Below are positions 1-64,000 of a DNA stretch of 64,000 nucleotides, piece by piece (position 1 is the stretch's first letter; every line of letters begins with the position of its first letter). Both the position numbers and the translations under genes were made by a program. Under the pieces are notes generated by a model that was not told where the DNA came from, did no database searches, and saw nothing but the letters and a program-made list of their open reading frames with translations. Source of the DNA: Calothrix sp. PCC 7507 (GTDB lineage Bacteria > Cyanobacteriota > Cyanobacteriia > Cyanobacteriales > Nostocaceae); contig NC_019682.1 of NCBI RefSeq assembly GCF_000316575.1, positions 620,001 to 684,000 on the forward strand, in the 5' to 3' direction.

Positions 1-1
1 C

Positions 2-226
2 CTGCGGCGTGGCTTACAGCGGGAATATCTGGATATCTTGACGGCGATGGTGTTAAGGAAAGAAGCTGTGCCAGAAGATGCGCGGACACTGGCTTGGTAT
101 AAAATACGGCAACTACGCGACAAACTAGCGTCAGTTAATTCTACCGATGAATATACTAAAGCGCATTTACTAGAAACACGCGATCGCATTGAGAAAATCT
201 TGAATGCCCCTTTACCAGGGAATTAG
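2..226 (+). CDS. C-terminal fragment of a zinc-dependent metallopeptidase (DUF5117/DUF4953-like)
   Basis: This frame is open from the first bases of the window, so only about 74 C-terminal residues are seen and the true start lies upstream. The fragment is helical and charged, with an alanine-rich stretch (PEDARTLAWYKIRQLRDKL) followed by a segment DEYTKAHLLETRDRIEKIL. That combination resembles, from memory, the very C-terminus of large secreted zinc metallopeptidases of the DUF5117/DUF4953 group. The catalytic HExxH part is not in the window, so the activity is inferred from family resemblance of the tail only. A hairpin at 506-539 could end its transcript. Confidence 0.5.
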   Translation: MRRGLQREYLDILTAMVLRKEAVPEDARTLAWYKIRQLRDKLASVNSTDEYTKAHLLETRDRIEKILNAPLPGN

Positions 227-270
227 TGGGTATCAGCATCAGCTTGGTAGCGGATATTCAAGATCCTATT

Positions 271-300
271 TATCTGCGTTTATCTGCGTTTATCTGCGTT
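271..300. repeat. 10-bp tandem repeat, three copies
   Basis: Three perfect copies of TATCTGCGTT follow one another. They lie in the 320-bp gap between the metallopeptidase tail and the LPA3-like gene. That gap also holds a fragment of the GTACGGGCACGGC palindromic repeat near 378 and otherwise no coding signal. Confidence 0.85.
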
Positions 301-505
301 TAATTTTAGCCCGTACCTGACTAGAGCGAGAAACGCTATATACCAATTCAAATAATGTTTGCAACACATACATTCTGCGTACGGGCACGGCTGCCATAGA
401 CTTTCGGGAAAACCGATAGTTTATGGGTGCTGTGCTACTACCCATCTGTCGCCTTCTTTCTTTTTTAAATTGGTATTATCTTCTTTCGCAACCAAAATAA
501 TCATA

Positions 506-539
506 AGGTAGCAAATGATCAAATCTCCTTTTGCTACCT
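506..539. terminator. Hairpin between convergent genes
   Basis: AGGTAGCAAA (506-515) pairs perfectly with TTTGCTACCT (530-539). On the plus strand it is followed by CTATTTTTCT, so it fits a Rho-independent terminator for the plus-strand gene. It also lies just beyond the stop of the minus-strand LPA3-like gene, so it may act in both directions. Confidence 0.6.
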
Positions 540-547
540 CTATTTTT

Positions 548-1279
548 CTAACTACTCAAAGCTTTGAGAAAGCGTTGCAAACTCTTGAATACACTGGGCT
601 TTTTCCCTGGTACAGCATCTTTTCCTATTTGCGGTTGTCCTTTCAAGAGGATTAAATCTATTTCATCACCTGATGGTCTTTTGGGTAACTCGGCAATTTT
701 TTGATACTCACCGTTAGTCTCAACCCATACTTCCCACAGTCCAGGGTAGCAGCGAAATACGGCAGTTTGATCGTCTACAGGGCGTAAGTAGTAGCAGGTT
801 TCAATAGTATTAATGAAACGCTCGCGAATTTGCCTAGCTGCGTAACCAATGCCCACAATAGCGGCATCTTCTAGACGGGGATTGAGAAGAATTGCGGGGC
901 GATCGCCTATTTCGGCAAATAGCTTTTCTAGCTGGGATATTTCTACGGAACTAGGGGCGATGAATAAGAAAATTTCCTCTTCTGGCTGAATTTTGTCGCT
1001 GACAGAAGTTGCTCTACCTGTACCGATATCCGAAATTGTAAATGGTACATCCCAATCGCGACGAGCTAAAGCAGCAGCACCTGTATCGGCGAAGAACACC
1101 TTGAGGCGGGATTCATAATCTGCAAGCAGTGGTAGATATTGTTCGGCGACTGGCATAGGTTTGAGTTCTGGAAACAAAAACTCAACTTGTAAGCGAGTAT
1201 AACCGTCTGCTAGGGCAGCTTGGGTGGCTGTGCGAGATTGGGCGATCGCCTCTTCAAGACTCTTAGGAAGTTCGGACAT
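548..1279 (-). CDS. DUF1995 / LPA3-like protein, likely photosystem II accumulation factor
   Basis: The 243-residue soluble protein has no signal peptide or membrane segment. Its pattern (N-terminal LEEAIAQSRTATQAALADG, then VEFLFPELK, a central FLFIAPSS, and AIVGIGYAARQIRERFI) matches the DUF1995 family as I recall it. In plants this family includes LOW PSII ACCUMULATION 3, which assists insertion of photosystem II core proteins. The length equals the usual cyanobacterial form. The ATG is preceded by a purine-poor leader, and a copy of the TTCGACTGCGCTCAGT repeat sits about 70 bp upstream. A role in PSII assembly is inferred from the plant homologue, not from the sequence itself. Confidence 0.65.
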   Translation of the reverse strand: MSELPKSLEEAIAQSRTATQAALADGYTRLQVEFLFPELKPMPVAEQYLPLLADYESRLKVFFADTGAAALARRDWDVPFTISDIGTGRATSVSDKIQPEEEIFLFIAPSSVEISQLEKLFAEIGDRPAILLNPRLEDAAIVGIGYAARQIRERFINTIETCYYLRPVDDQTAVFRCYPGLWEVWVETNGEYQKIAELPKRPSGDEIDLILLKGQPQIGKDAVPGKKPSVFKSLQRFLKALSS

Positions 1280-1349
1280 AGTCTACGTTGTGCTTTAAGA
1301 TCTATTCCCATTGTTTCAGTATTAGCAGAAATAAGTACCTATTGCCTAT

Positions 1350-1367
1350 ACTTCGACTGCGCTCAGT
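1350..1367. repeat. Copy of dispersed CTTCGACTNCGCTCAGT repeat
   Basis: The motif ACTTCGACTGCGCTCAGT recurs, in either orientation, at 10095-10113 (inside dnaG), 16013-16032, 19150-19169 and, split by a mobile element, at 33655-33672. Here it is flanked by ATTGCCTAT-type short repeats between two minus-strand genes. Confidence 0.75.
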
Positions 1368-1401
1368 ACAAGTTGCCTATTGCCTGCCTACACAAATAAG
1401 T

Positions 1402-3195
1402 TCATCCAAATCTAGTACTACCCTTGGGTAAACTAACTATCACCTTAGTTCCTTGCCCTACTTGACTAGATAAAACAATATCGCCACCATGTAATTTGAC
1501 ACAGGCTTGAGTGATCGCCAGCCCTAAACCTGTACCGGGTATTGTGTCAACATTACTCCCACGACTGAAGGATTGAAATAAGTGTTCTTGATCAACTATT
1601 GGTATACCAATTCCCTCATCTTGGATGTGAAAGATCACTTGTGATTCTTGTCCAATCAAATGAAATTCGATATTACCGCCATCAGGAGAGTATTTAATAG
1701 CGTTAGACATTAAGTTGACAAAGATTTGCTGCAAAAGTTGGCGATCGCCCCAGAAGCTTTGACAATTCCCAGTGATTTTAAAAATCAATTCGTGGTTTTC
1801 GCCCACTGTCTTGCGTTCTTGTTCCATCAAGTCAGAGAAAAATTGCAGTAAATCGAGCGGTATGGGCTTAAACTTGGTTTTGTCTAACTCCAATTGGTTA
1901 ACCAACAGCATATCATCGACGAGTTTGGACATATACCGAGCTTTTTGCTCAATGATTCGCAGAAACCTTTGCTGTCTGGATTTATCCAATTGTTCACCGT
2001 GTTGTAGCAGAGTAGATGCTGCTGCAAAAATGGAAGTTAACGGTGTACGATATTCATGGGAAACTGTGGTGATGATTTGGGATTTCAAAGCGTTCAGTTG
2101 CTTTTCTTTTCCCAGGGCGGCTTGGGTTTGGGTAAGTAGTTCTGCTTGTTGGATAGCGATCGCTAATTGCACTGACACTTCATCCAGCATATCCACATCA
2201 TCAGTTTGCCATTGTCGCTCCCCAGAACAATGATAAGCAATCAGCAGTCCCCAAATTTGTGCTTCTCTTTGGTCATTGTGACTTAAATTAATCGGCACCA
2301 CCAAATTAGACTTAGAATCAAATTGGTGTAACTCTTGCTCATAGCATTTAATTTCGTTAGACAACTCGGGTATTTTCCAATCAGTCTCATAGAAATGAGA
2401 AAATGCCTGTCTACATCCCCACAGATTGTTTTGGCAAAGATTACCACCAGAAACAGATAGACTTGGTTGGTGAAGTATGGCAGCATTTTGGTTGATGATT
2501 TTCTGTGAAGCTGCGTTACTTACTCTTTGCTCATAACTGATATGTTGCTGATGATGATTAAACGCGACATTCCGGGAAGAGTCAACATAAGCTGCGACTA
2601 TCTTACCATCGATATCTTTGGCGAACTGATACACCATGACGCGATCGCACTTTAACAACTGCTGGATTTCCGCCACAGCCGTATTCAAAATTTGCTCTAA
2701 ATCCAGAGACTGGCGAATTCGTAAAGCCGTCGTCGCAATCAAACGCTGTCTTTCTCTAGTTTTGCTCAGTTGGGCTTGTAAACACGATTGCTTAATGGCA
2801 TTGCGGACTGCTAATTGCAATACATCTGGTTTTAGATACTGTTTAACTAAATAATCCTGCACACCCTGTTTCATCGCTTGTACAGCGACTTCTTCATCAC
2901 CATGCCCCGTAAGCATAATTACAGCCACTGGAGTATCAAATATCTCTTGCTGCAATTTAGCAAAGAGTTCTAACCCACTCATATCAGGCAAGCAAAAATC
3001 TAGCAGAATCAGATCACAGTGCTTTTCTTGGCAAAGAACCAGTGCGTCCTCTGCACAGTCTGCTTCCAAAATTTGGTAAGACTGGTGCGGATCGCTCAAA
3101 AGATATCGCCGATAGATTTTTCGATCCGCCGCACAATCATCAATGATCAGTAGTGTCCATGTGTCCGTCATAGGAGTATGAGGATCGGGGAGCAA
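1402..3195 (-). CDS. Hybrid sensor: receiver - bilin-type GAF - histidine kinase
   Basis: Residues 12-130 form a receiver domain with the acidic pair D19/D20, phospho-acceptor D66 (LILLDF) and K118. Residues 155-355 form a GAF domain of the phytochrome/cyanobacteriochrome type (CDRVMVYQF, SNLVVPI, WGLLIAYHC). It carries a cysteine at the canonical bilin position, C284, followed by tyrosine instead of the usual histidine. Residues 365-597 are a histidine kinase: H380 in VSHEYRTPL, N-box NLMSNAIKYSP, G1 DEGIGI, G2 GTGLGLA. The listed start is a TTG with AAGGGAT upstream; an ATG eight codons in (3171) is an equally good choice. It sits downstream of, and on the same strand as, the Rcp-like regulator and phytochrome kinase, so a shared light-signalling role is inferred. 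Confidence 0.85.
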   Translation of the reverse strand: MLPDPHTPMTDTWTLLIIDDCAADRKIYRRYLLSDPHQSYQILEADCAEDALVLCQEKHCDLILLDFCLPDMSGLELFAKLQQEIFDTPVAVIMLTGHGDEEVAVQAMKQGVQDYLVKQYLKPDVLQLAVRNAIKQSCLQAQLSKTRERQRLIATTALRIRQSLDLEQILNTAVAEIQQLLKCDRVMVYQFAKDIDGKIVAAYVDSSRNVAFNHHQQHISYEQRVSNAASQKIINQNAAILHQPSLSVSGGNLCQNNLWGCRQAFSHFYETDWKIPELSNEIKCYEQELHQFDSKSNLVVPINLSHNDQREAQIWGLLIAYHCSGERQWQTDDVDMLDEVSVQLAIAIQQAELLTQTQAALGKEKQLNALKSQIITTVSHEYRTPLTSIFAAASTLLQHGEQLDKSRQQRFLRIIEQKARYMSKLVDDMLLVNQLELDKTKFKPIPLDLLQFFSDLMEQERKTVGENHELIFKITGNCQSFWGDRQLLQQIFVNLMSNAIKYSPDGGNIEFHLIGQESQVIFHIQDEGIGIPIVDQEHLFQSFSRGSNVDTIPGTGLGLAITQACVKLHGGDIVLSSQVGQGTKVIVSLPKGSTRFG

Positions 3196-3424
3196 TGTAG
3201 ATCCCTTGAATCCAAATGGTGATTTATTTACATAATTCTAAAAATAATCTAAAATAAATGTGAATAAAATATAAACTCTAAACAAAATCTAAATTTCTTT
3301 ACCTACTCCAAATTAGTGACTGATGTGTGCTTTAAATCACGTCAGCACAAATTAACGATCAAACTACAGGAAGATGAGAGAGATCAGCGCGACAGAGAAA
3401 ATTTCCCCAATTTTGCCTACAGAG

Positions 3425-3874
3425 CTAATCAGGGGTTGGCAAAGTATTGACCTGCAGCCAATAATCTACAAATGCCTGAATAATCTTTTGCAATTCTTGA
3501 GCATCCATCGGCTTTACCAGATAGCCGTTTGCGCCCTTTTGATAGCATAATTCCACATCTTTGGGGTTAGAAGACGTGGTAAAAACCACAACGGGAATTT
3601 TTTTTAACCTTTTATCTTGCTTGAGCCGTCCGAGAATTTCCCGCCCATCAATACCAGGTAAATTCAGGTCGAGCAAGATCACGGAAGGTAGTGGTGCAAT
3701 CTCAGGGCTGTTGTAATTACCCTCCTGATAGAGAAAATCTAAAACCTCATCCCCGCTAGTACAGCGATATATGGGGTTTTTGACAGCCATCCGTCGCATC
3801 AAACGTTGCAGCATCCTAAAATCTTCATTACTGTCCTCTACAACGAGCAGCGGTTCATTAAGCCTTGTTGTCAT
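3425..3874 (-). CDS. Rcp1-like single-domain response regulator
   Basis: About 149 residues form one CheY-like receiver. The acidic pair follows LLVVED near the start, the phospho-acceptor aspartate is in [10 protein letters not shown], the conserved threonine is in VVVFTTS, and the lysine is in YLVKPMD. The motif [13 protein letters not shown] and the segment [14 protein letters not shown] are typical of Rcp regulators that partner cyanobacterial phytochromes. It lies 54 bp downstream of the phytochrome kinase gene on the same strand, the classic cph1-rcp1 arrangement, so that kinase is the likely phosphodonor. A TTG start five codons upstream (3889) is possible; the ATG is chosen. Confidence 0.88.
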
Positions 3875-3927
3875 TAGTGGTCTTAACAAAACGTAATATC
3901 ATCAACATTTTTGTAAAGTATTTTAAA

Positions 3928-6258
3928 CTATTCCAGCGTAAAATAAAATATCGAGCCAAGTCCTACGGTAGATTCCACCCAAATCCGACCGTTATGCAGC
4001 TCCACAATCTTCTTCGCAATGGCTAATCCTGCACCTGTCCCTCCACCATACTTTTCTTGGGAATGGAGCCGTTTAAAGAGTCGGAAGATTGTTTCTAGGT
4101 GATGTTCTTGAATCCCGATACCATTATCCCGGACATAGAAAATAGGGGGAGTAGGGGGGGATGAGGATGTATCTAAACCACATCTATTTTGAGAACCATA
4201 GTTTTCCAAAGTAGTGGGAGCATCTTGCTCCCGAATGGTAGTAGCGGGCAGGATGCCCGCACTACTCCAGGTTTCAAAATCGACGAGGTTTAAGTAGCCA
4301 ATTTCGATGTCAGGCTGTGCTTGATCGTTATATTTAAACGCATTACTGAGCAGGTTACTGAAGACCTCATTGATAAGCACAGGGTTACACTGAACTGTGG
4401 GTAAAGGTCGGGGAATGCGAATATTAATCTGCAAGTTTTGCCGACTAGCGCGAAACATATCAATCACTTCGTCAACCAATTCATTGAGATTGGTAGCTTG
4501 GAAGCGGAATTCTCCTTGTCCTAACTGAGAAAGTCGTAACACAGCATTAATCAGAGTTTCCATCCGCTGAGATAAAGACAGCACTGTTTGCAAACATTCA
4601 ATTCCCTCATCATCTAACACGTGAGCGTAGTCTTCTAGCAGCACAGTCGAGAAGTTATAAATACCCCGCAGAGGTTCCTTAAGATCGTGGGAAGCGGCGT
4701 AAGCAAAGGCGGCTAGTTCTTGGTTACTGCGTTCTAACTCTAGGTTGATTTGGGCTAACTCATCCGCACTTTTGAGGACAATACCTGCGATCGCATTCCT
4801 TAAAGCCAAAGCGCTATCAAGTTCACATAGTCGCCACGGTAAGGATGTTAATTGTACCGTTTCCTGCCATTGGGCGAAAGATGTGCGGGGACACAGAGTC
4901 ACGCTACCATCTTCCGCAACCTTGATCGATTCATGGGGGTTTCCTGCCCAGTTTACCGTTTGGATCACTTCTGGGCGAAACCAGAGAATGTAATAACGCC
5001 GGACTTGAGAAATCTGCAATAACAGCAAGCCACTAGCAACATCCTTGAATATCTCTGCTTCTGGGTAAAGCTTTGGTAGCGAATCGGTGGAAAATAAGTT
5101 GTCGCTGACTTGGGTATCCGCCCATGCGATTAGTCTTTGCACCGCTTCAATATCTGGTGTCGTTCCCACCAGTGTAATTTCATCATCCAGACAAACCGCC
5201 GCACCAGAGGCGCTGACAAGATCCAGTAAGCGGATTTCTGGTTTAATTAGGGCATCAATAAAATTATCTGCTTGGGAAATAGACTGTAGAAATTCAGATT
5301 GTAGAGATTTGAGCTTGACTTCATAGTCTGATTCTGATTGGTTAACTTTATGCGCTAACTCAGATGAGACAATCTGTGCTAGAAATTCGCACATCTTCCG
5401 CACTTCATAAGCAATATGCTTGGGAGTTTGATGATGACAAGATATTAATCCCCAAAGCTGTCCTTCTTTAATTAAGGAAATCACCAGCAGCGCTGCTACA
5501 CCCATATTGTGATGAAATTTCACACAGCAGGGGTCAACACTCCTGAGAACAGATAAGCTTAAATCAACGGTTGTCAATGGTACTAGTTCGATGGGTGGAG
5601 CCGTTAAATTGGGGATGAAGCGGAGTAAACAACGCTTGTATAATTCCTTCGACGCTTCTGGAATATCTGTAGCGGGATAGTGGAGGTTTAAATAAGATGA
5701 TAATTCTGCTGTTTTCGCTTCGGCAATTACGGAACCCGCGCCTTGTTGGTCAAATTTATATACCATCACTCGGTCAAAACCTGTGATTGTGCGTAATTCT
5801 GTAGCTGCTAAATGCAAAAATTCTGTGAGATTTGATGTGCTTTGCATTTTAGCGATCGCTTCACCCACCAAATCATGGAAACTTAAGAAACTCACTCCAG
5901 TTAAAGAGTCTGTCGGTTCTAGTTCCACAATCACATGATTTTCTGTGCGATGCGCTATGCAGTCAAAATATCGTTCGCCATTTTCAGTATTTATTGATAC
6001 TTTGTAACTCTTGACACTGCCAATCTGTTTTACTAATTGCTGCCCATCTAGCAAGCAGTTCAGCGGTTGACCGAGTAAATCTTGGGGCTGCTTACTTAAG
6101 TATTTTTGGGTATTATTGCTAACTTGTACTATCTCTAATTGGGTACTCAGCACCAACAGTACACCATGAGGTTGAATGGAACCAGGTAGATGAATCGGTA
6201 AGCGATCGTGGTGATTAAGAGGAGTTGCTTGGGCTGTCGGATCTTCAGACTGGCTCAT
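3928..6258 (-). CDS. Phytochrome-family sensor histidine kinase
   Basis: The 776-residue protein has a PAS domain (PIHLPGSIQPHG at residues 21-32), a GAF domain (about 130-305, with PATDIP and WGLISCHHQTPK), a PHY domain (about 320-500, with WFRPEVIQTVNWAGNP and the tongue motif PRTSF), and a kinase (H524 in ASHDLKEPL, G1 RDNGIGI, G2 GGGTGAGLA). The bilin cysteine position is C244, but the residue after it, normally histidine, is C245. There is no cysteine upstream of the PAS motif, so the biliverdin-type N-terminal attachment used by bacteriophytochromes is absent. The ATP-binding domain contains an inserted loop (about 675-715) encoded by palindromic repeats. The Rcp-like regulator follows directly. 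Confidence 0.9.
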   Translation of the reverse strand: MSQSEDPTAQATPLNHHDRLPIHLPGSIQPHGVLLVLSTQLEIVQVSNNTQKYLSKQPQDLLGQPLNCLLDGQQLVKQIGSVKSYKVSINTENGERYFDCIAHRTENHVIVELEPTDSLTGVSFLSFHDLVGEAIAKMQSTSNLTEFLHLAATELRTITGFDRVMVYKFDQQGAGSVIAEAKTAELSSYLNLHYPATDIPEASKELYKRCLLRFIPNLTAPPIELVPLTTVDLSLSVLRSVDPCCVKFHHNMGVAALLVISLIKEGQLWGLISCHHQTPKHIAYEVRKMCEFLAQIVSSELAHKVNQSESDYEVKLKSLQSEFLQSISQADNFIDALIKPEIRLLDLVSASGAAVCLDDEITLVGTTPDIEAVQRLIAWADTQVSDNLFSTDSLPKLYPEAEIFKDVASGLLLLQISQVRRYYILWFRPEVIQTVNWAGNPHESIKVAEDGSVTLCPRTSFAQWQETVQLTSLPWRLCELDSALALRNAIAGIVLKSADELAQINLELERSNQELAAFAYAASHDLKEPLRGIYNFSTVLLEDYAHVLDDEGIECLQTVLSLSQRMETLINAVLRLSQLGQGEFRFQATNLNELVDEVIDMFRASRQNLQINIRIPRPLPTVQCNPVLINEVFSNLLSNAFKYNDQAQPDIEIGYLNLVDFETWSSAGILPATTIREQDAPTTLENYGSQNRCGLDTSSSPPTPPIFYVRDNGIGIQEHHLETIFRLFKRLHSQEKYGGGTGAGLAIAKKIVELHNGRIWVESTVGLGSIFYFTLE
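4211..4267. repeat. Two palindromic repeats inserted in the phytochrome kinase gene
   Basis: GGGAGCA-TCT-TGCTCCC (4216-4232) and GCGGGCA-GGA-TGCCCGC (4244-4260) are near-perfect hairpins with GTAGT/ACTACT edges. They resemble intergenic Nostoc palindromes but lie inside the coding region without breaking the frame. They encode part of the extra loop between the N-box and G1 box of the kinase. Confidence 0.8.
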
Positions 6259-6428
6259 AAATCAACTATGGGAAGCTGACTTTTACAATAGCGCAATTAA
6301 ATGTCACATTTCTTTAAACTATAAAATAAAACTAAAGATTGACAGTAAGAGGAGAAATATCTGTAGTCAGAATTGAGAGCAATAGTATAAATTAAATAAT
6401 TTGCTGTTATGGCTGAGTTTTTCCTGGA

Positions 6429-6857
6429 TTATTCAACCAAATGAATCCAAGGCAAAGCAGAATGAACTGCGTTAAATAGGCGTTTATCACCTGTATAGAA
6501 ATCTGCCTGAAATCTTTGAGCTAATGCTAAATAATGAGCATCATAAGCAGCAGAGAGGTTAAATTGTTGGGCGATTTCCCAGGCTTGTTGATGAAGTTGG
6601 CGATCACTGTAAAATTGAATGGGTAAATTCAGCGCATTATTGAGAGCTTCCTGAGCTTCTGTATTCAGTAGTTGTTTTGCCAGTTTGATTCGATGAAATA
6701 CATTTGTTACTTCGTAACATAAGAGGGTTGGAGCAATAATCTGGGTTTGGGTTTGCTCCCAGTTATTCCATAATGTCAGATATGGTGATGTTTCCAAAGT
6801 ATTGCTGATTAACTTAACTACGAAATTAGCATCTACACAAATAAATTGTCCGGCCAT
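6429..6857 (-). CDS. PIN-domain (VapC-like) toxin ribonuclease
   Basis: The 142-residue single-domain protein has the PIN acidic residues in order: an aspartate in CVDANF, a glutamate in CYEVTNV, an aspartate in AAYDAHYLALA, and an aspartate in FYTGDKRL. These would bind the divalent metal for RNA cleavage. It starts 5 bp after the stop of the small upstream gene, the standard antitoxin-toxin layout, so it is read as the toxin of a type II module. The target RNA cannot be told from the sequence. Confidence 0.85.
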   Translation of the reverse strand: MAGQFICVDANFVVKLISNTLETSPYLTLWNNWEQTQTQIIAPTLLCYEVTNVFHRIKLAKQLLNTEAQEALNNALNLPIQFYSDRQLHQQAWEIAQQFNLSAAYDAHYLALAQRFQADFYTGDKRLFNAVHSALPWIHLVE

Positions 6858-6862
6858 GATTT

Positions 6863-7117
6863 TTATTCACTGGGAAACAAATCTGCTATCAATTCTTGAT
6901 CTCGGTCTTCTCGCATTTTATAAATGATTTCGTCAATATCTATTTCAAAGTATTGACCACTACGCCGTTGTTGAATGGCTTGAGCATTAGCTAAAATTCG
7001 TGTCCGTAAGTTTTGCCAATTAGATTGAGGTGCTAATTTTTGATTTAATAACTCTTGTTCTTCAGGAGACAAAGCTTTGATTATCTGGGCTAAAGATTCC
7101 ACAAGCTGAATATTCAT
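6863..7117 (-). CDS. Putative antitoxin of the PIN toxin
   Basis: The 84-residue protein begins at the ATG preceded by AAGGAA ten bases upstream; the open frame extends further 5' but overlaps the amidase gene. It has a helical N-terminus (LAQIIKALSPEEQELLNQKL), a QQRRSG stretch and an acidic tail (IDIDEIIYKMREDRDQELI), as antitoxins with a C-terminal toxin-neutralising segment often do. I do not recognise a named DNA-binding fold. The assignment rests on size, acidity and its position just before the PIN gene. Confidence 0.7.
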   Translation of the reverse strand: MNIQLVESLAQIIKALSPEEQELLNQKLAPQSNWQNLRTRILANAQAIQQRRSGQYFEIDIDEIIYKMREDRDQELIADLFPSE

Positions 7118-7163
7118 ACATTTATGTTCCTTTTTCAGAAAATAGTGCTTAGATATTGCAATT

Positions 7164-8510
7164 TTACTGCAACTTCGCTGACACATATAATCGTTTGAGC
7201 ATGGCTGTAATCTTTGTACCATAATCTGGATCTGCCGACCAGCGCCCTGATAGTTGATCAATTAATGGGGCAATACCACGGGTGACAAAACGAAACCGAG
7301 GATCAACAACTTCCTGTGCCAATGGTTCTAAACTTGCGTAAGCTTTCAAATGTTGGATGTGTGCCCTCACACCAATTCTGGCACTTTCAAAAGAGGCTGC
7401 ATCTGAACTACCACCAATAGCGCCTAACCCAGCAAAATTATTTTGCTGGGGTTTAATATCACCACCAAAACGTAAAAAACCAGTTTCTACACACATTTGG
7501 CAAAAGGCAATATCATAATTAATTCCCTCTGTGGCTGCTTCTTCTCGATACAGTTTTGGTATGTCGGGAAACTGCACTAGGGCACTTTCATTATTGTTCT
7601 TTAAAAATAACTGTAAATCCATTTCAGTAGTGTGACCATTAGAGACAATTGCATCAAATTGACCAGGACAAATTACCGAAATTGAACGCAAGTTGAGAGT
7701 GCGAGTTGCCGCATCCCAGTTGATAGAAATATGATATTCTTGTAATTCGATCGCTTTGACATAAACCACTCGCCGATAGGTAATGCGACGGACATCAGGC
7801 AACTTTGATAAATCCACCCGCAAGCGATCTACTAAATCAATAGGAATATAAGCATTTCCGTTAATCAATATGCCTTTTTCTTGATAATTTTGCCCATTAA
7901 TGTTAATGTTTATTGCTGGATAATTTGGTTCTGGGGCTTTATTAGGGTCAATTACACGACTCCAAGATGCCAATCCATCAGCAATTCCTAGGGCAAAATC
8001 TCGGCGACGACTTTGCAGCAAAGCCCTGTCGTCTGGGTTGCTGAGAAAACCGACTTGCATTGCTAAAGAAGCGATCGCCACTTGGCGACAAAAGATTAAC
8101 TTACCTAAGCCGCTATCGGTATCTGGCTTCACCCCCCGATTTGGTAACTGGGGCACACGGCGCAACAATCCCACTAGCAGGAGTTCAGCATTGCTCTTGC
8201 GATCGCTATTAGTGGCAATATAGTAGACACTAGCCCCCCGTACAGTCGGACTGCTAGCCGCATTAGATTGAATTTCTAGCGCCACATCAGTAGAACGCCC
8301 ACGAGAATTGATCCAAGCGATAGTTTGGGCAGCGCTCAAGTCATCAGGAACCGACAAAACCTCTAAACTCCGCGCCCTCAATTCCGTCACAATCAAATCC
8401 CGTAGCAGAATCATTTCTTTAGCTTCGGTAGTCCCACCGGCGATCGCACCTGGATCACTTCTTCCTGCTTCTATGCCTCCGTGAGCCGCTGAAATAAAAA
8501 TCCGCCCCAT
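7164..8510 (-). CDS. Amidase_3-like plus glucosaminidase peptidoglycan hydrolase
   Basis: The 448-residue protein has an N-terminal Amidase_3 fold (1-185), a middle segment (about 195-285) resembling a small beta domain with ININGQNYQEKGILING, and a C-terminal glucosaminidase-like domain (about 290-448) with E342 in CVETGFL as probable catalytic acid. In the amidase part, H10 and E30 are present, but the second zinc histidine is Q81 (LEIQSNA) and the catalytic glutamate is Q152 (AMQVGFLSN). The amidase part is therefore probably inactive and may bind peptidoglycan. No signal peptide is visible, which is odd for a wall enzyme. It precedes the antitoxin gene and overlaps only discarded upstream codons of that frame. 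Confidence 0.75.
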   Translation of the reverse strand: MGRIFISAAHGGIEAGRSDPGAIAGGTTEAKEMILLRDLIVTELRARSLEVLSVPDDLSAAQTIAWINSRGRSTDVALEIQSNAASSPTVRGASVYYIATNSDRKSNAELLLVGLLRRVPQLPNRGVKPDTDSGLGKLIFCRQVAIASLAMQVGFLSNPDDRALLQSRRRDFALGIADGLASWSRVIDPNKAPEPNYPAINININGQNYQEKGILINGNAYIPIDLVDRLRVDLSKLPDVRRITYRRVVYVKAIELQEYHISINWDAATRTLNLRSISVICPGQFDAIVSNGHTTEMDLQLFLKNNNESALVQFPDIPKLYREEAATEGINYDIAFCQMCVETGFLRFGGDIKPQQNNFAGLGAIGGSSDAASFESARIGVRAHIQHLKAYASLEPLAQEVVDPRFRFVTRGIAPLIDQLSGRWSADPDYGTKITAMLKRLYVSAKLQ

Positions 8511-8627
8511 TTTCAGTATTTCCTCTGATAATCTTGAGTGTAAGCAATTGTATACGTCATTCTTAGTCTGGCAACAAGAATATAATAGTCATTGGGCATA
8601 GGGAATGGGGAATAGAAAACTCTTAGC

Positions 8628-8658
8628 AATGACAAATGACCAATGACAAATGACAAAT
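8628..8658. repeat. Heptamer tract (AATGACA) abutting the dnaG start
   Basis: Four heptamers (AATGACA, AATGACC, AATGACA, AATGACA) end directly at the chosen dnaG start codon and occupy the place of a ribosome binding site. An in-frame ATG within the tract (8650) would add three residues. Confidence 0.8.
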
Positions 8659-10635
8659 ATGCAAATCCCCCGCTTGCACCCAGACACAATTGAAGAAGTC
8701 AAACAACGAGCTGATATTGTCGATGTCGTCTCAGAATATGTAGTTTTACGCAAGCGAGGCAAAGATTTTGTAGGTTTGTGTCCCTTTCATGACGAGAAGA
8801 GTCCCAGTTTTACCGTTAGCCCAACCAAGCAAATGTATTATTGCTTCGGCTGTCAAGCTGGGGGAAACGCCATTAAGTTTGTCATGGACTTGTCTAAGCG
8901 TTCATTTCCTGAGGTGTTGCTAGATTTAGCACGGCGTTACCAGGTTCCTGTGCAAACCCTGGAACCCGAACAAAGACAAGAATTACAGCGTCAGTTGTCG
9001 TTGCGTGAACAGCTATATGAAATTCTTGCCACGACGGCACAATTCTATCAACATGTCTTGAGACAACCCCAAGGGCAGAAGGCATTACAATATCTGCAAA
9101 GCGATCGCCAATTCCAAGCAGCCACAATCCAGCAGTTTGGCTTAGGTTATGCGCCCGCAGGCTGGGAAACCCTTTCGCGCTATTTGGTAGATAGTAAACA
9201 TTATCCAGCTCCACTAGTAGAAAAGGCGGGATTGATTAAACCACGTAAAGAAGGCGGCGGTTATTATGATGTATTTCGCGATCGCCTGATGATTCCCATC
9301 CGTGACGTACAAGGGCGGGTGATTGCTTTTGGCGGTAGAACCTTGACAGATGAGCAACCAAAGTATTTAAATTCACCAGAAACCGAACTTTTTAGTAAAG
9401 GTAAAACATTATTTGCCCTGGATCAAGCCAAAACAGGGATTGCTCAACTCGATCAAGCTGTAGTCGTGGAGGGATATTTTGATGCGATCGCTCTCCACGC
9501 TGCTGGTATTAATAACGCCGTCGCCTCTCTGGGTACTGCTCTGAGCTTAGAACAAGTGCGGCTGATATTACGTTATACCGAATCGAAACAACTGGTACTC
9601 AACTTTGACGCCGATCAAGCAGGGACTAACGCCACAGAAAAAGCGATCGGTGAAATAGGCGAACTCGCATATAGTGGAGAAGTTCAGCTAAAAATTCTCA
9701 ATATACCTGATGGTAAAGATGCTGATGAATACTTACATACCCACACAACAGAAGATTATCAGCAACTGTTAACCAATGCCCCATTATGGTTAAATTGGCA
9801 AATTCAGCAAATCACCAAGAACCGCGACTTAAAACAAGCCACTGATTTTCAGCAAGTCACCCAGCAGATCGTCAAATTGCTGAAAAATATAGCTAACAGT
9901 GACACCCGCAATTATTATGTCTCCCACTGTGCTGAAATATTGAGTCTAGGAGATACCAGACTGATACCTCTAAGAGTAGAAAACCTCTTAACTCAGATTA
10001 CTCCTAGCGTTACATCTTCTCAGCCTCTAGCAACCAAGGGAGAGTGGAGTAAGCAGAAAAAATCCCGTTCCCCAGCAACCAGTAGCCAGCGTCGCACTGA
10101 GCCAGTCGAAGTGTCATCAATCCCAGGAAAACATGAGCTTTTAGAACAAGCAGAAGCTTTATTACTGCGGATTTATCTACATTGTCCCGAACAGCGCCAA
10201 GCTATCACCGAATCGCTAGAATCACGGGATTTACAATTTAGTCTTTCTCACCACCGCTTTTTGTGGCAACAAATTTTAGCAGAACCAGCAGGAATAGAGA
10301 TAGATTTAGTATCAAATCTGCAAGACAGATACCCAGAGTTTCCTGAAGAAATGGGGTTAGTGTCCCATTTGTTCCATCTGAGCGAGAAAAGCCAGAAAGA
10401 TGACATGCTGCGTACTCCTAAAGGAAGTCAAGCAGCGATCGCCTGTATGGAACTAGTGATGAGTGAAAAACGCTATCGCCACTTTAAAGAACTATGGGAG
10501 CAAACTGATGAAAAAGCCGAACCAGAGCGATATGAATATTATGGTAGGGCTTTTCTCGCAGAAAAATGGCGATATGAGCAATTAAACAGACAGCGGAATT
10601 TTTCTATAGAAGAAGTTCTGAGATTGAGCGATTAA
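8659..10635 (+). CDS. dnaG: DNA primase
   Basis: The protein makes RNA primers at the replication fork. It begins with the DnaG zinc domain (LCPFH at about 41-45 and YYCFGCQAGG at about 62-71). The catalytic TOPRIM core follows, with VVVEGYFDAI and LNFDADQAGT. The C-terminal third is the helicase-interacting region. About 658 residues is a normal length. The start at MQIPRLHPDTIEE is chosen because the family begins there and the upstream ATG lies in a heptamer repeat. The linker near residue 480 contains an in-frame copy of a dispersed repeat (see 10095). It is monocistronic by appearance. Confidence 0.97.
   Translation: MQIPRLHPDTIEEVKQRADIVDVVSEYVVLRKRGKDFVGLCPFHDEKSPSFTVSPTKQMYYCFGCQAGGNAIKFVMDLSKRSFPEVLLDLARRYQVPVQTLEPEQRQELQRQLSLREQLYEILATTAQFYQHVLRQPQGQKALQYLQSDRQFQAATIQQFGLGYAPAGWETLSRYLVDSKHYPAPLVEKAGLIKPRKEGGGYYDVFRDRLMIPIRDVQGRVIAFGGRTLTDEQPKYLNSPETELFSKGKTLFALDQAKTGIAQLDQAVVVEGYFDAIALHAAGINNAVASLGTALSLEQVRLILRYTESKQLVLNFDADQAGTNATEKAIGEIGELAYSGEVQLKILNIPDGKDADEYLHTHTTEDYQQLLTNAPLWLNWQIQQITKNRDLKQATDFQQVTQQIVKLLKNIANSDTRNYYVSHCAEILSLGDTRLIPLRVENLLTQITPSVTSSQPLATKGEWSKQKKSRSPATSSQRRTEPVEVSSIPGKHELLEQAEALLLRIYLHCPEQRQAITESLESRDLQFSLSHHRFLWQQILAEPAGIEIDLVSNLQDRYPEFPEEMGLVSHLFHLSEKSQKDDMLRTPKGSQAAIACMELVMSEKRYRHFKELWEQTDEKAEPERYEYYGRAFLAEKWRYEQLNRQRNFSIEEVLRLSD
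10095..10113. repeat. Dispersed repeat inside dnaG coding sequence
   Basis: CACTGAGCCAGTCGAAGTG is the reverse complement of the CACTTCGACT...CTCAGTG repeat found between genes at 19150 and elsewhere. It is read as RTEPVEV in the low-complexity linker between the primase core and the helicase-binding domain. Confidence 0.75.
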
Positions 10636-10704
10636 TGCTGTTGTGCATCAGGGAAATTCAACTACAGAACTTTTTACAGGTTTCTTCATAATTCAGACTT
10701 CATC

Positions 10705-10734
10705 CTAGCCTCCGGCAAGCCGCTCCGCGTCTAC
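10705..10734. repeat. Dispersed GC-rich repeat supplying the C-terminus of the DUF2887 gene
   Basis: The segment CCTCCGGCAAGCCGCTCCGC with flanking CTAG and GTCTAC belongs to a common Nostoc intergenic repeat type. Read on the minus strand it encodes the final DVDAERLAGG and the TAG stop, so the original C-terminus appears to have been replaced or extended. Confidence 0.55.
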
Positions 10735-11535
10735 ATCCTTCAATTGACTGCTTTGGGCTGCTTGTCTAACTTGCTCAATCTCTAAACCCAAAGCCTCAGC
10801 GATTTGTTCTACAGTTGCACCTAAACTGAGCATAAAAGGCACTGTTTCTAGTTTGCCCTCTAGTTTGCCCTCTAGTTTGCCTTCTAATACGGCTTCTTGA
10901 TACACTCTAGTTTTCTTTAACTCACTGAAAGCTAACATTTGCTCAACCTCCTGGCGGCTTAATCTGGGAAATTTAGCTACAATAATCGCCTCTATTAATT
11001 GTATAATTTCCCGCTGGGTAAATTCATCAGCTATTTGTTGTCTGGCAAGATTGATCAATTGTCTAGCTTTTGCACCAGCAGTAGATTCTGGCTCAATGAC
11101 TAATTTAACTGTTTCGATACCAACAGACTGTTCTGTTGCTGTTTCTAACTCGTCGAGATAAATCCGCCTTACCCGTTGACTCGTGAGTATTTCAATATAT
11201 CTCTCTGTCTCACCTATATCAACACTTCGGCTGGGATAAACAACAACTCCGCGCCAATTATTAGTTAATTCAGTTTTATCTAGGTACAGAAATATTTCTG
11301 TAATAAAACGAGAGTAGAATTTTTTGTCGGGTTGGAACTGGACTTCCAGAAAGTAGATAGGTGGTGCTGCGTCGCTTCTAGGAAGAAATACACCATCTAT
11401 CCGGAAAGACATTTGTTTGACTTCAACTGAAGAAAATTGATAAGCACTTGCAGTTTCCGGAGGTTGGTTAATCAGTTCAAAAAAGATACTAGGGAAACTT
11501 TGGAATAGGGAATAAAAGATAGTATCTGTCTTCAT
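10705..11535 (-). CDS. DUF2887 / Rpn-like PD-(D/E)XK nuclease-family protein
   Basis: The 276-residue protein begins with DTIFYSLFQSFPSIFFELI, a hallmark of the DUF2887 family common in filamentous cyanobacteria. A PD-(D/E)XK-type triad can be read as D47 (FRIDGVF) and E64-x-Q66 (FLEVQFQ), the signature of Rpn-type recombination-promoting nucleases. Residues 130-220 are a helical extension. Near residue 218 the sequence EGKL is repeated three times, encoded by a 12-bp tandem repeat, and the last residues and stop codon come from a dispersed repeat. Biological role is uncertain; the family is often linked to mobile DNA. Confidence 0.75.
   Translation of the reverse strand: MKTDTIFYSLFQSFPSIFFELINQPPETASAYQFSSVEVKQMSFRIDGVFLPRSDAAPPIYFLEVQFQPDKKFYSRFITEIFLYLDKTELTNNWRGVVVYPSRSVDIGETERYIEILTSQRVRRIYLDELETATEQSVGIETVKLVIEPESTAGAKARQLINLARQQIADEFTQREIIQLIEAIIVAKFPRLSRQEVEQMLAFSELKKTRVYQEAVLEGKLEGKLEGKLETVPFMLSLGATVEQIAEALGLEIEQVRQAAQSSQLKDVDAERLAGG
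10847..10882. repeat. 12-bp tandem repeat, three copies, in coding sequence
   Basis: TCTAGTTTGCCC occurs three times (last copy with one change). On the minus strand it encodes three EGKL units in the DUF2887 protein, preserving the frame. Confidence 0.9.
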
Positions 11536-11615
11536 GTGGTTGGAATAGAATCACTACAAGCGATCGCCTGACTTTTCTCCGGAATCAATACAAGCGATCG
11601 CATCCCCATGAAATT

Positions 11616-12125
11616 CTACGGGCAAAACAATGTATCGCGAGTGTCTCTTCCGGTAGTGGGATTAGTACCTTTGGCAACCTTGCACAGTTTTTTTTGCTCA
11701 TCCTGACGTAACAGCACATCAGTAAAATCAGCACCATCAATGATCGCCCCATCGAACTTAGCATTAGCAGCAAATGCCCCCTCTAACACCGCATTTGTCA
11801 AATTTGTTTTGATAAAGCGGGCTGAGTCTAAAGTAGCATTTGTGAGATTAGCTCCCTGTAAATTTGCTGACTCCAGATTTGCTGCAAAGAAGCTAACACC
11901 GCTTAAATTGGCATTGCTGAAGTTACTTTGACGGAGATTCGCTTTGGTAAAGCTGGAGTCTGTTAAATCACGTCCCGAAAAATCAGCCTCGATCAAAATT
12001 TCTTTATTGTATTCCAGCGCCAAAGCCGTAGTCGCACCACCTACAATTGCTGTGAAGCCAACTACTACCCAAAGCAATACACTGAGTATGCTTACCCAAA
12101 TTTTATGGCTTAGTCTAGAAATCAT
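11616..12125 (-). CDS. Membrane-anchored pentapeptide-repeat protein
   Basis: From the ATG at 12125 the product is about 169 residues. A hydrophobic stretch (about 8-36) serves as signal anchor or signal peptide. It is followed by A(D/N)LxX pentapeptide repeats ([35 protein letters not shown]) from about 50 to 135, and a short tail with two cysteines (KLCKVA, DTLFCP). Such proteins form right-handed quadrilateral helices, and similar cyanobacterial ones reach the thylakoid lumen or periplasm. An upstream TTG/ATG extension would overlap yraN, so the internal ATG is preferred. No specific function is evident. Confidence 0.75.
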
Positions 12126-12142
12126 AGTATTATTTTTAGCTA

Positions 12143-12637
12143 ATGGCGAACTCTCCTCCATTTCATTATCCCGATATTGGTCAGTTAGGTGAAGACCTAG
12201 TAGCAAAATGGCTACAATCTTCAGGCTGGTTGATTCTCCACCGTCGTTTTTCTTGTCGTTGGGGAGAAATCGATATTATTGCCCAATATCAAGGAATTTC
12301 TGGCGTAGGCGAAACTCCGAACTCAACATTGGCATTTGTGGAAGTGAAAACTCGTAGTTCAGGTAATTGGGATGCAGGAGGGAGAAACGCCATCACTGCC
12401 AAAAAGCAAGCTAAACTTTGGCGGACAGCTGAAATGTTTTTAGCTAAATATCCGGAAAAGGCTGATTACCCATGCCGATTTGACGTTGCTATTGTTTACT
12501 CTCAGCCCATAGCAAAACAACTCCCTGGGGCTACATTTACCCAAGAAGTTCTAGCGAGTTCCTTGGTAGCTGGTTATCAACTCCAACTCCAAGAATATAT
12601 TGCAGCGGCTTTCGACTCCTTAGCAGATCATGGTTAA
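12143..12637 (+). CDS. YraN family (UPF0102) endonuclease-like protein
   Basis: The 164-residue protein carries the UPF0102 pattern: [14 protein letters not shown] near residue 15, then [15 protein letters not shown] and FVEVKTRSS, the D-(E)xK residues of a Holliday-junction-resolvase-type fold. It lies divergently from the pentapeptide gene with only 17 bp between the chosen starts, so each promoter must lie within the other's 5' region. The exact substrate of YraN proteins is not established. Confidence 0.88.
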
Positions 12638-12721
12638 TCGGTCATCAGTAATAGATGAGATATCTAAATTACCAATAACCGACTAGCAATAATTTTGTAG
12701 CAGCATTACAAGCAAACGTGA

Positions 12722-13135
12722 TTATGCGAGGGTTTCTGGACAGTAGCCCAAACCCCGGACAAACTGTTGTCGGAATGCTTCAATTTCCTCTCTCTCTGGG
12801 CTACCATGAGAAACGATCGCTACTTGGTAACGACGCATGACATCCACGGGACACTGCCCCGCTTCTAAACTCCAAAGTGCCATTTGTACCCGCATTGGTG
12901 GCTCATGGCTAATTCCTAATTCATTTAGAAAAGCCCGAAAGTCACCATCTACTTGGGGCGATACTTGACCTTTTAGTTTGACCCTAACCACCCAGCCATC
13001 TATCTGATGAATTACGGTAACGAACGAAACGGGCATCTGGGGTCTGCCGTGGAGGTGTTGAACGACCCTCAGAGTTAAACTGGCATTTGCCAAATAATAC
13101 AAATATTCCATGTTGGTGCTTGGGATCAAAGCCAA
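12722..13135 (-). CDS. Conserved cyanobacterial hypothetical protein
   Basis: I do not recognise this 137-residue protein. It is soluble, without signal peptide, with a beta-strand-like first half (SFVTVIHQIDGWVVRVKLKGQ) and a helical second half with several prolines and cysteines (AGQCPVDVMRR, GLGYCPETLA). An alternative start at the internal methionine (13111) would remove eight residues. It is transcribed away from queA. Confidence 0.6.
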   Translation of the reverse strand: MALIPSTNMEYLYYLANASLTLRVVQHLHGRPQMPVSFVTVIHQIDGWVVRVKLKGQVSPQVDGDFRAFLNELGISHEPPMRVQMALWSLEAGQCPVDVMRRYQVAIVSHGSPEREEIEAFRQQFVRGLGYCPETLA

Positions 13136-13177
13136 TCCTACATTTCTATATTCGTCAATAAATACCCATTCCCGGTA

Positions 13178-13215
13178 GGGTAGAAGCCCCCGTTTTTAGA
13201 TGGGGAGGTTTACCC
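13178..13215. other. Nested hairpin, possible IS200/IS605-type end remnant
   Basis: GGGTA (13178-13182) pairs with TACCC (13211-13215). Inside, AAGCCCCC is opposed to GGGGAGGTT around a TTTTTAGAT loop. From memory this resembles the 3' hairpin at right ends of some cyanobacterial tnpB elements, but no transposase remains nearby. Confidence 0.3.
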
Positions 13216-13351
13216 AATTTTTATATAAGTGTTTCCGTGTTACCTAATAGTATAAATCTTAAAGTCTAGGGATTAAATTGAGTAGCGATCAGAGAAAATT
13301 CTGTGATCAAGGAAAGCTCAAACCAGCTTGTTGAGGACAGCATAAATTTAA

Positions 13352-14611
13352 ATGGAGCAACAAATAAGACCAGTTGATTGTCATCAAACCTCTAATATAG
13401 GAGGAAAAGACGTTGAATTAGATGGTTTGCTAAGTGGGTATGAATACGAACTACCTTCGGAACTGATTGCCCAAAACCCTGTCGTTCCAAGGGATAGCTC
13501 TCGCTTATTGGTAGTAAATTCTCGCAATACAGGCAACGAAACGACACCTTTAAATCATATTTTCTCTGACTTGCCAGAATTATTGCGATCAGGGGATTTA
13601 CTAGTAATGAATAATACTAGAGTTATGCCAGCACGGCTATATGGTCGTAAATCTACAGGCGCGGAAATCGAGGTGTTGCTGTTAGAAGAACGACAGTATA
13701 ACTGCTGGTTAGCCTTAGTCAAGCCAGGAAAAAGATTTAAGCGGGGAGCAAAGATTATTTTTGATGTGAGGGGAGTTGGGGAGTCGGGGAGTGCAGGAGT
13801 CGGGGAGTTGGGGAGTGCAGGAGTCGGGGAGTTGGGGAGTGCAGGAGTTGGGGAGTTAGGGAGTCGGGGAGAAATTTCTTCTTCATCTTCCTCATCCCCT
13901 TCCCTCACGGCTACAGTACTGGAAACAGACAAGGCGACTGGGGGGCGTTTGTTGCAATTTGATGTACCAGAGGGAATGTCTTTAGTGCAACTGTTGGATA
14001 TCTATGGTGAAGTACCTTTACCCCCCTACATCAATTCGTCTGAGGCTGATGACGAACAATATCAGACAGTTTATGCTCAACATCCAGGAGCGATCGCTGC
14101 TCCTACGGCTGGGTTACATTTTACCTCAGAATTATTGGCGAAGTTGCGCGATCGCGGAATTAACCAAGCTTTTGTGACGCTGCATGTCGGTGTCGGGACT
14201 TTTCGTCCTGTGGAAGTGGAAAATGTCACTACCCACCAAATGCATGAGGAGTGGATGGAAGTACCCCCAACAACAGTAGAGCAAATCCGTGCCACTAAAG
14301 CCGCTGGTGGGCGGGTGATTGCCGTAGGGACAACGGTAGTGCGAGCCTTAGAAGGGGCGGCGCAATCGGGAGAGTTGCAACCTTTTTGTGGTAAGACAGA
14401 TTTGTTTATTTATCCCGGCTATCAAGTGCGGGTGGTGGAGGGATTAATTACCAATTTTCATTTACCACGTTCTAGTTTGTTGATGCTGGTAAGTGCGTTT
14501 ATTGGTAGACAGCGATTGTTAAATATATACCAAAAAGCGATCGCTGCTCAATATCGCTTTTATTCCTTCGGTGATGCGATGCTGATTTTGCCTGAAGCTG
14601 TAAATGGGTAG
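13352..14611 (+). CDS. queA: S-adenosylmethionine:tRNA ribosyltransferase-isomerase
   Basis: QueA moves the ribosyl group of SAM onto 7-aminomethyl-deazaguanine in tRNA during queuosine synthesis. Typical motifs are [12 protein letters not shown] near residue 31, [34 protein letters not shown] and [22 protein letters not shown]. The protein is 419 residues, longer than usual for two visible reasons: about 29 extra N-terminal residues, and an insert near residues 140-180 made of GVGELGSA repeats followed by a serine run. The start is uncertain because the family normally begins just before YELP; an AGGAGG at 13399-13404 has no in-frame start at a proper distance. Confidence 0.95.
13770..13871. 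repeat. 24-bp in-frame tandem repeat within queA
   Basis: The unit GAGTCGGGGAGTTGGGGAGT plus GCAG is repeated about three times with decay at both ends. It encodes GVGELGSA units. The same GGGGAGT-rich sequence type is found in Nostoc intergenic tracts; here it expands an internal loop of QueA. Confidence 0.9.
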
Positions 14612-14612
14612 G

Positions 14613-14803
14613 TCATTTGTCATTTGGCATTTGGCATTTGGCATTTGGCATTTGGCATTTGTCATTTGGCATTTGTCATTTGGCATTTGTCATTTGGCAT
14701 TTGGCATTTGTCATTTGTCATTTGTCATTGGTTATTCTCCCCCTGCTCCCTGCTCCCTGCTCCCAGTCCCCAGTCCCCAGTCCCCAGTCCCCAATCCCCA
14801 ATC
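14613..14803. repeat. Compound heptamer array (CATTTGG/CATTTGT, TGCTCCC, AGTCCCC)
   Basis: About sixteen heptamers CATTTGG or CATTTGT (14613-14729) are followed by TGCTCCC units and then AGTCCCC/AATCCCC units. The array starts directly after the queA stop codon. It is a textbook example of the short tandemly repeated repetitive sequences of heterocystous cyanobacteria. Confidence 0.95.
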
Positions 14804-14889
14804 CCTTTTTTGTTGAATTTTAAATTTTTTACATTGTGGTGGGTACTCTGACTTATAAGGGTATAGCAATAAGTACAGGACTGCCACTT

Positions 14890-15966
14890 ATGTCTAAAAA
14901 ATATCAACTTTGTCAGTGGTTTAGCGGTTGCACTAAGGCTGCACTATTTTGCTCGTCGGCATTTTTGGTATTGGCTGCACCGATGATGATTGATGACTCA
15001 GGAAGCAAGCTGCTAGCACAAACTCCGATTTCGCAAGATTTGGAAGCAGCTAGTTTTTACCAGCAGGGTGTCACACGCTACAATCGTCAAGATTTGGCAG
15101 GTGCAGAATCTGCTTTTCGTGCGGCGTTGCAGCGAGACTCTAAGCTGGGGATGGCGAGAAATTATCTAGGTAATATTTTCTTGCAACAAAATCGCTTAGA
15201 TGCCGCAGTGCAAGAATATGCAGAAGCTGTGAGGGTGAATCCTTCTTCTGGCGAGGCTTATTATAACTTAGGGTTAGCTTTGCAGCGACAAGGACAGAAA
15301 GAAACGGCAATTACTGCTTATCGTCGCAGTTTGGTGATTAATCCGACGGCAGCAGTTTACTACAACCTGGGATTGGCACTATACGAACAGGGACAGTTAC
15401 AGGAAGCGATCGCAGTATACCAACAAGCAATTAATCTGGATAGCAACAATGCTAATGCTTATTTTAACTTAGCGATCGCCCTGCAAGACCAAGGTCAAAT
15501 ACAAGAAGCGATCGCTAATTATCGGCAAGTCTTACAAAGAGATCCTAAAAATGACACAGCTTACAACAATATAGGAAGTTTGATGGCTATTCAAGGTCAA
15601 GCTTCTGAAGCAATTTCTGCTTACCAACAAGCTATTGACCAAAATCCTAAAAATGCTTCAGCTTACTATAACTTAGGAGTCACTCTCTATAAACAAGGCG
15701 ACATCAAAACAGCCAGTGACGCATTGAATCGCGCACGCAGCGAGTACACTCAGCAAGGGAACATTGAGCAAGTCCAGAAAGCCGAACAACTAATACAGCA
15801 AATTGCTCAAAAAGCACGCCAACAAACCCAACCTCAAACATCTAATTCTGCTCAGACTCCAAACCAACCAGAAGTTCCCACAGAAACGTTAGTCGATTCT
15901 AGTAGTGTGCCAATTTCGATTGAACAACAGCCATATACAATACCAGCAATACAAGCTAATCCTTAA
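14890..15966 (+). CDS. Exported tetratricopeptide-repeat protein
   Basis: From the ATG at 14890 the protein has 358 residues. A hydrophobic signal segment (ALFCSSAFLVLAAPMM) precedes LLAQ, a plausible cleavage region. Seven consecutive 34-residue TPRs follow (AYYNLGLALQ, VYYNLGLALYEQG, AYFNLAIALQDQG and so on) to about residue 290, then a proline/glutamine-rich tail. TPRs are protein-protein scaffolds; the partner is unknown. An upstream in-frame ATG (14836) would spoil the signal peptide and is not chosen. Confidence 0.85.
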   Translation: MSKKYQLCQWFSGCTKAALFCSSAFLVLAAPMMIDDSGSKLLAQTPISQDLEAASFYQQGVTRYNRQDLAGAESAFRAALQRDSKLGMARNYLGNIFLQQNRLDAAVQEYAEAVRVNPSSGEAYYNLGLALQRQGQKETAITAYRRSLVINPTAAVYYNLGLALYEQGQLQEAIAVYQQAINLDSNNANAYFNLAIALQDQGQIQEAIANYRQVLQRDPKNDTAYNNIGSLMAIQGQASEAISAYQQAIDQNPKNASAYYNLGVTLYKQGDIKTASDALNRARSEYTQQGNIEQVQKAEQLIQQIAQKARQQTQPQTSNSAQTPNQPEVPTETLVDSSSVPISIEQQPYTIPAIQANP

Positions 15967-15968
15967 AT

Positions 15969-16050
15969 CAGTTAACAGTGAACAGTGAACAGTTATCAGT
16001 TAACAGTTACTTGTACTGAGCGTAGTCGAAGTATCAGTTATCAGTAACTG
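15969..16050. repeat. GTTAACAGT / CAGTTATCAGT repeats with TTCGACTA-type repeat
   Basis: The gap between the TPR gene and ktrA is filled by AACAGTGAACAGT, TTATCAGTTAACAGT and one copy of the dispersed GTACTGAGCGTAGTCGAAG repeat (16013-16031). Similar AACAGTGAACAGT tracts lie at 50970-51014 and 56850-56882. Confidence 0.85.
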
Positions 16051-16057
16051 TTCATTG

Positions 16058-16753
16058 TTAAATTGGCAAGCGATTAATATCTTTATTACACCCAATAACT
16101 ACCATCGCTGAACCACGTTCTAAGCGCTTATTTGGCTCAGGATTAATTTGAAATTTACCGCCTTGACTCACTGCGAGTAAGTTGACACCATAGCGGTTAC
16201 GAAGTTGCAGATCAGTAATAGTTTTACCATGAAATTCATCAGGTACAATTACTTCTACAATACTGTTATCTGGGTCGAGATCAAATCGTTCTAGGATTGA
16301 TGGTTTGGTGAGTGTGCGTGCTAAGGCACAACCCGCCTCATATTCAGGAAAGACAACATGATCTGCTCCTACTCGCTTTAACAGCTTGTAGTGAACTTCA
16401 CTAGAGGCTTTGGCAACTACATGAGGTACACCACCTTCTTTGACATTCAAAGTGGTAATGATACTTTCTTGAACGTAGTTGCCAATTGCCACAATTACTG
16501 TATCAAATTCAAATATTCCCGCCTCTTTTAATGCGGCTGGCTCTGTCGAATCTAGTTGCAAAGCATGACCAACTATCTGCTCTGTCAATGCTTCTGATAC
16601 TCGCTTCTCATCGATATCTGTTGCTAGCACTTCATAGCCTAATTTATGGAGCGTAGAACAGACAGAACGACCAAATCGACCTAAACCAATTACAGCAAAT
16701 TGGTGGTTATCTTTACGTAAACTGCGAAAAAAACTTAATGATGATAAATTCAC
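16058..16753 (-). CDS. ktrA: Ktr/Trk potassium uptake regulatory subunit (RCK domains)
   Basis: The 231-residue cytoplasmic protein has an RCK-N Rossmann fold, with the nucleotide-binding GLGRFGRSV at about 23-31 and acidic ATDID at the end of strand 2. A C-terminal RCK-C domain (about 150-231) includes VIVPDEFHGKTITDL. It gates the membrane subunit encoded 51 bp upstream on the same strand, so the two genes form an operon ktrB-ktrA. In cyanobacteria Ktr is important for potassium uptake in osmotic adaptation. Confidence 0.9.
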   Translation of the reverse strand: MNLSSLSFFRSLRKDNHQFAVIGLGRFGRSVCSTLHKLGYEVLATDIDEKRVSEALTEQIVGHALQLDSTEPAALKEAGIFEFDTVIVAIGNYVQESIITTLNVKEGGVPHVVAKASSEVHYKLLKRVGADHVVFPEYEAGCALARTLTKPSILERFDLDPDNSIVEVIVPDEFHGKTITDLQLRNRYGVNLLAVSQGGKFQINPEPNKRLERGSAMVVIGCNKDINRLPI

Positions 16754-16804
16754 GATTGTTATCCTTATTAGCGCTCCCTGAAACTTCAGATTTCAGACTT
16801 TAAA

Positions 16805-18139
16805 TCATCCTACAAGTAAATTTTCTTCAGGATAGTGAATTCTGCTGGGACGAGGGTCTCCCAATATAGCTGACATCAGAAGTAAAACACCAACTCGTCC
16901 CAGATACATTGTGGCAATTAAGATTAGCTTTGCTGCTACCGATACACTGCCTGTGATGCCTGTAGAAAGACCAACTGTAGCAAATGCTGATACTACTTCA
17001 AATAGGATTTGAATAAAATCCAGTTTTGGGTCTGTAAGGGCAATTAAAGTTGTTGCTATAATCACGGTAGCTACGGAACCAACTAACACACCGACAGCTT
17101 TTAAAATCAAAGATATTGCTATTTTGCGGTCATACAATAAAACTTCTTCTTTACCTTGAAGAATTGCTTTAGTACAGCTTGTCAGTACTCGCAAAGTTGT
17201 GGTTTTAATACCGCCTCCTGTACCACCTGGACTTGCACCAATAAACATCAGGGCAATCATAATGAATAAACCTGCAGTTGTCATTTTGCCTATATCAATG
17301 GTGTTAAATCCAGCAGTTCTGGGAGTAACTGATTGAAACCAAGCTACTAATAATTGATTTTGAAAGTTGAGTCCACCAAATGTTTGTGGGTTTCTGATTT
17401 CTATGCAGAGAAAGGCGATTGTTCCTAGTGCTAATAATATCAGAGTTGTGCTAATAGCAACTTTAAAGTCTAAAGAAAATACTTGGCTACCTGTTTTTTT
17501 TAAGAGGCGATCGCGCATCCAGAGATACATTTCCAAAATTACTTGATAACCGATACCACCAAATATTATCAGTCCTGTGATGGTGAATACCACTAAACCA
17601 GATGACTGATAACCAATCAGATTATCTTTAAATAAACTAAATCCAGCATTATTCCAAGCATTTATGCTATGAAAAATTGCCAACCATAATCCTTGACTCC
17701 AACCATAATCAGGCACAAAAGCTATCAAGAGTAAAAATACTCCAGTAATTTCAAAAATTAGCGTAGTGGCAATAATTGAGCGAATGACTTGGGTGCTACC
17801 ACTCATTCCTGGTCTGTCTAAAGACTGTTGAATGGCTATTTTTTGTCGCATATCAAATTTACGCCCAATTAGCAAAATCAAAAAGGTGGTGCTGGTCATG
17901 TAACCCAACCCCCCAATCTGAGCTAATAGCGCAATAAATAACTGACCCCAGAAGGAAAAATAAGTACCTGGATCAACTACCGATAAACCAGTTACGCAAA
18001 CTGCAGATGTTGAAGTGAATAACGCCACAATTAGGTTATTCCAAGTACCACTACTAGTTGAAAAAGGCATCATTAGTAGGATAGTTCCCACGGCAATGAC
18101 AGCCAAAAACCCTAAACAAACTGTGCGAGAAACCGTCAT
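16805..18139 (-). CDS. ktrB: Ktr/Trk potassium transporter membrane subunit
   Basis: The 444-residue protein has the eight membrane segments and four pore loops of the KtrB/TrkH superfamily. The loops are visible as TSAVCVTGLSVVD, NAWNNAGFSLF, TPRTAGFNTID and SAFATVGLSTGI, each with the conserved glycine of the potassium filter. The N-terminal hydrophobic segment begins straight after the start. It is the first gene of a two-gene operon with the RCK subunit. A KtrE-type third subunit is not seen in the window. Confidence 0.92.
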   Translation of the reverse strand: MTVSRTVCLGFLAVIAVGTILLMMPFSTSSGTWNNLIVALFTSTSAVCVTGLSVVDPGTYFSFWGQLFIALLAQIGGLGYMTSTTFLILLIGRKFDMRQKIAIQQSLDRPGMSGSTQVIRSIIATTLIFEITGVFLLLIAFVPDYGWSQGLWLAIFHSINAWNNAGFSLFKDNLIGYQSSGLVVFTITGLIIFGGIGYQVILEMYLWMRDRLLKKTGSQVFSLDFKVAISTTLILLALGTIAFLCIEIRNPQTFGGLNFQNQLLVAWFQSVTPRTAGFNTIDIGKMTTAGLFIMIALMFIGASPGGTGGGIKTTTLRVLTSCTKAILQGKEEVLLYDRKIAISLILKAVGVLVGSVATVIIATTLIALTDPKLDFIQILFEVVSAFATVGLSTGITGSVSVAAKLILIATMYLGRVGVLLLMSAILGDPRPSRIHYPEENLLVG

Positions 18140-18290
18140 GTCAAGGTAAAGTTTATAAATTTATTCAGGGAAGATAAACTGGGTTTGCCCTCCCTGAAAG
18201 GGAAAATACCCTAATTTAATTAAAAACACACATGGTAGCCTACCAGTATGTTTATCTAAAATTTTGTCCTTTTTTTAGACTGCTTTCTTC

Positions 18291-19133
18291 ATGAGCACAA
18301 CACTTTACCAGCAAATTCAGCAATTTTACGATGCTTCCTCTGGTCTGTGGGAACAGGTTTGGGGTGAACACATGCATCACGGCTATTACGGTCCAAATGG
18401 TACGCACAAAATAGACCGTCGTCAGGCTCAGATTGATTTAATTGAGGAATTGCTCAGATGGGCAAAGGTGGAAACGGCAGAGAATATCCTGGATGTGGGT
18501 TGTGGTATTGGTGGGAGTTCTCTGTACCTAGCAGAAAAGTTTCATGCTAGAGCCACAGGTATCACTTTAAGTCCTGTACAAGCCGCTAGAGCCACAGAAC
18601 GCGCTCAAGCCGCTAATTTGAGTCATAGAAGTCAGTTTCTGGTCGCTGATGCTCAAGCAACGCCCTTTGCTGATGATTCTTTTGATTTGGTATGGTCGCT
18701 AGAAAGTGGTGAACACATGCCAGATAAAACTAAGTTCCTAGAGGAGTGCTACCGGGTATTAAAACCTGGTGGCAAATTAATTATGGTGACTTGGTGTCAT
18801 CGACCGACGGATGTGTCACCACTGACGGCGGATGAGCAGAAGCATTTGCAGGAAATTTATCGGGTGTATTGTTTGCCTTATGTAATTTCTCTACCAGAAT
18901 ATACAGCGATCGCTCGTCAACTTCCATTACAAAATATCCGTACTGCTGATTGGTCGGCTGCTGTCGCCCCATTTTGGGATGTGGTGATTGATTCGGCGTT
19001 GACTCCCCAGGCAATTTGGGGGCTACTCAGTTCCGGTTGGACGACGATTCAAGGGGCGCTGGCGCTGGGATTGATGCGTCGGGGTTATGAGCGGGGATTG
19101 ATTAGATTTGGGTTGTTGTGTGGAAATAAGTGA
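18291..19133 (+). CDS. Gamma-tocopherol methyltransferase
   Basis: The 280-residue SAM-dependent enzyme has motif I ILDVGCGIGGSS (about 66-77), the acidic VADAQATPF and the post-motif RVLKPGGKLIMVTW. The start YQQIQQFYDASSGLWEQVWG, then HMHHGYYG, is the signature of the VTE4/tocopherol methyltransferase group in Nostoc. It would convert gamma- to alpha-tocopherol using SAM. The neighbour 95 bp downstream is homogentisate phytyltransferase, the first committed step of the same pathway, which supports the call. One copy of the TTCGACTACGCTCAGTG repeat separates the two genes. Confidence 0.88.
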   Translation: MSTTLYQQIQQFYDASSGLWEQVWGEHMHHGYYGPNGTHKIDRRQAQIDLIEELLRWAKVETAENILDVGCGIGGSSLYLAEKFHARATGITLSPVQAARATERAQAANLSHRSQFLVADAQATPFADDSFDLVWSLESGEHMPDKTKFLEECYRVLKPGGKLIMVTWCHRPTDVSPLTADEQKHLQEIYRVYCLPYVISLPEYTAIARQLPLQNIRTADWSAAVAPFWDVVIDSALTPQAIWGLLSSGWTTIQGALALGLMRRGYERGLIRFGLLCGNK

Positions 19134-19149
19134 AAGGGACTGGGGATTG

Positions 19150-19169
19150 CACTTCGACTACGCTCAGTG
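19150..19169. repeat. Dispersed repeat between the two tocopherol genes
   Basis: CACTTCGACTACGCTCAGTG, followed by AACAGGGACTGGGG. The same flank (GAACAGGACTGGGG) follows the interrupted copy at 33931, showing a longer shared unit. Confidence 0.85.
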
Positions 19170-19227
19170 AACAGGGACTGGGGAAAGATGATTGAATTTG
19201 TATAACAAGGCGCAGAGAGGGGTGAGA

Positions 19228-20166
19228 ATGAATCAGTTTTCTGAGCAAGGGCAAAGGTCTTCTGGCGTTGGGGGTGGCTGGCTGGATGCTATGTGGAGAT
19301 TTTCTCGTCCACATACGATTATTGGCACTAGTTTGAGTGTGTTGGCTTTATATTTAATTGCTGTTGCTGTTGGCAATGGTAACTATTCTGTATTTTCAGT
19401 TTTGGGCGCTTGGATTGCTTGTTTGTGTGGCAATGTTTATATTGTGGGTTTGAATCAACTAGAAGATGTTGAGATCGACAAGATTAATAAGCCTTACTTA
19501 CCGATTGCATCAGGGGAGTTTTCTCAGAGACAAGGGCAATTAATTGTTGCTGTTACTGGTATTTTGGCGCTGGTTATAGCGGCGTTAACTGGGCCATTTT
19601 TGTTGGGGATGGTGGTGATTAGTTTGGTGATTGGGACTGCATATTCTTTGCCACCTATTCGTTTGAAGCGGTTTCCTTTTTGGGCGGCTTTGTGTATTTT
19701 TTCGGTGCGGGGGACTATTGTTAATTTGGGTCTATTTTTGCATTTCAGTGGGCGATCGCTAGAAAATTTGGCGATTCCACCTACTGTGTGGGTGCTGACG
19801 GTGTTTATTGTGGTGTTTACCTTTGCGATCGCTATCTTTAAGGATATCCCCGATATGGAAGGCGATCTTCGTTACAATATCACTACTTTCACCATCCAAC
19901 TCGGCTCACAAGCAGTCTTTAATCTCGCACTTTGGGTAATCACGCTCTGCTATTTGGGAATGATTTTAGTTGGTATCACCCATCTGGCATCAGTTAACCC
20001 ACTCTTCTTGGTCATTAGTCATCTAGTAGTGCTGGTTTGGATGTGGTTACAAAGTTGGGCGGTAGACTTAGAAGATAAAAATGCGATCGCTCAATTTTAC
20101 CAATTCATCTGGAAACTGTTTTTCATTGAATATCTAATCTTCCCCATTTCCTGTCTTTTGGCTTAA
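19228..20166 (+). CDS. hpt: Homogentisate phytyltransferase
   Basis: This UbiA-family membrane enzyme joins phytyl diphosphate to homogentisate, the committed step of tocopherol synthesis. From the ATG at 19228 (good ribosome site GAGAGGGGTGAGA) it has 312 residues with about nine hydrophobic segments. The two prenyl-diphosphate/Mg sites are visible: NQLEDVEIDKINKP and KDIPDMEGD. WRFSRPHTIIG near the start is typical of the cyanobacterial slr1736-type enzyme. It is probably co-transcribed with the methyltransferase upstream and the TPR gene 4 bp downstream. Confidence 0.93.
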   Translation: MNQFSEQGQRSSGVGGGWLDAMWRFSRPHTIIGTSLSVLALYLIAVAVGNGNYSVFSVLGAWIACLCGNVYIVGLNQLEDVEIDKINKPYLPIASGEFSQRQGQLIVAVTGILALVIAALTGPFLLGMVVISLVIGTAYSLPPIRLKRFPFWAALCIFSVRGTIVNLGLFLHFSGRSLENLAIPPTVWVLTVFIVVFTFAIAIFKDIPDMEGDLRYNITTFTIQLGSQAVFNLALWVITLCYLGMILVGITHLASVNPLFLVISHLVVLVWMWLQSWAVDLEDKNAIAQFYQFIWKLFFIEYLIFPISCLLA

Positions 20167-20170
20167 AATA

Positions 20171-20638
20171 ATGCTAGAAACCTTGTCAATAACTGACATT
20201 TTTGCCATTGCTGTAGTAGTTTCCAGTATTGCCTTGCTCATTTATTTTGCTGGAAAAACATTGATTACCTCAAAATTCTTTGAAACAGGTGTTAATCTTT
20301 ATCAGCAGCAAGATTATCAAGGTGCAGAGACAGCATTCCGCAAAGTAATTTCCTTAAACTCTACTAATGATGTAGTGCGCTTAATGTTGGGAGATGTTTT
20401 AAACCAGCAAGGCAAAAAAGAAGAAGCAAAAGAATGGTTTGATGAAGTGATTCGCCGCAGTCCAAAAAACCCTCAAGGTTACTTACGACTGGCAAATTTC
20501 CTGATGCAGCAAAATCAGCTAGAAGCAGCTAAGACTAACCTACAACAAGCTCAGGGTTTATTACAAAAACAGCGCCAACCTGAAAAAGCTGCACAAATCA
20601 ACCAGCTTTTAGACAAGATGAGCGCTAAATCAAGTTAA
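20171..20638 (+). CDS. Membrane-anchored TPR protein
   Basis: The 155-residue protein has one N-terminal membrane segment (DIFAIAVVVSSIALLIYFAG), then about three TPR units, including FFETGVNLYQQQDYQGAETAFRK and VRLMLGDVLNQQGKKEEAKEW. It begins 4 bp after the phytyltransferase stop, so translation is probably coupled. A role in assembling or tethering the tocopherol enzyme is possible but only inferred from linkage. Confidence 0.7.
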   Translation: MLETLSITDIFAIAVVVSSIALLIYFAGKTLITSKFFETGVNLYQQQDYQGAETAFRKVISLNSTNDVVRLMLGDVLNQQGKKEEAKEWFDEVIRRSPKNPQGYLRLANFLMQQNQLEAAKTNLQQAQGLLQKQRQPEKAAQINQLLDKMSAKSS

Positions 20639-20665
20639 TTCCAGAAGACTGGTGAGTAAGTTTTT

Positions 20666-21010
20666 TTAACGTCGCAAGAAATCAATATTTAATTCTAGCT
20701 TCTCTCCCAACCACAGGGAATTATCTGTGTGATCTGCTACGTCGTTACCTGTTTCCGGGTGGACGAGAATTACTAACCCTTCACGATTGAGCATCAACCA
20801 AGGGACGACTTTGTCAAATTGATTTGGCAAAAAAGCCACTTGATACATCGCTTTGGGGTGGGGGCCCACAGGCTGATCATGCCAGCGTCCTAGCCGCACG
20901 TCAAATTTAGTGTCTAATCCTTCTCGTATACGGGTAGCGGCTTCACGACTCATAGGGTCGAAGTAAACATGAGCGTGAAAACCAGTAATCTTGATGATAT
21001 CTTTTTCCAC
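20666..21010 (-). CDS. DOPA 4,5-dioxygenase family protein
   Basis: The 114-residue small protein matches the DOPA dioxygenase-like family: GFHAHVYFDP near the start, RWHDQPVGPHPKAMYQVAF, and VHPETGNDVADHTDNSLWLG at the end. The histidines in these three motifs are the likely metal ligands. Family members extradiol-cleave catechols; the natural substrate in cyanobacteria is not known. It converges on the TPR gene and is followed by no clear terminator. Confidence 0.85.
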   Translation of the reverse strand: MEKDIIKITGFHAHVYFDPMSREAATRIREGLDTKFDVRLGRWHDQPVGPHPKAMYQVAFLPNQFDKVVPWLMLNREGLVILVHPETGNDVADHTDNSLWLGEKLELNIDFLRR

Positions 21011-21169
21011 AATTCTGATCTCCTAAAAACTTTGCTACTACTGTTGTGAATACGATTTCACTTGACAAATAAGCATAAGAGACAGTTAGCTTTATTTATG
21101 TTGCCCTACTTATATTTTTACCTCTTAAGGTTGAGGAACGGTGAGATTTGTTTCCATCTAGAGAGCGAT

Positions 21170-21436
21170 AAACTCTAGTGATATATACAGTTAACTAGAT
21201 AGCAGATGAACAGAAGAAATTCTTCATCACCAGAGAGTTGTGTACTTGTTTTTCGTGGTTAGGTTAAGAGCGTGTGTCAAGTGTGGGGAGCAATAATCTA
21301 CAGATGCGTACAGTTGCCAGCAATTAGTACGTGTAGCCAATAGTCGGGGTGGATTAGCCTAAACTTGCAAATGGCAAGTGGGAGCCAAAGCAAAAAGTAA
21401 ACCTTGGTTTGAATATTCGATCCAAGGTTTATTTTT
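21170..21436 (+). ncRNA. Candidate non-coding RNA ending in a strong terminator
   Basis: The 438-bp gap upstream of the SDR gene contains no usable ORF but ends in a classic Rho-independent terminator (21399-21436). Upstream are other small stems, including CTTGC-AAATG-GCAAG (21367-21381 region). A plus-strand transcript ending here is implied. The 5' end given is approximate, since no convincing promoter could be fixed. I recognise no known RNA family. It could also be a regulatory leader with a premature terminator for the SDR gene. Confidence 0.35.
21399..21436 (+). terminator. Rho-independent terminator upstream of the SDR gene
   Basis: AAACCTTGG (21399-21407) pairs perfectly with CCAAGGTTT (21422-21430) and is followed by ATTTTT. 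No annotated plus-strand gene ends upstream, so it terminates either a small RNA or an attenuated leader. Confidence 0.75.
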
Positions 21437-21490
21437 GATAACTGTTAAATGTTCACTGATTTAATTGTCAGTATTAACCGGAGAAATCCT

Positions 21491-22348
21491 ATGCCAAAAG
21501 AAAAAACCTTACAACCACCCCAGCAACAGAAACCACCAGGTATGGAATCAGAAATGAATCCAAAACCAAAAGCAGACGATGCTAATTATCGTGGTAGTGG
21601 CAAACTTCAAGATAAAGTAGCAATAATTACGGGTGGAGATAGTGGTATTGGTCGTGCTATAGCAATAGCATTTGCTAAAGAAGGTGCAGATGTGGCTATA
21701 GTTTATCTCCAGGAACACGATGACGCCAAAGAAACTCAAGAGGGAGTGGAAAACCAAGGACGTCGGGCGCTTACCATCGCAGGTGATATTACTGATGAAA
21801 CCTTTTGTCAACAAATTGTCCAAAAAACAGTAGATGAGTTTGGTAAACTTGATATTCTCATCAATAACGCCGCTGAACAACATCCACAAAAGAGTATTGA
21901 AGATATCAGCAAAGAGCAATTAGAGCGCACTTTCCGCACCAATATTTTCTCAATGTTTTACTTAACTAAAGCGGCAATTAAACACTTGCACCCAGGAAGT
22001 GCAATTATCAATACCACATCAGTAACAGCTTATAAAGGTAATCCACAACTACTTGATTACTCTTCCACAAAAGGTGCGATCGTCGCTTTTACTCGTTCCT
22101 TATCACAAAATTTAGTCGAAAAGGGAATTCGTGTTAATGCTGTGGCACCAGGGCCAATTTGGACACCTTTAATCACCTCTACTTTCCCAGAAGAAAAAGT
22201 TGCCACTTTCGGTCAACAAGTACCAATGAAAAGACCTGGACAACCTGAAGAAGTTGCACCCAGCTATGTATTTTTAGCCTCGGATGATGCTTCTTATATA
22301 TCTGGTCAAGTGTTACATCCTAATGGGGGAGAAGTAATCAATGGCTAA
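21491..22348 (+). CDS. Short-chain dehydrogenase/reductase (stress-type)
   Basis: From the ATG with GGAGAAAT upstream the product has 285 residues. The N-terminal proline/glutamine-rich segment (PPQQQKPPGMESEMNP) is typical of the YhdF/YghA-like SDR subgroup. The cofactor motif is GGDSGIGRA, the NNAA motif follows, and the catalytic Ser-Tyr-Lys is in NTTSVTAYKG and YSSTKGA. The substrate is unknown; members of this subgroup are often general stress proteins. It follows the strong terminator at 21399-21436 by 55 bp, so it has its own promoter or is controlled by attenuation. Confidence 0.88.
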   Translation: MPKEKTLQPPQQQKPPGMESEMNPKPKADDANYRGSGKLQDKVAIITGGDSGIGRAIAIAFAKEGADVAIVYLQEHDDAKETQEGVENQGRRALTIAGDITDETFCQQIVQKTVDEFGKLDILINNAAEQHPQKSIEDISKEQLERTFRTNIFSMFYLTKAAIKHLHPGSAIINTTSVTAYKGNPQLLDYSSTKGAIVAFTRSLSQNLVEKGIRVNAVAPGPIWTPLITSTFPEEKVATFGQQVPMKRPGQPEEVAPSYVFLASDDASYISGQVLHPNGGEVING

Positions 22349-22490
22349 TTCTTGAACATTAAGGAAATTCAGAATTTTAAATTTCTCTCTCCATATCTCT
22401 ATCCTGCATCATCCATTGGAGAGATCAGGAGAGAGTGAATAATTGATATTATATCTAACAAAGAACACGACATAAATTGAAACTACACTT

Positions 22491-22748
22491 ATGGTATCTC
22501 CAACACAATTGCATGGCACAGAACTAGTAGATTGTGCTAGAGCAAATGCCAAGCAAGGAATTGAAACTGCTGCTTATCAATGTGGCTATGGTGATGATCT
22601 CAACAGATTTACAGGAGAATTAAAGAAAGCTTGTGAGCAAATGAATTTACAAGTTAAAGAACTAAGTGAACTGATTACTTACCAAGACATGATACTAGAG
22701 CTAGGTACTGGCGAAATTATCGCTCCAGATACAGCCTCAGAACTTTAA
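22491..22748 (+). CDS. Small conserved hypothetical protein
   Basis: The 85-residue protein is not one I can name. It is soluble, with a cysteine in VDCARANAKQG and in AAYQCGYGDDL and a helical middle (RFTGELKKACEQMNLQVKEL), ending acidic. It lies about 140 bp downstream of the SDR gene on the same strand, and it may belong to the same transcript. No signal peptide. Confidence 0.55.
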   Translation: MVSPTQLHGTELVDCARANAKQGIETAAYQCGYGDDLNRFTGELKKACEQMNLQVKELSELITYQDMILELGTGEIIAPDTASEL

Positions 22749-23021
22749 ATTGCCCGTCAATCAATTTTGGATTTTGGATTTTAGATTGTCAGAGAGCTAC
22801 TGTAAGTAAGTGGGTACAATAAAAGCAAAGTATGCGAAGAAAAGCAAACAAGGCTCAAACCCTTCTACCTATTGCCTTATCCCAGCAACAATTATTTACG
22901 CCGAGTTACTTATAAGCTTCTGCTCATTCCATCTGTTGCATTCTTTTTTTAAATTGGTATCAGAATTAAGAGAGTATGACTCTTGACTCTTGCCTGTTGA
23001 CCAATCAAAATACTGTGTAAA

Positions 23022-24389
23022 TTAATTGATTTTGACGCGTAAACTCACAGAGCCAGGTTGACCGCTGGGAACATTGCCTAACTTGACGATTACTGTACCA
23101 TTAGGATTTCTGCGATTCTCGCAGACATTGCTTTCAGCTACTTGTTCCAAGGATGTCAAAGGTGAAAAATATCTCCCTTGATCTGCACCAGCACCAGACC
23201 CCGCTATAGAAATGCTGTTGGGTACATAACTTGTTCCTGTAGGAATCAGGTCACACAAGTTAAAATTCTCCAACGCTTGTTGTCCGAGGAAGTAAATTGT
23301 GTACTGCACATCATCGCCGCTTTGTAAAGGGTTTGTGTCAGGAATTGAAGTTAATCCTACAGGTCTCAGTCCCGCCTGGTTAATAGCACTAGCGTCAGTA
23401 TCAGCAATCACGTCAGAGAAAGATAAACCACTGATAGGAACTCCACCTCTAGTTGCACTCGTGATCCGCTTGACTAGGGTCAAACCTCCATTACTGCTTA
23501 ATGGTTCACATTTATTGAGAGCGATCGCTGTCAAGCCAAAATCATCCCCAGCAATATCATTAGCCTGATCAATAATCGTTAAAGTCGTTGAATTTTGACC
23601 TGCCTCTGTAGTAAAAGCAAACTGCACTGGAATCCATTGTTGTCTTGTGCTGACTGTAATAGGAGCGCCAGAGATAGAACTCCCAGTAGAAGATCCGATC
23701 CTCAAAACAATGATTGGAGAAGCACCGGGTACGGTTAGAAGATTATAAAAATAGGCAATAAAATTGTAAGTTGTATTTGGTTGTAATCCTGTAACCGTCT
23801 GACTCCAAATAATGGGATTGCCAGGTGTAATGGCAGAAGTCCCATCTGCCCTGACATTAGGGTTTGAGTAAAGATAAGTGTTGGAGGCTGGTACACCATT
23901 TGCCGGATCTCCCGGAAAAGGCCGACCAGCAACAAAGTTTGCAGTATAGTCTACAGAACCACTTTGGATAGAAAGCCCCCCACCTGCACCATCATCAGGG
24001 TAAAGTCCATCACCTCGATAAGGTAAATCACTGGTAAACCTTAGAATGGGCGGTACAGGAGCAGGTCCAGTGGCAACACCTAGACCCGTTCCAGCATTAG
24101 TAGCAAAATTTCCGTTAACAATGAAATTAGTTGTTCCGATTCTTGTACCAGCAGGACACCCGTTACCATCTCGATCAATTATTTGAGCTTGAGCAGCCTG
24201 TGGTAGATATCCGATCCCAGACATCACAAAGGGCACAGTTAACAATGCATGGGATAAACGAATTCTTAAAGTTAAAAGCTGATTCGCTATGGCAATTTTT
24301 GGTGGTGAAACAATTTCCACTCTGGTAGTGCAACTAGACCGCATGGAACCCAGGGTTAAGTTAGGGGAATATTTAAAACGTCCTTTCAT
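23022..24389 (-). CDS. Secreted DUF11-like surface protein
   Basis: The 455-residue protein starts with a long basic leader and a hydrophobic segment ending near AQAAQAQIIDRDGNG, consistent with export; an internal methionine may be the real start. Residues 85-300 form a beta-rich, asparagine- and threonine-rich domain (FIVNGNFATN, GLQPNTTYNF) resembling carbohydrate-binding jelly rolls. Residues 305-450 resemble a DUF11-type repeat (SGDDVQYTIYFLG, NLCDLIPTGTSYVPNSI, LGNVPSGQPGSVSLRVKI). It is the third gene of a minus-strand set with the outer-membrane barrel and another DUF11 protein, so a cell-surface role is inferred. Confidence 0.6.
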   Translation of the reverse strand: MKGRFKYSPNLTLGSMRSSCTTRVEIVSPPKIAIANQLLTLRIRLSHALLTVPFVMSGIGYLPQAAQAQIIDRDGNGCPAGTRIGTTNFIVNGNFATNAGTGLGVATGPAPVPPILRFTSDLPYRGDGLYPDDGAGGGLSIQSGSVDYTANFVAGRPFPGDPANGVPASNTYLYSNPNVRADGTSAITPGNPIIWSQTVTGLQPNTTYNFIAYFYNLLTVPGASPIIVLRIGSSTGSSISGAPITVSTRQQWIPVQFAFTTEAGQNSTTLTIIDQANDIAGDDFGLTAIALNKCEPLSSNGGLTLVKRITSATRGGVPISGLSFSDVIADTDASAINQAGLRPVGLTSIPDTNPLQSGDDVQYTIYFLGQQALENFNLCDLIPTGTSYVPNSISIAGSGAGADQGRYFSPLTSLEQVAESNVCENRRNPNGTVIVKLGNVPSGQPGSVSLRVKIN

Positions 24390-24482
24390 TAGTTATTTGA
24401 TTTGAGACAGGTTTTAAAGTTTAAACAGATACCATTTAAGGATCTACCCCAACAGCAGAGGTGCTGTAAAGCAGCATAAAAG

Positions 24483-27400
24483 CTACCGACGCGCTAGAGA
24501 TTGTCGCAAAAGGTTAATTAGTTGACGTTGGGAAGAATCAGACACCAAAGACTCACGCTGCTGAGGGGGAGAAGGCTTCTGCAAACCAAAACCACCCAAA
24601 AGCTCATTCAACTTCAAAGAAATATTCAGATAAAAACCCCCAGCAGAACGATAACCAGAAAAATCGCGGTCATCCACACCGCCAAAACCATAACCCAAAC
24701 CCACCCGCAAATCCGGAGTCAAATAATAACCCCCCTCCAGCGCCAAACCCAACTCCTGATAATCAGTCCCCCCATTAGAAACCTGACCAATCCAGCGACC
24801 CTCAACAGCCAAATCAGTCCGATAACCCAACCTGTAAGTCGCCCGCAACTGCGCCAAATTCACCGACGCATCATATCTATCCCCAGCCAAAAAAGTCACC
24901 CCATTCCGCAGCGCATACTTACCATAAAACTCCCAGCGCCAAGAAGGAGCATAAATCGCCTCCGCCGAAAACACGCTTCCAGTGGCTGTCGCACCAGACA
25001 ACTGCGCCTCCGGAATCGAATCAAAATTTTGCCGCCACTCATACTTCAACAGCGCATTCAACCTATCATCATTCGGGTCACGATAAGCCAAACCAATCTT
25101 CAGATTCGCCGTATCCCCCAACTGCTGAAACCGCACCCCAGACACATCCAAACTACTCGTCGGCAAAAACACATTCGCCTCCCCCGCCTGTTGATAACGC
25201 ACCAACGCCGTCAGCGCCCTAGACACCTTCCCCGCAGCCGAAGCCGTAATCACCAAATTATTCCCCTCATCCCCATCCCGATACTCAAACCTAGTACTCG
25301 CCTGAAAATTCGGATTATCCGTATACTCCAACCCCAAACTATAAACCGCACCCGAAAATAGCCCCAAAGTTGAAGCCGTTTGTCCCACCGCATAATACTG
25401 CCCAAACTGCGACCCCTGAGCCGTCCCATTAAAAATATTCTTAAACACATACTCATACCCCACATTCACCCGCAAACCCGGCGCCACCGCCCAACGATGA
25501 CTCAGTCCCACCGCCCCCTGACCCTGTAAACCATTAAACGCCGACAGCACCGCATAGCGACCAGTCAAACTCGTATCCTCCGACAACTTCCTGTCCAAAA
25601 TCGTCTCCAACGTCGTCAGCGAATTCCCCGGCACCAAACTACTATCATCAAAAAACTGGTGCGCCAGGCGCAACTTCACACCCGGATAAGCCTGCCAATC
25701 CAAGCCCAAGGTCGTGCGATTCGGATACAACGGGTCACTCCCACCCAAATTCAACTCATTTTGCCCCTGAAACGTCAACGACTTGGTAATCGGCAACTTC
25801 AGCCGCGACACCAACTGTGACGCCTCCCCACTCAAACTATTACTCACACGGTCTGACCGCGCCCGATTCACATACTCCAAACTCACATCCGCTAGACCCA
25901 ATTGCTGCAAAATCCCCGCCCGAAAAGTCTTGAGCGTATTATTCACCGTCTGTCCGGGACGGGTTTGGGGTTGGGGGTCAAATAAGTCAAAAAAGTCTGT
26001 CACCCCAGTCGCACTTGTGCCATAATTCTCTTCCTGGTCGTATGCTACACTCACACTCGTCGTCGGCGTCACCTTCGCCAATAACGACGCTCCATAACGA
26101 GTTTGTCCTGGGGCAAAACTGACTGTAGAATTATTGGCGAAATTTGGTTCGACTGCCCGATAGTAAGCTTGGGTGACCAGATTCCTCCCCAAATTGCCCA
26201 CCGCTTCTAAGCGATATGCCGAACCGTTGACATTGAAGCCGTTGAGCAAACCACTATTCGACCGGGCATATTCCCCGACTATTTGACTGCCATTTCCTAA
26301 GGAAACGAGGAAGTCTGCACCAAATAACCGCCAATCTTGCGCGCCTTGGTCTTCTAAGAGGTAGGATGCACCCACAAAGGATTTACTAGCTAAATCGTTG
26401 GTGAGGTTGTATTGTAGTCTGCCGCCGTATAGTTGGGAATCTTGTCCACCTTCGTTTTGGTAGGTGACGACTATCCTTCTAGTTAAGGTGGCACCGAAGG
26501 GATTGAGTTCGGTGGCGAGGATGGGACGCCGAAATAAGAGTGTGCCCCGGTCGTAATCTATTTCGTAATCGCTACCACGAAATAATTGTTGTCTGGCGAG
26601 GACTGTGCCGGGACGGTTGATTTCTTCTGACTCTAAGTAGACGGTTTCACTCCCGGCGACTAATAGTCTTTTGGAGAGGAAGTAGTTGCCGCTGACGCCG
26701 TTGGGGACGATGGTATCTCGTTGGAAACCTTCGATGTTGTTGGCGTAGAGTCCGGTGACTTGTAGTTGTCCGAAGTTGTAGTTGGCTTTGAAGCCGTGTA
26801 GCTGGCGGGCGGTGGCGGTATATAGTTGGGAGGTGCGGTTGAATTCTTTGGTGTCGTAGTCTCCCCACATCAGGTAATCTGGCTCGGCGCCGGGAACTTT
26901 TGAACTACGCTCGAACCGGGCATAGACGCTATCGATGGAGGGGGCTGTGGCTATGGAGGTGGAACTGTCTCCGTAGACGGGATATTGTTGTTCGCAGAAT
27001 TGCACGCCGCCAAATAGCCGATTTCGCTGTTCGCAATCTTGGTTGAGGGGGCGCTGGCTGTTGTATGCGCCTGTGAATAACCAGTCGCCGACTTTGCCTG
27101 TGGCGAAGACTTGGGCGCTGAAGTCTACTTGTGTGCCGCCGAGTCGGTCGGGGTCTAGGTAGTCGCGGTAGCTTCCCCAGTAGTTTGTGCCCCGCGGTCC
27201 GATTCTCAGGTTGATGATGCCTGTGGTGAGTGAGGGACGGAGGTAGGTGGTGAATTCGATTTGGGTGTAGGCTTCTATGGGGTTCTCACTCAATTTGTCC
27301 CTGAGTGAGGTGTCTGTGGATTGGGGGAATGCTTCGTTGATGGGTGTGATGTTTTGCTCTAGGGCTGCCCGGATGCGTACTTGTTGGGGTTTGATGTCTG

Positions 27401-27905
27401 ATTGGAGTGTGGCGCTGAATTCGCCGCCTTTGACGAGGATTTGAAAGCCGCCTTGGTCTTTGTTGTAGTCGGCGCCGATGAATTTGCCGGCGCTGGTGGT
27501 GAGGGTGATGATTTGGTCTTCGAGGATGGGTTGACTGTTTTGGTCGGTGATTTGTCCTGTGAGTTTGATGGTGGAACGTCCGTCTGCTGCGACTTTTGGG
27601 TCGGCTTGGGGGGCGATTTCGATGCGGATTTGGTTTGGGGTGGGGATGCTGGGGCTGGGGCTGTTGTTTTGGGCTATTTTCTCGGTCAAGAATCCCCATT
27701 CCCCCTGATCCCCAGCGGGGACCCCGAGTTCCCCAGTCAAGAGTCCCTCTTGGGGGTCTTCTGCCTGGGATGTGTTGATGTTGGGGAAGTTTTCTGGGGT
27801 GCTGGCAAGGCTGGGTGAGATGAGGCTGAGGAATGTGGGGAGGATGCCGATGCTGCTTTTGCTGAGCCAGTTGCTGGTTTTTTGTTGGGGTTTGTGGGTT
27901 GTCAT
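24483..27905 (-). CDS. Large outer-membrane beta-barrel protein with invasin-like domain
   Basis: The 1140-residue protein has a signal peptide (hydrophobic IGILPTFLSLISPSLAS). Residues about 95-190 form a Big-1/invasin-like Ig domain (DGRSTIKLTGQITDQNSQPI, VRIRAALEQN). From about 220 on there are many alternating, aromatic-ended strands typical of a large outer-membrane barrel (GDWLFTGAYNSQRP, LRVGLGYGFGGVDDRDFSGY). Its ATG overlaps the stop of the upstream DUF11 gene by 4 bp, so the two are translationally coupled. I do not recognise a named family. Base composition flips within this gene near 26.05 kb (see findings). Confidence 0.7.
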   Translation of the reverse strand: MTTHKPQQKTSNWLSKSSIGILPTFLSLISPSLASTPENFPNINTSQAEDPQEGLLTGELGVPAGDQGEWGFLTEKIAQNNSPSPSIPTPNQIRIEIAPQADPKVAADGRSTIKLTGQITDQNSQPILEDQIITLTTSAGKFIGADYNKDQGGFQILVKGGEFSATLQSDIKPQQVRIRAALEQNITPINEAFPQSTDTSLRDKLSENPIEAYTQIEFTTYLRPSLTTGIINLRIGPRGTNYWGSYRDYLDPDRLGGTQVDFSAQVFATGKVGDWLFTGAYNSQRPLNQDCEQRNRLFGGVQFCEQQYPVYGDSSTSIATAPSIDSVYARFERSSKVPGAEPDYLMWGDYDTKEFNRTSQLYTATARQLHGFKANYNFGQLQVTGLYANNIEGFQRDTIVPNGVSGNYFLSKRLLVAGSETVYLESEEINRPGTVLARQQLFRGSDYEIDYDRGTLLFRRPILATELNPFGATLTRRIVVTYQNEGGQDSQLYGGRLQYNLTNDLASKSFVGASYLLEDQGAQDWRLFGADFLVSLGNGSQIVGEYARSNSGLLNGFNVNGSAYRLEAVGNLGRNLVTQAYYRAVEPNFANNSTVSFAPGQTRYGASLLAKVTPTTSVSVAYDQEENYGTSATGVTDFFDLFDPQPQTRPGQTVNNTLKTFRAGILQQLGLADVSLEYVNRARSDRVSNSLSGEASQLVSRLKLPITKSLTFQGQNELNLGGSDPLYPNRTTLGLDWQAYPGVKLRLAHQFFDDSSLVPGNSLTTLETILDRKLSEDTSLTGRYAVLSAFNGLQGQGAVGLSHRWAVAPGLRVNVGYEYVFKNIFNGTAQGSQFGQYYAVGQTASTLGLFSGAVYSLGLEYTDNPNFQASTRFEYRDGDEGNNLVITASAAGKVSRALTALVRYQQAGEANVFLPTSSLDVSGVRFQQLGDTANLKIGLAYRDPNDDRLNALLKYEWRQNFDSIPEAQLSGATATGSVFSAEAIYAPSWRWEFYGKYALRNGVTFLAGDRYDASVNLAQLRATYRLGYRTDLAVEGRWIGQVSNGGTDYQELGLALEGGYYLTPDLRVGLGYGFGGVDDRDFSGYRSAGGFYLNISLKLNELLGGFGLQKPSPPQQRESLVSDSSQRQLINLLRQSLARR

Positions 27906-28825
27906 CGCTGTTCTCCGGCGAAGGCTGGTGTGACTCCAAAGTTGATGCGGACCATGCTGCTTGGTGCTAGTTTCACCATGCGTGAGAGGCTGTTTTTTTC
28001 GATGAAGTGTTTGTTGGGTGCGAGTGCGTACCCTGGGAGGCTGGTGAGGTCTAGTGTGGCGGCTCGATATCCGGCGATGACGTTGCTTAGGGAGTAGAGT
28101 CCGTTGCTGTCGGTGACGATGCGGTTGCCGTCGTCCATGTAGATGACGGCGTTGGGGATGCCTGGTTCGTTGGTTTGTTGTTCGCCGTCGAAGTTTTTGT
28201 CGATGAATACTCGCCCGATTAATGTGCCGCAGTCTGAGATGATTCCTGGTCTGATTCTTAATATGTGGCTGGCTTGGTTGCTGATGAGTCCGCTGGCTTG
28301 GGCTTGTGCGAGGTTTCTCCCTGTGCCTCTGATGGCGTCTGGTGTGATTTCGGCGGCGTATTCTATGTTGAGGGTTTGGTTTGGTTGTAGTTCGATGCTG
28401 GGGTTGGGGGTGATGGTGATTGTTTGGTTGGCTCTGCTGCTATTGAGTTCTATTTTTGTGTTGTTGAGTGTGCCTGTGAGTGATTTATTAATCAGTCTGA
28501 TTCCCAGGGGTAGTCTGTCTGTGATGCTGAGGTTTCTGGCTACTGCTGTGCCTCTGTTGCTGATTGCTAGTCGGTATACTACTGTGTCTCCTGGTTCTGC
28601 TGCTGCTCTGTCTCCGGTTTTGATTATTTCTAGGGCTGCTTGTGTTGCTGTTAGTCTGACTGTGTTTGAGTTGCTTGGTGCTATCCCGTTTGCTCCTCCC
28701 CTTGCTGTGTTGCTGATTGCGCTTGTTTGCGCTTTGCTTACTCCGCTATTATAAGTAAATATACTTAGAAATGTGAGCGTAAAAAAGAGTTCCTTACGCC
28801 TCATCCAGGAGAAAGTAAATGTCAT
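27902..28825 (-). CDS. Secreted DUF11 plus SdrD B-like surface protein
   Basis: The 307-residue protein has a signal peptide (RRKELFFTLTFLSIFTYNSGVSKAQ). Residues about 60-190 are a DUF11 domain (TGDRAAAEPGDTVVYRLAISN, NLSITDRLPLGIRL, LQPNQTLNIEYAAEI). Residues about 205-300 are an SdrD B/Cna-B-like domain (LIGRVFIDKNFDGEQQTNEP, GLYSLSNVIAGYRAATLD). Both are surface-protein modules in other bacteria. It is first in an operon with the barrel protein, suggesting that the barrel secretes or anchors it, or that the two make a joint surface layer. That partnership is inference from the ATGA overlap. Confidence 0.7.
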   Translation of the reverse strand: MTFTFSWMRRKELFFTLTFLSIFTYNSGVSKAQTSAISNTARGGANGIAPSNSNTVRLTATQAALEIIKTGDRAAAEPGDTVVYRLAISNRGTAVARNLSITDRLPLGIRLINKSLTGTLNNTKIELNSSRANQTITITPNPSIELQPNQTLNIEYAAEITPDAIRGTGRNLAQAQASGLISNQASHILRIRPGIISDCGTLIGRVFIDKNFDGEQQTNEPGIPNAVIYMDDGNRIVTDSNGLYSLSNVIAGYRAATLDLTSLPGYALAPNKHFIEKNSLSRMVKLAPSSMVRINFGVTPAFAGEQR

Positions 28826-29569
28826 TGGCAGGCATCAAGAAATAGTAGAGGTTTTTATTAGTATTTGATTAGGTTTTTGTAAAAAACCTAGCTTTTTTGT
28901 AAAGTTTTCAAGTTTTTTTGCTGCTCAAAGCATGGTATCACCAAAAAACCACTGGTATTTGTATAAACAACTTGATACAGATGCTTTTTTACGAAATTTT
29001 GATAAAACTACATTTTTTGAGGAATACTTTTACAAAATCTTTAATTCATTGAGAACTATACCAATTAAAATAAGAGCCGAGAGGCATTTAGTGAAAATCA
29101 GACAGCAAGTAACTTGACTATTGATTCAAAACTCATAACTTTAAAATTACCCGCGCCAAATTGTAATAAATCAAAACGCCGACTATGTCAACTGTTGTGG
29201 TGATCAGCGAGGCTGAGATCACGGCTGGATCTATAGTGAAGTAAACGAAATAAAAACGGCAGTGCAGAATTGGATATGGAAGCTAATACCGAAATAGCTA
29301 CCAGGCGGCTACCTAGTGCGATCGCACTTCTAACTTTCCTTTCGACACCCACCCCAACCATAAATAGCGGGGATTCTAAGCTTCCACGAGTCGGCTTACT
29401 TGGAGGAGGACACTCATGTGGACGGCTTCGCCGAATTGAACGAAGTGTCCGTTGGATTTCTCCAGCCAGGCAGAGAGGTCGTTTGCAAGAAATCTCCTTA
29501 GCACTCTTCCGTCACTTTCATGAGAGTGACAAAAGAGTGCTAAGGAATTTTGACCTTTGACTAAAAACG
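28826..29569. other. 744-bp region without a convincing gene
   Basis: The first part (28826-29150) is AT-rich and probably holds the promoter of the minus-strand surface operon. Short plus-strand frames here (61 and 96 codons) lack ribosome sites and look spurious. The second part has structured DNA: GGACACT/AGTGTCC arms at 29408-29450, a possible stem CTTCCA...TGGAGG near 29380-29406, and the long palindrome at 29495-29546. It may be the relic of a small mobile element. Confidence 0.4.
29495..29546. promoter_or_regulatory. Long palindrome with CIRCE-type arms and a 28-nt spacer
   Basis: TTAGCACTC (29498-29506) and GAGTGCTAA (29535-29543) are exactly the two half-sites of the CIRCE operator bound by HrcA. 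However, the spacer is 28 nt rather than the established 9 nt, and it is itself nearly palindromic (GTCACT-TTCATGAG-AGTGAC). With the outer TCC/GGA pairs the stem spans 52 bp. No chaperone gene is adjacent. It could instead act as terminator for the 81-residue membrane protein gene that ends at 29570. Confidence 0.4.
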
Positions 29570-29815
29570 TTAATTTCCCAAATTGTTACTTTGATAGGTG
29601 TCCAAAACGCCACTGCGAATCATTAGTTGTGGCCAGATTAACAAGAAAAAGCCCATCCATATCAATATGGGGATGGAAATCAGAATTGTTAGCCAGATAA
29701 TTTTAAATATTAGCCAGCTACCGCTAATCAAAGTGACACCTGTAAGAAGTATAGACCAGGGTTGACACCACCAAGGTTTGTAGTTCCAAGGATTTAGAGG
29801 CTTTTGTTCAGACAT
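29570..29815 (-). CDS. Small membrane protein (DUF6737-like)
   Basis: The 81-residue protein starts MSEQKPLNPWNYKPWWCQPW and contains two hydrophobic segments (SILLTGVTLISGSWLIF and WLTILISIPILIWMGFFLLIW). The proline/tryptophan-rich head followed by two helices resembles a conserved cyanobacterial family I remember as DUF6737, but the number should be checked. Function unknown. The start is well placed after a short gap from the exported-protein gene upstream. Confidence 0.6.
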   Translation of the reverse strand: MSEQKPLNPWNYKPWWCQPWSILLTGVTLISGSWLIFKIIWLTILISIPILIWMGFFLLIWPQLMIRSGVLDTYQSNNLGN

Positions 29816-29874
29816 TAGTTTTATTTAATTTGTCATTGCTCATTGGTCATTTTTCCCTGCCCCCTGTTCCCATA

Positions 29875-30333
29875 CTAATTAGGTTTCCATTTGTCTAAAG
29901 TTATGTATTGGTTCTCTACAAGGTCTAAAACCTCAATATTACCGCTGGGAGTCAACACACGAAACCAAAAAATTGTATCAACATGTTTTACATGATTTTC
30001 AACTACTCGAATTGTATAATAAGATTCATCAGGGGTCGGTGAACTTTCAATAACTGCAGCAACACGGATAGTTCCTTTAGAGAGTTGTTCAATCTCTCGT
30101 GCTTTGCGTTGCACTATTGGTAGTTTCCAAATTAGGTTAAAAGCTTTTTTTTCATCAATTACGCTGGTGGCTTGAGCAACTTTCACCACAGTAAGGTTGT
30201 ACAGTTCAGCTAACTGTTCTGAGTTTTTTATGACCATTTTATTATGGTTTTTGGGACTTTGAGCAGTACTTGACTGTCCTAATAGTCCTATGAGTAAAGA
30301 AGCTATGAGAGGGTAAAGAGTTGTTCGTTTCAT
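29875..30333 (-). CDS. Exported protein of unknown function
   Basis: From MKRTTLYPLIASL the product has 152 residues with a clear signal peptide ending near LLGQSSTAQS. The mature part is a mixed alpha/beta domain (AFNLIWKLPIVQRKAREIEQL, YYTIRVVENHVKHVDTIFWFRV). I do not recognise the family. A nine-codon upstream extension would put charged residues before the signal and is not chosen. It lies upstream of the small membrane protein gene on the same strand. Confidence 0.55.
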   Translation of the reverse strand: MKRTTLYPLIASLLIGLLGQSSTAQSPKNHNKMVIKNSEQLAELYNLTVVKVAQATSVIDEKKAFNLIWKLPIVQRKAREIEQLSKGTIRVAAVIESSPTPDESYYTIRVVENHVKHVDTIFWFRVLTPSGNIEVLDLVENQYITLDKWKPN

Positions 30334-30599
30334 GAAGCTATCTGTAAAAATCTTTATCAACGCTTAATAAAAGTGCATTATCTTATTTTGTATTATTACT
30401 TTAGCAAGCTAACTATAAAAATACTATAGATATAAAACAAATAATTTAGGCTGATGTTGAACAGTATCTGTAGGGCGGGCATTGCCCATCAAAACCTAGA
30501 GATGGTGGGCTATTATGTGTATTTCAAAAATTAAATACTAGTCCTATATAGATATCAAACAAATAATTTCTTTAGATTGCTATTAAACAGCATCAACTG

Positions 30600-30619
30600 T
30601 GTATAAAAGCTTTTATACA
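30600..30619. terminator. Perfect 20-bp palindrome after the m5C methyltransferase gene
   Basis: TGTATAAAAGCTTTTATACA lies 22 bp beyond the methyltransferase stop codon. It could terminate that transcript, although it is AT-rich and has no clear U-tract. Direct repeats of AAACAAATAATTT at about 30438 and 30560 flank a TATTTCAAAAATTAAATAC repeat nearby. Confidence 0.35.
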
Positions 30620-30641
30620 GATTATTGCGATAACCAAACAC

Positions 30642-31628
30642 CTAAAAATTTATCGCCATTTTGCTTGGTGATAATCTGCTATCAGATTGTAAATAATCTC
30701 TCACACTTCCAGCTAGGTGAAAGGCAAATAATGGGGCAACTGCATTTCCGACTTGATTAAAACAACTGGTTTCTGAACCCACAAATTCAAACCAATCAGG
30801 AAAACTTTGCAACCTAGCAGCTTCTCTCATAAATAAACGCCGCCGTCTCCCATCAGGAAGTTTAATTCTGTGCATATCACCTGTAGCACCAGCTAAGTTT
30901 CTACAAGTCAAGGTTCTTGCAGGTTTATCTAAATACAAATCACGGGGATTTTTACAAAAAGAAGCTTTTTCATACTTGGCTACATATGCATCCATGCTAG
31001 GTGTGAGGAATTTTGATTCTGGCGGTACTTGATAAGCAAGTTCTCCTAAAGCCTCGCCTGCAGATATGTTTCTTGTTAGTAATTGAGGAAATCTAAAGTT
31101 TCCTTTATGTCCGACAACTATCAAACGTTCACGATTCTGAGGAACGCCAAAATCAACAGCATTTAACAATTTCCACTCGACGATGTAACCTAAATTCTGA
31201 AGAGATTGGACAATTTCATCCAAGTACCATCTGTTTTTATACAGTAGTCCTCGCACATTTTCCAAGAGCCAAATTTCAGGACAAAGCTTTTTGACTGCAT
31301 TAATAAAAATAGGAAAGCCATCCCGTGAGTCTTGTAAACCTTTTTGGTTTCCGCCGACGCTGAAAGGTTGACAGGGTGGCCCACCTATGATCACTTTAGC
31401 GAGTGGTAATTCTGTCTCTGGTGTGAGAACAATTTGAGTACAGTTTCCTTTTAAGTTTGTTTGATATGTGGTACAGGAATCTGCATCCATTTCAAAGCCG
31501 TGGGTGGAAAAACCCTGTGCTTCAAACCCAAGGGATAAACCACCACAACCAGCGAATAAGTCTAATACCAATGGACTGCGGGAAGGTGCAGGTTTAAGTA
31601 GATGATTTATCTGATCGACGTAGCTCAT
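30642..31628 (-). CDS. DNA (cytosine-5) methyltransferase, solitary
   Basis: The 328-residue enzyme has the ordered m5C motifs: I DLFAGCGGLSLGFE, IV GGPPCQPFS with catalytic cysteine, VI ENVRGLL, VIII QNRERLIVVG, IX/X REAARLQSFPDWFEF and QVGNAVAP. The variable target-recognition part lies at about 190-270. No restriction gene is adjacent (murG upstream, exported protein downstream), so it is a solitary methylase. Anabaena is known to have several solitary methylases; which one this is, and its target, cannot be read from the sequence. Confidence 0.93.
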   Translation of the reverse strand: MSYVDQINHLLKPAPSRSPLVLDLFAGCGGLSLGFEAQGFSTHGFEMDADSCTTYQTNLKGNCTQIVLTPETELPLAKVIIGGPPCQPFSVGGNQKGLQDSRDGFPIFINAVKKLCPEIWLLENVRGLLYKNRWYLDEIVQSLQNLGYIVEWKLLNAVDFGVPQNRERLIVVGHKGNFRFPQLLTRNISAGEALGELAYQVPPESKFLTPSMDAYVAKYEKASFCKNPRDLYLDKPARTLTCRNLAGATGDMHRIKLPDGRRRRLFMREAARLQSFPDWFEFVGSETSCFNQVGNAVAPLFAFHLAGSVRDYLQSDSRLSPSKMAINF

Positions 31629-31674
31629 GCTGCGTTAGCTTGTTAAAATTTAGTGCTTGCATATCATAAGCTGT

Positions 31675-32748
31675 TTACATCTCCAATATTTCACGCACTA
31701 AAGAGGCCAGTTTATCGGCACTATCGGGAACTGCGATCGCTTTTGCTTTTTCTGCCATCTTGGCTAATTCTATCGGTGACTGTAACAAACTCAAAACCTG
31801 ATTTTGCAATGTCTCAGATGTTAACTCTGATTGTTTAAACGCTAACGCCGCACCAGCTTTGGTAAACACTTCTGCATTGTAGGTTTGATGGTCTTCGGCA
31901 GCAAAGGGATAAGGAATCAAAATCGCTGGCACTCCACAAACTGCTAATTCTGTCAAGCTACCTGCACCAGAACGGCTAATGGCTAAATTTGCCCGTCGCA
32001 ACAACGCTGCCATGTTGTGGTAAAACGGCAACGTTATGTACTGCGGATGCTGAAGACTATCCGCATCTGGATCTTGCTCCCCAGTCAAATGCACTACATA
32101 AGCACCAGCCTTAAACCATGCAGGCGCTGATTGGCGAACTAATTTATTGATACCAATGGCACCTTGGCTACCACCAAAGACGATAATTAAAGGAACGCCG
32201 TCAGGAATCGGTAAATCTAGCGAGGCATCAATTCTTGCATTGAGGAATTGAGATCGCACGGGAGTACCTACGCAGACATTTTTGGCACGAGGTAAGTACT
32301 TGGTAGCGGCTGCAAACCCTAGCGCTACGGCAGTACACCAAGGGCCAAAAAAGCGTGTTACTTTACCAGGTAAGGCGTTAGATTCATGAAAAACTACGGG
32401 TAATCCTAAGGAACGCGCTGCAATAACTGCTGGCCCAGCGATATAACCCCCTGTGGTGAACACGCCTTGAAATTTCCCCTGTTTCAGGAGTCGCCTAACT
32501 TCCAGAATCGAACTGATGAGTTTAACCAAGATGCGTAGAGATGATATGCCAAATCCTTGTTGGAACCCTTCAACTGCAATAGTATTCAAGGGATACTGTT
32601 TAGGCACGAGCTGAGTTTCCAGCCGATTGGGGACACCCAGCCATTCAATTTCGTAATCTGGCAGTTTTTCGGCCAGTGCGATCGCTGGAAACAAATGTCC
32701 ACCAGTCCCACTGGCAGCTATTAGTAATCTAATCGGTGCATCTACCAT
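31675..32748 (-). CDS. murG: UDP-GlcNAc:undecaprenyl-PP-MurNAc-pentapeptide transferase
   Basis: MurG makes lipid II on the inner face of the plasma membrane. The GT-B enzyme of 357 residues shows GTGGHLFPAIALAE at the N-terminal acceptor loop, GGYIAGPAVIAA, HESNALPGKVTR, GGSQGAIGIN, and the donor-binding SRSGAGSLTELAVCGVPAILIP with AEDHQTYNAE. The ATG at 32748 is preferred to the TTG one codon upstream. Start-to-start it is divergent from an exported NTF2-like protein. Confidence 0.97.
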   Translation of the reverse strand: MVDAPIRLLIAASGTGGHLFPAIALAEKLPDYEIEWLGVPNRLETQLVPKQYPLNTIAVEGFQQGFGISSLRILVKLISSILEVRRLLKQGKFQGVFTTGGYIAGPAVIAARSLGLPVVFHESNALPGKVTRFFGPWCTAVALGFAAATKYLPRAKNVCVGTPVRSQFLNARIDASLDLPIPDGVPLIIVFGGSQGAIGINKLVRQSAPAWFKAGAYVVHLTGEQDPDADSLQHPQYITLPFYHNMAALLRRANLAISRSGAGSLTELAVCGVPAILIPYPFAAEDHQTYNAEVFTKAGAALAFKQSELTSETLQNQVLSLLQSPIELAKMAEKAKAIAVPDSADKLASLVREILEM

Positions 32749-32832
32749 CAAGTCTCTACCGTTTAGCTCCTAACTTAATTAAGATAAAACAATTTCCTGA
32801 CGTTCTTTACTCAAATCAGTAAACTATTCCCA

Positions 32833-33645
32833 ATGACTAACATTATTGCCTTATTGATGAAACGCCAACACCAATTTCCCAATCGTATTTGGCTAATTCT
32901 TTTTCTACTGACACTCGGTATTACCAGTAGTTGGCAATGTGCCCAAGCTAGTACTCCCGACAACGCCCCTCCCGAACTCAAAAACCTGTTGACACAGGTT
33001 GATGCAGCTGCTAGCCAGGGTGATGTTAAAAAGGTGATCGAATTCTATAGCCCTAATTTTACTCATGGTGATGGATTAAATCGCCAGACTTTAGAAAAAT
33101 CTTTGACTGACCTTTGGAAGCGATATCCACAATTAAGATACAGTACACAGCTACAGTCTTGGAAGACTGAAGGTAATGCCATTGTCGCCGAAACGGTAAC
33201 TAAGATAACTGGCTTACCTTCTTCTAACAGTAATAATTTGGCTCTCAATGCCACAATTAAATCACGTCAACGGGTTACAGGTGCAAAAATTGTTAGCCAA
33301 GAAATTTTGTCGGAACGCACCTTACTTACCTCTGGGAGTAAGCCACCCCAAGTAGATATTAAATTACCTGAGCAGGTAAAGGTCGGTCAGCCGTATAGTT
33401 TTGATGCGATCGTTCAAGAACCGCTGGGTGATGATTTTCTGCTAGGAACGGCGTTAGAAGAACCCATCCAAGCAGATAAATATCTCAGTCCCACATCTGT
33501 GGATTTGGAATTACTCACGTCTGGCGGACTTTTTAAAGTCGGACGCGCCCCATCTACTCCTGGTAATCAATGGGTTTCTGCAGTGATCCTCCGGGGAAAT
33601 GGGATGACGATGGTGACTCAGCGCTTACAAGTGGTAAATAAGTAA
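32833..33645 (+). CDS. Exported NTF2-like domain protein of unknown function
   Basis: The protein (270 residues, or 262 from the second methionine) has a signal segment (WLILFLLTLGITSSWQCAQAS). Residues about 45-150 look like an NTF2/SnoaL-type fold (LLTQVDAAASQGDVKKVIEFYSPNF, LEKSLTDLWKRYPQLRY). A C-terminal beta domain (about 170-270) follows, with VGQPYSFDAIVQEPLGDDFLLG. It is a conserved type in cyanobacteria as far as I recall, without assigned function. Confidence 0.6.
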   Translation: MTNIIALLMKRQHQFPNRIWLILFLLTLGITSSWQCAQASTPDNAPPELKNLLTQVDAAASQGDVKKVIEFYSPNFTHGDGLNRQTLEKSLTDLWKRYPQLRYSTQLQSWKTEGNAIVAETVTKITGLPSSNSNNLALNATIKSRQRVTGAKIVSQEILSERTLLTSGSKPPQVDIKLPEQVKVGQPYSFDAIVQEPLGDDFLLGTALEEPIQADKYLSPTSVDLELLTSGGLFKVGRAPSTPGNQWVSAVILRGNGMTMVTQRLQVVNK

Positions 33646-33671
33646 GGGATTGGGTTTCGACTACGCTCAAC

Positions 33672-33775
33672 CTAGTACAGTGCGGCGGAAATAAGCAGCC
33701 CATTCTCAATCGCTAAAAAGCTTACTCCATATTACTTTTGATTTTTGACTTTTGACTTCCGCCTTGCGGTACTAG
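33672..33775 (-). mobile_element. MITE type A, copy 1
   Basis: The 104-bp element is bounded by CTAGTACAGTGCGGCGGAA and the imperfect inverse CTTCCGCCTTGCGGTACTAG. Read in reverse it is nearly identical to the copy at 36357-36474, differing mainly by having three rather than five GTCAAAA-type heptamers. No ORF. Its insertion, together with the next element, split a dispersed repeat. Confidence 0.85.
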
Positions 33776-33930
33776 GGTGTTGACTTTGTACGAAATTAGC
33801 TAAAAAATATCATGCAATTTTTGTGTTTACCGTAGGGGCATCGGCACTGCCGTGCCCTGATGATAACGTTAACTACGAATATTATTTTGTATGATGCATT
33901 TTGGGCTGAAAACCCTCAGAGTCAACAGCC
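33775..33930 (+). mobile_element. MITE sharing termini with the frameshift IS at 41751
   Basis: The 156-bp element begins GGGTGTTGACTTTG and ends CAGAGTCAACAGCC, flanked by TA on both sides. The complete IS at 41751-43425 has the same ends and the same TA flanks, so this is a non-autonomous relative. Its interior carries a GGGGCATCGGCACTGCCGTGCCC-like palindrome. Together with MITE A it sits between two 11-bp copies of TACGCTCAACC (33662-33672, 33931-33941). Confidence 0.75.
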
Positions 33931-34084
33931 TACGCTCAACCGAACAGGACTGGGGACTGGGGAGGTAAGGGAGACGAAGGAGACAGGAGACAAATTATAC
34001 ATTTTTTTGCCAGATTAAACACAAGGCAGGTCTATTATTTCCAAATTGTTGGACAATTGACACTGGACTCTTGACTTTTGACTC

Positions 34085-34861
34085 ATGACTTCCTTACAAA
34101 ATCAAATCGTTTTAATCACTGGTGCAAGTAGTGGTATTGGTACTGCTTGTGCCAAAATTTTTGCTAGCGCTGGTGCTAAACTGATTTTGGCGGCGCGACG
34201 ACTAGAACGATTGCAGGAAATCGCAGATGCACTCAGTAAAGACTTGGCAACTGAAACTTATTTGTTACAGTTAGATGTGCGCGATCGCTCTGCTGTTGAA
34301 TCTGCTATCTCTACCCTACCCCCCTCTTGGTCTGACATCGACATCCTCATCAACAACGCTGGACTGAGTCGCGGTTTAGATAAGTTGCACGCAGGCGACT
34401 TTCAAAACTGGGAAGAAATGATTGATACCAATGTTAAAGGCTTGCTTTATGTCACCCGCTATGTTGTTCCGGGAATGGTCAGCCGTGGTCGCGGCCATGT
34501 GGTAAATCTGGGTTCTACCGCTGGACATCAAACTTATCCTGGTGGTAATGTCTACTGTGCGACTAAAGCTGCTGTCAAAGCGCTTTCTGAAGGTTTAAAA
34601 CAAGACCTATTGGGTACTCCTATACGTGTGACTTCTGTTGATCCGGGGATGGTGGAAACGGAATTTAGCGAAGTCAGATTTCATGGCGATCGCGATCGCG
34701 CCAAACAGGTCTACCAAGGAGTTAAGCCCCTTACCCCAGAAGATGTTGCTGATGTGATCTTTTTTTGTACCACGCGATCGCCTCATGTCAACATTAACGA
34801 AGTGATTCTCATGCCCGTTGACCAAGCTAGCGCCACGTTAGTTCATCGGCGAGAAAATTAA
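34085..34861 (+). CDS. SDR oxidoreductase (YdfG-like)
   Basis: The 258-residue classical SDR has the cofactor motif TGASSGIG at 12-19 with AARRLERL, which favours NADP. The NNAG motif follows, and the catalytic Ser-Tyr-Lys is in NLGSTAGHQTYPGGNVYCATKAA. Its overall pattern resembles the YdfG group that oxidises serine and 3-hydroxy acids. Heptamers GACTCTT/GACTTTT run up to the start codon in place of a ribosome site. The DUF1295 gene follows 33 bp downstream. Confidence 0.88.
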   Translation: MTSLQNQIVLITGASSGIGTACAKIFASAGAKLILAARRLERLQEIADALSKDLATETYLLQLDVRDRSAVESAISTLPPSWSDIDILINNAGLSRGLDKLHAGDFQNWEEMIDTNVKGLLYVTRYVVPGMVSRGRGHVVNLGSTAGHQTYPGGNVYCATKAAVKALSEGLKQDLLGTPIRVTSVDPGMVETEFSEVRFHGDRDRAKQVYQGVKPLTPEDVADVIFFCTTRSPHVNINEVILMPVDQASATLVHRREN

Positions 34862-34893
34862 CCAATCTGGAAAAAGATGAAGTCGGTAAACTT

Positions 34894-35550
34894 ATGCAGA
34901 ATACTGCTAACGTCGAAAAACCCGGGGTGACAGCACTCACAGCCATTAACACAGCCAAAGTTCTCACAATTGGCCTTTTAGTGGTTTTTGCTGTGATCTT
35001 CGGCATCCAAGACTTACGACAAGTAATCTATTTGTGTCTTCACATCGGTTATTGTCTCTGGTGGCTACTAGAACAGTGGTTCTATCCCCAGCGACGACAG
35101 TTATTTAATGAACCTATGGGGGTTAGTGGGTTCATATTTGTGCTGTTGTTTGTCGGTATTTTTTACACTCTACCAGGATACTTGGCATTTACAAATCCCG
35201 TCCCTCTATCCATGACGGAGGCGGCGATCGCACTACCACTATATACTTTTGGTACATTGATTAATGCCACCGCAGATGTCCAAAAACTTACTGCCAAGCA
35301 GTATGGTGCAGGACTAGTTAGTGATGGTATCTGGCGCTTCTCCCGCAATATTAATTACTTCGGCGATTTGCTAAGGTATCTAAGTTTTAGTGTAGTGGCT
35401 GGTTCACCTTGGGCTTATTTAGTGCCAGTAGCAGTCTTATTTGCCTCACTCCAACGGATGTCCCAAAAAGACCAGTCAATGTCTTCCAAGTATCCAGATT
35501 ATACTGAGTACCAAAAATCTACCAGCCGCTTGATTCCTTTTATTTGGTAG
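34894..35550 (+). CDS. DUF1295 / isoprenylcysteine-methyltransferase-like membrane protein
   Basis: The 218-residue protein has about five hydrophobic segments (AKVLTIGLLVVFAVIFGI; VSGFIFVLLFVGIFYTLPG; EAAIALPLYTFGTLI; AYLVPVAVLFASL). A C-terminal motif LVSDGIWRFSRNINYFGDLLRY plus KYPDYTEYQKSTSRLIP is typical of DUF1295/ICMT-type enzymes, where it binds SAM or NADPH. It is probably co-transcribed with the SDR gene. A perfect terminator follows at 35608-35635. The substrate is unknown. Confidence 0.75.
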   Translation: MQNTANVEKPGVTALTAINTAKVLTIGLLVVFAVIFGIQDLRQVIYLCLHIGYCLWWLLEQWFYPQRRQLFNEPMGVSGFIFVLLFVGIFYTLPGYLAFTNPVPLSMTEAAIALPLYTFGTLINATADVQKLTAKQYGAGLVSDGIWRFSRNINYFGDLLRYLSFSVVAGSPWAYLVPVAVLFASLQRMSQKDQSMSSKYPDYTEYQKSTSRLIPFIW

Positions 35551-35607
35551 TTATTATCATTACCTGAATTGTACTTAATTAGCCATTCCCACTGTGATAT
35601 GGAACAC

Positions 35608-35635
35608 TTGCAGGCAAAGCACGCCTGCAATTTTT
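35608..35635 (+). terminator. Rho-independent terminator after the SDR-DUF1295 pair
   Basis: TTGCAGGC (35608-35615) pairs with GCCTGCAA (35623-35630), followed by TTTTT. The rest of the 327-bp gap to the VOC gene shows a HIP1-like CGATCG site and short repeats only. Confidence 0.85.
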
Positions 35636-35877
35636 ATGAAATGTTGACAACTCATAATCATTTCGACTATGATTAGCTTAGTAAATTAAATTCATCATCC
35701 CAAAAATAGAAAGCCTGGTTATTGGTGCGATCGCAAGACAGGCTAAAAGTTATTGGTGTCTTACCAGTTTTATAAAGAAGAATTCAGAACTCAGCAGCCA
35801 GAAGGCGGAAGCCTAATGTTAATTATGGAAATTCCCCTATTGCCTATTTTATTTTTTCACACCACAAGGAGCGAAAT

Positions 35878-36273
35878 ATGAACTTGATTCGCTTTGAACA
35901 TATCAACCTTTCTTGCAACGATATAGATGCAAGCAAAAAGTTTTACCAAACTCTTTTTCCTGATTGGTACGTGCGTGCTGAAGGTGAATTTAATGGTAGT
36001 CGCTGGATACATTTTGGGAATAACCAATTTTATCTAGCTTTGAATGACCACACTGGTCAAAAGCGAGTACATCAAGCCTACGAAAATATCGGTATTAATC
36101 ACGTTGGTTTTGTGATTAAAGATGGGAAAGCCATACAAAAATTGCTGGATGCTGGAGGCATAGGATATTACATAATGACAGCGCCAGAAACCCAGCACAG
36201 AATTTATGTCAATGACCCAGATAATAACGAAATTGAGTTAGTTGAATATAATCCAGAGTATGCACTCAAATAA
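35878..36273 (+). CDS. VOC-superfamily (glyoxalase/dioxygenase-like) protein
   Basis: The 131-residue protein has the paired beta-alpha-beta-beta-beta modules of the VOC fold. Possible metal ligands are a histidine in FEHINLSC, a histidine in INHVGFVI and a glutamate in NEIELVEY. The terminal motif YVNDPDNNEIELVEY is characteristic. The ribosome site AAGGAGCG is strong. Substrate unknown; family members include glyoxalase I and extradiol dioxygenases. Confidence 0.85.
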   Translation: MNLIRFEHINLSCNDIDASKKFYQTLFPDWYVRAEGEFNGSRWIHFGNNQFYLALNDHTGQKRVHQAYENIGINHVGFVIKDGKAIQKLLDAGGIGYYIMTAPETQHRIYVNDPDNNEIELVEYNPEYALK

Positions 36274-36356
36274 TTAAGTAGATCGACCAGGAGACTTTAC
36301 ACGGACACAGAAATAGCATGAACCAAAAACCGGGAAATTCCATCAAAGTCAACAGC

Positions 36357-36474
36357 CTAGTACCGCAAGGCGGAAGTCAAAAGTCAAAAGTCAAAAGTCA
36401 AAAGTCAAAAGTAATATGGAGTAAGCTTTTTAGCGATTGAGAATGGTCTGCTTATTTCCGCCGCACTGTACTAG
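36357..36474 (+). mobile_element. MITE type A, copy 2
   Basis: The 118-bp element is bounded by CTAGTACCGCAAGGCGGAAG and CCGCCGCACTGTACTAG. It contains five GTCAAAA heptamers, then ATATGGAGTAAGC. It is nearly identical to copy 1 apart from two extra heptamers. The CAAAGTCAACAGCC terminus of the other MITE/IS family abuts its left end at 36343-36356, as at copy 1. Confidence 0.85.
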
Positions 36475-36593
36475 TGGTTTGTCAATTTTGTTTTGAGGGG
36501 TTTTTGGTAGTGCGGGCCGAAAAGCCCGCGTGAGCGAGACGCTCACACTACAGTCCCTCATTTCAACCCTGACAGACTACTAGTACAAGAAGG
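36471..36593. mobile_element. MITE type C between two type A copies
   Basis: The inverted ends are CTAGTGGTTTGTCA and TGACAGACTACTAG. The inside has a GCGGGC...GCCCGC stem and a GTGAGCG...CGCTCAC stem. It shares its terminal CTAG with the type A copies on both sides, giving an end-to-end chain. Confidence 0.6.
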
Positions 36594-36734
36594 CTGAAGT
36601 ATGAAGTATCTACCCCTGCGGGGAAGCAAGCTACGCGAAGCGTCTCCGAAGAAGAAGTATGAAAGTAAGAAGTATATACTGTAGGCTTTTTGTGGTTTTA
36701 GAATGGTAGCTTGATTTACGCCGTGGCGTACTAG
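36590..36734 (+). mobile_element. MITE type A, diverged copy 3 with nested repeat
   Basis: It has the same CTAGTAC...GTACTAG ends and internal order (TTTTAGAATGGTAGCTTGATT) as the other type A copies, but is diverged. It carries an inserted GC-rich repeat (36610-36650; core GGGGAAGCAAGCTACGCGAA). Confidence 0.6.
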
Positions 36735-36783
36735 GCATAGCCCTACCTATTATGTATTTCAATATTCAAGTATGAATCCCATA

Positions 36784-36905
36784 TATAGGACTCCTATTTG
36801 ATTTCTGAAAAAACTCAGTACATCTCTGCCTCACTTCTTACCCATTGCCTATTGCCTATTGCCTGACTACGCAAATACGTTCAATAATCAAATCGGATTC
36901 CTATA
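36784..36905. mobile_element. MITE type D
   Basis: Its ends are TATAGGACTCCTATTTGATT and the inverse AATCAAATCGGATTCCTATA. Related ends occur at 41655/43529, and single ends occur at about 30523-30552 and 48645-48666. The interior holds CTATTGC-type short repeats. Confidence 0.65.
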
Positions 36906-36917
36906 CAATGCGGGTTA

Positions 36918-37565
36918 CTAACTATGAATTCTTGGCTCTGGATGCAAATTTGCTAGCAGTTCACTTTCGACTATTGCTAATTCATCAAGCCGTTGCATGA
37001 CAAGATCACGGTCAAAATAAGTATCAGCCAAAACCCAATAAGTACCGAAATGTCGGGCTTCCGATGCCATTAAACCACGATAAAATTTTGCTAATTCTGG
37101 TTCAGGACAATGTATTGCCAATAGCCCCAGTCTTTCATGACTACGAGCCTCAATTAAACCGGTGACGAGTAAAGAATCCAGAAATTTTTCGGGTTCTTTA
37201 GACCGAACTTGAGCTTTTAAACCAGCTCCATAGGGAGGCGGTGGTAGGGGAGCAAGGGCGATATGTCGGCGTTCTAGCCACTGGTTGACTAGCTCAAAGT
37301 GTTCTAGTTCTTCACGGGCGATCGCTGTTAATTCCCTAACCATTTTGGTATTAGAAGGGTAGCGAAACATAAAATTCAATGCCACGCCAGCTGCTTTGCG
37401 TTCGCAGTGGGAATGATCGAGTAAAATCATGTCTAAGTTAGCGATCACCTGTTCCACCCAGGCATTGCTTGTGGGTTGTTTGAGGGCGTTGATAGTTGGT
37501 AAGGCAGAAGTAAGCACAGCGTGACAGAACTCCGGATTTGGCAATTTTGCTGAGTATCCCAGCAC
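36918..37565 (-). CDS. miaE: tRNA-(ms2io6A)-hydroxylase
   Basis: MiaE is a non-haem diiron monooxygenase that hydroxylates the isopentenyl group of ms2i6A37 in tRNA. The 215-residue all-helical protein has iron-ligand motifs: CERKAAGVAL, REELEHFELV, EARSHERLGLL and ASEARHFG. The start is a GTG (VLGYSAKLP); no ATG lies in a better position. It has no close operon partners; a MITE lies immediately downstream. Confidence 0.93.
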   Translation of the reverse strand: MLGYSAKLPNPEFCHAVLTSALPTINALKQPTSNAWVEQVIANLDMILLDHSHCERKAAGVALNFMFRYPSNTKMVRELTAIAREELEHFELVNQWLERRHIALAPLPPPPYGAGLKAQVRSKEPEKFLDSLLVTGLIEARSHERLGLLAIHCPEPELAKFYRGLMASEARHFGTYWVLADTYFDRDLVMQRLDELAIVESELLANLHPEPRIHS

Positions 37566-37737
37566 ATTGATTTTAATACTGGATTGGGCGATCGCGCATG
37601 AGATTGTTGCGGCTAGATCATATCTTGAAAACTTCCTCTATTAGCAACAGGAGTAGACTGAGGCTGTGCGAATCAGATTTGATATTCATCATAATTTTGC
37701 TTTTGAGTGTGTGATTTTGGTAGTTGACAACTACTGT

Positions 37738-39096
37738 TTATGAAACTTGCAATAATTCAGTATATTTTCGCTTCAGCAAAGCCCGGAATTCAGGCATAGT
37801 CATGGATAAAGCACCACCAGGATCATTTTTATTTCCAGGTTTTCCACCTTCATCACAGCATTCATCATGCCCTTTGACATCATCAAAGGAAAATATGTCA
37901 GGTGCTTGTGACTTGAGCCATAACAGTAGTTTAATTAGTGATTCTTCCTGAGCCAGGGTGTACTTGTGATACCATCCTTCCCGTCGAGAACCATTGCGTT
38001 CGACATAGCGCATTTCTGATTCATCGAAATATTCACTGGGAAATTTATGAAACCAAGCTTTAAACTTGCGCTGGCCATTAACTGTCTCAGGTTCACAACG
38101 TCCAGCTGCAACTATCTCAATCCCAACGCTGTATTTGTGGTGAAAGGTTCCACTGTGAGATCCGCCTTTATTTAACGGAAAGGCTTGGTAAATGACACCA
38201 TCACGACCCATCATTAGACATGGGAAACCCAGTTCACCAAGATATTTTAAAGTACCGATTGGATTATCACGTCCTGCCGTGAAGTGAACTACCGCACCGC
38301 GTGGATATCCCTGTTCATAAGTCCACTTTGTGGAGATATCAAACGGGTGTTGTGCAAATGGTATCCACAGTTTTTTAGCTCCTGGCTCACCTTCAGGTTT
38401 TGGTAAAGGTTTTAGTGTTTGTAGTGCTTTCCAGACATCAATATCAGCAATACCATCGGCTGTCATACTAAACTGCTTTTCAACTGCAATGACTGCTTGT
38501 TTAGTCATAGAGCCAAAAATACCATCAACTTTCAGTCCAGCGTCTAGATGTTCGTTAAGTTCCCGTTGCAAAAGCTTAACAGCTTCACCTCTATCTCCTT
38601 GCTTGAGTTCTTGATACTGGGTTTGACGTGCTTGTTCAAGAAGTTCCTGGGCTTCATTGTATAGCTTTTGCATGATGTACTCATGGTAGACCAACCCTCC
38701 ATGTTGAGTCTTCCATGTGTTTGTATAGCCAGGAGGGCACCAAATGGGGCAGATGAAGGCCAGAAAATCTGCGGCGCTGCTTACATGATCACGCCATCCT
38801 TTGTAGGGCGATCGCTCAAGAAAATTCCAATAGCCACGCACCGCATCTACTGAATTCGCAAACTTACAAAAATTATCTCCACCGGTAGGCTCACTGGTTG
38901 TCTGATAGTAGACAGACTTAGCAATGCCGTTCATTTCTTCACGCCATTTCAGCCCGTGGTAATTATGATGTAGTTTTGCTAAATTAGTACTCCCTCGTCC
39001 ACTTTCCAGAATTGCTTGCGCGAGACAGACTGTTGCCAATTGTGGAAATTCAATATCTGTTTGTGCTACAGCTTCAATAAATTCTTGCCAACTCAT
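37738..39096 (-). CDS. Three-domain cell-wall lysin: glucosaminidase, PG-binding, amidase
   Basis: From MSWQEFIEAVAQ the protein has 452 residues. Residues 1-150 are a glucosaminidase domain (AQAILESGRGSTNLA with catalytic glutamate, HHNYHGLKW). Residues about 155-230 are a peptidoglycan-binding-1 module (LKQGDRGEAVKLLQRELNEH, VDGIFGSMTKQAV). Residues about 250-440 are an Amidase_2 (PGRP-like) domain with zinc ligands in AVVHFTAGRD and GHDECC...NKNDPGG. There is no signal peptide or membrane segment, which is unusual for a housekeeping hydrolase and typical of phage-type endolysins. No holin or phage gene is adjacent. An upstream 12-residue extension is possible. Confidence 0.85.
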   Translation of the reverse strand: MSWQEFIEAVAQTDIEFPQLATVCLAQAILESGRGSTNLAKLHHNYHGLKWREEMNGIAKSVYYQTTSEPTGGDNFCKFANSVDAVRGYWNFLERSPYKGWRDHVSSAADFLAFICPIWCPPGYTNTWKTQHGGLVYHEYIMQKLYNEAQELLEQARQTQYQELKQGDRGEAVKLLQRELNEHLDAGLKVDGIFGSMTKQAVIAVEKQFSMTADGIADIDVWKALQTLKPLPKPEGEPGAKKLWIPFAQHPFDISTKWTYEQGYPRGAVVHFTAGRDNPIGTLKYLGELGFPCLMMGRDGVIYQAFPLNKGGSHSGTFHHKYSVGIEIVAAGRCEPETVNGQRKFKAWFHKFPSEYFDESEMRYVERNGSRREGWYHKYTLAQEESLIKLLLWLKSQAPDIFSFDDVKGHDECCDEGGKPGNKNDPGGALSMTMPEFRALLKRKYTELLQVS

Positions 39097-39247
39097 AAAA
39101 TTTTCTTTGGTAAAGATAACCTTGATTTTCATTAGAGGTATTAACCAAAAATTTTGATTAATACCTTAAAAAAATATACAAGAGTGCGTCACTGAGATAA
39201 ACCTGGAAATACCAAGAATTTATGCGTACTGATACACCCTGCTAACT

Positions 39248-39667
39248 TTATCTGATTGGACTAAATACCACTGTTCCACCCTGATGACCAGTTCTTCTAA
39301 AGTTACCGATAAAAGTCCAGTTAATATATCCACCATCACCGCGATTGGTGAATGTACCACTGCTAAAAGTCCAAACACCAAATGGAATACCGTCACAGGT
39401 GGCTCTTCTAAAATCATCACCTACTAGTCCATGACTATATGATTGGTTCAAGTTAAAAACCATTACATTCCGACGTCCTCCTGCTTGCTGGTAAGCTCCT
39501 CTCGCTATATTTTGTACACAAGTTGACCGATCCGCCAAGGCAGGTCGAGAAAAAATAGCAGAACTAGTTACCAATAATGTTGCACCAGTTATAGCAAGTG
39601 ATAAGTTTTTTATCATTGCTTTTTTAATGGATGATTTGTTTGTGGCAACAGTATTTTGATCTGTCAT
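39248..39667 (-). CDS. Small secreted protein of unknown function
   Basis: The 139-residue protein has a strong ribosome site (AGGAG) and a long basic N-region before the hydrophobic LSLAITGATLLVTSSAIFS and a probable cleavage site after RPALA. The mature part of about 90 residues has two cysteines (STCVQNIARG, RRATCDGIPFG), perhaps disulfide-linked, and a glycine/aromatic-rich beta tail (TNRGDGGYINWTFIGNF). I do not recognise it. It lies between the lysin gene and the IS1380-type element, and could be an exported effector or wall protein. Confidence 0.6.
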   Translation of the reverse strand: MTDQNTVATNKSSIKKAMIKNLSLAITGATLLVTSSAIFSRPALADRSTCVQNIARGAYQQAGGRRNVMVFNLNQSYSHGLVGDDFRRATCDGIPFGVWTFSSGTFTNRGDGGYINWTFIGNFRRTGHQGGTVVFSPIR

Positions 39668-39768
39668 AATTAACTCCTGAATTTGTGATTTTTTTCAACC
39701 TTAATACACGAGTTCAACTTATGAATAAGAATCTTTTTCTAGATTGTGTGATTCTCTGTTGAACAGAA

Positions 39769-41610
39769 CCCGGATTTCTCACAAGCCGAAAAAAATAGGG
39801 GTCGAAAACTGCCAAAATATCTATTGCACATGAATTCCAGCAGTTTTAAGCATGACCCCCAATAAAACAGGTTGTATACCGGAACAGTTCCAATTTGAAT
39901 CAGTAAAGTCATGTCCAGTCGTAGTTAATTTCAACGGTGAGACTGTAACATCAGATGCCGGAGTAACTTTAATTGCGGAGCTAGACCGAAAAAGGGAGAT
40001 AACATCACGGCTAGCAGGATGTTTTAAAGATTACCGAGAACAAAATCGAATTGAACATTCGGTCAGTAGTTTAATTGCACAGAGAGTATATGGTTTAGTA
40101 ATGGGTTATGAAGACATCAATGACCATGAAACTTTACGTCATGATGTGATGTTTGCGCTCTCCGTTGGAAAATCCATTACTTCGGGACAAGAACCAGTTA
40201 AAATGGCCGGAAAAAGTACCTTAAATCGTCTTGAACACTGTCCAGAAGATGTTTCAAATAGAGCCGAGAGTCGATATCATCGAATTGAGCATGATGCAGA
40301 AGCAATAGAAAAACTGCTGGTTGAAATATTTTTAGAATCCTTTCAGAAACCACCACGACAAATAGTTTTAGACTTGGATGTTACTGATGACTTAGTACAC
40401 GGTAATCAAGAAAAATCTTTCTTTAACCCTTACTATAAAGGGTATTGCTATGCTCCCCTATATATTTTCTGTGGGAAACATTTATTAGCCTCAAAACTAC
40501 GTGCTTCAAATGTAGATCCGGCAGAAGAGGCATTGCCAGAATTACAACGAGTAATTAAACTAATACGTGAACGTTGGAGTAATGTGAAAATTCTTGTGCG
40601 TGGAGATAGTGCATATTCGAGAGAAGATATTATGAGTTGGTGCGAATCTCAAATCGGAGTAGATTATGTGTTTGGATTGGCACAAAACAGTCGGCTAATT
40701 CAACTGTCTCAATCAACTAAATACCGAGCTTTTCTGGAATACTCGCAAAAAATTGAAACCGTAGTAGAGTTTTTTGAAACCTTATTTACTCCGTCAGATG
40801 ACTTAAAAAAACAAGCAACAGCATTGGTTGATAGCTCAGTTTGGTATTGTTCTCTCGATTATAAAACTTTCTTAAGTTGGAGCCGTAATCGCCGCGTTGT
40901 CTCAAAAATTGAATATAGCAATGAAGGAGTAAATACTCGCTTTGTCGTGACTTCACTCCCTAGTAAAAAAGTACCGCCAGGACGGCTTTATACTCAAAAA
41001 TATTGTCCACGAGGCAATATAGAGAATTGTTTCAAGGAACAAAAATTAGAATTAAAAAGTGACAGAACTAGTACTCATACATTTGCTGGTAATCAATTAC
41101 GTCTGTGGTTTACTTCCATAGCTTATATTTTGATGAATGCCCTCCGAGAGAAATGTTTGGCAAAAACCGAACTCCAAAATGCTCAAGTTGGAACTATCCG
41201 TACAAAGTTATTGAAATTAGGAGCAATTATTACTGTTAGTCGCCGACGGGTTTTGATTGCAATTAGTAATGCTTACCCCTACAAAGAGATTTTCGCAACA
41301 GCTTATAATTATTTATCTCGGCTAAAATGCCCTGGTTAATTTTCTCTTAGTTGGAATTATAATTTTATAATTATTAGCTTAAAATTTGGGTTGTTTTACT
41401 GGATTCAACCCTAGTTTTACTATGTTTATTGTTATGTTTAAAGAGTTATTGCCTCAGTATTTAAGATTTATATTGTATGCATTTATTCTTATAGGTTAAG
41501 TCTTAATACTGCTGTATCCTGTTTTAGAATCCAATTTGATGATGTATCAATTAAATTATCCTAAATTTTGCTAATGCCAATGATTTTTTCTAACTTGTGA
41601 GAAATCCGGG
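39769..41610 (+). mobile_element. IS1380-family insertion sequence
   Basis: The inverted ends CCCGGATTTCTCACAAG (39769-39785) and CTTGTGAGAAATCCGGG (41594-41610) match perfectly over 17 bp and enclose one transposase ORF. No clear target duplication was found next to the ends, so the element may be old or one flank rearranged. After the transposase stop, about 250 bp to the right end carries no gene. Confidence 0.9.
39852..41339 (+). CDS. IS1380-family transposase
   Basis: The 495-residue DDE transposase appears intact. Visible family motifs are VVNFNGETVTSDAG near the N-terminus, LDLDVTDDLVHGNQ with the first aspartate, VRGDSAYSRED with the second, and the C-terminal RGNIENCFKEQK with the glutamate. 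The C-terminal LWFTSIAYILMNALRE segment is also typical. Its length equals the family norm, so the element may still be active. Confidence 0.93.
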   Translation: MTPNKTGCIPEQFQFESVKSCPVVVNFNGETVTSDAGVTLIAELDRKREITSRLAGCFKDYREQNRIEHSVSSLIAQRVYGLVMGYEDINDHETLRHDVMFALSVGKSITSGQEPVKMAGKSTLNRLEHCPEDVSNRAESRYHRIEHDAEAIEKLLVEIFLESFQKPPRQIVLDLDVTDDLVHGNQEKSFFNPYYKGYCYAPLYIFCGKHLLASKLRASNVDPAEEALPELQRVIKLIRERWSNVKILVRGDSAYSREDIMSWCESQIGVDYVFGLAQNSRLIQLSQSTKYRAFLEYSQKIETVVEFFETLFTPSDDLKKQATALVDSSVWYCSLDYKTFLSWSRNRRVVSKIEYSNEGVNTRFVVTSLPSKKVPPGRLYTQKYCPRGNIENCFKEQKLELKSDRTSTHTFAGNQLRLWFTSIAYILMNALREKCLAKTELQNAQVGTIRTKLLKLGAIITVSRRRVLIAISNAYPYKEIFATAYNYLSRLKCPG

Positions 41611-41830
41611 TATAAGTATTTACCCAAAGCAAGTGATGTCTATGACAAGACACTTATAGGATTAGTATTTGATTTCTGAAATACACGTAGGGTGGCTTAC
41701 ATCTTGCACCAGTTGCAATAATCCATTTTTTGTAGGGTGGGCAGTGCCTAGGGTGTTGACTTTGTTGGTTTTTAGGCGAAATTATTTCATACAATAATAA
41801 TGTCGTTGATATCTAGCAGAGTCAAAACCA

Positions 41831-42082
41831 ATGCAAGAGTTCAAAAGCCCAGTTAGTAGATTAGCAAGGTTATTTGAAAAAGGTCGAGATAACTGGAAAG
41901 AAAAAGCTCTATTGAGACATAAAAAGATTAGGGCATTAGAAATAAAGGTGAGAGATTTATTAGATTCAAGGGAAGAATGGAAAAACCGTGCGCTGGCAGC
42001 AGAGTCAAAACTGAAATCACAAAATATTGAAGGAGGGTCATCAGAAAAAAAGAAGATTGGTCAGCCGAAGGAGAAAACATAG
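41831..42082 (+). CDS. IS orfA (N-terminal part of frameshifted transposase)
   Basis: The 83-residue basic, helical protein (ARLFEKGRDNWKEKALLRHKK, LEIKVRDLLDSREEWKNRALAAES) is likely a DNA-binding coiled-coil head. If ribosomes slip -1 at 42046-42052 it is fused to the catalytic part; without slippage it terminates at the TAG at 42080-42082 and may act as a repressor of transposition, as in other ORFA/ORFB elements. Confidence 0.75.
   Translation: MQEFKSPVSRLARLFEKGRDNWKEKALLRHKKIRALEIKVRDLLDSREEWKNRALAAESKLKSQNIEGGSSEKKKIGQPKEKT
42031..42052 (+). promoter_or_regulatory. Programmed -1 frameshift site
   Basis: The slippery heptamer A AAA AAG (42046-42052) is in the orfA frame. GGAGGG about ten bases upstream could act as a Shine-Dalgarno-like stimulator. 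The downstream frame is open from 42031 through the catalytic ORF, and the residues encoded just after the site (ELNIKGHHYDAKTIQQ) look like genuine transposase sequence although upstream of any start codon. Confidence 0.75.
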
Positions 42083-43389
42083 AGACTACAGAATTAAATA
42101 TCAAAGGTCACCATTATGACGCGAAAACAATTCAGCAATCATTAGAACTTTTGATGAAATGCGGTATAAGTCTTAGAGGAGCGGAGAAAGTATTTGAGTT
42201 ATTTAACAATTCGGAATCCCAGACAAATCCTACTTTCACATGTATCAGAAAATGGTTAGGAAGAATCGGGATATATGAGTTAAAAAGGGAAAAAGAATAT
42301 CGAGATGATTGGATATTTATTGTCGATTTAACTGTGGAATTAGGGAAACAAAAAGCTTTAGTGGTTTTAGGAATTTCACAGCAGAATCTTCAGTCAAATG
42401 TGATTGATAAAAAAAGAGGAGTGTCACACAAAGATGTGGAAATTCTCGGATTAGAAATTATGGATTCTACCAGAGGAGAACTCATAGAACACCAGCTAGA
42501 TAAAATAAGTAAAAGAGTGGGTGTGCCAGTGCAAATAGTTGCGGACAATGGTAGCGACTTGGCTCGTGGAATCAAGCTATATCAACAAAAATATCCGGAA
42601 TTAATTTACACTCATGATGTAACTCATGCAATGGCTTTGCTTTTGAAATGTCAGTTAGATACGGATGATAGATATCAGTCATTTATTCAAAAGTGTAATA
42701 TTTCGAGGCAAAAACTACAACAGACAGAATTATCTTTTATATCTCCTCCTTCCCAACGTTCTCAGTGTCGTTATTTTAATGTGGAAATCTTGACAGATTG
42801 GGCAATCCATCTGTTAAATGCCCCGACAGAAACTCTCTTAAAATTAATGCCAGATGCCGAGCCTTTGATGATTACTCAGAAAATAAGAGATAAATTAGGA
42901 TGGTTAGCTGATTATGAATTAGACGTAATGAAGTGGCATCAAATGGTGTCATTAACACGCCGGGTTGAAGCCCAACTAAAACAATCAGGACTTAGTCATC
43001 AATCTCTGGACTATTTTCAGCAGAATCAATCTATATTTCTTGATAATTGTCTCTCTGATTTTCAACAGAATATTTTTGATTACTTGGCTGTTCAATGTAA
43101 CAAAATCACAGGACATGGTACTTTTTTAGCTACTTCTGATGTCATTGAATCATTGTTTGGAAAATATAAGCATTTTTCTGCACGCTGTCCATTTAAAGAG
43201 ATGGGTCAGATGTTACTAACCATCTGTTTATCTACTATCGATCTAACCACTGCTGTTGTTAAAAATGCACTCTCAACAATTAGTTTTACTTCGGTTGAAG
43301 CATGGCTAGATGAAGTTTTTGGTCAATCTACACTCTCAAAACGAAAAATGTTATTTTCGGCTGATTATGAAGACACAAAAACTGTATGA
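42053..43389 (+). CDS. IS orfB: catalytic part of the transposase, expressed by frameshift
   Basis: This frame has no good start codon of its own (first candidate is TTG at 42151), in line with expression by frameshifting from orfA. The fused product would be about 520 residues. Probable DDE residues lie in WIFIVDLTVELGKQKALVV, VQIVADNGSDLARGIK and SDVIESLFGKYKHFSA. The frame runs intact to 36 bp before the right end, so the element may be functional. I remember similar proteins as 'transposase' in many Nostoc genomes but cannot name the family. Confidence 0.8.
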
Positions 43390-43556
43390 ACTTTTACCCC
43401 GAAAAAAGGCACAGAGTCAACACCCTAGGCAGTGCCCACCATTACCTAAAACTCCTATGTTTGTGTCAGTGGGCATTGCCCACCCTACAGATCAGGAGAT
43501 TTTTTCAATAATCAAACCCGATTCCTATAGAACAATTAGCTCAAAGTTAGTAACAA

Positions 43557-43832
43557 TCAGTTGCCTTGGTTTTTTTTCTGGCGATGGTGTTCCACAAGCA
43601 ATTCTAAAACTGAGGAAATATCAATATTCTGGTCAGTTTGAATTTGGAGAACAATATCGTCCAGGCAAATATCTGAGCCTACAAACTCCATCAATCCAGG
43701 ACTTCTCAATTCCTGAAACAGTTGATATCTAATTTCCAAAGGCATCTCCCGGAACTTTTTGGTTAGTAATATAACTTTTTCTTGTTCAGCAAGATTATCA
43801 ATCAATCGGTCAACTTCTTCTAGAAACGACAT
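43557..43832 (-). CDS. Small hypothetical protein
   Basis: Starting at MSFLEEVDRLIDNL the product has 91 residues, helical and acidic (EQEKVILLTKKFREMPLEIRYQLFQEL), with a histidine/lysine tail. The frame is open 27 codons further upstream, but that part is basic and looks non-coding. No ribosome site stands out. It might be an antitoxin or remnant next to the IS. I do not recognise it. Confidence 0.35.
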   Translation of the reverse strand: MSFLEEVDRLIDNLAEQEKVILLTKKFREMPLEIRYQLFQELRSPGLMEFVGSDICLDDIVLQIQTDQNIDISSVLELLVEHHRQKKNQGN

Positions 43833-43999
43833 AGCAAAAAAAACGCACCATTTCATATTTCTGGTTTTTCTGGATCTTTTATGCGAATAGTTTAGAACTA
43901 TCATTCTGATCAAAGGAAACAGTCTCCAAGATACCTCGCTTCACTGCATTACGCTCAGTATGACAAAGTTCAGCTTTTATCCGTTTGTAGTATAGCTCA

Positions 44000-44087
44000 A
44001 GTCTACTTAAGTAGACTCAAAATTTTGAGAGATATTTAGTCATCTTCAGATGACTTTTGCTATGAGCAAGGAACTGAAGTTCCTTGC
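44000..44087. repeat. Cluster of four palindromes upstream of the TPR-CHAT gene
   Basis: In order: AGTCTACTTAAGTAGACT (44000-44017), CTCAAAATTTTGAG (44016-44029), GTCATC-TTCA-GATGAC (44039-44054), GCAAGGAAC-TGAA-GTTCCTTGC (44066-44087). From memory, similar multi-hairpin units with a following GCGGGATATGG are dispersed in Nostoc genomes. The rest of the 300-bp gap shows no gene. Confidence 0.8.
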
Positions 44088-44220
44088 GGGATATGGATTA
44101 CATCTTAAGTTCACACGTATGAACAACCTTTCACCCTTTTACATCGGCAAAATTTTTTTAGAAATCACCTAGGTTTCCTAAGGTAAGATATGTGATAAAA
44201 GCGATACAAGGTTGCGGCAG

Positions 44221-47200
44221 ATGCTTAAGCGTCTTTGGCAATGGCTCAAACGGTTTATTCAGCGCTTATTTCGCAGCAAGCGGACTGTTTCTCCGCCATT
44301 AAGAGAACAGAAGACAGTAGAAATAATTAAACAATTGACGGATATTGAGTATGAATCTTTATTCCTCCAATTGTTGGCAGAGGTTAATGATGGCTTGGGG
44401 AGAGGAGGGGTAAAAGGTTTCTTGGCTGCAAAGCGCATCAATGAAGGAAATTTAGTAGAGTGGTTGCGTGGCTTTGGCGAAAGATTGTTAGCATCAACCG
44501 CAGCGAATGATGAGTTAGCAGCGCGGCTGGTGCGCTTTGGGGAGTTGGGCGTTGGGGAATTGGGTGATGTGGCGCGTGATATTGGGAAGCAATTAACGAA
44601 CCGCAGAGGCGCAGACTCGGAGGAAGGAGGGGAATTAGAACTACAAGTACTACCAGAAGTAGCTAAATTGTTTACACTTTTGCAAAATAATAATAATGTT
44701 GTCCACCCATTTATCCAGAATTTGGGAATTACAACAATTCCAGAAGTAAAAACAAATTTTCCAGCATTAACGTATCAGATAAATAATATAGCTCAAGAAA
44801 TTGAAAATATCCCAACTACGTGGTTTGATCTGGGTGTTAAGCAAACAATGATTGGGGATTTTGAAGGAGCGATCTCATCCTATGACAAAGCACTCGAAAT
44901 TAAACCTGGCTACTACGAAGCTTGGTACTTGCGGGGGTATGCGTTATCGAATTTAAAACGCAATGAAGAGGCGATCGCGTCCTTCGACAAAGTGCTGGCA
45001 ATTCAACCTGATTATTATGCAGCTTGGAATAGAAAAGGTGCAGCATTAGATCATTTAAAGAGATATGAAGATGCTATTGCATCATTTGACCAAGCTATAA
45101 AAATCGACCCTGACAACCATGAAGCTTGGCATAACAAGGGAAATATGCTTGATAAATTAGGCGAGTATGAGAAAGCGCTAATCAGCTATGACAAAGCCCA
45201 ACAACTTGACTCTAGCTGCTATTCTGGCTGGAATGCTCGCGGTGTGACACTAACTAGTTTGGGACGAGATGAAGAAGCGATTCTATCGTGTGACAAAGCA
45301 CTAGCAATTCAACCTAATGACCATCTAGCTTGGTTCAACCGAGGGAATGCGCTAGTGAATTTAGGACGCTATGAAGAGGCGCTTACATCCTCAAATAAAG
45401 CCCTAGAAATTGAACCTAATTTCCATCAGGCTTGGGACAATCGGGGAACTGCACTAAGGAATTTAGGATGCTATGAAGAAGCAATTTTATCCTACGATAA
45501 AGCATTAGAAATTCAACCTGACTACCACCAAGTTTGGGACAACCGGGGAATCGCGCTGGGGAATTTAGGACGCTATGAAGAGGCGATTCTATCCTCCAGC
45601 AAAGCCTTGGAAATACAACCTGATTTTCACTATGCTTGGAATAACCGAGGGTTTGCGCTGGGGAATTTAGGATGCCATGAAGAAGCGATTTTATCTTACG
45701 ATAAAGCCATAGAAATTCAACCTAATTTTCACCTAGCTTGGAACAATCGGGGGAATACGCTATTGAATTTAGGACGCTATGAAGAGGCGATTCTATCTTG
45801 TGATAAGGCACTAGAAATTCAACCTGATTTTCACCCAGCTTTGTACAACCGGGGGATTGCGCTATTGAATTTAGGACGTTATGAAGAGGCAATTCTATCC
45901 TACGATAAAGCACTAGCAATTCAACCAGATATCCAGCAAGCTTGGAATAACCGGGGTATAGCTGCTAGGAACTCAATTAATTTTAATCAGTTATTGGCTT
46001 TTTCTAGTTCCATTGCTAGACAAAATCCGCAACTTAACCAGCGCGGCTATGAGGGAGAATTGGCAAGCTATGAGGAAGGGTTAAAGTATTGTCACCAAGA
46101 CACCCATCCGCAAGGTTGGGGAGAATTACATCAAGCAATTGGTAAGGCTTACTATTTCCGAGGACGAGCAGATTCTCATCCTCGAAGCTATTGGCACAAA
46201 GCTGTTACCAGTTACAATGAAGCACTAAAAACTCTCACAGAAGTAGATTTTCCTGAGTTGCATCTGGAAGTTTTGCAAAATTTAATTCGTGTCCATTCGG
46301 ATTTAGGAGAAACCGCTAAGGCTGAAGAACTCAAGCGATGGGGTACAGATTTATTACTATGTTTATTAAATGAACCAAATCGCCCTGATAAAAGTAAAAA
46401 ACAACTGGCTTTTAAATTTGCATGGCTGCAGCAGTTGACTGTTGATTTAGCTGTGCAATCTGGCAATTTATTACAAGCAGTTGAATTAGCAGAACAGGGG
46501 AAAAATGCCTGCTTGAGTTGGCTTTTGGATGGGTGGAGTGATGAGATTTCCTCACCCAGTTATTCACAGATGCAACAACTGCTAAATCCTACAACTGCTA
46601 TTGTCTACTGGCATCTTAGCCCTTACGCTCTACACACTTTTATCCTCAAACACGACACCCCAGAACCTATTGCATTGGGAGAAACCGGGGTTCTCAATCA
46701 GCCGCAACGTTTGCGGGATTTTGAAGACTGGCTGAAAAAGTGGAATGAACAATACGCTGATTATCGCCAAGGTAAGAAAGGTGAAGTAGCCGGAACGTGG
46801 CGCGACAATTTGCCGGAAATGTTACATAGTTTGAGTAATATTCTCGATATCAACACTATTGTTTCCCACATTCCCGACATCACGCAACTGATTCTGATTC
46901 CTCACCGCGATTTACACAGATTACCGCTACATGAACTGTTTCCACCGGAATTCACCATCAGTTATTTGCCTAGCGTCCAAATTGGGTTGATTTCCTCTAG
47001 CTTTAAACCACAAGGTAATAAGTTAGATAAGCTACTCAGCATTGAACATCCCACCAGTAGCGGTTATCCCTCGCTGGAGTTTGCTCAAATTGAATCGCAA
47101 GCCATCAGCCGGATGTTTCCCAATCCCACCCGTCAGCGTTCTGAGGAAGCTACGAAAGCAGCAGTTATTAATGCTTTGCGCCAAGGCTACAATATTTTTC

Positions 47201-47745
47201 ACTTTACAGGACATGGTATATACAACTTCCACAATCCGGCGTTATCTCACTTGGCGTTGGCGGGAGAAGATAAACTCACTCTCGTGGATATCCGCAATTT
47301 TGATTTAAGTAGCTATCAACTCGTCAGCTTGGCGGCTTGCGAAACCGCAATTACAGGTAATCACACTATCACAAATGAATATGTGGGACTTGTCAGTGGC
47401 TTTATGAGTTGCGGTGTGGCTCATGTTGTCAGTACGCTGTGGACTGTGGAATCAGAAGCTAGTGCTTTGATGATGATGCAATTCTACAATTTGCTGCAAC
47501 AAGGTAAATCAGAGGCGGTGGCTTTAGCTGGTGCGACTCAATGGTTGCGGAATGTCAACAATGCACAATTAGCAGCATGGTATGCGGGGGAAATCGACAA
47601 ACTCCCAGCCGATGAGGATTTAGTTCGCCGTTTTTTGTCACGCCATTTAGATAATCTTAAGAATCAATCAGAACCCAGTAAACAACCCTATAATCACCCT
47701 TATTTCTGGTCAGCTTTTACGATTACTGGTATCTTTCCAATGTAG
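44221..47745 (+). CDS. TPR-CHAT caspase-like protease
   Basis: From the ATG at 44221 (a TTG three codons earlier is less likely) the protein has 1174 residues. Residues 1-200 form a basic head (LKRLWQWLKRFIQRLF) and a helical N-domain. Residues 201-574 are eleven almost identical 34-residue TPRs (WNNRGNTLLNLGRYEEAIL type). A helical linker follows, then the CHAT protease domain (about 880-1174) with H998 in HFTGHG and C1040 in LAACET, so the catalytic dyad is intact. CHAT proteases cleave specific partners on activation, as in separase or Csx29. Two co-oriented genes downstream may encode its partners. The stop codon lies in a dispersed repeat. Confidence 0.88.
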   Translation: MLKRLWQWLKRFIQRLFRSKRTVSPPLREQKTVEIIKQLTDIEYESLFLQLLAEVNDGLGRGGVKGFLAAKRINEGNLVEWLRGFGERLLASTAANDELAARLVRFGELGVGELGDVARDIGKQLTNRRGADSEEGGELELQVLPEVAKLFTLLQNNNNVVHPFIQNLGITTIPEVKTNFPALTYQINNIAQEIENIPTTWFDLGVKQTMIGDFEGAISSYDKALEIKPGYYEAWYLRGYALSNLKRNEEAIASFDKVLAIQPDYYAAWNRKGAALDHLKRYEDAIASFDQAIKIDPDNHEAWHNKGNMLDKLGEYEKALISYDKAQQLDSSCYSGWNARGVTLTSLGRDEEAILSCDKALAIQPNDHLAWFNRGNALVNLGRYEEALTSSNKALEIEPNFHQAWDNRGTALRNLGCYEEAILSYDKALEIQPDYHQVWDNRGIALGNLGRYEEAILSSSKALEIQPDFHYAWNNRGFALGNLGCHEEAILSYDKAIEIQPNFHLAWNNRGNTLLNLGRYEEAILSCDKALEIQPDFHPALYNRGIALLNLGRYEEAILSYDKALAIQPDIQQAWNNRGIAARNSINFNQLLAFSSSIARQNPQLNQRGYEGELASYEEGLKYCHQDTHPQGWGELHQAIGKAYYFRGRADSHPRSYWHKAVTSYNEALKTLTEVDFPELHLEVLQNLIRVHSDLGETAKAEELKRWGTDLLLCLLNEPNRPDKSKKQLAFKFAWLQQLTVDLAVQSGNLLQAVELAEQGKNACLSWLLDGWSDEISSPSYSQMQQLLNPTTAIVYWHLSPYALHTFILKHDTPEPIALGETGVLNQPQRLRDFEDWLKKWNEQYADYRQGKKGEVAGTWRDNLPEMLHSLSNILDINTIVSHIPDITQLILIPHRDLHRLPLHELFPPEFTISYLPSVQIGLISSSFKPQGNKLDKLLSIEHPTSSGYPSLEFAQIESQAISRMFPNPTRQRSEEATKAAVINALRQGYNIFHFTGHGIYNFHNPALSHLALAGEDKLTLVDIRNFDLSSYQLVSLAACETAITGNHTITNEYVGLVSGFMSCGVAHVVSTLWTVESEASALMMMQFYNLLQQGKSEAVALAGATQWLRNVNNAQLAAWYAGEIDKLPADEDLVRRFLSRHLDNLKNQSEPSKQPYNHPYFWSAFTITGIFPM

Positions 47746-47939
47746 GGTGTGTTGTCGCGCAGCACAACGCACCGTCAAAAAACAATGAAAGGTGCGTTAG
47801 CCTACGGCATAACACACCTACTGGCGTGTCAAGCCTAAATTTGTGCGTTAACCAAAAATACATTGTACGGGCACGGCACTAGTAAGATTATCGGCTTGCC
47901 GAAAAGATTTAGGATGCCGTGCCCCTACGAGAGCAACTC
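47742..47939. repeat. Two dispersed palindromic repeats
   Basis: The first (47742-47821) has ends GTAGGGTGTGTT and AACACACCTAC with inner AACGCACC/GGTGCGTT; it contains the stop codon of the CHAT gene. The second (47865-47939) has GTACGGGCACGGCA opposed to TGCCGTGCCCCTAC. Fragments of the second type occur near 378 and 33835. Confidence 0.8.
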
Positions 47940-48049
47940 AATGAGAATGTCTTTTATGGGTGGTTCATTTGATTGAATTAATGCAACATTCTAGTCTTGT
48001 CACGCCACTACGTCAAATTTATGTATTGAATTACTGGTATCTTTTCATC

Positions 48050-48469
48050 ATGCAACCAATAGAAGCTTCTGAACTGAAAGCCTTTATTTTGGGGCTATAT
48101 CAGCTTGACGCACCGTTACCGGATGATATCCAAGCACAGCTAAAGACAATCAAAATACCTGCGGATATTGGTAAACTGGATGCGATCGCTCACAGTTATC
48201 CTCCCCTAGCAAAATCATACAAGCAAGTGTGGGATGCTTTGAGTGCGATCGCTCAAACCCGTAGTAAAGGTATTGATAGTATACCTGAGCTTGTGTCCAA
48301 CCCACTAAATACAGAAATTGACAACAGTTCTAGGGAAGTTGAAGAAGCACTCGTTGAGTTTGACCAACAAGTCGATCATAATAAACTCACAGAAATTGCT
48401 CGTCAAATCGTTCAGGCTTTGAATCCAGTCAAAACAGCCAGAGATATTATCCAAACAATATTTTTTTAA
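48050..48469 (+). CDS. Small soluble protein downstream of the CHAT protease
   Basis: From MQPIEASELKAFILGLYQL the product has 139 residues, all helical and acidic, without signal or membrane segment. The N-terminal 75 residues (SELKAFILGLYQLDAPLPDDIQAQLKTI; HSYPPLAKSYKQVWDALSAIA) look like a compact small domain, followed by a linker and a helical tail (HNKLTEIARQIVQAL). I do not recognise the family. By position and size it could be an adaptor or substrate of the TPR-CHAT protease; this is inference. An upstream 30-codon extension is open but lacks a better ribosome site. Confidence 0.6.
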   Translation: MQPIEASELKAFILGLYQLDAPLPDDIQAQLKTIKIPADIGKLDAIAHSYPPLAKSYKQVWDALSAIAQTRSKGIDSIPELVSNPLNTEIDNSSREVEEALVEFDQQVDHNKLTEIARQIVQALNPVKTARDIIQTIFF

Positions 48470-48518
48470 GAGGATGTTTGTAAAGTCTAATTCACTATTC
48501 ATCCAGGCGATTAGAAAT

Positions 48519-48666
48519 CGCGGCTACACAGACAAAACCCACCTCCGTGGGTTTAAGATCCTTAATTATACCTCAGTCCGCGCAGGCGGACTTAGTTTGT
48601 GTAGCCGCGAATTCCATTCGCAAGGGCTGTTATGTGCATTTCAACAATCAAATCGGATTCCTATAG
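48519..48666. repeat. Dispersed multi-hairpin repeat
   Basis: The outer arms CGCGGCTACAC (48519-48529) and GTGTAGCCGCG (48599-48609) enclose two hairpins: ACCCAC-CTCC-GTGGGT and GTCCGC-GCAG-GCGGAC. A type D MITE end (TCAACAATCAAATCGGATTC) follows up to the start of the next gene. Confidence 0.8.
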
Positions 48667-48682
48667 TTGGGTATTCTAAATT

Positions 48683-50026
48683 ATGAGCCAACAGTATGAA
48701 TTAATTTACCCAACTCTCGATTTATTTCTTTATGACTTGAAAGCAGGTTTAGGACAAAATGAATCAAAAATCGAGCAGAATCGTGAACAGTTTTGGCAAA
48801 AAATCTATGGTGGTAAATTAGATAAGCAGCGTCTAGAAGCATTACGTCAAGCTGAAGCAGATGATTATGAAGACATCGTTTTACTAGGTAATCAGCAAGT
48901 AGAGAAGTTTCCGTCTCCTCTAGATGGCTATTATTATCCTGTACAACTGGGAGACACTTACGCACTCCAGGTAGACTGCACTGCTAACTATATAAATGAT
49001 TATAAATATGCGCCTCAACCTGTGACTTGTTTGCAGCAGTTACAGAAAGACTCGAAAATTAATGAACTAAAAGGTAAAATTGGTCAAAGCTGGTTAATTT
49101 GGGGTCAGCTAGCCGCAGATAATCAAGACCCCATAGCTACTGCTGAAGCTTGCTATGCACAATTAAAATTAGACCCCAAGCAAAATGGGGAGATTGATTA
49201 TAGAGGAGAAGGAAAGTTTTTTGGCGGGACTGTGTTTGAATTGTGGCGACTCCCTACAGAAGCACAGCAATTTAGTGATGGCTATCATCTCTTAATTTGC
49301 TTGTTTCCCCATCAACTGAGAATAGATGAAATTAGAGATATTAATAAAAATCTGTATTCAGAATTAATCCATCTTTTTCGATATCGTAATAAAATCCTTT
49401 GGGCTTACGCTCAAAGTCGCATCATCAAAAGTAATTTAAAGCAAGCCTCGCAATTAGTTCAAGATAAAGTAAACTCTTTAAATAAAAAAGTTGAAGATGA
49501 TCAATTTGAGATTAATAAACTCCAAAAAATCTTAAAGGATACGCCGGAGCTTTTATTAAAGTACACGAATAACTTAAGCTATCTAGACGACCAGCACCGC
49601 ACTATTAATATTAATATTAGTAATTATCAGAAACGTTGGCAAAGACTAAAGGATTTAGATGCTAATAGTGATTGGGATTTTTTGCAAATCTTCAGTGAAT
49701 TTGCCAAAGACAAGTTTTTAGTACAGATTGAAACAGACCAGGCTTACTTTAGCCCTGGCTTAACCTTAATGGAAAATTACATCAAGACCATCCAAGGTAT
49801 GATTGACATAGAACAAACCAGAAGCGATCGCACTCTCAACACCACAATAGCGATCGCCGGTATCGGACTCGCCACCAGCCAAATCGCTTCTGCTGTCATC
49901 CTGGCAGAAATCCCTAAAGATAAACACCCACTCACTTACCAAACTGAAGTTTTTATTTGGAGTTTGGGTATAGGCTTGATTTTTGCGGCGTTAACCTATA
50001 CAGTGCTTCGCATCTTTCGCCGCTAA
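48683..50026 (+). CDS. Coiled-coil protein with two C-terminal membrane helices
   Basis: The 447-residue protein has a soluble mixed N-terminal domain (1-235, with [18 protein letters not shown]-like start and [23 protein letters not shown]), a coiled-coil middle (about 250-345, [21 protein letters not shown]), then [23 protein letters not shown] leading into two membrane helices (about 386-410 and 423-444) and a basic end RIFRR. The layout is that of a membrane-tethered effector or sensor. I recall no family name. It is third in the set with the TPR-CHAT protease and ends 33 bp before rnhA. Confidence 0.65.
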
Positions 50027-50058
50027 ATTACTTTGTGTAAGAATGCGCTTAGTTTACC

Positions 50059-50970
50059 ATGTCCACTCAACATAAAATCCAAAGCATATACACTGATGGC
50101 GCTTGCACAGGTAATCCTGGCCCTGGCGGTTGGGGTACTGTCGTCTATTTTAGTGATGATTCGATTCACGAAATGGGCGATGCAGCTTCCCACACCACTA
50201 ATAATAAAATGGAGATCCAAGCAGCGATCGCTGCTCTCCAATACCTGCAAGCATCAGGACAAACTGAACCCATCACCCTTTATACCGACAGCGAATATGT
50301 AATTAAATCCATTACCCAGTGGATGAAAGGCTGGAAAAAAAGAGGCTGGAAAAAGGCTGATGGTAATCCTGTCCAAAACCAAGACCTGTTGCAAATTTTG
50401 GATGACCTCAATAGCGACTTAGCGGTAAACTGGCAACATGTCCGGGGTCATTCTGGTAACATAGGTAACGAGCGCTGTGATGCGATCGCCCGCGCCTTCG
50501 CTAATGGCAAAATCCCATCCCTGCAACAATCTTCCCCTCTAGACTCCCAGCCATCTCTACCACCAAAAAATGAGATAAATGTAGCAAAAGTGCCTGATTC
50601 TCACGCTAACTCTACAATAATTAACAACAAGGAACAAGAAATCAGTACTCTTGCATCAGATATAACCATTATGGAGTCACATATCACACCTACTGCCGCT
50701 GCAATTGATGAAAAACCACCTGAGTTGAGGGTGACACAACTACGCAACTTAGTAGAAACGTTGCGTATTGCTGACGAAATCGCCAACAAAGGCTACTTAA
50801 TCACCAGTTCTGAACTAGCAGACCTCATGGATGTTCACGCCAGCGCTGTCACCAGTCGCGGCGACCAATGGCGCTGGCGCAACTGGATAGTCTCACGGGT
50901 AAGACGTGAAGGTAATCAAATTCTCTGGGAACTAGAACGTGGCGATCAAGTTGGAGGGGAAAGCGAGTAA
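50059..50970 (+). CDS. rnhA: Ribonuclease HI with C-terminal extension
   Basis: Residues 1-150 are RNase HI, which removes RNA from RNA-DNA hybrids. The catalytic carboxylates appear in YTDGACTGNPGPGGWG, NNKMEIQAAIAAL and LYTDSEYVI, and the late aspartate in GNERCDAIARAFA, with HVRGHSGN. The remaining half is an unstructured proline/serine-rich linker and a conserved terminal domain (ITSSELADLMDVHASAVTSRGD, WRWRNWIVSRVRREGNQILWEL) that looks like a winged helix. The extension makes the protein twice the usual length. Confidence 0.93.
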   Translation: MSTQHKIQSIYTDGACTGNPGPGGWGTVVYFSDDSIHEMGDAASHTTNNKMEIQAAIAALQYLQASGQTEPITLYTDSEYVIKSITQWMKGWKKRGWKKADGNPVQNQDLLQILDDLNSDLAVNWQHVRGHSGNIGNERCDAIARAFANGKIPSLQQSSPLDSQPSLPPKNEINVAKVPDSHANSTIINNKEQEISTLASDITIMESHITPTAAAIDEKPPELRVTQLRNLVETLRIADEIANKGYLITSSELADLMDVHASAVTSRGDQWRWRNWIVSRVRREGNQILWELERGDQVGGESE

Positions 50971-51014
50971 TCAGTCAACAGTGAACAGTGAACTAACTGA
51001 TAACTGATAACTGA
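50971..51014. repeat. AACAGTGAACAGT / CTGATAACTGATAACT repeats
   Basis: The short gap between the convergent rnhA and cruG genes consists of the same AACAGTGAACAGT and ACTGATAACTGATAACTGA units seen at 15969-16050. The paired orientations could form a stem. Confidence 0.8.
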
Positions 51015-52178
51015 CTAACTATATTTCCTTCCCCGCCACTCTCTGGGAGTGTGGAATGCAGATAAGAAAATTCGTAATACTGCTAAAGGGTCAGCGAAGG
51101 GGGAAAGCCAGAACAACCAGCCACCTTTAGCATCTTTGCGATCATAAGAAGGTGCGATCGCCAATAGCATAGCAAAGCGAATTACCAAGAGAAATATATT
51201 TAATCCCAGTAAGAGGAGCAGGGGAGAGGGGGAAAGAGAAGGAGAAAAGACAAGGTAACTGAGGACAACCAATAACGGTAGACCCTGAACTGCTGAGAGT
51301 AACCATAAATCTCCCCAAATTTGCCCACGGGGAGATGCATCTTTCAGGTCAAGACTGCGCCCCCATTCTTTCCACGTCTCTAAAGCACCTTCATACATCC
51401 GCACCTTTAACACCTTTGCACCATCTAAAAAGCCCACCTTAAACCCTTGGGCGGCAATATACCGCGCCAAGGTGACATCATCACAAAAGGAACTACTCGC
51501 ACTACTGTAACCATCCACAGCAGCTAAGACAGAGCGACGGCACAAAAAGCACTGACCATTTGCCATCACCCTTTCTGGTTGTTCTGTATTGATACCAGCC
51601 GGGTCAAATCGGTAAAGCAGAGTCATCAACAAAGCTGGTTGTAGCCAACATTCTCCTGGATACTTGAGGACGAATTGGGGTGAAAGAGACACCAAATCAT
51701 ATCCCTGGGTTGTGGCTGTCTGCACTAAACCAGCCACCAAACCAGGATCGGGTACAGTATCAGCATCCATTCCTAAAAACCATTGACTTGCTGCTGCACT
51801 CTGCAAAAAGCCATTATGCAACGCCCAAGGACGACCCACCCAACCAGGAGGTAGGGGATCATCTGTTAGCAGGCGAAACCGAGGATCTCTTTGCTGTGCA
51901 GCTTTGACTAAATCAGGAGTACCATCTCGAGACTTGCTATCTACAACGATAATCTCTCGCACTTCGTAGCTTTGACAAGTTAAGCCAGCTAACAAGGGGC
52001 TAATACGCAGCGCTTCGTTAAGTGTAGGCACAACAACACTGACAGTACCCAAGAGGTCTGGTGTGGGTTGTTGGGGTTGAATGGGGGGATAGCGTCTTGG
52101 GCCTTTTACCAAGCGTGAAAGCAGAATTGCTGTTGCTGGTAACTGGATAAGTAGTAATAGTATCGAAACGTCTGTCAT
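51015..52178 (-). CDS. cruG: Carotenoid 2'-O-glycosyltransferase
   Basis: The 387-residue membrane GT2 enzyme has an N-terminal membrane helix, the catalytic core VSVVVPTLNEALRI, VVDSKSRDGT, a DxD motif in FLGMDADTVPDP, DDVTLARYIAAQGF, and C-terminal helices. It lies 105 bp downstream of the cruF gene on the same strand. CruF and CruG act successively on the psi end of gamma-carotene/myxol to give myxol 2'-glycosides (myxoxanthophyll). The call relies on this pairing and overall pattern. Confidence 0.8.
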   Translation of the reverse strand: MTDVSILLLLIQLPATAILLSRLVKGPRRYPPIQPQQPTPDLLGTVSVVVPTLNEALRISPLLAGLTCQSYEVREIIVVDSKSRDGTPDLVKAAQQRDPRFRLLTDDPLPPGWVGRPWALHNGFLQSAAASQWFLGMDADTVPDPGLVAGLVQTATTQGYDLVSLSPQFVLKYPGECWLQPALLMTLLYRFDPAGINTEQPERVMANGQCFLCRRSVLAAVDGYSSASSSFCDDVTLARYIAAQGFKVGFLDGAKVLKVRMYEGALETWKEWGRSLDLKDASPRGQIWGDLWLLSAVQGLPLLVVLSYLVFSPSLSPSPLLLLLGLNIFLLVIRFAMLLAIAPSYDRKDAKGGWLFWLSPFADPLAVLRIFLSAFHTPREWRGRKYS

Positions 52179-52271
52179 TGGTCATTTGTCATTGGTCATT
52201 TGTCAAGAGTCAAGAGTCATTAATTATTTCTCTCTTACCTCCCCCGCTCCCCGCTCCCTGCTCCCTGCTCC
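52179..52271. repeat. Heptamer repeats between cruF and cruG
   Basis: CATTTGT/CATTGGT units near the cruG start are followed by GAGTCAA units and then CCGCTCC/CTGCTCC units. The same combination of CATTTGT and TGCTCCC arrays occurs at 14613-14803. Confidence 0.85.
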
Positions 52272-52283
52272 CTGCGCCCTTCC

Positions 52284-53201
52284 CTATTTCAAGGCTACTT
52301 TGACATTAGCTACTGAAATTTCTGGAGTTACTGGTTCTACTGTGGTGAATTGGGTTTGTGTGCTGGCGTTTGCACCTTTCCACCAGAGTGTGACAGCAGG
52401 AGCGACACCAAGTAATAAACCGAGCAATACAGGGATAGAAAAGCCTGCAGCCAAGCTCATTACTGTGGCAAAGCCAAAGTTGCTTAAATAAACTACCAAA
52501 GGCACCTTAAGCTGCGATCGCTCTATTGTGATTGGGTTGTTTCTCCACAACAGTGCAGCTACAGTCATAAACACCGATCCAGTACCCATCCAACCAACAA
52601 AGTTTTGGTAGGGCATACCAAAGAATGGCCCCGGTTGCTGCCAATACCAGAAGGGTAGAGAGGTTTGGCTCATGGCGGGATCAAGTACAAAATCCCAAGA
52701 GGTGAGTAACAACGCACCCAAAGCGATCGCCCCTACATGACGCCACAAGCTAGGTTTTTTGTCAACTTCTAAACCAGCTCTAGCTAGTAGGTAAGCAACG
52801 CATCCCACATAAAACCAAGACAAGGGAATCGTAAAGGGTACTAAACCTGCAATTTTATACCCCAAGCCGCTCAGGTAACTATAGTGACCAAAAGGAAACC
52901 CAGTGCTAGTTCCCAAGAGTTCACTGCCCAAGGAAATAAATACCGATGGCAGCAGAAACGCTAAAGCGCGACCTAAACCCAATGTCCTTAAAGCATACAG
53001 GAATACGGCAACCGCACCCAAAATCATATAAACTACACCGCCTCCCGCCATACTCCACTGCATGGCGGTTTGTCCAACCTCAGATAGGTTCAAAATTACT
53101 TCGGCATTAGGTACAACTAGTAGTATTCCTACCAATCCAAACACCATTGACACGATATGACCAATGAGGCATACGCGTTCCGCAATAACAAGTTGTCTCA
53201 T
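52284..53201 (-). CDS. cruF: Carotenoid 1',2'-hydratase
   Basis: The 305-residue integral membrane protein has about eight hydrophobic segments and the conserved patterns SLGSELLGTSTGFPFGHYSY, DFVLDPAMSQ and WYWQQPGPFFGMPYQNFVGW of the DUF422 family, to which CruF belongs. It hydrates the psi end of gamma-carotene to a 1'-hydroxy group, the first step towards myxoxanthophyll. It is first in the cruF-cruG pair. Its 5' flank (53202-53610) shows no other gene. Confidence 0.88.
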   Translation of the reverse strand: MRQLVIAERVCLIGHIVSMVFGLVGILLVVPNAEVILNLSEVGQTAMQWSMAGGGVVYMILGAVAVFLYALRTLGLGRALAFLLPSVFISLGSELLGTSTGFPFGHYSYLSGLGYKIAGLVPFTIPLSWFYVGCVAYLLARAGLEVDKKPSLWRHVGAIALGALLLTSWDFVLDPAMSQTSLPFWYWQQPGPFFGMPYQNFVGWMGTGSVFMTVAALLWRNNPITIERSQLKVPLVVYLSNFGFATVMSLAAGFSIPVLLGLLLGVAPAVTLWWKGANASTQTQFTTVEPVTPEISVANVKVALK

Positions 53202-53610
53202 GATAATTCCTTAGCAAGATGTGACACGCGGCTAATCGGCTGCTAACAGTTTACAAATGTTTAAGAACATAATTTAACTAATTTGGTGCTAATTTGTGCG
53301 GCAATTACCTGAAAACTTGCTGAGATTTTTGGTAAAAGCATAACAGCCGATTGATTGAGTCTAAAAAATAATAAGATGATATATAGTCTAAGCTATTGGA
53401 GTCAAAATCTATCTAACTGACGCTAGCTTCGCCTTGGGCATAAACCTGACCCTTGAATTAAAAATATAAAAATACTCCCAGAATACTAGAGAGCATTAAC
53501 GGAAGACGAATATCAAAACCTTAGCCACACCTCTATTGCAGTCAGGTCTTTGGTTACGCTATATAGATAGTTATGAAATAATAACCTCAGCCGCTACTGG
53601 GAATTAACCC
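53202..53610. other. 409-bp intergenic region between divergent genes
   Basis: It should carry the promoters for cruF (minus) and the membrane protein (plus). I see AT-rich stretches and no repeat, hairpin or ORF strong enough to name. Confidence 0.4.
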
Positions 53611-54042
53611 GTGTCAATCTTGAAAAGAGTTCCTTGGGTTTCCCTGGCACTAGTACTGCTTAGTTACAGTACCTTAGGCTGGGTAATATCCGAAACCAAG
53701 CCCCCTTGGTTTGTCTGGCTGGTACTTGTATTAGGTATTTTGCTTCTGGTAGGCAGCTTGACCATTCCTTGGTCAAAGATGACAGAATTTTCCCTTGTCC
53801 TGTTCGAGTCTAATACCAGGACATTTATTTTTGCGATTTCAGCAGCTTTTTTGTTTTTTTTAATGCTTGCCTGGTTTCGGTTATTTCTTGATACCTTGCT
53901 CATCATTTCAGCAGCTATATTAGCCAGAATTGACTTTCAGGCAGCTGGGTTGCAAGAAGGACAAGCTTTTTGGATTACGTCTATCGTTTCTTTGACAGGG
54001 TTAGCCTTGGGTGCAGCCATGCAAATGGTACTTTTTCGCTGA
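53611..54042 (+). CDS. Conserved cyanobacterial membrane protein
   Basis: The 143-residue protein has four hydrophobic segments (VSLALVLLSYSTLGWVI; FVWLVLVLGILLLVGSL; TFIFAISAAFLFFLML with LLIISAAILA; ITSIVSLTGLALGAAMQMVLF). The start is GTG with a GGAAT leader. No catalytic motif is visible and I cannot name the family. Confidence 0.65.
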   Translation: MSILKRVPWVSLALVLLSYSTLGWVISETKPPWFVWLVLVLGILLLVGSLTIPWSKMTEFSLVLFESNTRTFIFAISAAFLFFLMLAWFRLFLDTLLIISAAILARIDFQAAGLQEGQAFWITSIVSLTGLALGAAMQMVLFR

Positions 54043-54108
54043 ATGGGGCAGAGGGGGATGAAGGAGACAAAGAAGAAATAATTAATGACTTTTAACCCCT
54101 CGCCCTGA

Positions 54109-54130
54109 GCGGAGACGTTAGCGTCTCCGC
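54109..54130. terminator. GC-rich hairpin between convergent genes
   Basis: GCGGAGACG-TTAG-CGTCTCCGC is a perfect stem lying between the membrane-protein gene and rpmA, which converge. It is also a known style of dispersed Nostoc repeat, and there is no U-tract. Confidence 0.5.
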
Positions 54131-54164
54131 AGGAGAAGGAGAAGGGTTGACTCTTGACCAATTC

Positions 54165-54449
54165 TTAACTAGCTACGGATTCGACAGCCGCCACGACTGG
54201 TGTGTAAACGCTAACTTTCTTGCGGCTTTTACCTTTACGTTCAAAGGTGACAACGCCGTCAACTAAAGCAAACAAAGTATCATCACTACCAATACCGACA
54301 TTGTTACCAGGATGATATTTTGTACCACGCTGCCGCACGAGAATGTTTCCCGCCCGTACAGTTTGACCACCGTAGCGCTTGACACCTAAGCGCTGGGCGT
54401 TAGAGTCACGACCGTTGCGTGTACTACCTGTTCCTTTTTTATGAGCCAT
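54165..54449 (-). CDS. rpmA: 50S ribosomal protein L27
   Basis: The 94-residue basic protein has the L27 start [20 protein letters not shown], then [21 protein letters not shown] and [17 protein letters not shown]. Its flexible N-terminus reaches the peptidyl-transferase centre. It is 31 bp downstream of rplU in the usual rplU-rpmA operon. Its last residues (VAAVESVAS) are a typical cyanobacterial extension. Confidence 0.98.
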
Positions 54450-54480
54450 AATTTCCTCTGATGTTTCTAGTTCTTGATTA

Positions 54481-54879
54481 TTATTCAGCAGCAGTTTCTA
54501 CAGCTTGGTCATCAACTTCGGGGGTGGGAGCGATCGCTGCTTCTTCAGCCGCCAACACTGTACCATTGAGGTTAATGGAGTTAATCAAAAGTCTGGTGAT
54601 TTCTTGGCGATGTCCCCGTTTTTTGCGAGTTTTCTTTTTGGGCTTCATCTTGTACACCAAGACTTTACGACCTCTGAGATGTCTTAGCACCGTCCCTTCT
54701 ACAGTCGCACCGGCTACTCTTGGTTGTCCGATGGTGACTCCACCGTCATGAGCTACCAGTAATACTGCGTCTATTGTAACTTTTTCGTCTGGTGCAGCAG
54801 TCAGCAGCTCGATATCGTAAAATCGACCCGCCTCAACTCGTATTTGTTTGCCACCAGTTTCAATAATTGCGTAAGTCAT
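54481..54879 (-). CDS. rplU: 50S ribosomal protein L21
   Basis: The 132-residue protein has the L21 start [19 protein letters not shown], and [26 protein letters not shown] followed by [11 protein letters not shown], which binds 23S rRNA. The acidic alanine-rich tail ([19 protein letters not shown]) is longer than in enterobacteria. It leads the operon with rpmA; a leader of unknown structure precedes it at 54880-55060. Confidence 0.98.
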
Positions 54880-55214
54880 GGGATGGTCCTTAGGTTTGCC
54901 GTACAGGTAGCTGGCTTTATATCTTCATGCATAGAAGTGATGTCTAACGACAAGCCGCTTTGCGTCTGCGCTATTGCCAGCTTTTGCAGTATGTCTACCT
55001 GATCCGAGCGGAAATTAGACAGACAATCTAAAATTCTATTTGATTGCCTAGTGTTAAGTCAACTATTATGCAAGTTTTAGATGCTAAAACCTTTGGCTAT
55101 TAAGAGGTTCAAGAATTATAGCGGTTCTCAGTCGGATGCAACACAATCGAGGAAACCCCAGAGGGCGGGAAAACCCTGCCCCTACAAGCTTTGGGATTTA
55201 AAACTGTGCCTCAA

Positions 55215-55310
55215 ATGCTACAAGTTTCCCAAAAAGTTGACTTGATTTGCGAAATCGTGACTTGTGCTGATGTATTTAGTCAGGACACAGAACAGCACCT
55301 AAAAATCTGA
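55215..55310 (+). other. Possible small ORF or gene remnant ending in a terminator
   Basis: A 31-codon frame (MLQVSQKVDLICEIVTCADV then FSQDTEQHLKI) ends with a TGA inside the terminator stem at 55302-55336. Its codon pattern looks coding, and the frame stays open further upstream to about 55120 without an ATG. I do not recognise it. The rest of the 541-bp gap (54880-55420) holds a GGGCGGGAAAACCCTGCCC hairpin repeat near 55165 and the rplU promoter. Confidence 0.25.
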
Positions 55311-55336
55311 GCAAAGGACTCTGTTGCTCAGATTTT
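55302..55336. terminator. Strong bidirectional-type terminator
   Basis: AAAATCTGAGCAA (55302-55314) pairs over 13 bp with TTGCTCAGATTTT (55324-55336), followed by CTTTTTTCT. No annotated plus-strand gene ends here, so a short transcript in the gap is implied. Confidence 0.85.
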
Positions 55337-55420
55337 CTTTTTTCTATCGACCAAGCTTCACCTCTGGAACTCATATCGTCTCACCGATGAGTTAGGATGG
55401 CTATATTTTAATTAGGTAAG

Positions 55421-56509
55421 ATGAAAAGAATAGAAGTTGAACAGAGAACAATTTTTATTGGTTTAGCAGGTAGCCACGGCTATGGATTAAATCGTCCTGG
55501 TTCCGATTTTGATTATCGGGGTGTGTTTATCGCACCCAAAAGATATTACTTAGGATTTGACCACATAGAACAAAAAGAAACCGGTTGGGATGAAGTAGGA
55601 ATATTTCCTTTTCTAGATAATAATAAAGACACAGTTATATATGAATTAAAAAAAGTCATTCAATTACTATCTGGAGCCAATCCCAACGTTTTAGAATTGC
55701 TGTGGTTGCCTAGCTATCCTGTGTTAACACCAATAGGACAGCACTTAATTAACCACAAACAGCTATTTTTAAGTAAGAAGGTAAAGCATACTTATACTGG
55801 TTACGCTTTTGCCCAAATCAAAAAGATGGAAACCCATCGTAAGTGGTTGTTAAATCCACCACAAAAGAAACCGCTTCCTTCTGATTTTGGTATAGAAGAC
55901 GAAGCACCATTAATTAAAGATGAGCTAAATGCTTTTCTGGAGTATCTTTATAACCTAATTAGGGGAAGGATTGAGTTTTTAGAAGAGGCTGAACAACTAT
56001 ATCAACTATTGACAGCAGATATTGATTTCAAAGGCATATTGAAACAATATACTTTGCCTGATGAGACTTTAGAATATACGCAAACATTAACCAACAGTCG
56101 TAAAGACTTTATTCGCCTGCTGCAAAAAAGTCAAACCTATCAAGTAGCTTTAAGAGAATGGAAAGCCTATTTATCATGGCAAGAAAATAGGAATCCCACT
56201 AGGGCAGAAACGGAAAGAAAGTCTGGTTTTGACCTGAAGCATGGGATGCACTGCATTAGATTATTACGCAGTGGACTGGAAATATTGCGAACAGGTAATG
56301 TGATTGTAGATAGGAGGATAGCTGGTGATGTTGAAGATTTAAAAGCTATCCTTCAGGGTGAGTATAGTTATGATCAGGTGATGAAAATGGCGGAAGATTT
56401 AGTTGCTGAAATGGATATTGTTTACGAACAATCAACTCTACCTCACAAACCTGACTTAGAGCAAATTAATGAGTTATGTATGGAATTGGTAGAGATGCAG
56501 GGGTGGTGA
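55421..56509 (+). CDS. RlaP-like predicted nucleotidyltransferase (DNA polymerase beta superfamily)
   Basis: The 362-residue protein begins with the nucleotidyltransferase motif GLAGSHGYGLNRPGSDFDYRG (GS with the D-x-D pair at about residues 30-32), preceded by a strand, then ELKKVIQLLSGANPNVLELLW. The long helical C-terminal part is rich in Glu and Lys (GYAFAQIKKMETHRKWLL). This matches the RlaP-type family, which in other bacteria is linked to RNA repair. No RNA ligase neighbours it here, although an rtcB-like gene begins 7 kb away at the window end. Confidence 0.8.
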   Translation: MKRIEVEQRTIFIGLAGSHGYGLNRPGSDFDYRGVFIAPKRYYLGFDHIEQKETGWDEVGIFPFLDNNKDTVIYELKKVIQLLSGANPNVLELLWLPSYPVLTPIGQHLINHKQLFLSKKVKHTYTGYAFAQIKKMETHRKWLLNPPQKKPLPSDFGIEDEAPLIKDELNAFLEYLYNLIRGRIEFLEEAEQLYQLLTADIDFKGILKQYTLPDETLEYTQTLTNSRKDFIRLLQKSQTYQVALREWKAYLSWQENRNPTRAETERKSGFDLKHGMHCIRLLRSGLEILRTGNVIVDRRIAGDVEDLKAILQGEYSYDQVMKMAEDLVAEMDIVYEQSTLPHKPDLEQINELCMELVEMQGW

Positions 56510-56520
56510 TTTTTCAGTTA

Positions 56521-56820
56521 TCAGTTAACAGTCTGAATTAAATCGACAAAGCCATAGAAACTAATGAATAGTAGTAGCAATGCTGTTAATTTGGTGATTC
56601 GTGATTGGTATGAGGGGGCGATCGCTTCTCTAACTAAAATAGAGATAGATGCCCCAACTACTAAGCTCAAGACCAGTACCCAATAGGGTCTGTCTGGTAA
56701 AATTGTGGCAACTGCTAGCATGGCGATCGCTAGCGTGAGCATCAATGACTCTACAAACCGGGGTGGGTTATATTGGCTGGCTAAAATAAAGCTATTTAAC
56801 CAAAAGTGCCACAATCTCAT
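56521..56820 (-). CDS. Small hypothetical membrane protein
   Basis: The 99-residue protein has three hydrophobic segments (ESLMLTLAIAMLAVATI; WVLVLSLVVGASISILV; KLTALLLLFISFYGFVDLI) after a polar head with WHFWLNSFILASQYNPP. I do not recognise a family. It lies downstream of chlI-distal repeats (AACTGTTCACTGTTAACTG at 56850-56882) and converges on the nucleotidyltransferase gene. Confidence 0.6.
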   Translation of the reverse strand: MRLWHFWLNSFILASQYNPPRFVESLMLTLAIAMLAVATILPDRPYWVLVLSLVVGASISILVREAIAPSYQSRITKLTALLLLFISFYGFVDLIQTVN

Positions 56821-56883
56821 ATTTCATCGCTTTTGGGGAATAGTGAAAAGACTGTTAACTGTTCACTGTTAACTGTTCACTGA

Positions 56884-58008
56884 TTACCTAACTCCAGTTT
56901 TCAGTTGACCTGTACCGTTTTTTTGTGCAGTATCCTTTTCTGGTAGTTCCACACCAAAGACCCGTGCAAAAGCTTTTTCTACTTTGTAGCCAGAGTCAAT
57001 CGACTCCAACGGGTCTTTCCGCAGTCGGTGACGCAGACATAGAGTGATCACGCGGCGGACATCATCAACTGTGACTTCGGTGCGTCCTTCAAATGCTGTC
57101 AATGCTTTGGCGGCGCGGTTTGTCACTATATCACCCCGTAAACCATCCACATCCAATTCTGAACAGATTTCCGAAATTTTCACCCGCACATCATAATCAC
57201 TTTTCACTTCGGGTAACAGTGTTTGAGCATTGACAATCTGCTGTTGTAGTGCTTCTTGCTCAGGTTTAGACTTGTCTACAAACACCAAGGGATTTTGGTC
57301 AAATTCTGCTCGTTGTTCGACAATTTGCACCCTTAAGGCTGGTTCTTTGACTGTGTGGATTTCGGCGTGCATTCCAAAGCGGTCGAGGAGTTGGGGGCGT
57401 AGTTCACCTTCTTCTGGGTTTCCAGAACCCACCAGTACAAAACGTGCTGGGTGACGGATAGAAATACCTTCCCGTTCTACGGTGTTCCAACCACTGGCTG
57501 CGGAGTCGAGTAAAACATCTACCAAGTGGTCATCAAGCAAGTTGACTTCATCAACGTAGAGGATACCCCGGTTAGCTTTGGCTAACAGTCCCGGCTCAAA
57601 AGCCTTCACACCTTCAGATAAAGCTTTTTCGATGTCGATAGTGCCGCAAACCCGATCTTCTGTAGCGCCTAATGGCAAGTCTACCATCTGGACTTTTTTG
57701 TGAGCAACGGGAATTTCTGCCCCTTGTTCTAACAATTGGCGGACTTCGTCACTCATGACATCGGGATCGCTGGGGTCGCTGTTGAAGGGGTCGTTAGCTA
57801 CCACAGGGATTTCGGGTAACAGGTCGGCCAGGGCCCGGATAGTGGTGGATTTGCCAGTACCGCGATCGCCCATAATCATCACACCGCCAATTTTGGGGTC
57901 AATCACGTTCAACAGCAGCGCCAGTTTCATTTCTTCCTGACCCACAATTGCTGTAAACGGGAATACCACACGTCGCGCACTCGCTGTGGTTTGAGCAGTA
58001 GGACTCAC
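56884..58008 (-). CDS. chlI: Magnesium chelatase ATPase subunit I
   Basis: ChlI is the AAA+ motor that, with ChlD and ChlH, inserts magnesium into protoporphyrin IX, the first chlorophyll-specific step. The 374-residue protein starts with a GTG after AAGG. It shows [19 protein letters not shown], Walker [10 protein letters not shown], the ChlI insert [17 protein letters not shown], Walker [15 protein letters not shown], the sensor [19 protein letters not shown] and the arginine-rich end [11 protein letters not shown]. It appears monocistronic. Confidence 0.97.
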
Positions 58009-58340
58009 TAAATTACCTTATCAAGATTTTCTTACTTACCGTTGTTTATTGTCCCACATTTGGGGTCTTACAAGTTGACACTCCCCCAACCAAATAAATT
58101 TCGCGTTTGCTCATTTATTTCAGCATCTTGGGGATTAGTTAAGAAGTTGTTCTGAACTCGGTATGAGCCGTAGTTCTCCACTTCTCCAATGCCCTAGTTC
58201 ATAGCCTCTAGTACAGCATGGGGTAAATAAACACACCATTTGAACACAGGTAAAAAGCTTGTAGGAATCAGTATTCTTTCTTTTTACTTTTTTAGCTTTT
58301 ATTTAACCTGTCACCTGCTGTTCTGAGATAGGCTTGTTCA
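58009..58340. other. 332-bp intergenic region upstream of chlI
   Basis: It presumably contains the chlI promoter on the minus strand. I see no gene, repeat or convincing hairpin in it. Confidence 0.4.
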
Positions 58341-58610
58341 CTATATATTATCGAAATCATCTAATCGAATTTCCTTCCAAATCTCAGAAACTTGCCATCC
58401 GGAGTTGCCAACAGATTGAACTATGGGATGATCGCGAAAATTCAGATATCTGGGTTCTCTATTGTCTACATCCTCATCGGGCATTGGTTTCTTGATTACC
58501 GATGGTTCTGGTAAATCGGCTATATCCAATGGCAGACTCCCTTCTTCTGTTTCCTCCATGATTTTGATCTTTTCTAGCAGCAGTTTCTCAGATTTCTTAA
58601 TTAGTTTCAT
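58341..58610 (-). CDS. Small hypothetical protein
   Basis: The 89-residue protein is acidic after a basic first 15 residues, rich in Pro, Asp and Glu (DIADLPEPSVIKKPMPDEDVDN), and ends with aromatic residues (YLNFRDHPIVQSVGNSGWQ, EIWKEIRLDDFDNI). It is probably largely disordered. An internal methionine (MEETEEG) is an alternative start. I do not recognise it; it could be a short regulator or precursor peptide. Confidence 0.45.
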   Translation of the reverse strand: MKLIKKSEKLLLEKIKIMEETEEGSLPLDIADLPEPSVIKKPMPDEDVDNREPRYLNFRDHPIVQSVGNSGWQVSEIWKEIRLDDFDNI

Positions 58611-58892
58611 AGTATGTGTATTTAAAGTTTTGAGAATTGGACACAGAAAAACCGGAATCTTAACGCTGATTCTGAAAGAGTCTGTTGTAGACTTTCAAGA
58701 ATCTTTAGATAGATCCGTAAGGATTCCTATGAAGTCTAGTGTGAAAAAATTTGGACAGGATAAACTAGAATACAGTAAATTTGTGGAAAATACGAGTGTT
58801 TCGCTAAGAAATTTATGGAATTAATCATCAGAATTTTAAATCAGCTAATTTGCTCGATTTTCTGATTGTGCCCTATGTAAGGATTTGGACTT

Positions 58893-59129
58893 ATGTCAGA
58901 CTCAATCAACTGGCAGCATAAGTTGAGTCGAGAGAATTGGCAACCACTAAAACGTCAAACTATCTGCAATGACTGTGCTTTTCATACCAAAGTGGCAGAA
59001 GTGATGCAGTGCATTCACCCTGATGAATTCGAGGTTAATTGTTCTACCATCATTTTCTGCAATTCATTTCAACCAACCCAAGAAATTGAAAGTCCTTGTG
59101 TATCCTTCGGTAAGGATGACGGCGAATAA
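58893..59129 (+). CDS. Small cysteine-rich hypothetical protein
   Basis: The 78-residue protein has five cysteines: TICNDCAF forms a CxxC pair, followed by MQCIHPDEF, VNCSTIIFCNSF, and a final SPCVSF. The spacing suggests a zinc ribbon or iron-sulfur site. There is no signal peptide. A GTAAGGATTTGG leader provides a fair ribosome site. Family and role unknown. Confidence 0.6.
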   Translation: MSDSINWQHKLSRENWQPLKRQTICNDCAFHTKVAEVMQCIHPDEFEVNCSTIIFCNSFQPTQEIESPCVSFGKDDGE

Positions 59130-59231
59130 GCTCCCGTTTTAGAGGATTAAAAAACATTTATGGCTAGAAATCCCTACCTCCCAGAGGATAGGGTTTCTAA
59201 CTGCCGATTTCACTTAAGCTCAAACCAAGGA

Positions 59232-59669
59232 TCATGTCTTGGTATATTTGTCAATGATTTTGGCTAATTCGGGTACTGCTTCTTCTACATTTTGTTTGGC
59301 TGAACCCCGCAATTTGTCATAGGTTCCTTTGACTATTTGGCGCTTCAGGTTTTGCGCTCTCGCATCAGTGACGCTGAGTAGTGCATCTGCTGTGCGATCG
59401 CGATTTGCGTTGAGATATCCGACTGGATCGCCTGTCTGCAAGCCTTCACTCCAGATCGGATCGAGTGCTGTGAAACACTGCGGTAGAATCTGCTCGACAA
59501 CATAAGCGATGTATCCTGGCTTAACCCCCTTAAGAGCGCCAAAAGCAGCTTTTATCGCCATACCACTGATGCCTGATTTGGATGCAAGTTGCGCGTCTAT
59601 CATGCTGCAACAGTCCTCCACAACTATGGCTTTTTTGTCTGGATTCGCTAGTCCGTCACTAAGTCCCAC
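59232..59669 (-). CDS. DUF6918-like protein
   Basis: The GTG at 59669 is chosen because AGGAGGAG lies just upstream and the family begins with (M)xLSDxLxxPxxxxxVVxDC; a TTG seven codons earlier is the alternative. The roughly 145-residue soluble protein contains VVEDCCSMIDAQLASKSG, AFGALKGVKPGYIAYVV, ALLSVTDARAQ, and YDKLRGSAKQNVEEAVP. The pattern matches a family shared with actinobacteria that I recall as DUF6918. Function unknown. Confidence 0.7.
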   Translation of the reverse strand: MGLSDGLANPDKKAIVVEDCCSMIDAQLASKSGISGMAIKAAFGALKGVKPGYIAYVVEQILPQCFTALDPIWSEGLQTGDPVGYLNANRDRTADALLSVTDARAQNLKRQIVKGTYDKLRGSAKQNVEEAVPELAKIIDKYTKT

Positions 59670-59968
59670 TTCACTCCTCCTGAGTTTCAAAGTATTTGAT
59701 TCCTATTCAATTAGTTTTCCTACTGAGCAGGAAATTACAGAAAATAGTATCAGAGCTAAAGGATGATCATATACATAGTTCTATGTATTGGGAGATAGGG
59801 GGCAATTTTCTGCGGGGATGAACGATACAGAAAAAAACCAGCAAGAATAGGAGTTGAGCCTAATTCCATAGTGGCGATCGCCCAAATTTAAAAAATTTTG
59901 TCTGCCAATCAAGCTGTATAGAGTGCGATCGCCACTCTCACTTTTAAATAAGAAAAACTCATGACAAG

Positions 59969-60024
59969 TATAATTTTTACAAAAGTCTGGACACTTGATT
60001 AAAAAATGTAAAGCAGTGTAAATT
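59969..60024 (+). promoter_or_regulatory. Probable psbA promoter region
   Basis: TTGATT (59995-60000) and TAAATT (60019-60024) are 18 bp apart and would place the start site about 55-60 bp before the ATG. A TATAAT at 59969-59974 is an alternative -10 box with no clear -35. The gene has no strong Shine-Dalgarno. Confidence 0.35.
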
Positions 60025-60086
60025 ATTGTTACAGACGCAAACAAACACGTCTCATTCATACAAAAAATAACCGCAATCATAAAACC

Positions 60087-61169
60087 ATGACCGCAACCTT
60101 ACAACAGCGCCAAAGCGCCAACGTATGGGACCAGTTTGCCAACTGGATCACCAGCACCAATAATCGCCTTTACATTGGTTGGTTCGGCGTCTTAATGATC
60201 CCCACCCTCATAGCTGCCACTGCTTGCTTCGTAATTGCCTTTATCGCCGCACCTCCCGTAGACATTGATGGTATTCGTGAACCCGTTGCAGGTTCCTTGC
60301 TCTACGGAAACAACATCATATCCGGTGCAGTAATTCCTTCTTCAAATGCCATCGGCTTGCACTTCTACCCCATTTGGGAAGCAGCTTCTTTAGATGAGTG
60401 GTTGTACAACGGCGGACCTTACCAACTAGTAATTTTCCACTTCTTGATTGGTGTATTTTGCTACCTCGGACGTGAGTGGGAACTTTCCTACCGCTTAGGA
60501 ATGCGTCCTTGGATTTCAGTTGCATACAGCGCACCTGTTGCAGCAGCAACCGCAGTATTCTTGATTTACCCAATTGGTCAAGGTTCATTCTCCGATGGTA
60601 TGCCCTTGGGTATCTCCGGCACATTCAACTTTATGCTCGTGTTCCAAGCAGAACACAACATCTTGATGCACCCCTTCCACATGTTGGGAGTAGCAGGTGT
60701 GTTCGGTGGTTCATTGTTCTCTGCAATGCACGGTTCTTTGGTAACATCTTCCTTAGTTCGTGAAACCACCGAAACCGAATCCTTGAACTACGGTTACAAG
60801 TTCGGACAAGAAGAAGAAACCTACAACATCGTTGCAGCCCACGGCTACTTCGGTCGCCTAATCTTCCAATACGCATCATTCAACAACAGCCGTTCACTGC
60901 ACTTCTTGCTCGCAGCATGGCCAGTAGTTGGTATCTGGTTCACAGCTTTGGGTGTCAGCACAATGGCGTTCAACTTGAACGGATTCAACTTCAACCAATC
61001 AGTGATTGATTCTCAAGGTCGCGTCATCGCTACTTGGGCTGATGTGATCAACCGCGCTAACCTGGGTATGGAAGTAATGCACGAGCGTAACGCTCACAAC
61101 TTCCCCCTAGATTTGGCTGCTGGTGATGTTGCTCCTGTGGCTCTGACTGCTCCTGCTATCAACGGTTAA
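60087..61169 (+). CDS. psbA: Photosystem II D1 protein, high-light (Glu130) form
   Basis: The 360-residue D1 core protein binds P680, Pheo, QB and the Mn4CaO5 cluster in the thylakoid membrane. Five helices and the key sequences are visible: [37 protein letters not shown] with Glu at 130, [15 protein letters not shown], and the C-terminal [19 protein letters not shown]. Cleavage after A344 would remove the 16-residue tail starting AGDVAP. Glu130, rather than Gln, marks the high-light D1 type in cyanobacteria. Codon use is strongly optimised compared with its neighbours, as expected for a highly translated gene. Confidence 0.99.
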
Positions 61170-61202
61170 TTTTTAACTGACGCACGCACAATACTTCTGT
61201 AA

Positions 61203-61240
61203 GCAAAAGCCGCTCTCCCGAAAGGAAGAGTGGCTTTTGC
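61203..61240 (+). terminator. Hairpin after psbA
   Basis: GCAAAAGCCGCTCT is opposed to AGAGTGGCTTTTGC with a CCCGAAAGGA loop, 33 bp past the psbA stop. It lacks a clean U-tract but is a strong stem. Confidence 0.75.
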
Positions 61241-61344
61241 ATTAAAAGTCTAATCCTAAAGCTCTATCCTAGTTCTTTGAGTAGAGGATAAAAATAGTTA
61301 AGAATGTGTAGCTTGTAATTACCAAACAATCATAAATTTACCAA

Positions 61345-61376
61345 CCCTCAGTTCTAGAGAAACTGGGGGCTTTTTT
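61345..61376 (+). terminator. Second Rho-independent terminator downstream of psbA
   Basis: CCCTCAGTT (61345-61353) pairs with AACTGGGGG (61361-61369), followed closely by TTTTTT. Either psbA read-through or a short transcript between the two terminators ends here. Confidence 0.8.
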
Positions 61377-61540
61377 ATAATTTATAGTCAATCTGGATTA
61401 AGGTATATTTCTCTGGAAGTGGCAGCAATTTAAATATTCCTTCAGGCTAACAAGGTTTATCTCTTATGGTCGATTCGATGTTAGAGATGAAATTGTTAGT
61501 CTGTGTTTGTCAGTCGGAAATGTTTACCAAATCAACGACA

Positions 61541-61813
61541 ATGAACATTCTTGCTTGGATTGTTTTAGGTTTAATTGCTGGGGCGATCGCTAAGGCTATC
61601 TACCCCGGTCATCAGGGCGGCGGAATTCTAGGAACAATCTTGCTAGGAATAATCGGTGCTTTTGTAGGCGGTAGTTTGGGCATATTCTTCAGTACAGGAA
61701 CCTTTGCTCTAGCAGCCCCTACTCTGAGTATTACTGGTGTTATAGTGGCAGTTATCGGCGCACTCGTTGCTGTTTTCTTGTGGAACTTGCTAACCCGAAG
61801 TAGTGCTGCGTAA
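61541..61813 (+). CDS. GlsB/YeaQ/YmgE family stress membrane protein
   Basis: From MNILAWIVLGLIAGAIAKAI the product has 90 residues with three glycine-rich membrane helices (GGGILGTILLGIIGAFVGGSLG is the family hallmark; VIVAVIGALVAVFLWNLL is last). Members are small stress-induced membrane proteins, once called transglycosylase-associated. The open frame extends 25 codons upstream, but that part is not family-like. A perfect terminator follows. Confidence 0.85.
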   Translation: MNILAWIVLGLIAGAIAKAIYPGHQGGGILGTILLGIIGAFVGGSLGIFFSTGTFALAAPTLSITGVIVAVIGALVAVFLWNLLTRSSAA

Positions 61814-61886
61814 ATAATGTAAATGACGGTCAATTTATTAGTAAAAGTTGAGACCCCATTTAAATATTTTGCTTGCTGAATTTATT

Positions 61887-61932
61887 TGAAATAATAGCGC
61901 CAACCTATAGATAGGTTGGCGCTATTATTTCA
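61887..61932. terminator. Perfect bidirectional terminator
   Basis: A 22-bp perfect stem (left arm from TGAAATAATAGCGCC, right arm ending GGCGCTATTATTTCA) with a 2-nt AG loop lies between convergent genes. A/T-rich outer pairs supply U-tracts for both directions. Confidence 0.9.
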
Positions 61933-61947
61933 ACATTTTTTATCAAG

Positions 61948-62583
61948 TCAGAATAAATCATCAGATTTAGTCAGAATGAATAGACTTCCATCTCCTCCAC
62001 GTCCAATTCTGAGAGTTTCATCTAAGTAAGTAATATCCAGGGTGGCAATTCTGCCAAGAGGGTTATGAGCCTGGACAACTTTAAATGGGTTGAGTTGAGG
62101 AGTTGCAAGTCCAACAATCTTTTCAATCGATAGGTAGCGTTTATCAAAATACACGTTGATGCGTTTATTCGGTAGAGGCGATGAATCTTCTATAGCAGGC
62201 TCAAAGCTAGCCGTTACTCTCACATATCCCGATACTAGCCCTAGAGCATGTTTAACAAAAGCTAAATTGAAAAACAATTTATTTGTGACATCAATCACTT
62301 GATAAACCTTACCCACTTTTAATCCTAATGGTAGGGAAGCTAAAGAACGGATTTCTCTAGCAGTGGAGTATTGCAGTTGCCAAGCCCCCTCCAGTAATGG
62401 AGTAGCCTGGAGGAGAGGATGAGGATGGGGATTAATGCTTTCTAGTTCCGTTGTTAATTGTTCAATTTCTGCGGTTAAAGCTGCGTTTAACTTTAAATTG
62501 GTGACAGGAGAACCATCACTTTTAGCTTGAATCTTCTCAATCGAGGCTTGTAATTTTTCCTTAACTACTAGTTGTTTGTTCAA
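61948..62583 (-). CDS. PAP/fibrillin family protein
   Basis: The 211-residue protein has the plastid-lipid-associated (fibrillin) pattern: a helical start with EKLQASIEKIQ, then LLEGAWQLQYSTAREIRSL, a lipocalin-like set of strands, and RIATLDITYLDETLRIGRGGDGSLFIL at the end. Fibrillins associate with thylakoid lipid and plastoglobule-like structures and protect against photo-oxidative stress. It may act near the tocopherol and carotenoid functions encoded in this window; that link is inferred. Confidence 0.85.
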   Translation of the reverse strand: MNKQLVVKEKLQASIEKIQAKSDGSPVTNLKLNAALTAEIEQLTTELESINPHPHPLLQATPLLEGAWQLQYSTAREIRSLASLPLGLKVGKVYQVIDVTNKLFFNLAFVKHALGLVSGYVRVTASFEPAIEDSSPLPNKRINVYFDKRYLSIEKIVGLATPQLNPFKVVQAHNPLGRIATLDITYLDETLRIGRGGDGSLFILTKSDDLF

Positions 62584-62639
62584 GGTTGTTTATTCTCCTT
62601 CAATAGTGTGTGGATTTTATTGTCAAAATAATACGAACC

Positions 62640-63149
62640 TCAGTTACCACCAGGTTCAGCCTTTTCAACTGAGTTATCATCAACTCCCAAAGTCAACTGC
62701 AGAGGAGTGCGTGAGGGATAGGCTTTCACTACCTGTCGGTAGACATCATAGTTAGTGGGTAAAGTCCTTTGTTGGGAGCCTACTCCATAGGTTAGTTTGT
62801 ACTCTACAGATTTTAATAATTCGGGCTGGCTAGACTCTTGTGCAAGTTTTTTGCGTTGTTCCACTTCATTTACTGTTGGTCGTGCTGGTAAAGCCGGCCA
62901 CCATAAACCTCGATCATCAGGGCCTGTCACTGCTCCAGATGGCTTTAAGCCATTGCGATTGAGCAAGGAAGTGGTAGCGAAGGTTTCAAAACGTGGTGAT
63001 GAATCATTAGTGAGGTCATTGGCATACTTAACTTGCCAGATATAGCTGGTAAGCGCTGTTGCTTCATACTGGTCAGTTGTAACGTTACTGCAACTCGTGA
63101 GTGTAAGTGCAGTTAGGATCATTAAGGCTTTAAGTAATTCTCTAGACAT
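62640..63149 (-). CDS. Lipoprotein of unknown function
   Basis: The 169-residue protein has a type II signal peptide: basic MSRELLK, hydrophobic ALMILTALTLTSC with lipobox LTSC, so the cysteine near residue 20 would be lipidated. The mature part has SYIWQVKYANDL, a proline-rich LWWPALPARPTVNE and a charged helix EVEQRKKLAQESSQ. It is conserved in cyanobacteria to my recollection but unnamed. It lies 56 bp upstream of the fibrillin gene and may be co-transcribed. Confidence 0.65.
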   Translation of the reverse strand: MSRELLKALMILTALTLTSCSNVTTDQYEATALTSYIWQVKYANDLTNDSSPRFETFATTSLLNRNGLKPSGAVTGPDDRGLWWPALPARPTVNEVEQRKKLAQESSQPELLKSVEYKLTYGVGSQQRTLPTNYDVYRQVVKAYPSRTPLQLTLGVDDNSVEKAEPGGN

Positions 63150-63292
63150 ACTTTATATTTGCTACAAATCATACTTTTTTTCCAATCTCATTCAACAGAA
63201 TAATCTTTTTAATAGATGTTTATATCCAGTACTCATCATATATTAACTACATGAAGTATTACTTATAAATAAAACAAAAAAAGGAGTTTGAT

Positions 63293-63364
63293 ATGCTTAC
63301 TGCAATCATTCTTTTTGCAGGCTATGCTGTAGTATCGACAATCTTTGTTTCAAGTGTTGAATGA
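63293..63364 (+). CDS. 23-residue hydrophobic peptide ORF
   Basis: ATG is preceded by AAAAAAGGAGTTTGAT, a near-ideal ribosome binding site. The product MLTAIILFAGYAVVSTIFVS then SVE is a single membrane helix. Tiny one-helix proteins are common in photosystem and cytochrome b6f complexes, but this sequence is not one I can match. A small stem (AACCTCGG opposed to CCGGGGTT, about 63432-63456) lies downstream and could terminate it. Confidence 0.55.
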   Translation: MLTAIILFAGYAVVSTIFVSSVE

Positions 63365-63722
63365 GTAATAAAACAGTTTGAGGTTTTGATTTTCACATCA
63401 TCGTCATTAGGACTTCTGTCTCCAACCTCGGTTAGTTTCGCCGGGGTTTTCTCTTGGTCAGATCAAAAGGCAGAAGTAAATATCGAAACCCTAACGGGGA
63501 TGTAACTCTTATGCAGTAAGTAACGGTGGGCTACAAAATACTTGTCATTCCATAAAAGTTTGTGTTATTAAAAACGTATAACCCAATTAGTAAGAATTTA
63601 GCTTCTATTTTCCCCATAGCTCTGGGAAAATAACACTTTACACCACTAGACGCGGCGGCTGTTCCGAAGTCTTCCCACCCTTCAAAATCAAGAGTCTTTT
63701 TCTAGACTCCCACGGAGTATTC

Positions 63723-64000
63723 ATGCAGCCAAAAAATCTGAAGCGTCTTCTGCGTGCTTTAGCAAAGCAGGGTTTAGATGTAACTTATAGCGATCGCATT
63801 TATTCAGTTCGTGCAGTCAATTTTCCCGATGCACCAACGGCGGAAGTGCTACTACCCGAAGCTTTCCCCGTAGAAGCTAAAGCACTCAAGCAGTTAATGA
63901 ATTTGGCAAACGTTCGCCACCCAGCAGGTGGATGCGTTTGTCGTGCTTGTGCTACCCCTGATTTTCACCCTGGTGATGCTGGCGTAGCCATTGGTTCGGT
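63723..64000 (+). CDS. RtcB-family RNA ligase, N-terminal part
   Basis: The gene starts at an ATG with ACGGAG upstream and runs off the window after about 92 codons. The visible part has a helical start (KRLLRALAKQGLDVTYSD), EVLLPEAFPVEAKALKQLM, and then CRACATPDFHPGDAGVAIGS, which matches the (M/T)PDxHxG metal-binding segment of RtcB. RtcB joins 3'-phosphate and 5'-OH RNA ends. Since the histidine-rich catalytic remainder is outside the window, activity is presumed. The 358-bp gap before it holds the small peptide ORF terminator and no other gene. Confidence 0.75.
   Translation, partial: MQPKNLKRLLRALAKQGLDVTYSDRIYSVRAVNFPDAPTAEVLLPEAFPVEAKALKQLMNLANVRHPAGGCVCRACATPDFHPGDAGVAIGS

Follow-up and report, generated by a model that had tools for sequence, protein, structure and literature searches.

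In the window, by which we mean the whole 64,000-nucleotide stretch of Calothrix sp. PCC 7507 DNA analyzed here, an insertion sequence (IS) lies within a MITE and carries its transposase in two overlapping reading frames. This arrangement raises the question of whether the gene is broken or joined by recoding, and where the element begins and ends. Comparison of copies and relatives at the sequence level establishes the boundaries, the target duplication, the target preference, the copies, the conserved split with its motif, and purifying selection. The element is probably a recently active IS of a mainly cyanobacterial family that makes its full-length transposase by -1 recoding, presumably through slippage.

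Boundaries, ends and target site

The features that delimit the element and the related short repeat in the window are as follows.

33773..33932, unstranded: 160-bp MITE with related ends; no 9-bp duplication at this copy (1 of 9 bases match)
41655..41739, unstranded: left-hand part of the host MITE, which is built from two repeats
41740..41748, unstranded: left copy of the 9-bp target duplication, GGCAGTGCC
41749..43427, plus strand: IS, 1679 bp, ends TAGGGTGTTGAC...GTCAACACCCTA
41749..41795, plus strand: left end of the IS, terminal TAGGGTGTTGACTTTG and subterminal TTCATACA block, a putative bipartite transposase site
43382..43427, minus strand: right end of the IS, inverted, terminal TAGGGTGTTGACTCTG and subterminal TTCATACA
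43428..43436, unstranded: right copy of the 9-bp target duplication, GGCAGTGCC
43437..43529, unstranded: right-hand part of the same host MITE

These boundaries are based on four genomic copies, 9-bp duplications, and empty host sites, and they revise the preliminary description, which gave 41655-43529 for the nested IS and took the TA on both sides as the target duplication. The outer span comprises the IS plus the host MITE, and TA represents the outermost bases of the IS itself, inside its ends. The matching inverted ends that had been described are present, and so is the enclosing MITE: the joined flanks of the IS gave 70 matches in the same genome, including the window's own two, near the outer coordinates given before. 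The corrected boundaries and the 9-bp duplication matter for curators of this IS family.

The host genome (7.02 Mb, single contig) contains four copies of the IS; three of them show no difference across the 1678 bases compared, and the fourth differs at 1 of 432 residues in ORFB. The element has the features of the IS class, namely, terminal inverted repeats, its own transposase gene, a target duplication, and several copies. As proposed earlier, the IS appears to be recent and intact, and mobility is likewise supported by the near-identical copies.

Empty host-MITE copies in the same genome carry the 9 bp of the GGCAGTGCC site once. The window copy and a third copy of the IS are flanked by GGCAGTGCC, the copy at 4553389 by GCCTCTACC on both sides, and the fourth copy by GGCAATGCC and GGCATTGCC. 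Among the 28 host-MITE loci given for the duplication test (L191-L218), 22 cover the insertion point; both duplication models could be aligned to 15 of these, with the 9-bp model scoring higher (barely in L198, 117 vs 114), and the remaining 7 align to the 9-bp model only. An end finder run on 22 chosen relatives located both ends in 21, with perfect 9-bp repeats in 15 of these and imperfect ones or none in 6. In Calothrix sp. NIES-4101, 16 of 24 copies have perfect 9-bp repeats. TA was therefore ruled out as the target duplication, given that a 9-bp duplication fits both the empty sites and the relatives.

The flanks of 57 out of 100 distinct IS and MITE copies matched at 8 or more of the 9 positions, compared with 6% of random pairs. 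These 57 targets usually have the form GGCNNNGCC, with G at position 1 in 53 and C at position 9 in 53. The duplicated target in the window is quasi-palindromic, GGCANTGCC, and the empty host copies mostly carry GTGGGCANTGCCCAC. The preliminary description placed the IS at the center of a palindrome; the site is indeed symmetric, but the apparent palindrome with a central TA arises from the 9-bp duplication of GGCANTGCC. The nesting of the IS in a MITE follows from the same preference, because the hairpin of the host MITE matches GGCNNNGCC. In a sister host-MITE copy, a 160-bp MITE is inserted at the same position.

The host MITE (L191-L218) is itself composite and combines two repeats, the outer one bearing TATAGGATT-like ends and the inner one TACATCTTGCACCA-like ends. 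In two loci, the flanks are inverted rather than direct repeats, namely, a 160-bp MITE copy (L103; 19/20 inverted vs 4/9 direct) and an IS copy from Nostoc sp. KVJ20 (L131; 17/20 inverted vs 6/9 direct); recombination between copies and hairpin repair are possible causes.

The subterminal block, TTCATRCA, occupies positions 38-45 of the IS ends. Of the 21 chosen relatives with both ends located, 20 have it at the left end and all 21 at the right end, with at most one mismatch (1.2% in shuffles), and inspection by eye showed it in the compared MITE ends as well. This conservation suggests that the terminal repeat and TTCATRCA form a two-part site to which the transposase would bind.

A promoter scan gave counts near those of shuffles (8 vs 6.1), and 3 terminator-like sites were counted against 0.8. 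Directly upstream of the IS, at 39852-41339, there is an IS1380-family transposase (NCBIfam NF033539, 387 bits; cut-off 180). Downstream, at 43992-44122, we detected a dispersed repeat of ~125 bp; of six related genomes searched, at least five contain numerous copies of it among the matches listed. For the stretch downstream of the IS, the matches listed contain no syntenic block in these six genomes, so that no empty orthologous site can be demonstrated there.

Two reading frames and their junction

The junction comprises four features.

41831..42082, plus strand: ORFA, 83 aa
42031..43389, plus strand: ORFB frame, open for 452 aa, encoding a DDE transposase; first possible starts TTG at 42151 and ATG at 42154
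42032..42037, plus strand: SD-like GGAGGG, 10-12 nt before the second base of the heptamer
42046..42052, plus strand: slippery heptamer A_AAA_AAG, in the ORFA frame

The overlapping frames, the in-frame heptamer, and the upstream GGAGGG are all located where the preliminary description had put them. ORFB is in the -1 register relative to ORFA, with an overlap of 49 bases before the ORFA stop. By arithmetic, the product of a -1 slip would be 74 + 445 = 519 aa; the fused relatives L022 and L025 are 520 and 521 aa long, respectively.

The transposase was found in 46 of the 388 genomes of the order. For the classification of junctions, 103 loci were grouped into 42 clusters, each typed by its first member: 20 clusters have a -1 offset, 12 a +1 offset, 8 are fused (six of 506-521 aa and two cut short), and 2 are in the same frame with a stop. 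A-runs in the ORF overlap, with 6 bases of margin allowed, were counted in 28 of the 32 split clusters; L023, L029, L145, and L146, with no usable overlap, were left out. A run of at least seven As was present in 27 of these 28 lineages, the exception being L156 (A5). Elsewhere in these 28 elements, 35,419 coding bases contain 40 runs of at least seven As, the longest being 8. By a stricter control, A7 alone is not rare at Lys-Lys pairs, because 31 of 80 such pairs outside the junction also sit within runs of at least seven As. The junction runs of this size consist of 7, 9, or 11 As, and those of 9 and 11 did not occur outside it. Of the eight +1 elements with a run, seven carry A9 and one, L038, carries A7. 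In seven split relatives (L038, L042, L044, L052, L157, L165, and L166), ORFB ends before 300 residues. In Calothrix sp. NIES-4101, one A of the A7 was lost in 2 of the 24 copies (L129 and one further locus), breaking the -1 arrangement.

Among the -1 elements with G at the end of the run, 17 were tested, and the heptamer A_AAA_AAG is in frame in every one. Following PMC4066793, an SD-like stimulator was scored at 6-17 nt upstream. Such an element occurs in 6 of 6 -1 members of the window's clade (10-15 nt upstream) and, outside this clade, in 1 of 11 -1 elements, against a background of 6-13% of positions. No downstream hairpin was found at the junction (z of +0.66 and +0.47 in the window and +0.77 and -0.18 in two relatives), and an Rfam search of 41600-43600 returned nothing up to an E value of 1. 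Downstream RNA structure is a common, but not obligatory, part of programmed -1 ribosomal frameshifting. The host genome has a tRNA-Lys(CUU) gene, and no tRNA-Lys(UUU) gene was found with two non-exhaustive patterns. In work on E. coli dnaX, tRNA-Lys(CUU) reportedly lowers slippage on AAG and, by analogy, it may weaken slippage at AAG in this host. According to PMC4066793, A_AAA_AAG is one of the best-performing motifs in E. coli, given stimulators.

The ORFB tree, for which 43 proteins were given, was built by a quick method and is unrooted, with SH-aLRT support only; L042 and L157, with fewer than 150 residues, were dropped. The window's clade includes relatives from Calothrix (L111), Fischerella (L052, an interrupted copy), Scytonema (L053), and Nostoc (L131 and L133), all of them split at A7G, along with L022 (fused) and L023 (broken). 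By tree distance, L111 and L052 are nearest to the window element, followed by the fused L022 (ORFB 72% identical), the split L131, and the broken L023. Elsewhere in the tree, the fused L025 is sister to the split L024. With broken members not counted, the tree accommodates the junction types with a minimum of six split/fused and six -1/+1 changes. Two-frame transposases are well known; here, a single family shows at least six split/fused and six -1/+1 changes around the same A-run, and such repeated change allows the evolution of recoding to be tested on natural sequences.

In pairwise comparisons, dN was below dS in 7 of 7 cases for ORFB and in 6 of 7 for ORFA, the seventh being saturated. 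The dN/dS values relative to the Calothrix element were 0.07/0.85 for ORFA and 0.15/0.73 for ORFB, and those relative to the Scytonema element were 0.23/1.06 and 0.22/1.29, respectively. Judging from these estimates, both frames are under purifying selection. The split looks older than the window copy, with lineages having apparently switched type.

Candidate mechanisms of joining

For the window element, we rank ribosomal slippage first and infer that the joining is ribosomal rather than transcriptional. The frameshift-joined transposase of the preliminary description gains support from the comparison with relatives. Ribosomes translating ORFA would reach A_AAA_AAG, where a fraction, aided by the upstream SD-like GGAGGG, would slip back one base and read on into ORFB, yielding the full-length transposase. 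This protein would consist of the long ORFA helix, a helical part predicted to bind DNA, and an RNase H-like DDE core with a helical insertion. It would recognize both ends of the IS through the terminal TAGGGTGTTGAC and the subterminal TTCATRCA and insert with a 9-bp duplication, preferably into symmetric targets of the form GGCNNNGCC, such as the one that the hairpin-like host MITE would supply.

Alternatively, the joining could be transcriptional, with RNA polymerase slipping on the A-run such that a minority of mRNAs with an extra A would give the fusion by ordinary translation. Sister lineages do have A9 or A11, and near relatives with the same A9 run have opposite offsets (-1 in L026 vs +1 in L140/L141; -1 in L044 vs +1 in L045/L176), which suits slippage in both directions; the presence of tRNA-Lys(CUU) in the host also fits this scheme. 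Transcriptional slippage on A9 has been proposed for IS elements, some of them from Nostoc PCC 7120 (PMC1088944, Baranov et al. 2005). Going by that description, the window IS resembles these elements in having two overlapping ORFs over a poly-A run, in an arrangement known also in a Nostoc, but differs in having A7 instead of 8-10 As. Against polymerase slippage in the window element, the -1 elements in its clade have retained A7 plus a following G, a run short for this process, in the exact heptamer frame, and all six of them have the SD-like element at suitable spacing. We therefore consider transcriptional recoding rather improbable here.

The two remaining readings do without recoding, and both are very unlikely. 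If a one-frame ancestor had been broken by mutation, this copy would have multiplied with the defect, being dead or moved in trans. The preliminary description held that homologs with the transposase in one frame would mark the break as a mutation, and fused relatives do exist, in 8 of the 42 clusters, including L025 and L022, the third nearest to the window element. The nearest relatives, L111 and L052, are nevertheless split at A7G, so the split is not unique to this copy; the same split and heptamer are present in the Calothrix, Fischerella (interrupted copy), Scytonema, and Nostoc relatives, and all four copies in the genome carry it. Because relatives share the split, it does not appear to be damage, and the low dN/dS of both ORFs speaks against decay as well. 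An origin of the break as a fresh mutation of this copy is unlikely and was rejected in view of the split relatives, the tree, and dN below dS. Re-initiation, whereby ORFB would be made alone and ORFA as a separate protein, would be in line with overlapping ORFs as in translationally coupled pairs, and in 8 of the 20 -1 clusters the B frame offers an ATG, GTG, or TTG codon ahead of the conserved part. The other 12 have none, the first possible starts in the window fall inside the conserved domain, and the fused relatives indicate that the two parts are able to function as a single polypeptide; independent production of ORFB is hard to reconcile with these observations.

Returning to ribosomal slippage as the preferred reading for the window element, we can tentatively extend the scheme to the whole family, although we regard this extension as somewhat less than an even bet. 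The elements might represent an undescribed, mainly cyanobacterial IS family with a hAT/Mutator-like DDE transposase, in which the mode of joining would have changed repeatedly, among -1 slippage of the ribosome where the run is A7G, slippage of the polymerase where it is A9 or A11, whichever the offset, and outright fusion, the A-run being kept by selection.

Family placement and short relatives

Six residues are invariant in 14 aligned ORFB proteins (D79, D152, D176, H179, D350, and E353, in P0002 numbering), and D79, D152, and E353 are the likely DDE residues. The AlphaFold model of ORFB (pLDDT 83) contains an RNase H-like core with a helical insertion; its fold matches were Hermes (Z = 16.4), ISCth4 (Z = 12.7), and the P element (Z = 11.7), in a search that bears only on the families in its list. 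In the model of a fused relative (pLDDT 68), used for this helix only, the part matching ORFA is predicted with low confidence to be one long helix.

Hermes, a hAT transposase, is the best structural match of the model (rmsd 5.0 over 320 residues) and has the same layout, with helices inserted into the RNase H core. The identity is 11-12%, however, and hAT elements make an 8-bp target duplication, unlike the 9 bp of the window IS; the hAT-type duplication was not observed, the relatives having 9 bp in 15 of 21 cases. Moreover, the hAT fold alone does not separate families because Mutator-type chains follow at Z = 12.7. The modeled similarity to ISCth4, of the IS256/Mutator type, is the second best and is accompanied by likeness in the 8-9 bp duplication. 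Neither PF00872 (Transposase_mut) nor the NCBIfam IS256 models matched the window proteins or 14 relatives, and membership in IS256 was rejected on these grounds. PF00872 gave nothing across the element's own genome, and a profile comparison of the transposase with one IS256-type protein from a relative revealed no similarity.

By published description, the element also resembles the ISMich2 group, which Guerillot et al. 2014 (PMC3942029) assign to the p-MULT 4 (ISKra4) family, with cyanobacteria among the hosts, 8 or 9 bp duplications, a two-ORF transposase, and a conserved predicted -1 frameshift. The window IS shares the 9-bp duplication and the two ORFs with a -1 shift, but this combination is not diagnostic of ISKra4 because other families have both. 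The ISKra4 model NF033572 is not among the NCBIfam matches of the two window proteins (up to E = 1) or of 14 relatives (up to E = 0.1), and ISKra4 membership by profiles was accordingly rejected. In the element's own genome, this model matches only two other places. A profile-profile comparison with four proteins found by NF033572 in related genomes (two above the cut-off) gave a probability of 1.1%, from shallow profiles and without a positive control.

More generally, no well-fitting family was found in Pfam or NCBIfam for the window proteins or 14 relatives, a PHROGs search of the transposase yielded none up to E = 0.1, and sequence searches of the PDB produced chance-level matches only. 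The weak matches consisted of DUF659 in Pfam (E = 0.024 at best, in 5 of 14 members) and several that were set aside: IS6 (E = 0.00072, the best of 2 of 14 relatives) and IS3 (E = 0.083, one relative) in NCBIfam, and rve (E = 0.0046, one relative) and KIP1 (E = 0.0053, the best of two) in Pfam. The profile method itself works here since NCBIfam named the neighboring IS1380 transposase at once. In kind, the element is an ordinary IS with a recoded transposase, belonging to a family beyond the available models and with an unusually changeable junction.

A text search of the open-access literature, not by sequence, brought no paper on this IS family to our notice. In named genomes, the best 80 of 85 matches comprise 78 loci, titled as cyanobacterial except for one Verrucomicrobia MAG and one Fibrobacteria MAG. 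The transposase also occurs in 16 plasmid records, eight from Persicobacter or Thiodictyon. These records label it 'hypothetical protein' (13 of 16) or list no feature (3 of 16), so the family has probably been missed in IS counts.

A link between a cyanobacterial MITE and an IS is also described, in PMC3049150, for Nezha, a MITE proposed to be moved by an IS, and for ISNpu3-like elements; the likeness to the present case is by description only. The preliminary description reported a 156-bp relative of the IS at 33775-33930. A short relative with 44 matches in the genome does lie there, but it measures 160 bp and resembles the IS mainly in the outer 16-18 bases: 18/20 and 26/40 positions match at the left end, and 16/20 and 24/40 at the right end. 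Flanks matching at 8 or more of 9 positions were found in 12 of the 27 copies measured (28 given), and the window copy is not among these. The ends of some other relatives fit the 160-bp MITE as well as or better than the IS ends do. Direct descent of the 160-bp MITE from the IS was rejected, as near-identity beyond the terminal repeat was not seen, and the case for an autonomous/non-autonomous pair within the window is accordingly weak. In the same genome, L005, a member of another MITE family, matches the right end of the IS at 39 of 40 positions, against 24 of 40 for the 160-bp MITE. This second family (L005-L020) consists of elements of 159-308 bp with a variable middle that share ~62 bp with the right end of the IS at 77-96% identity.
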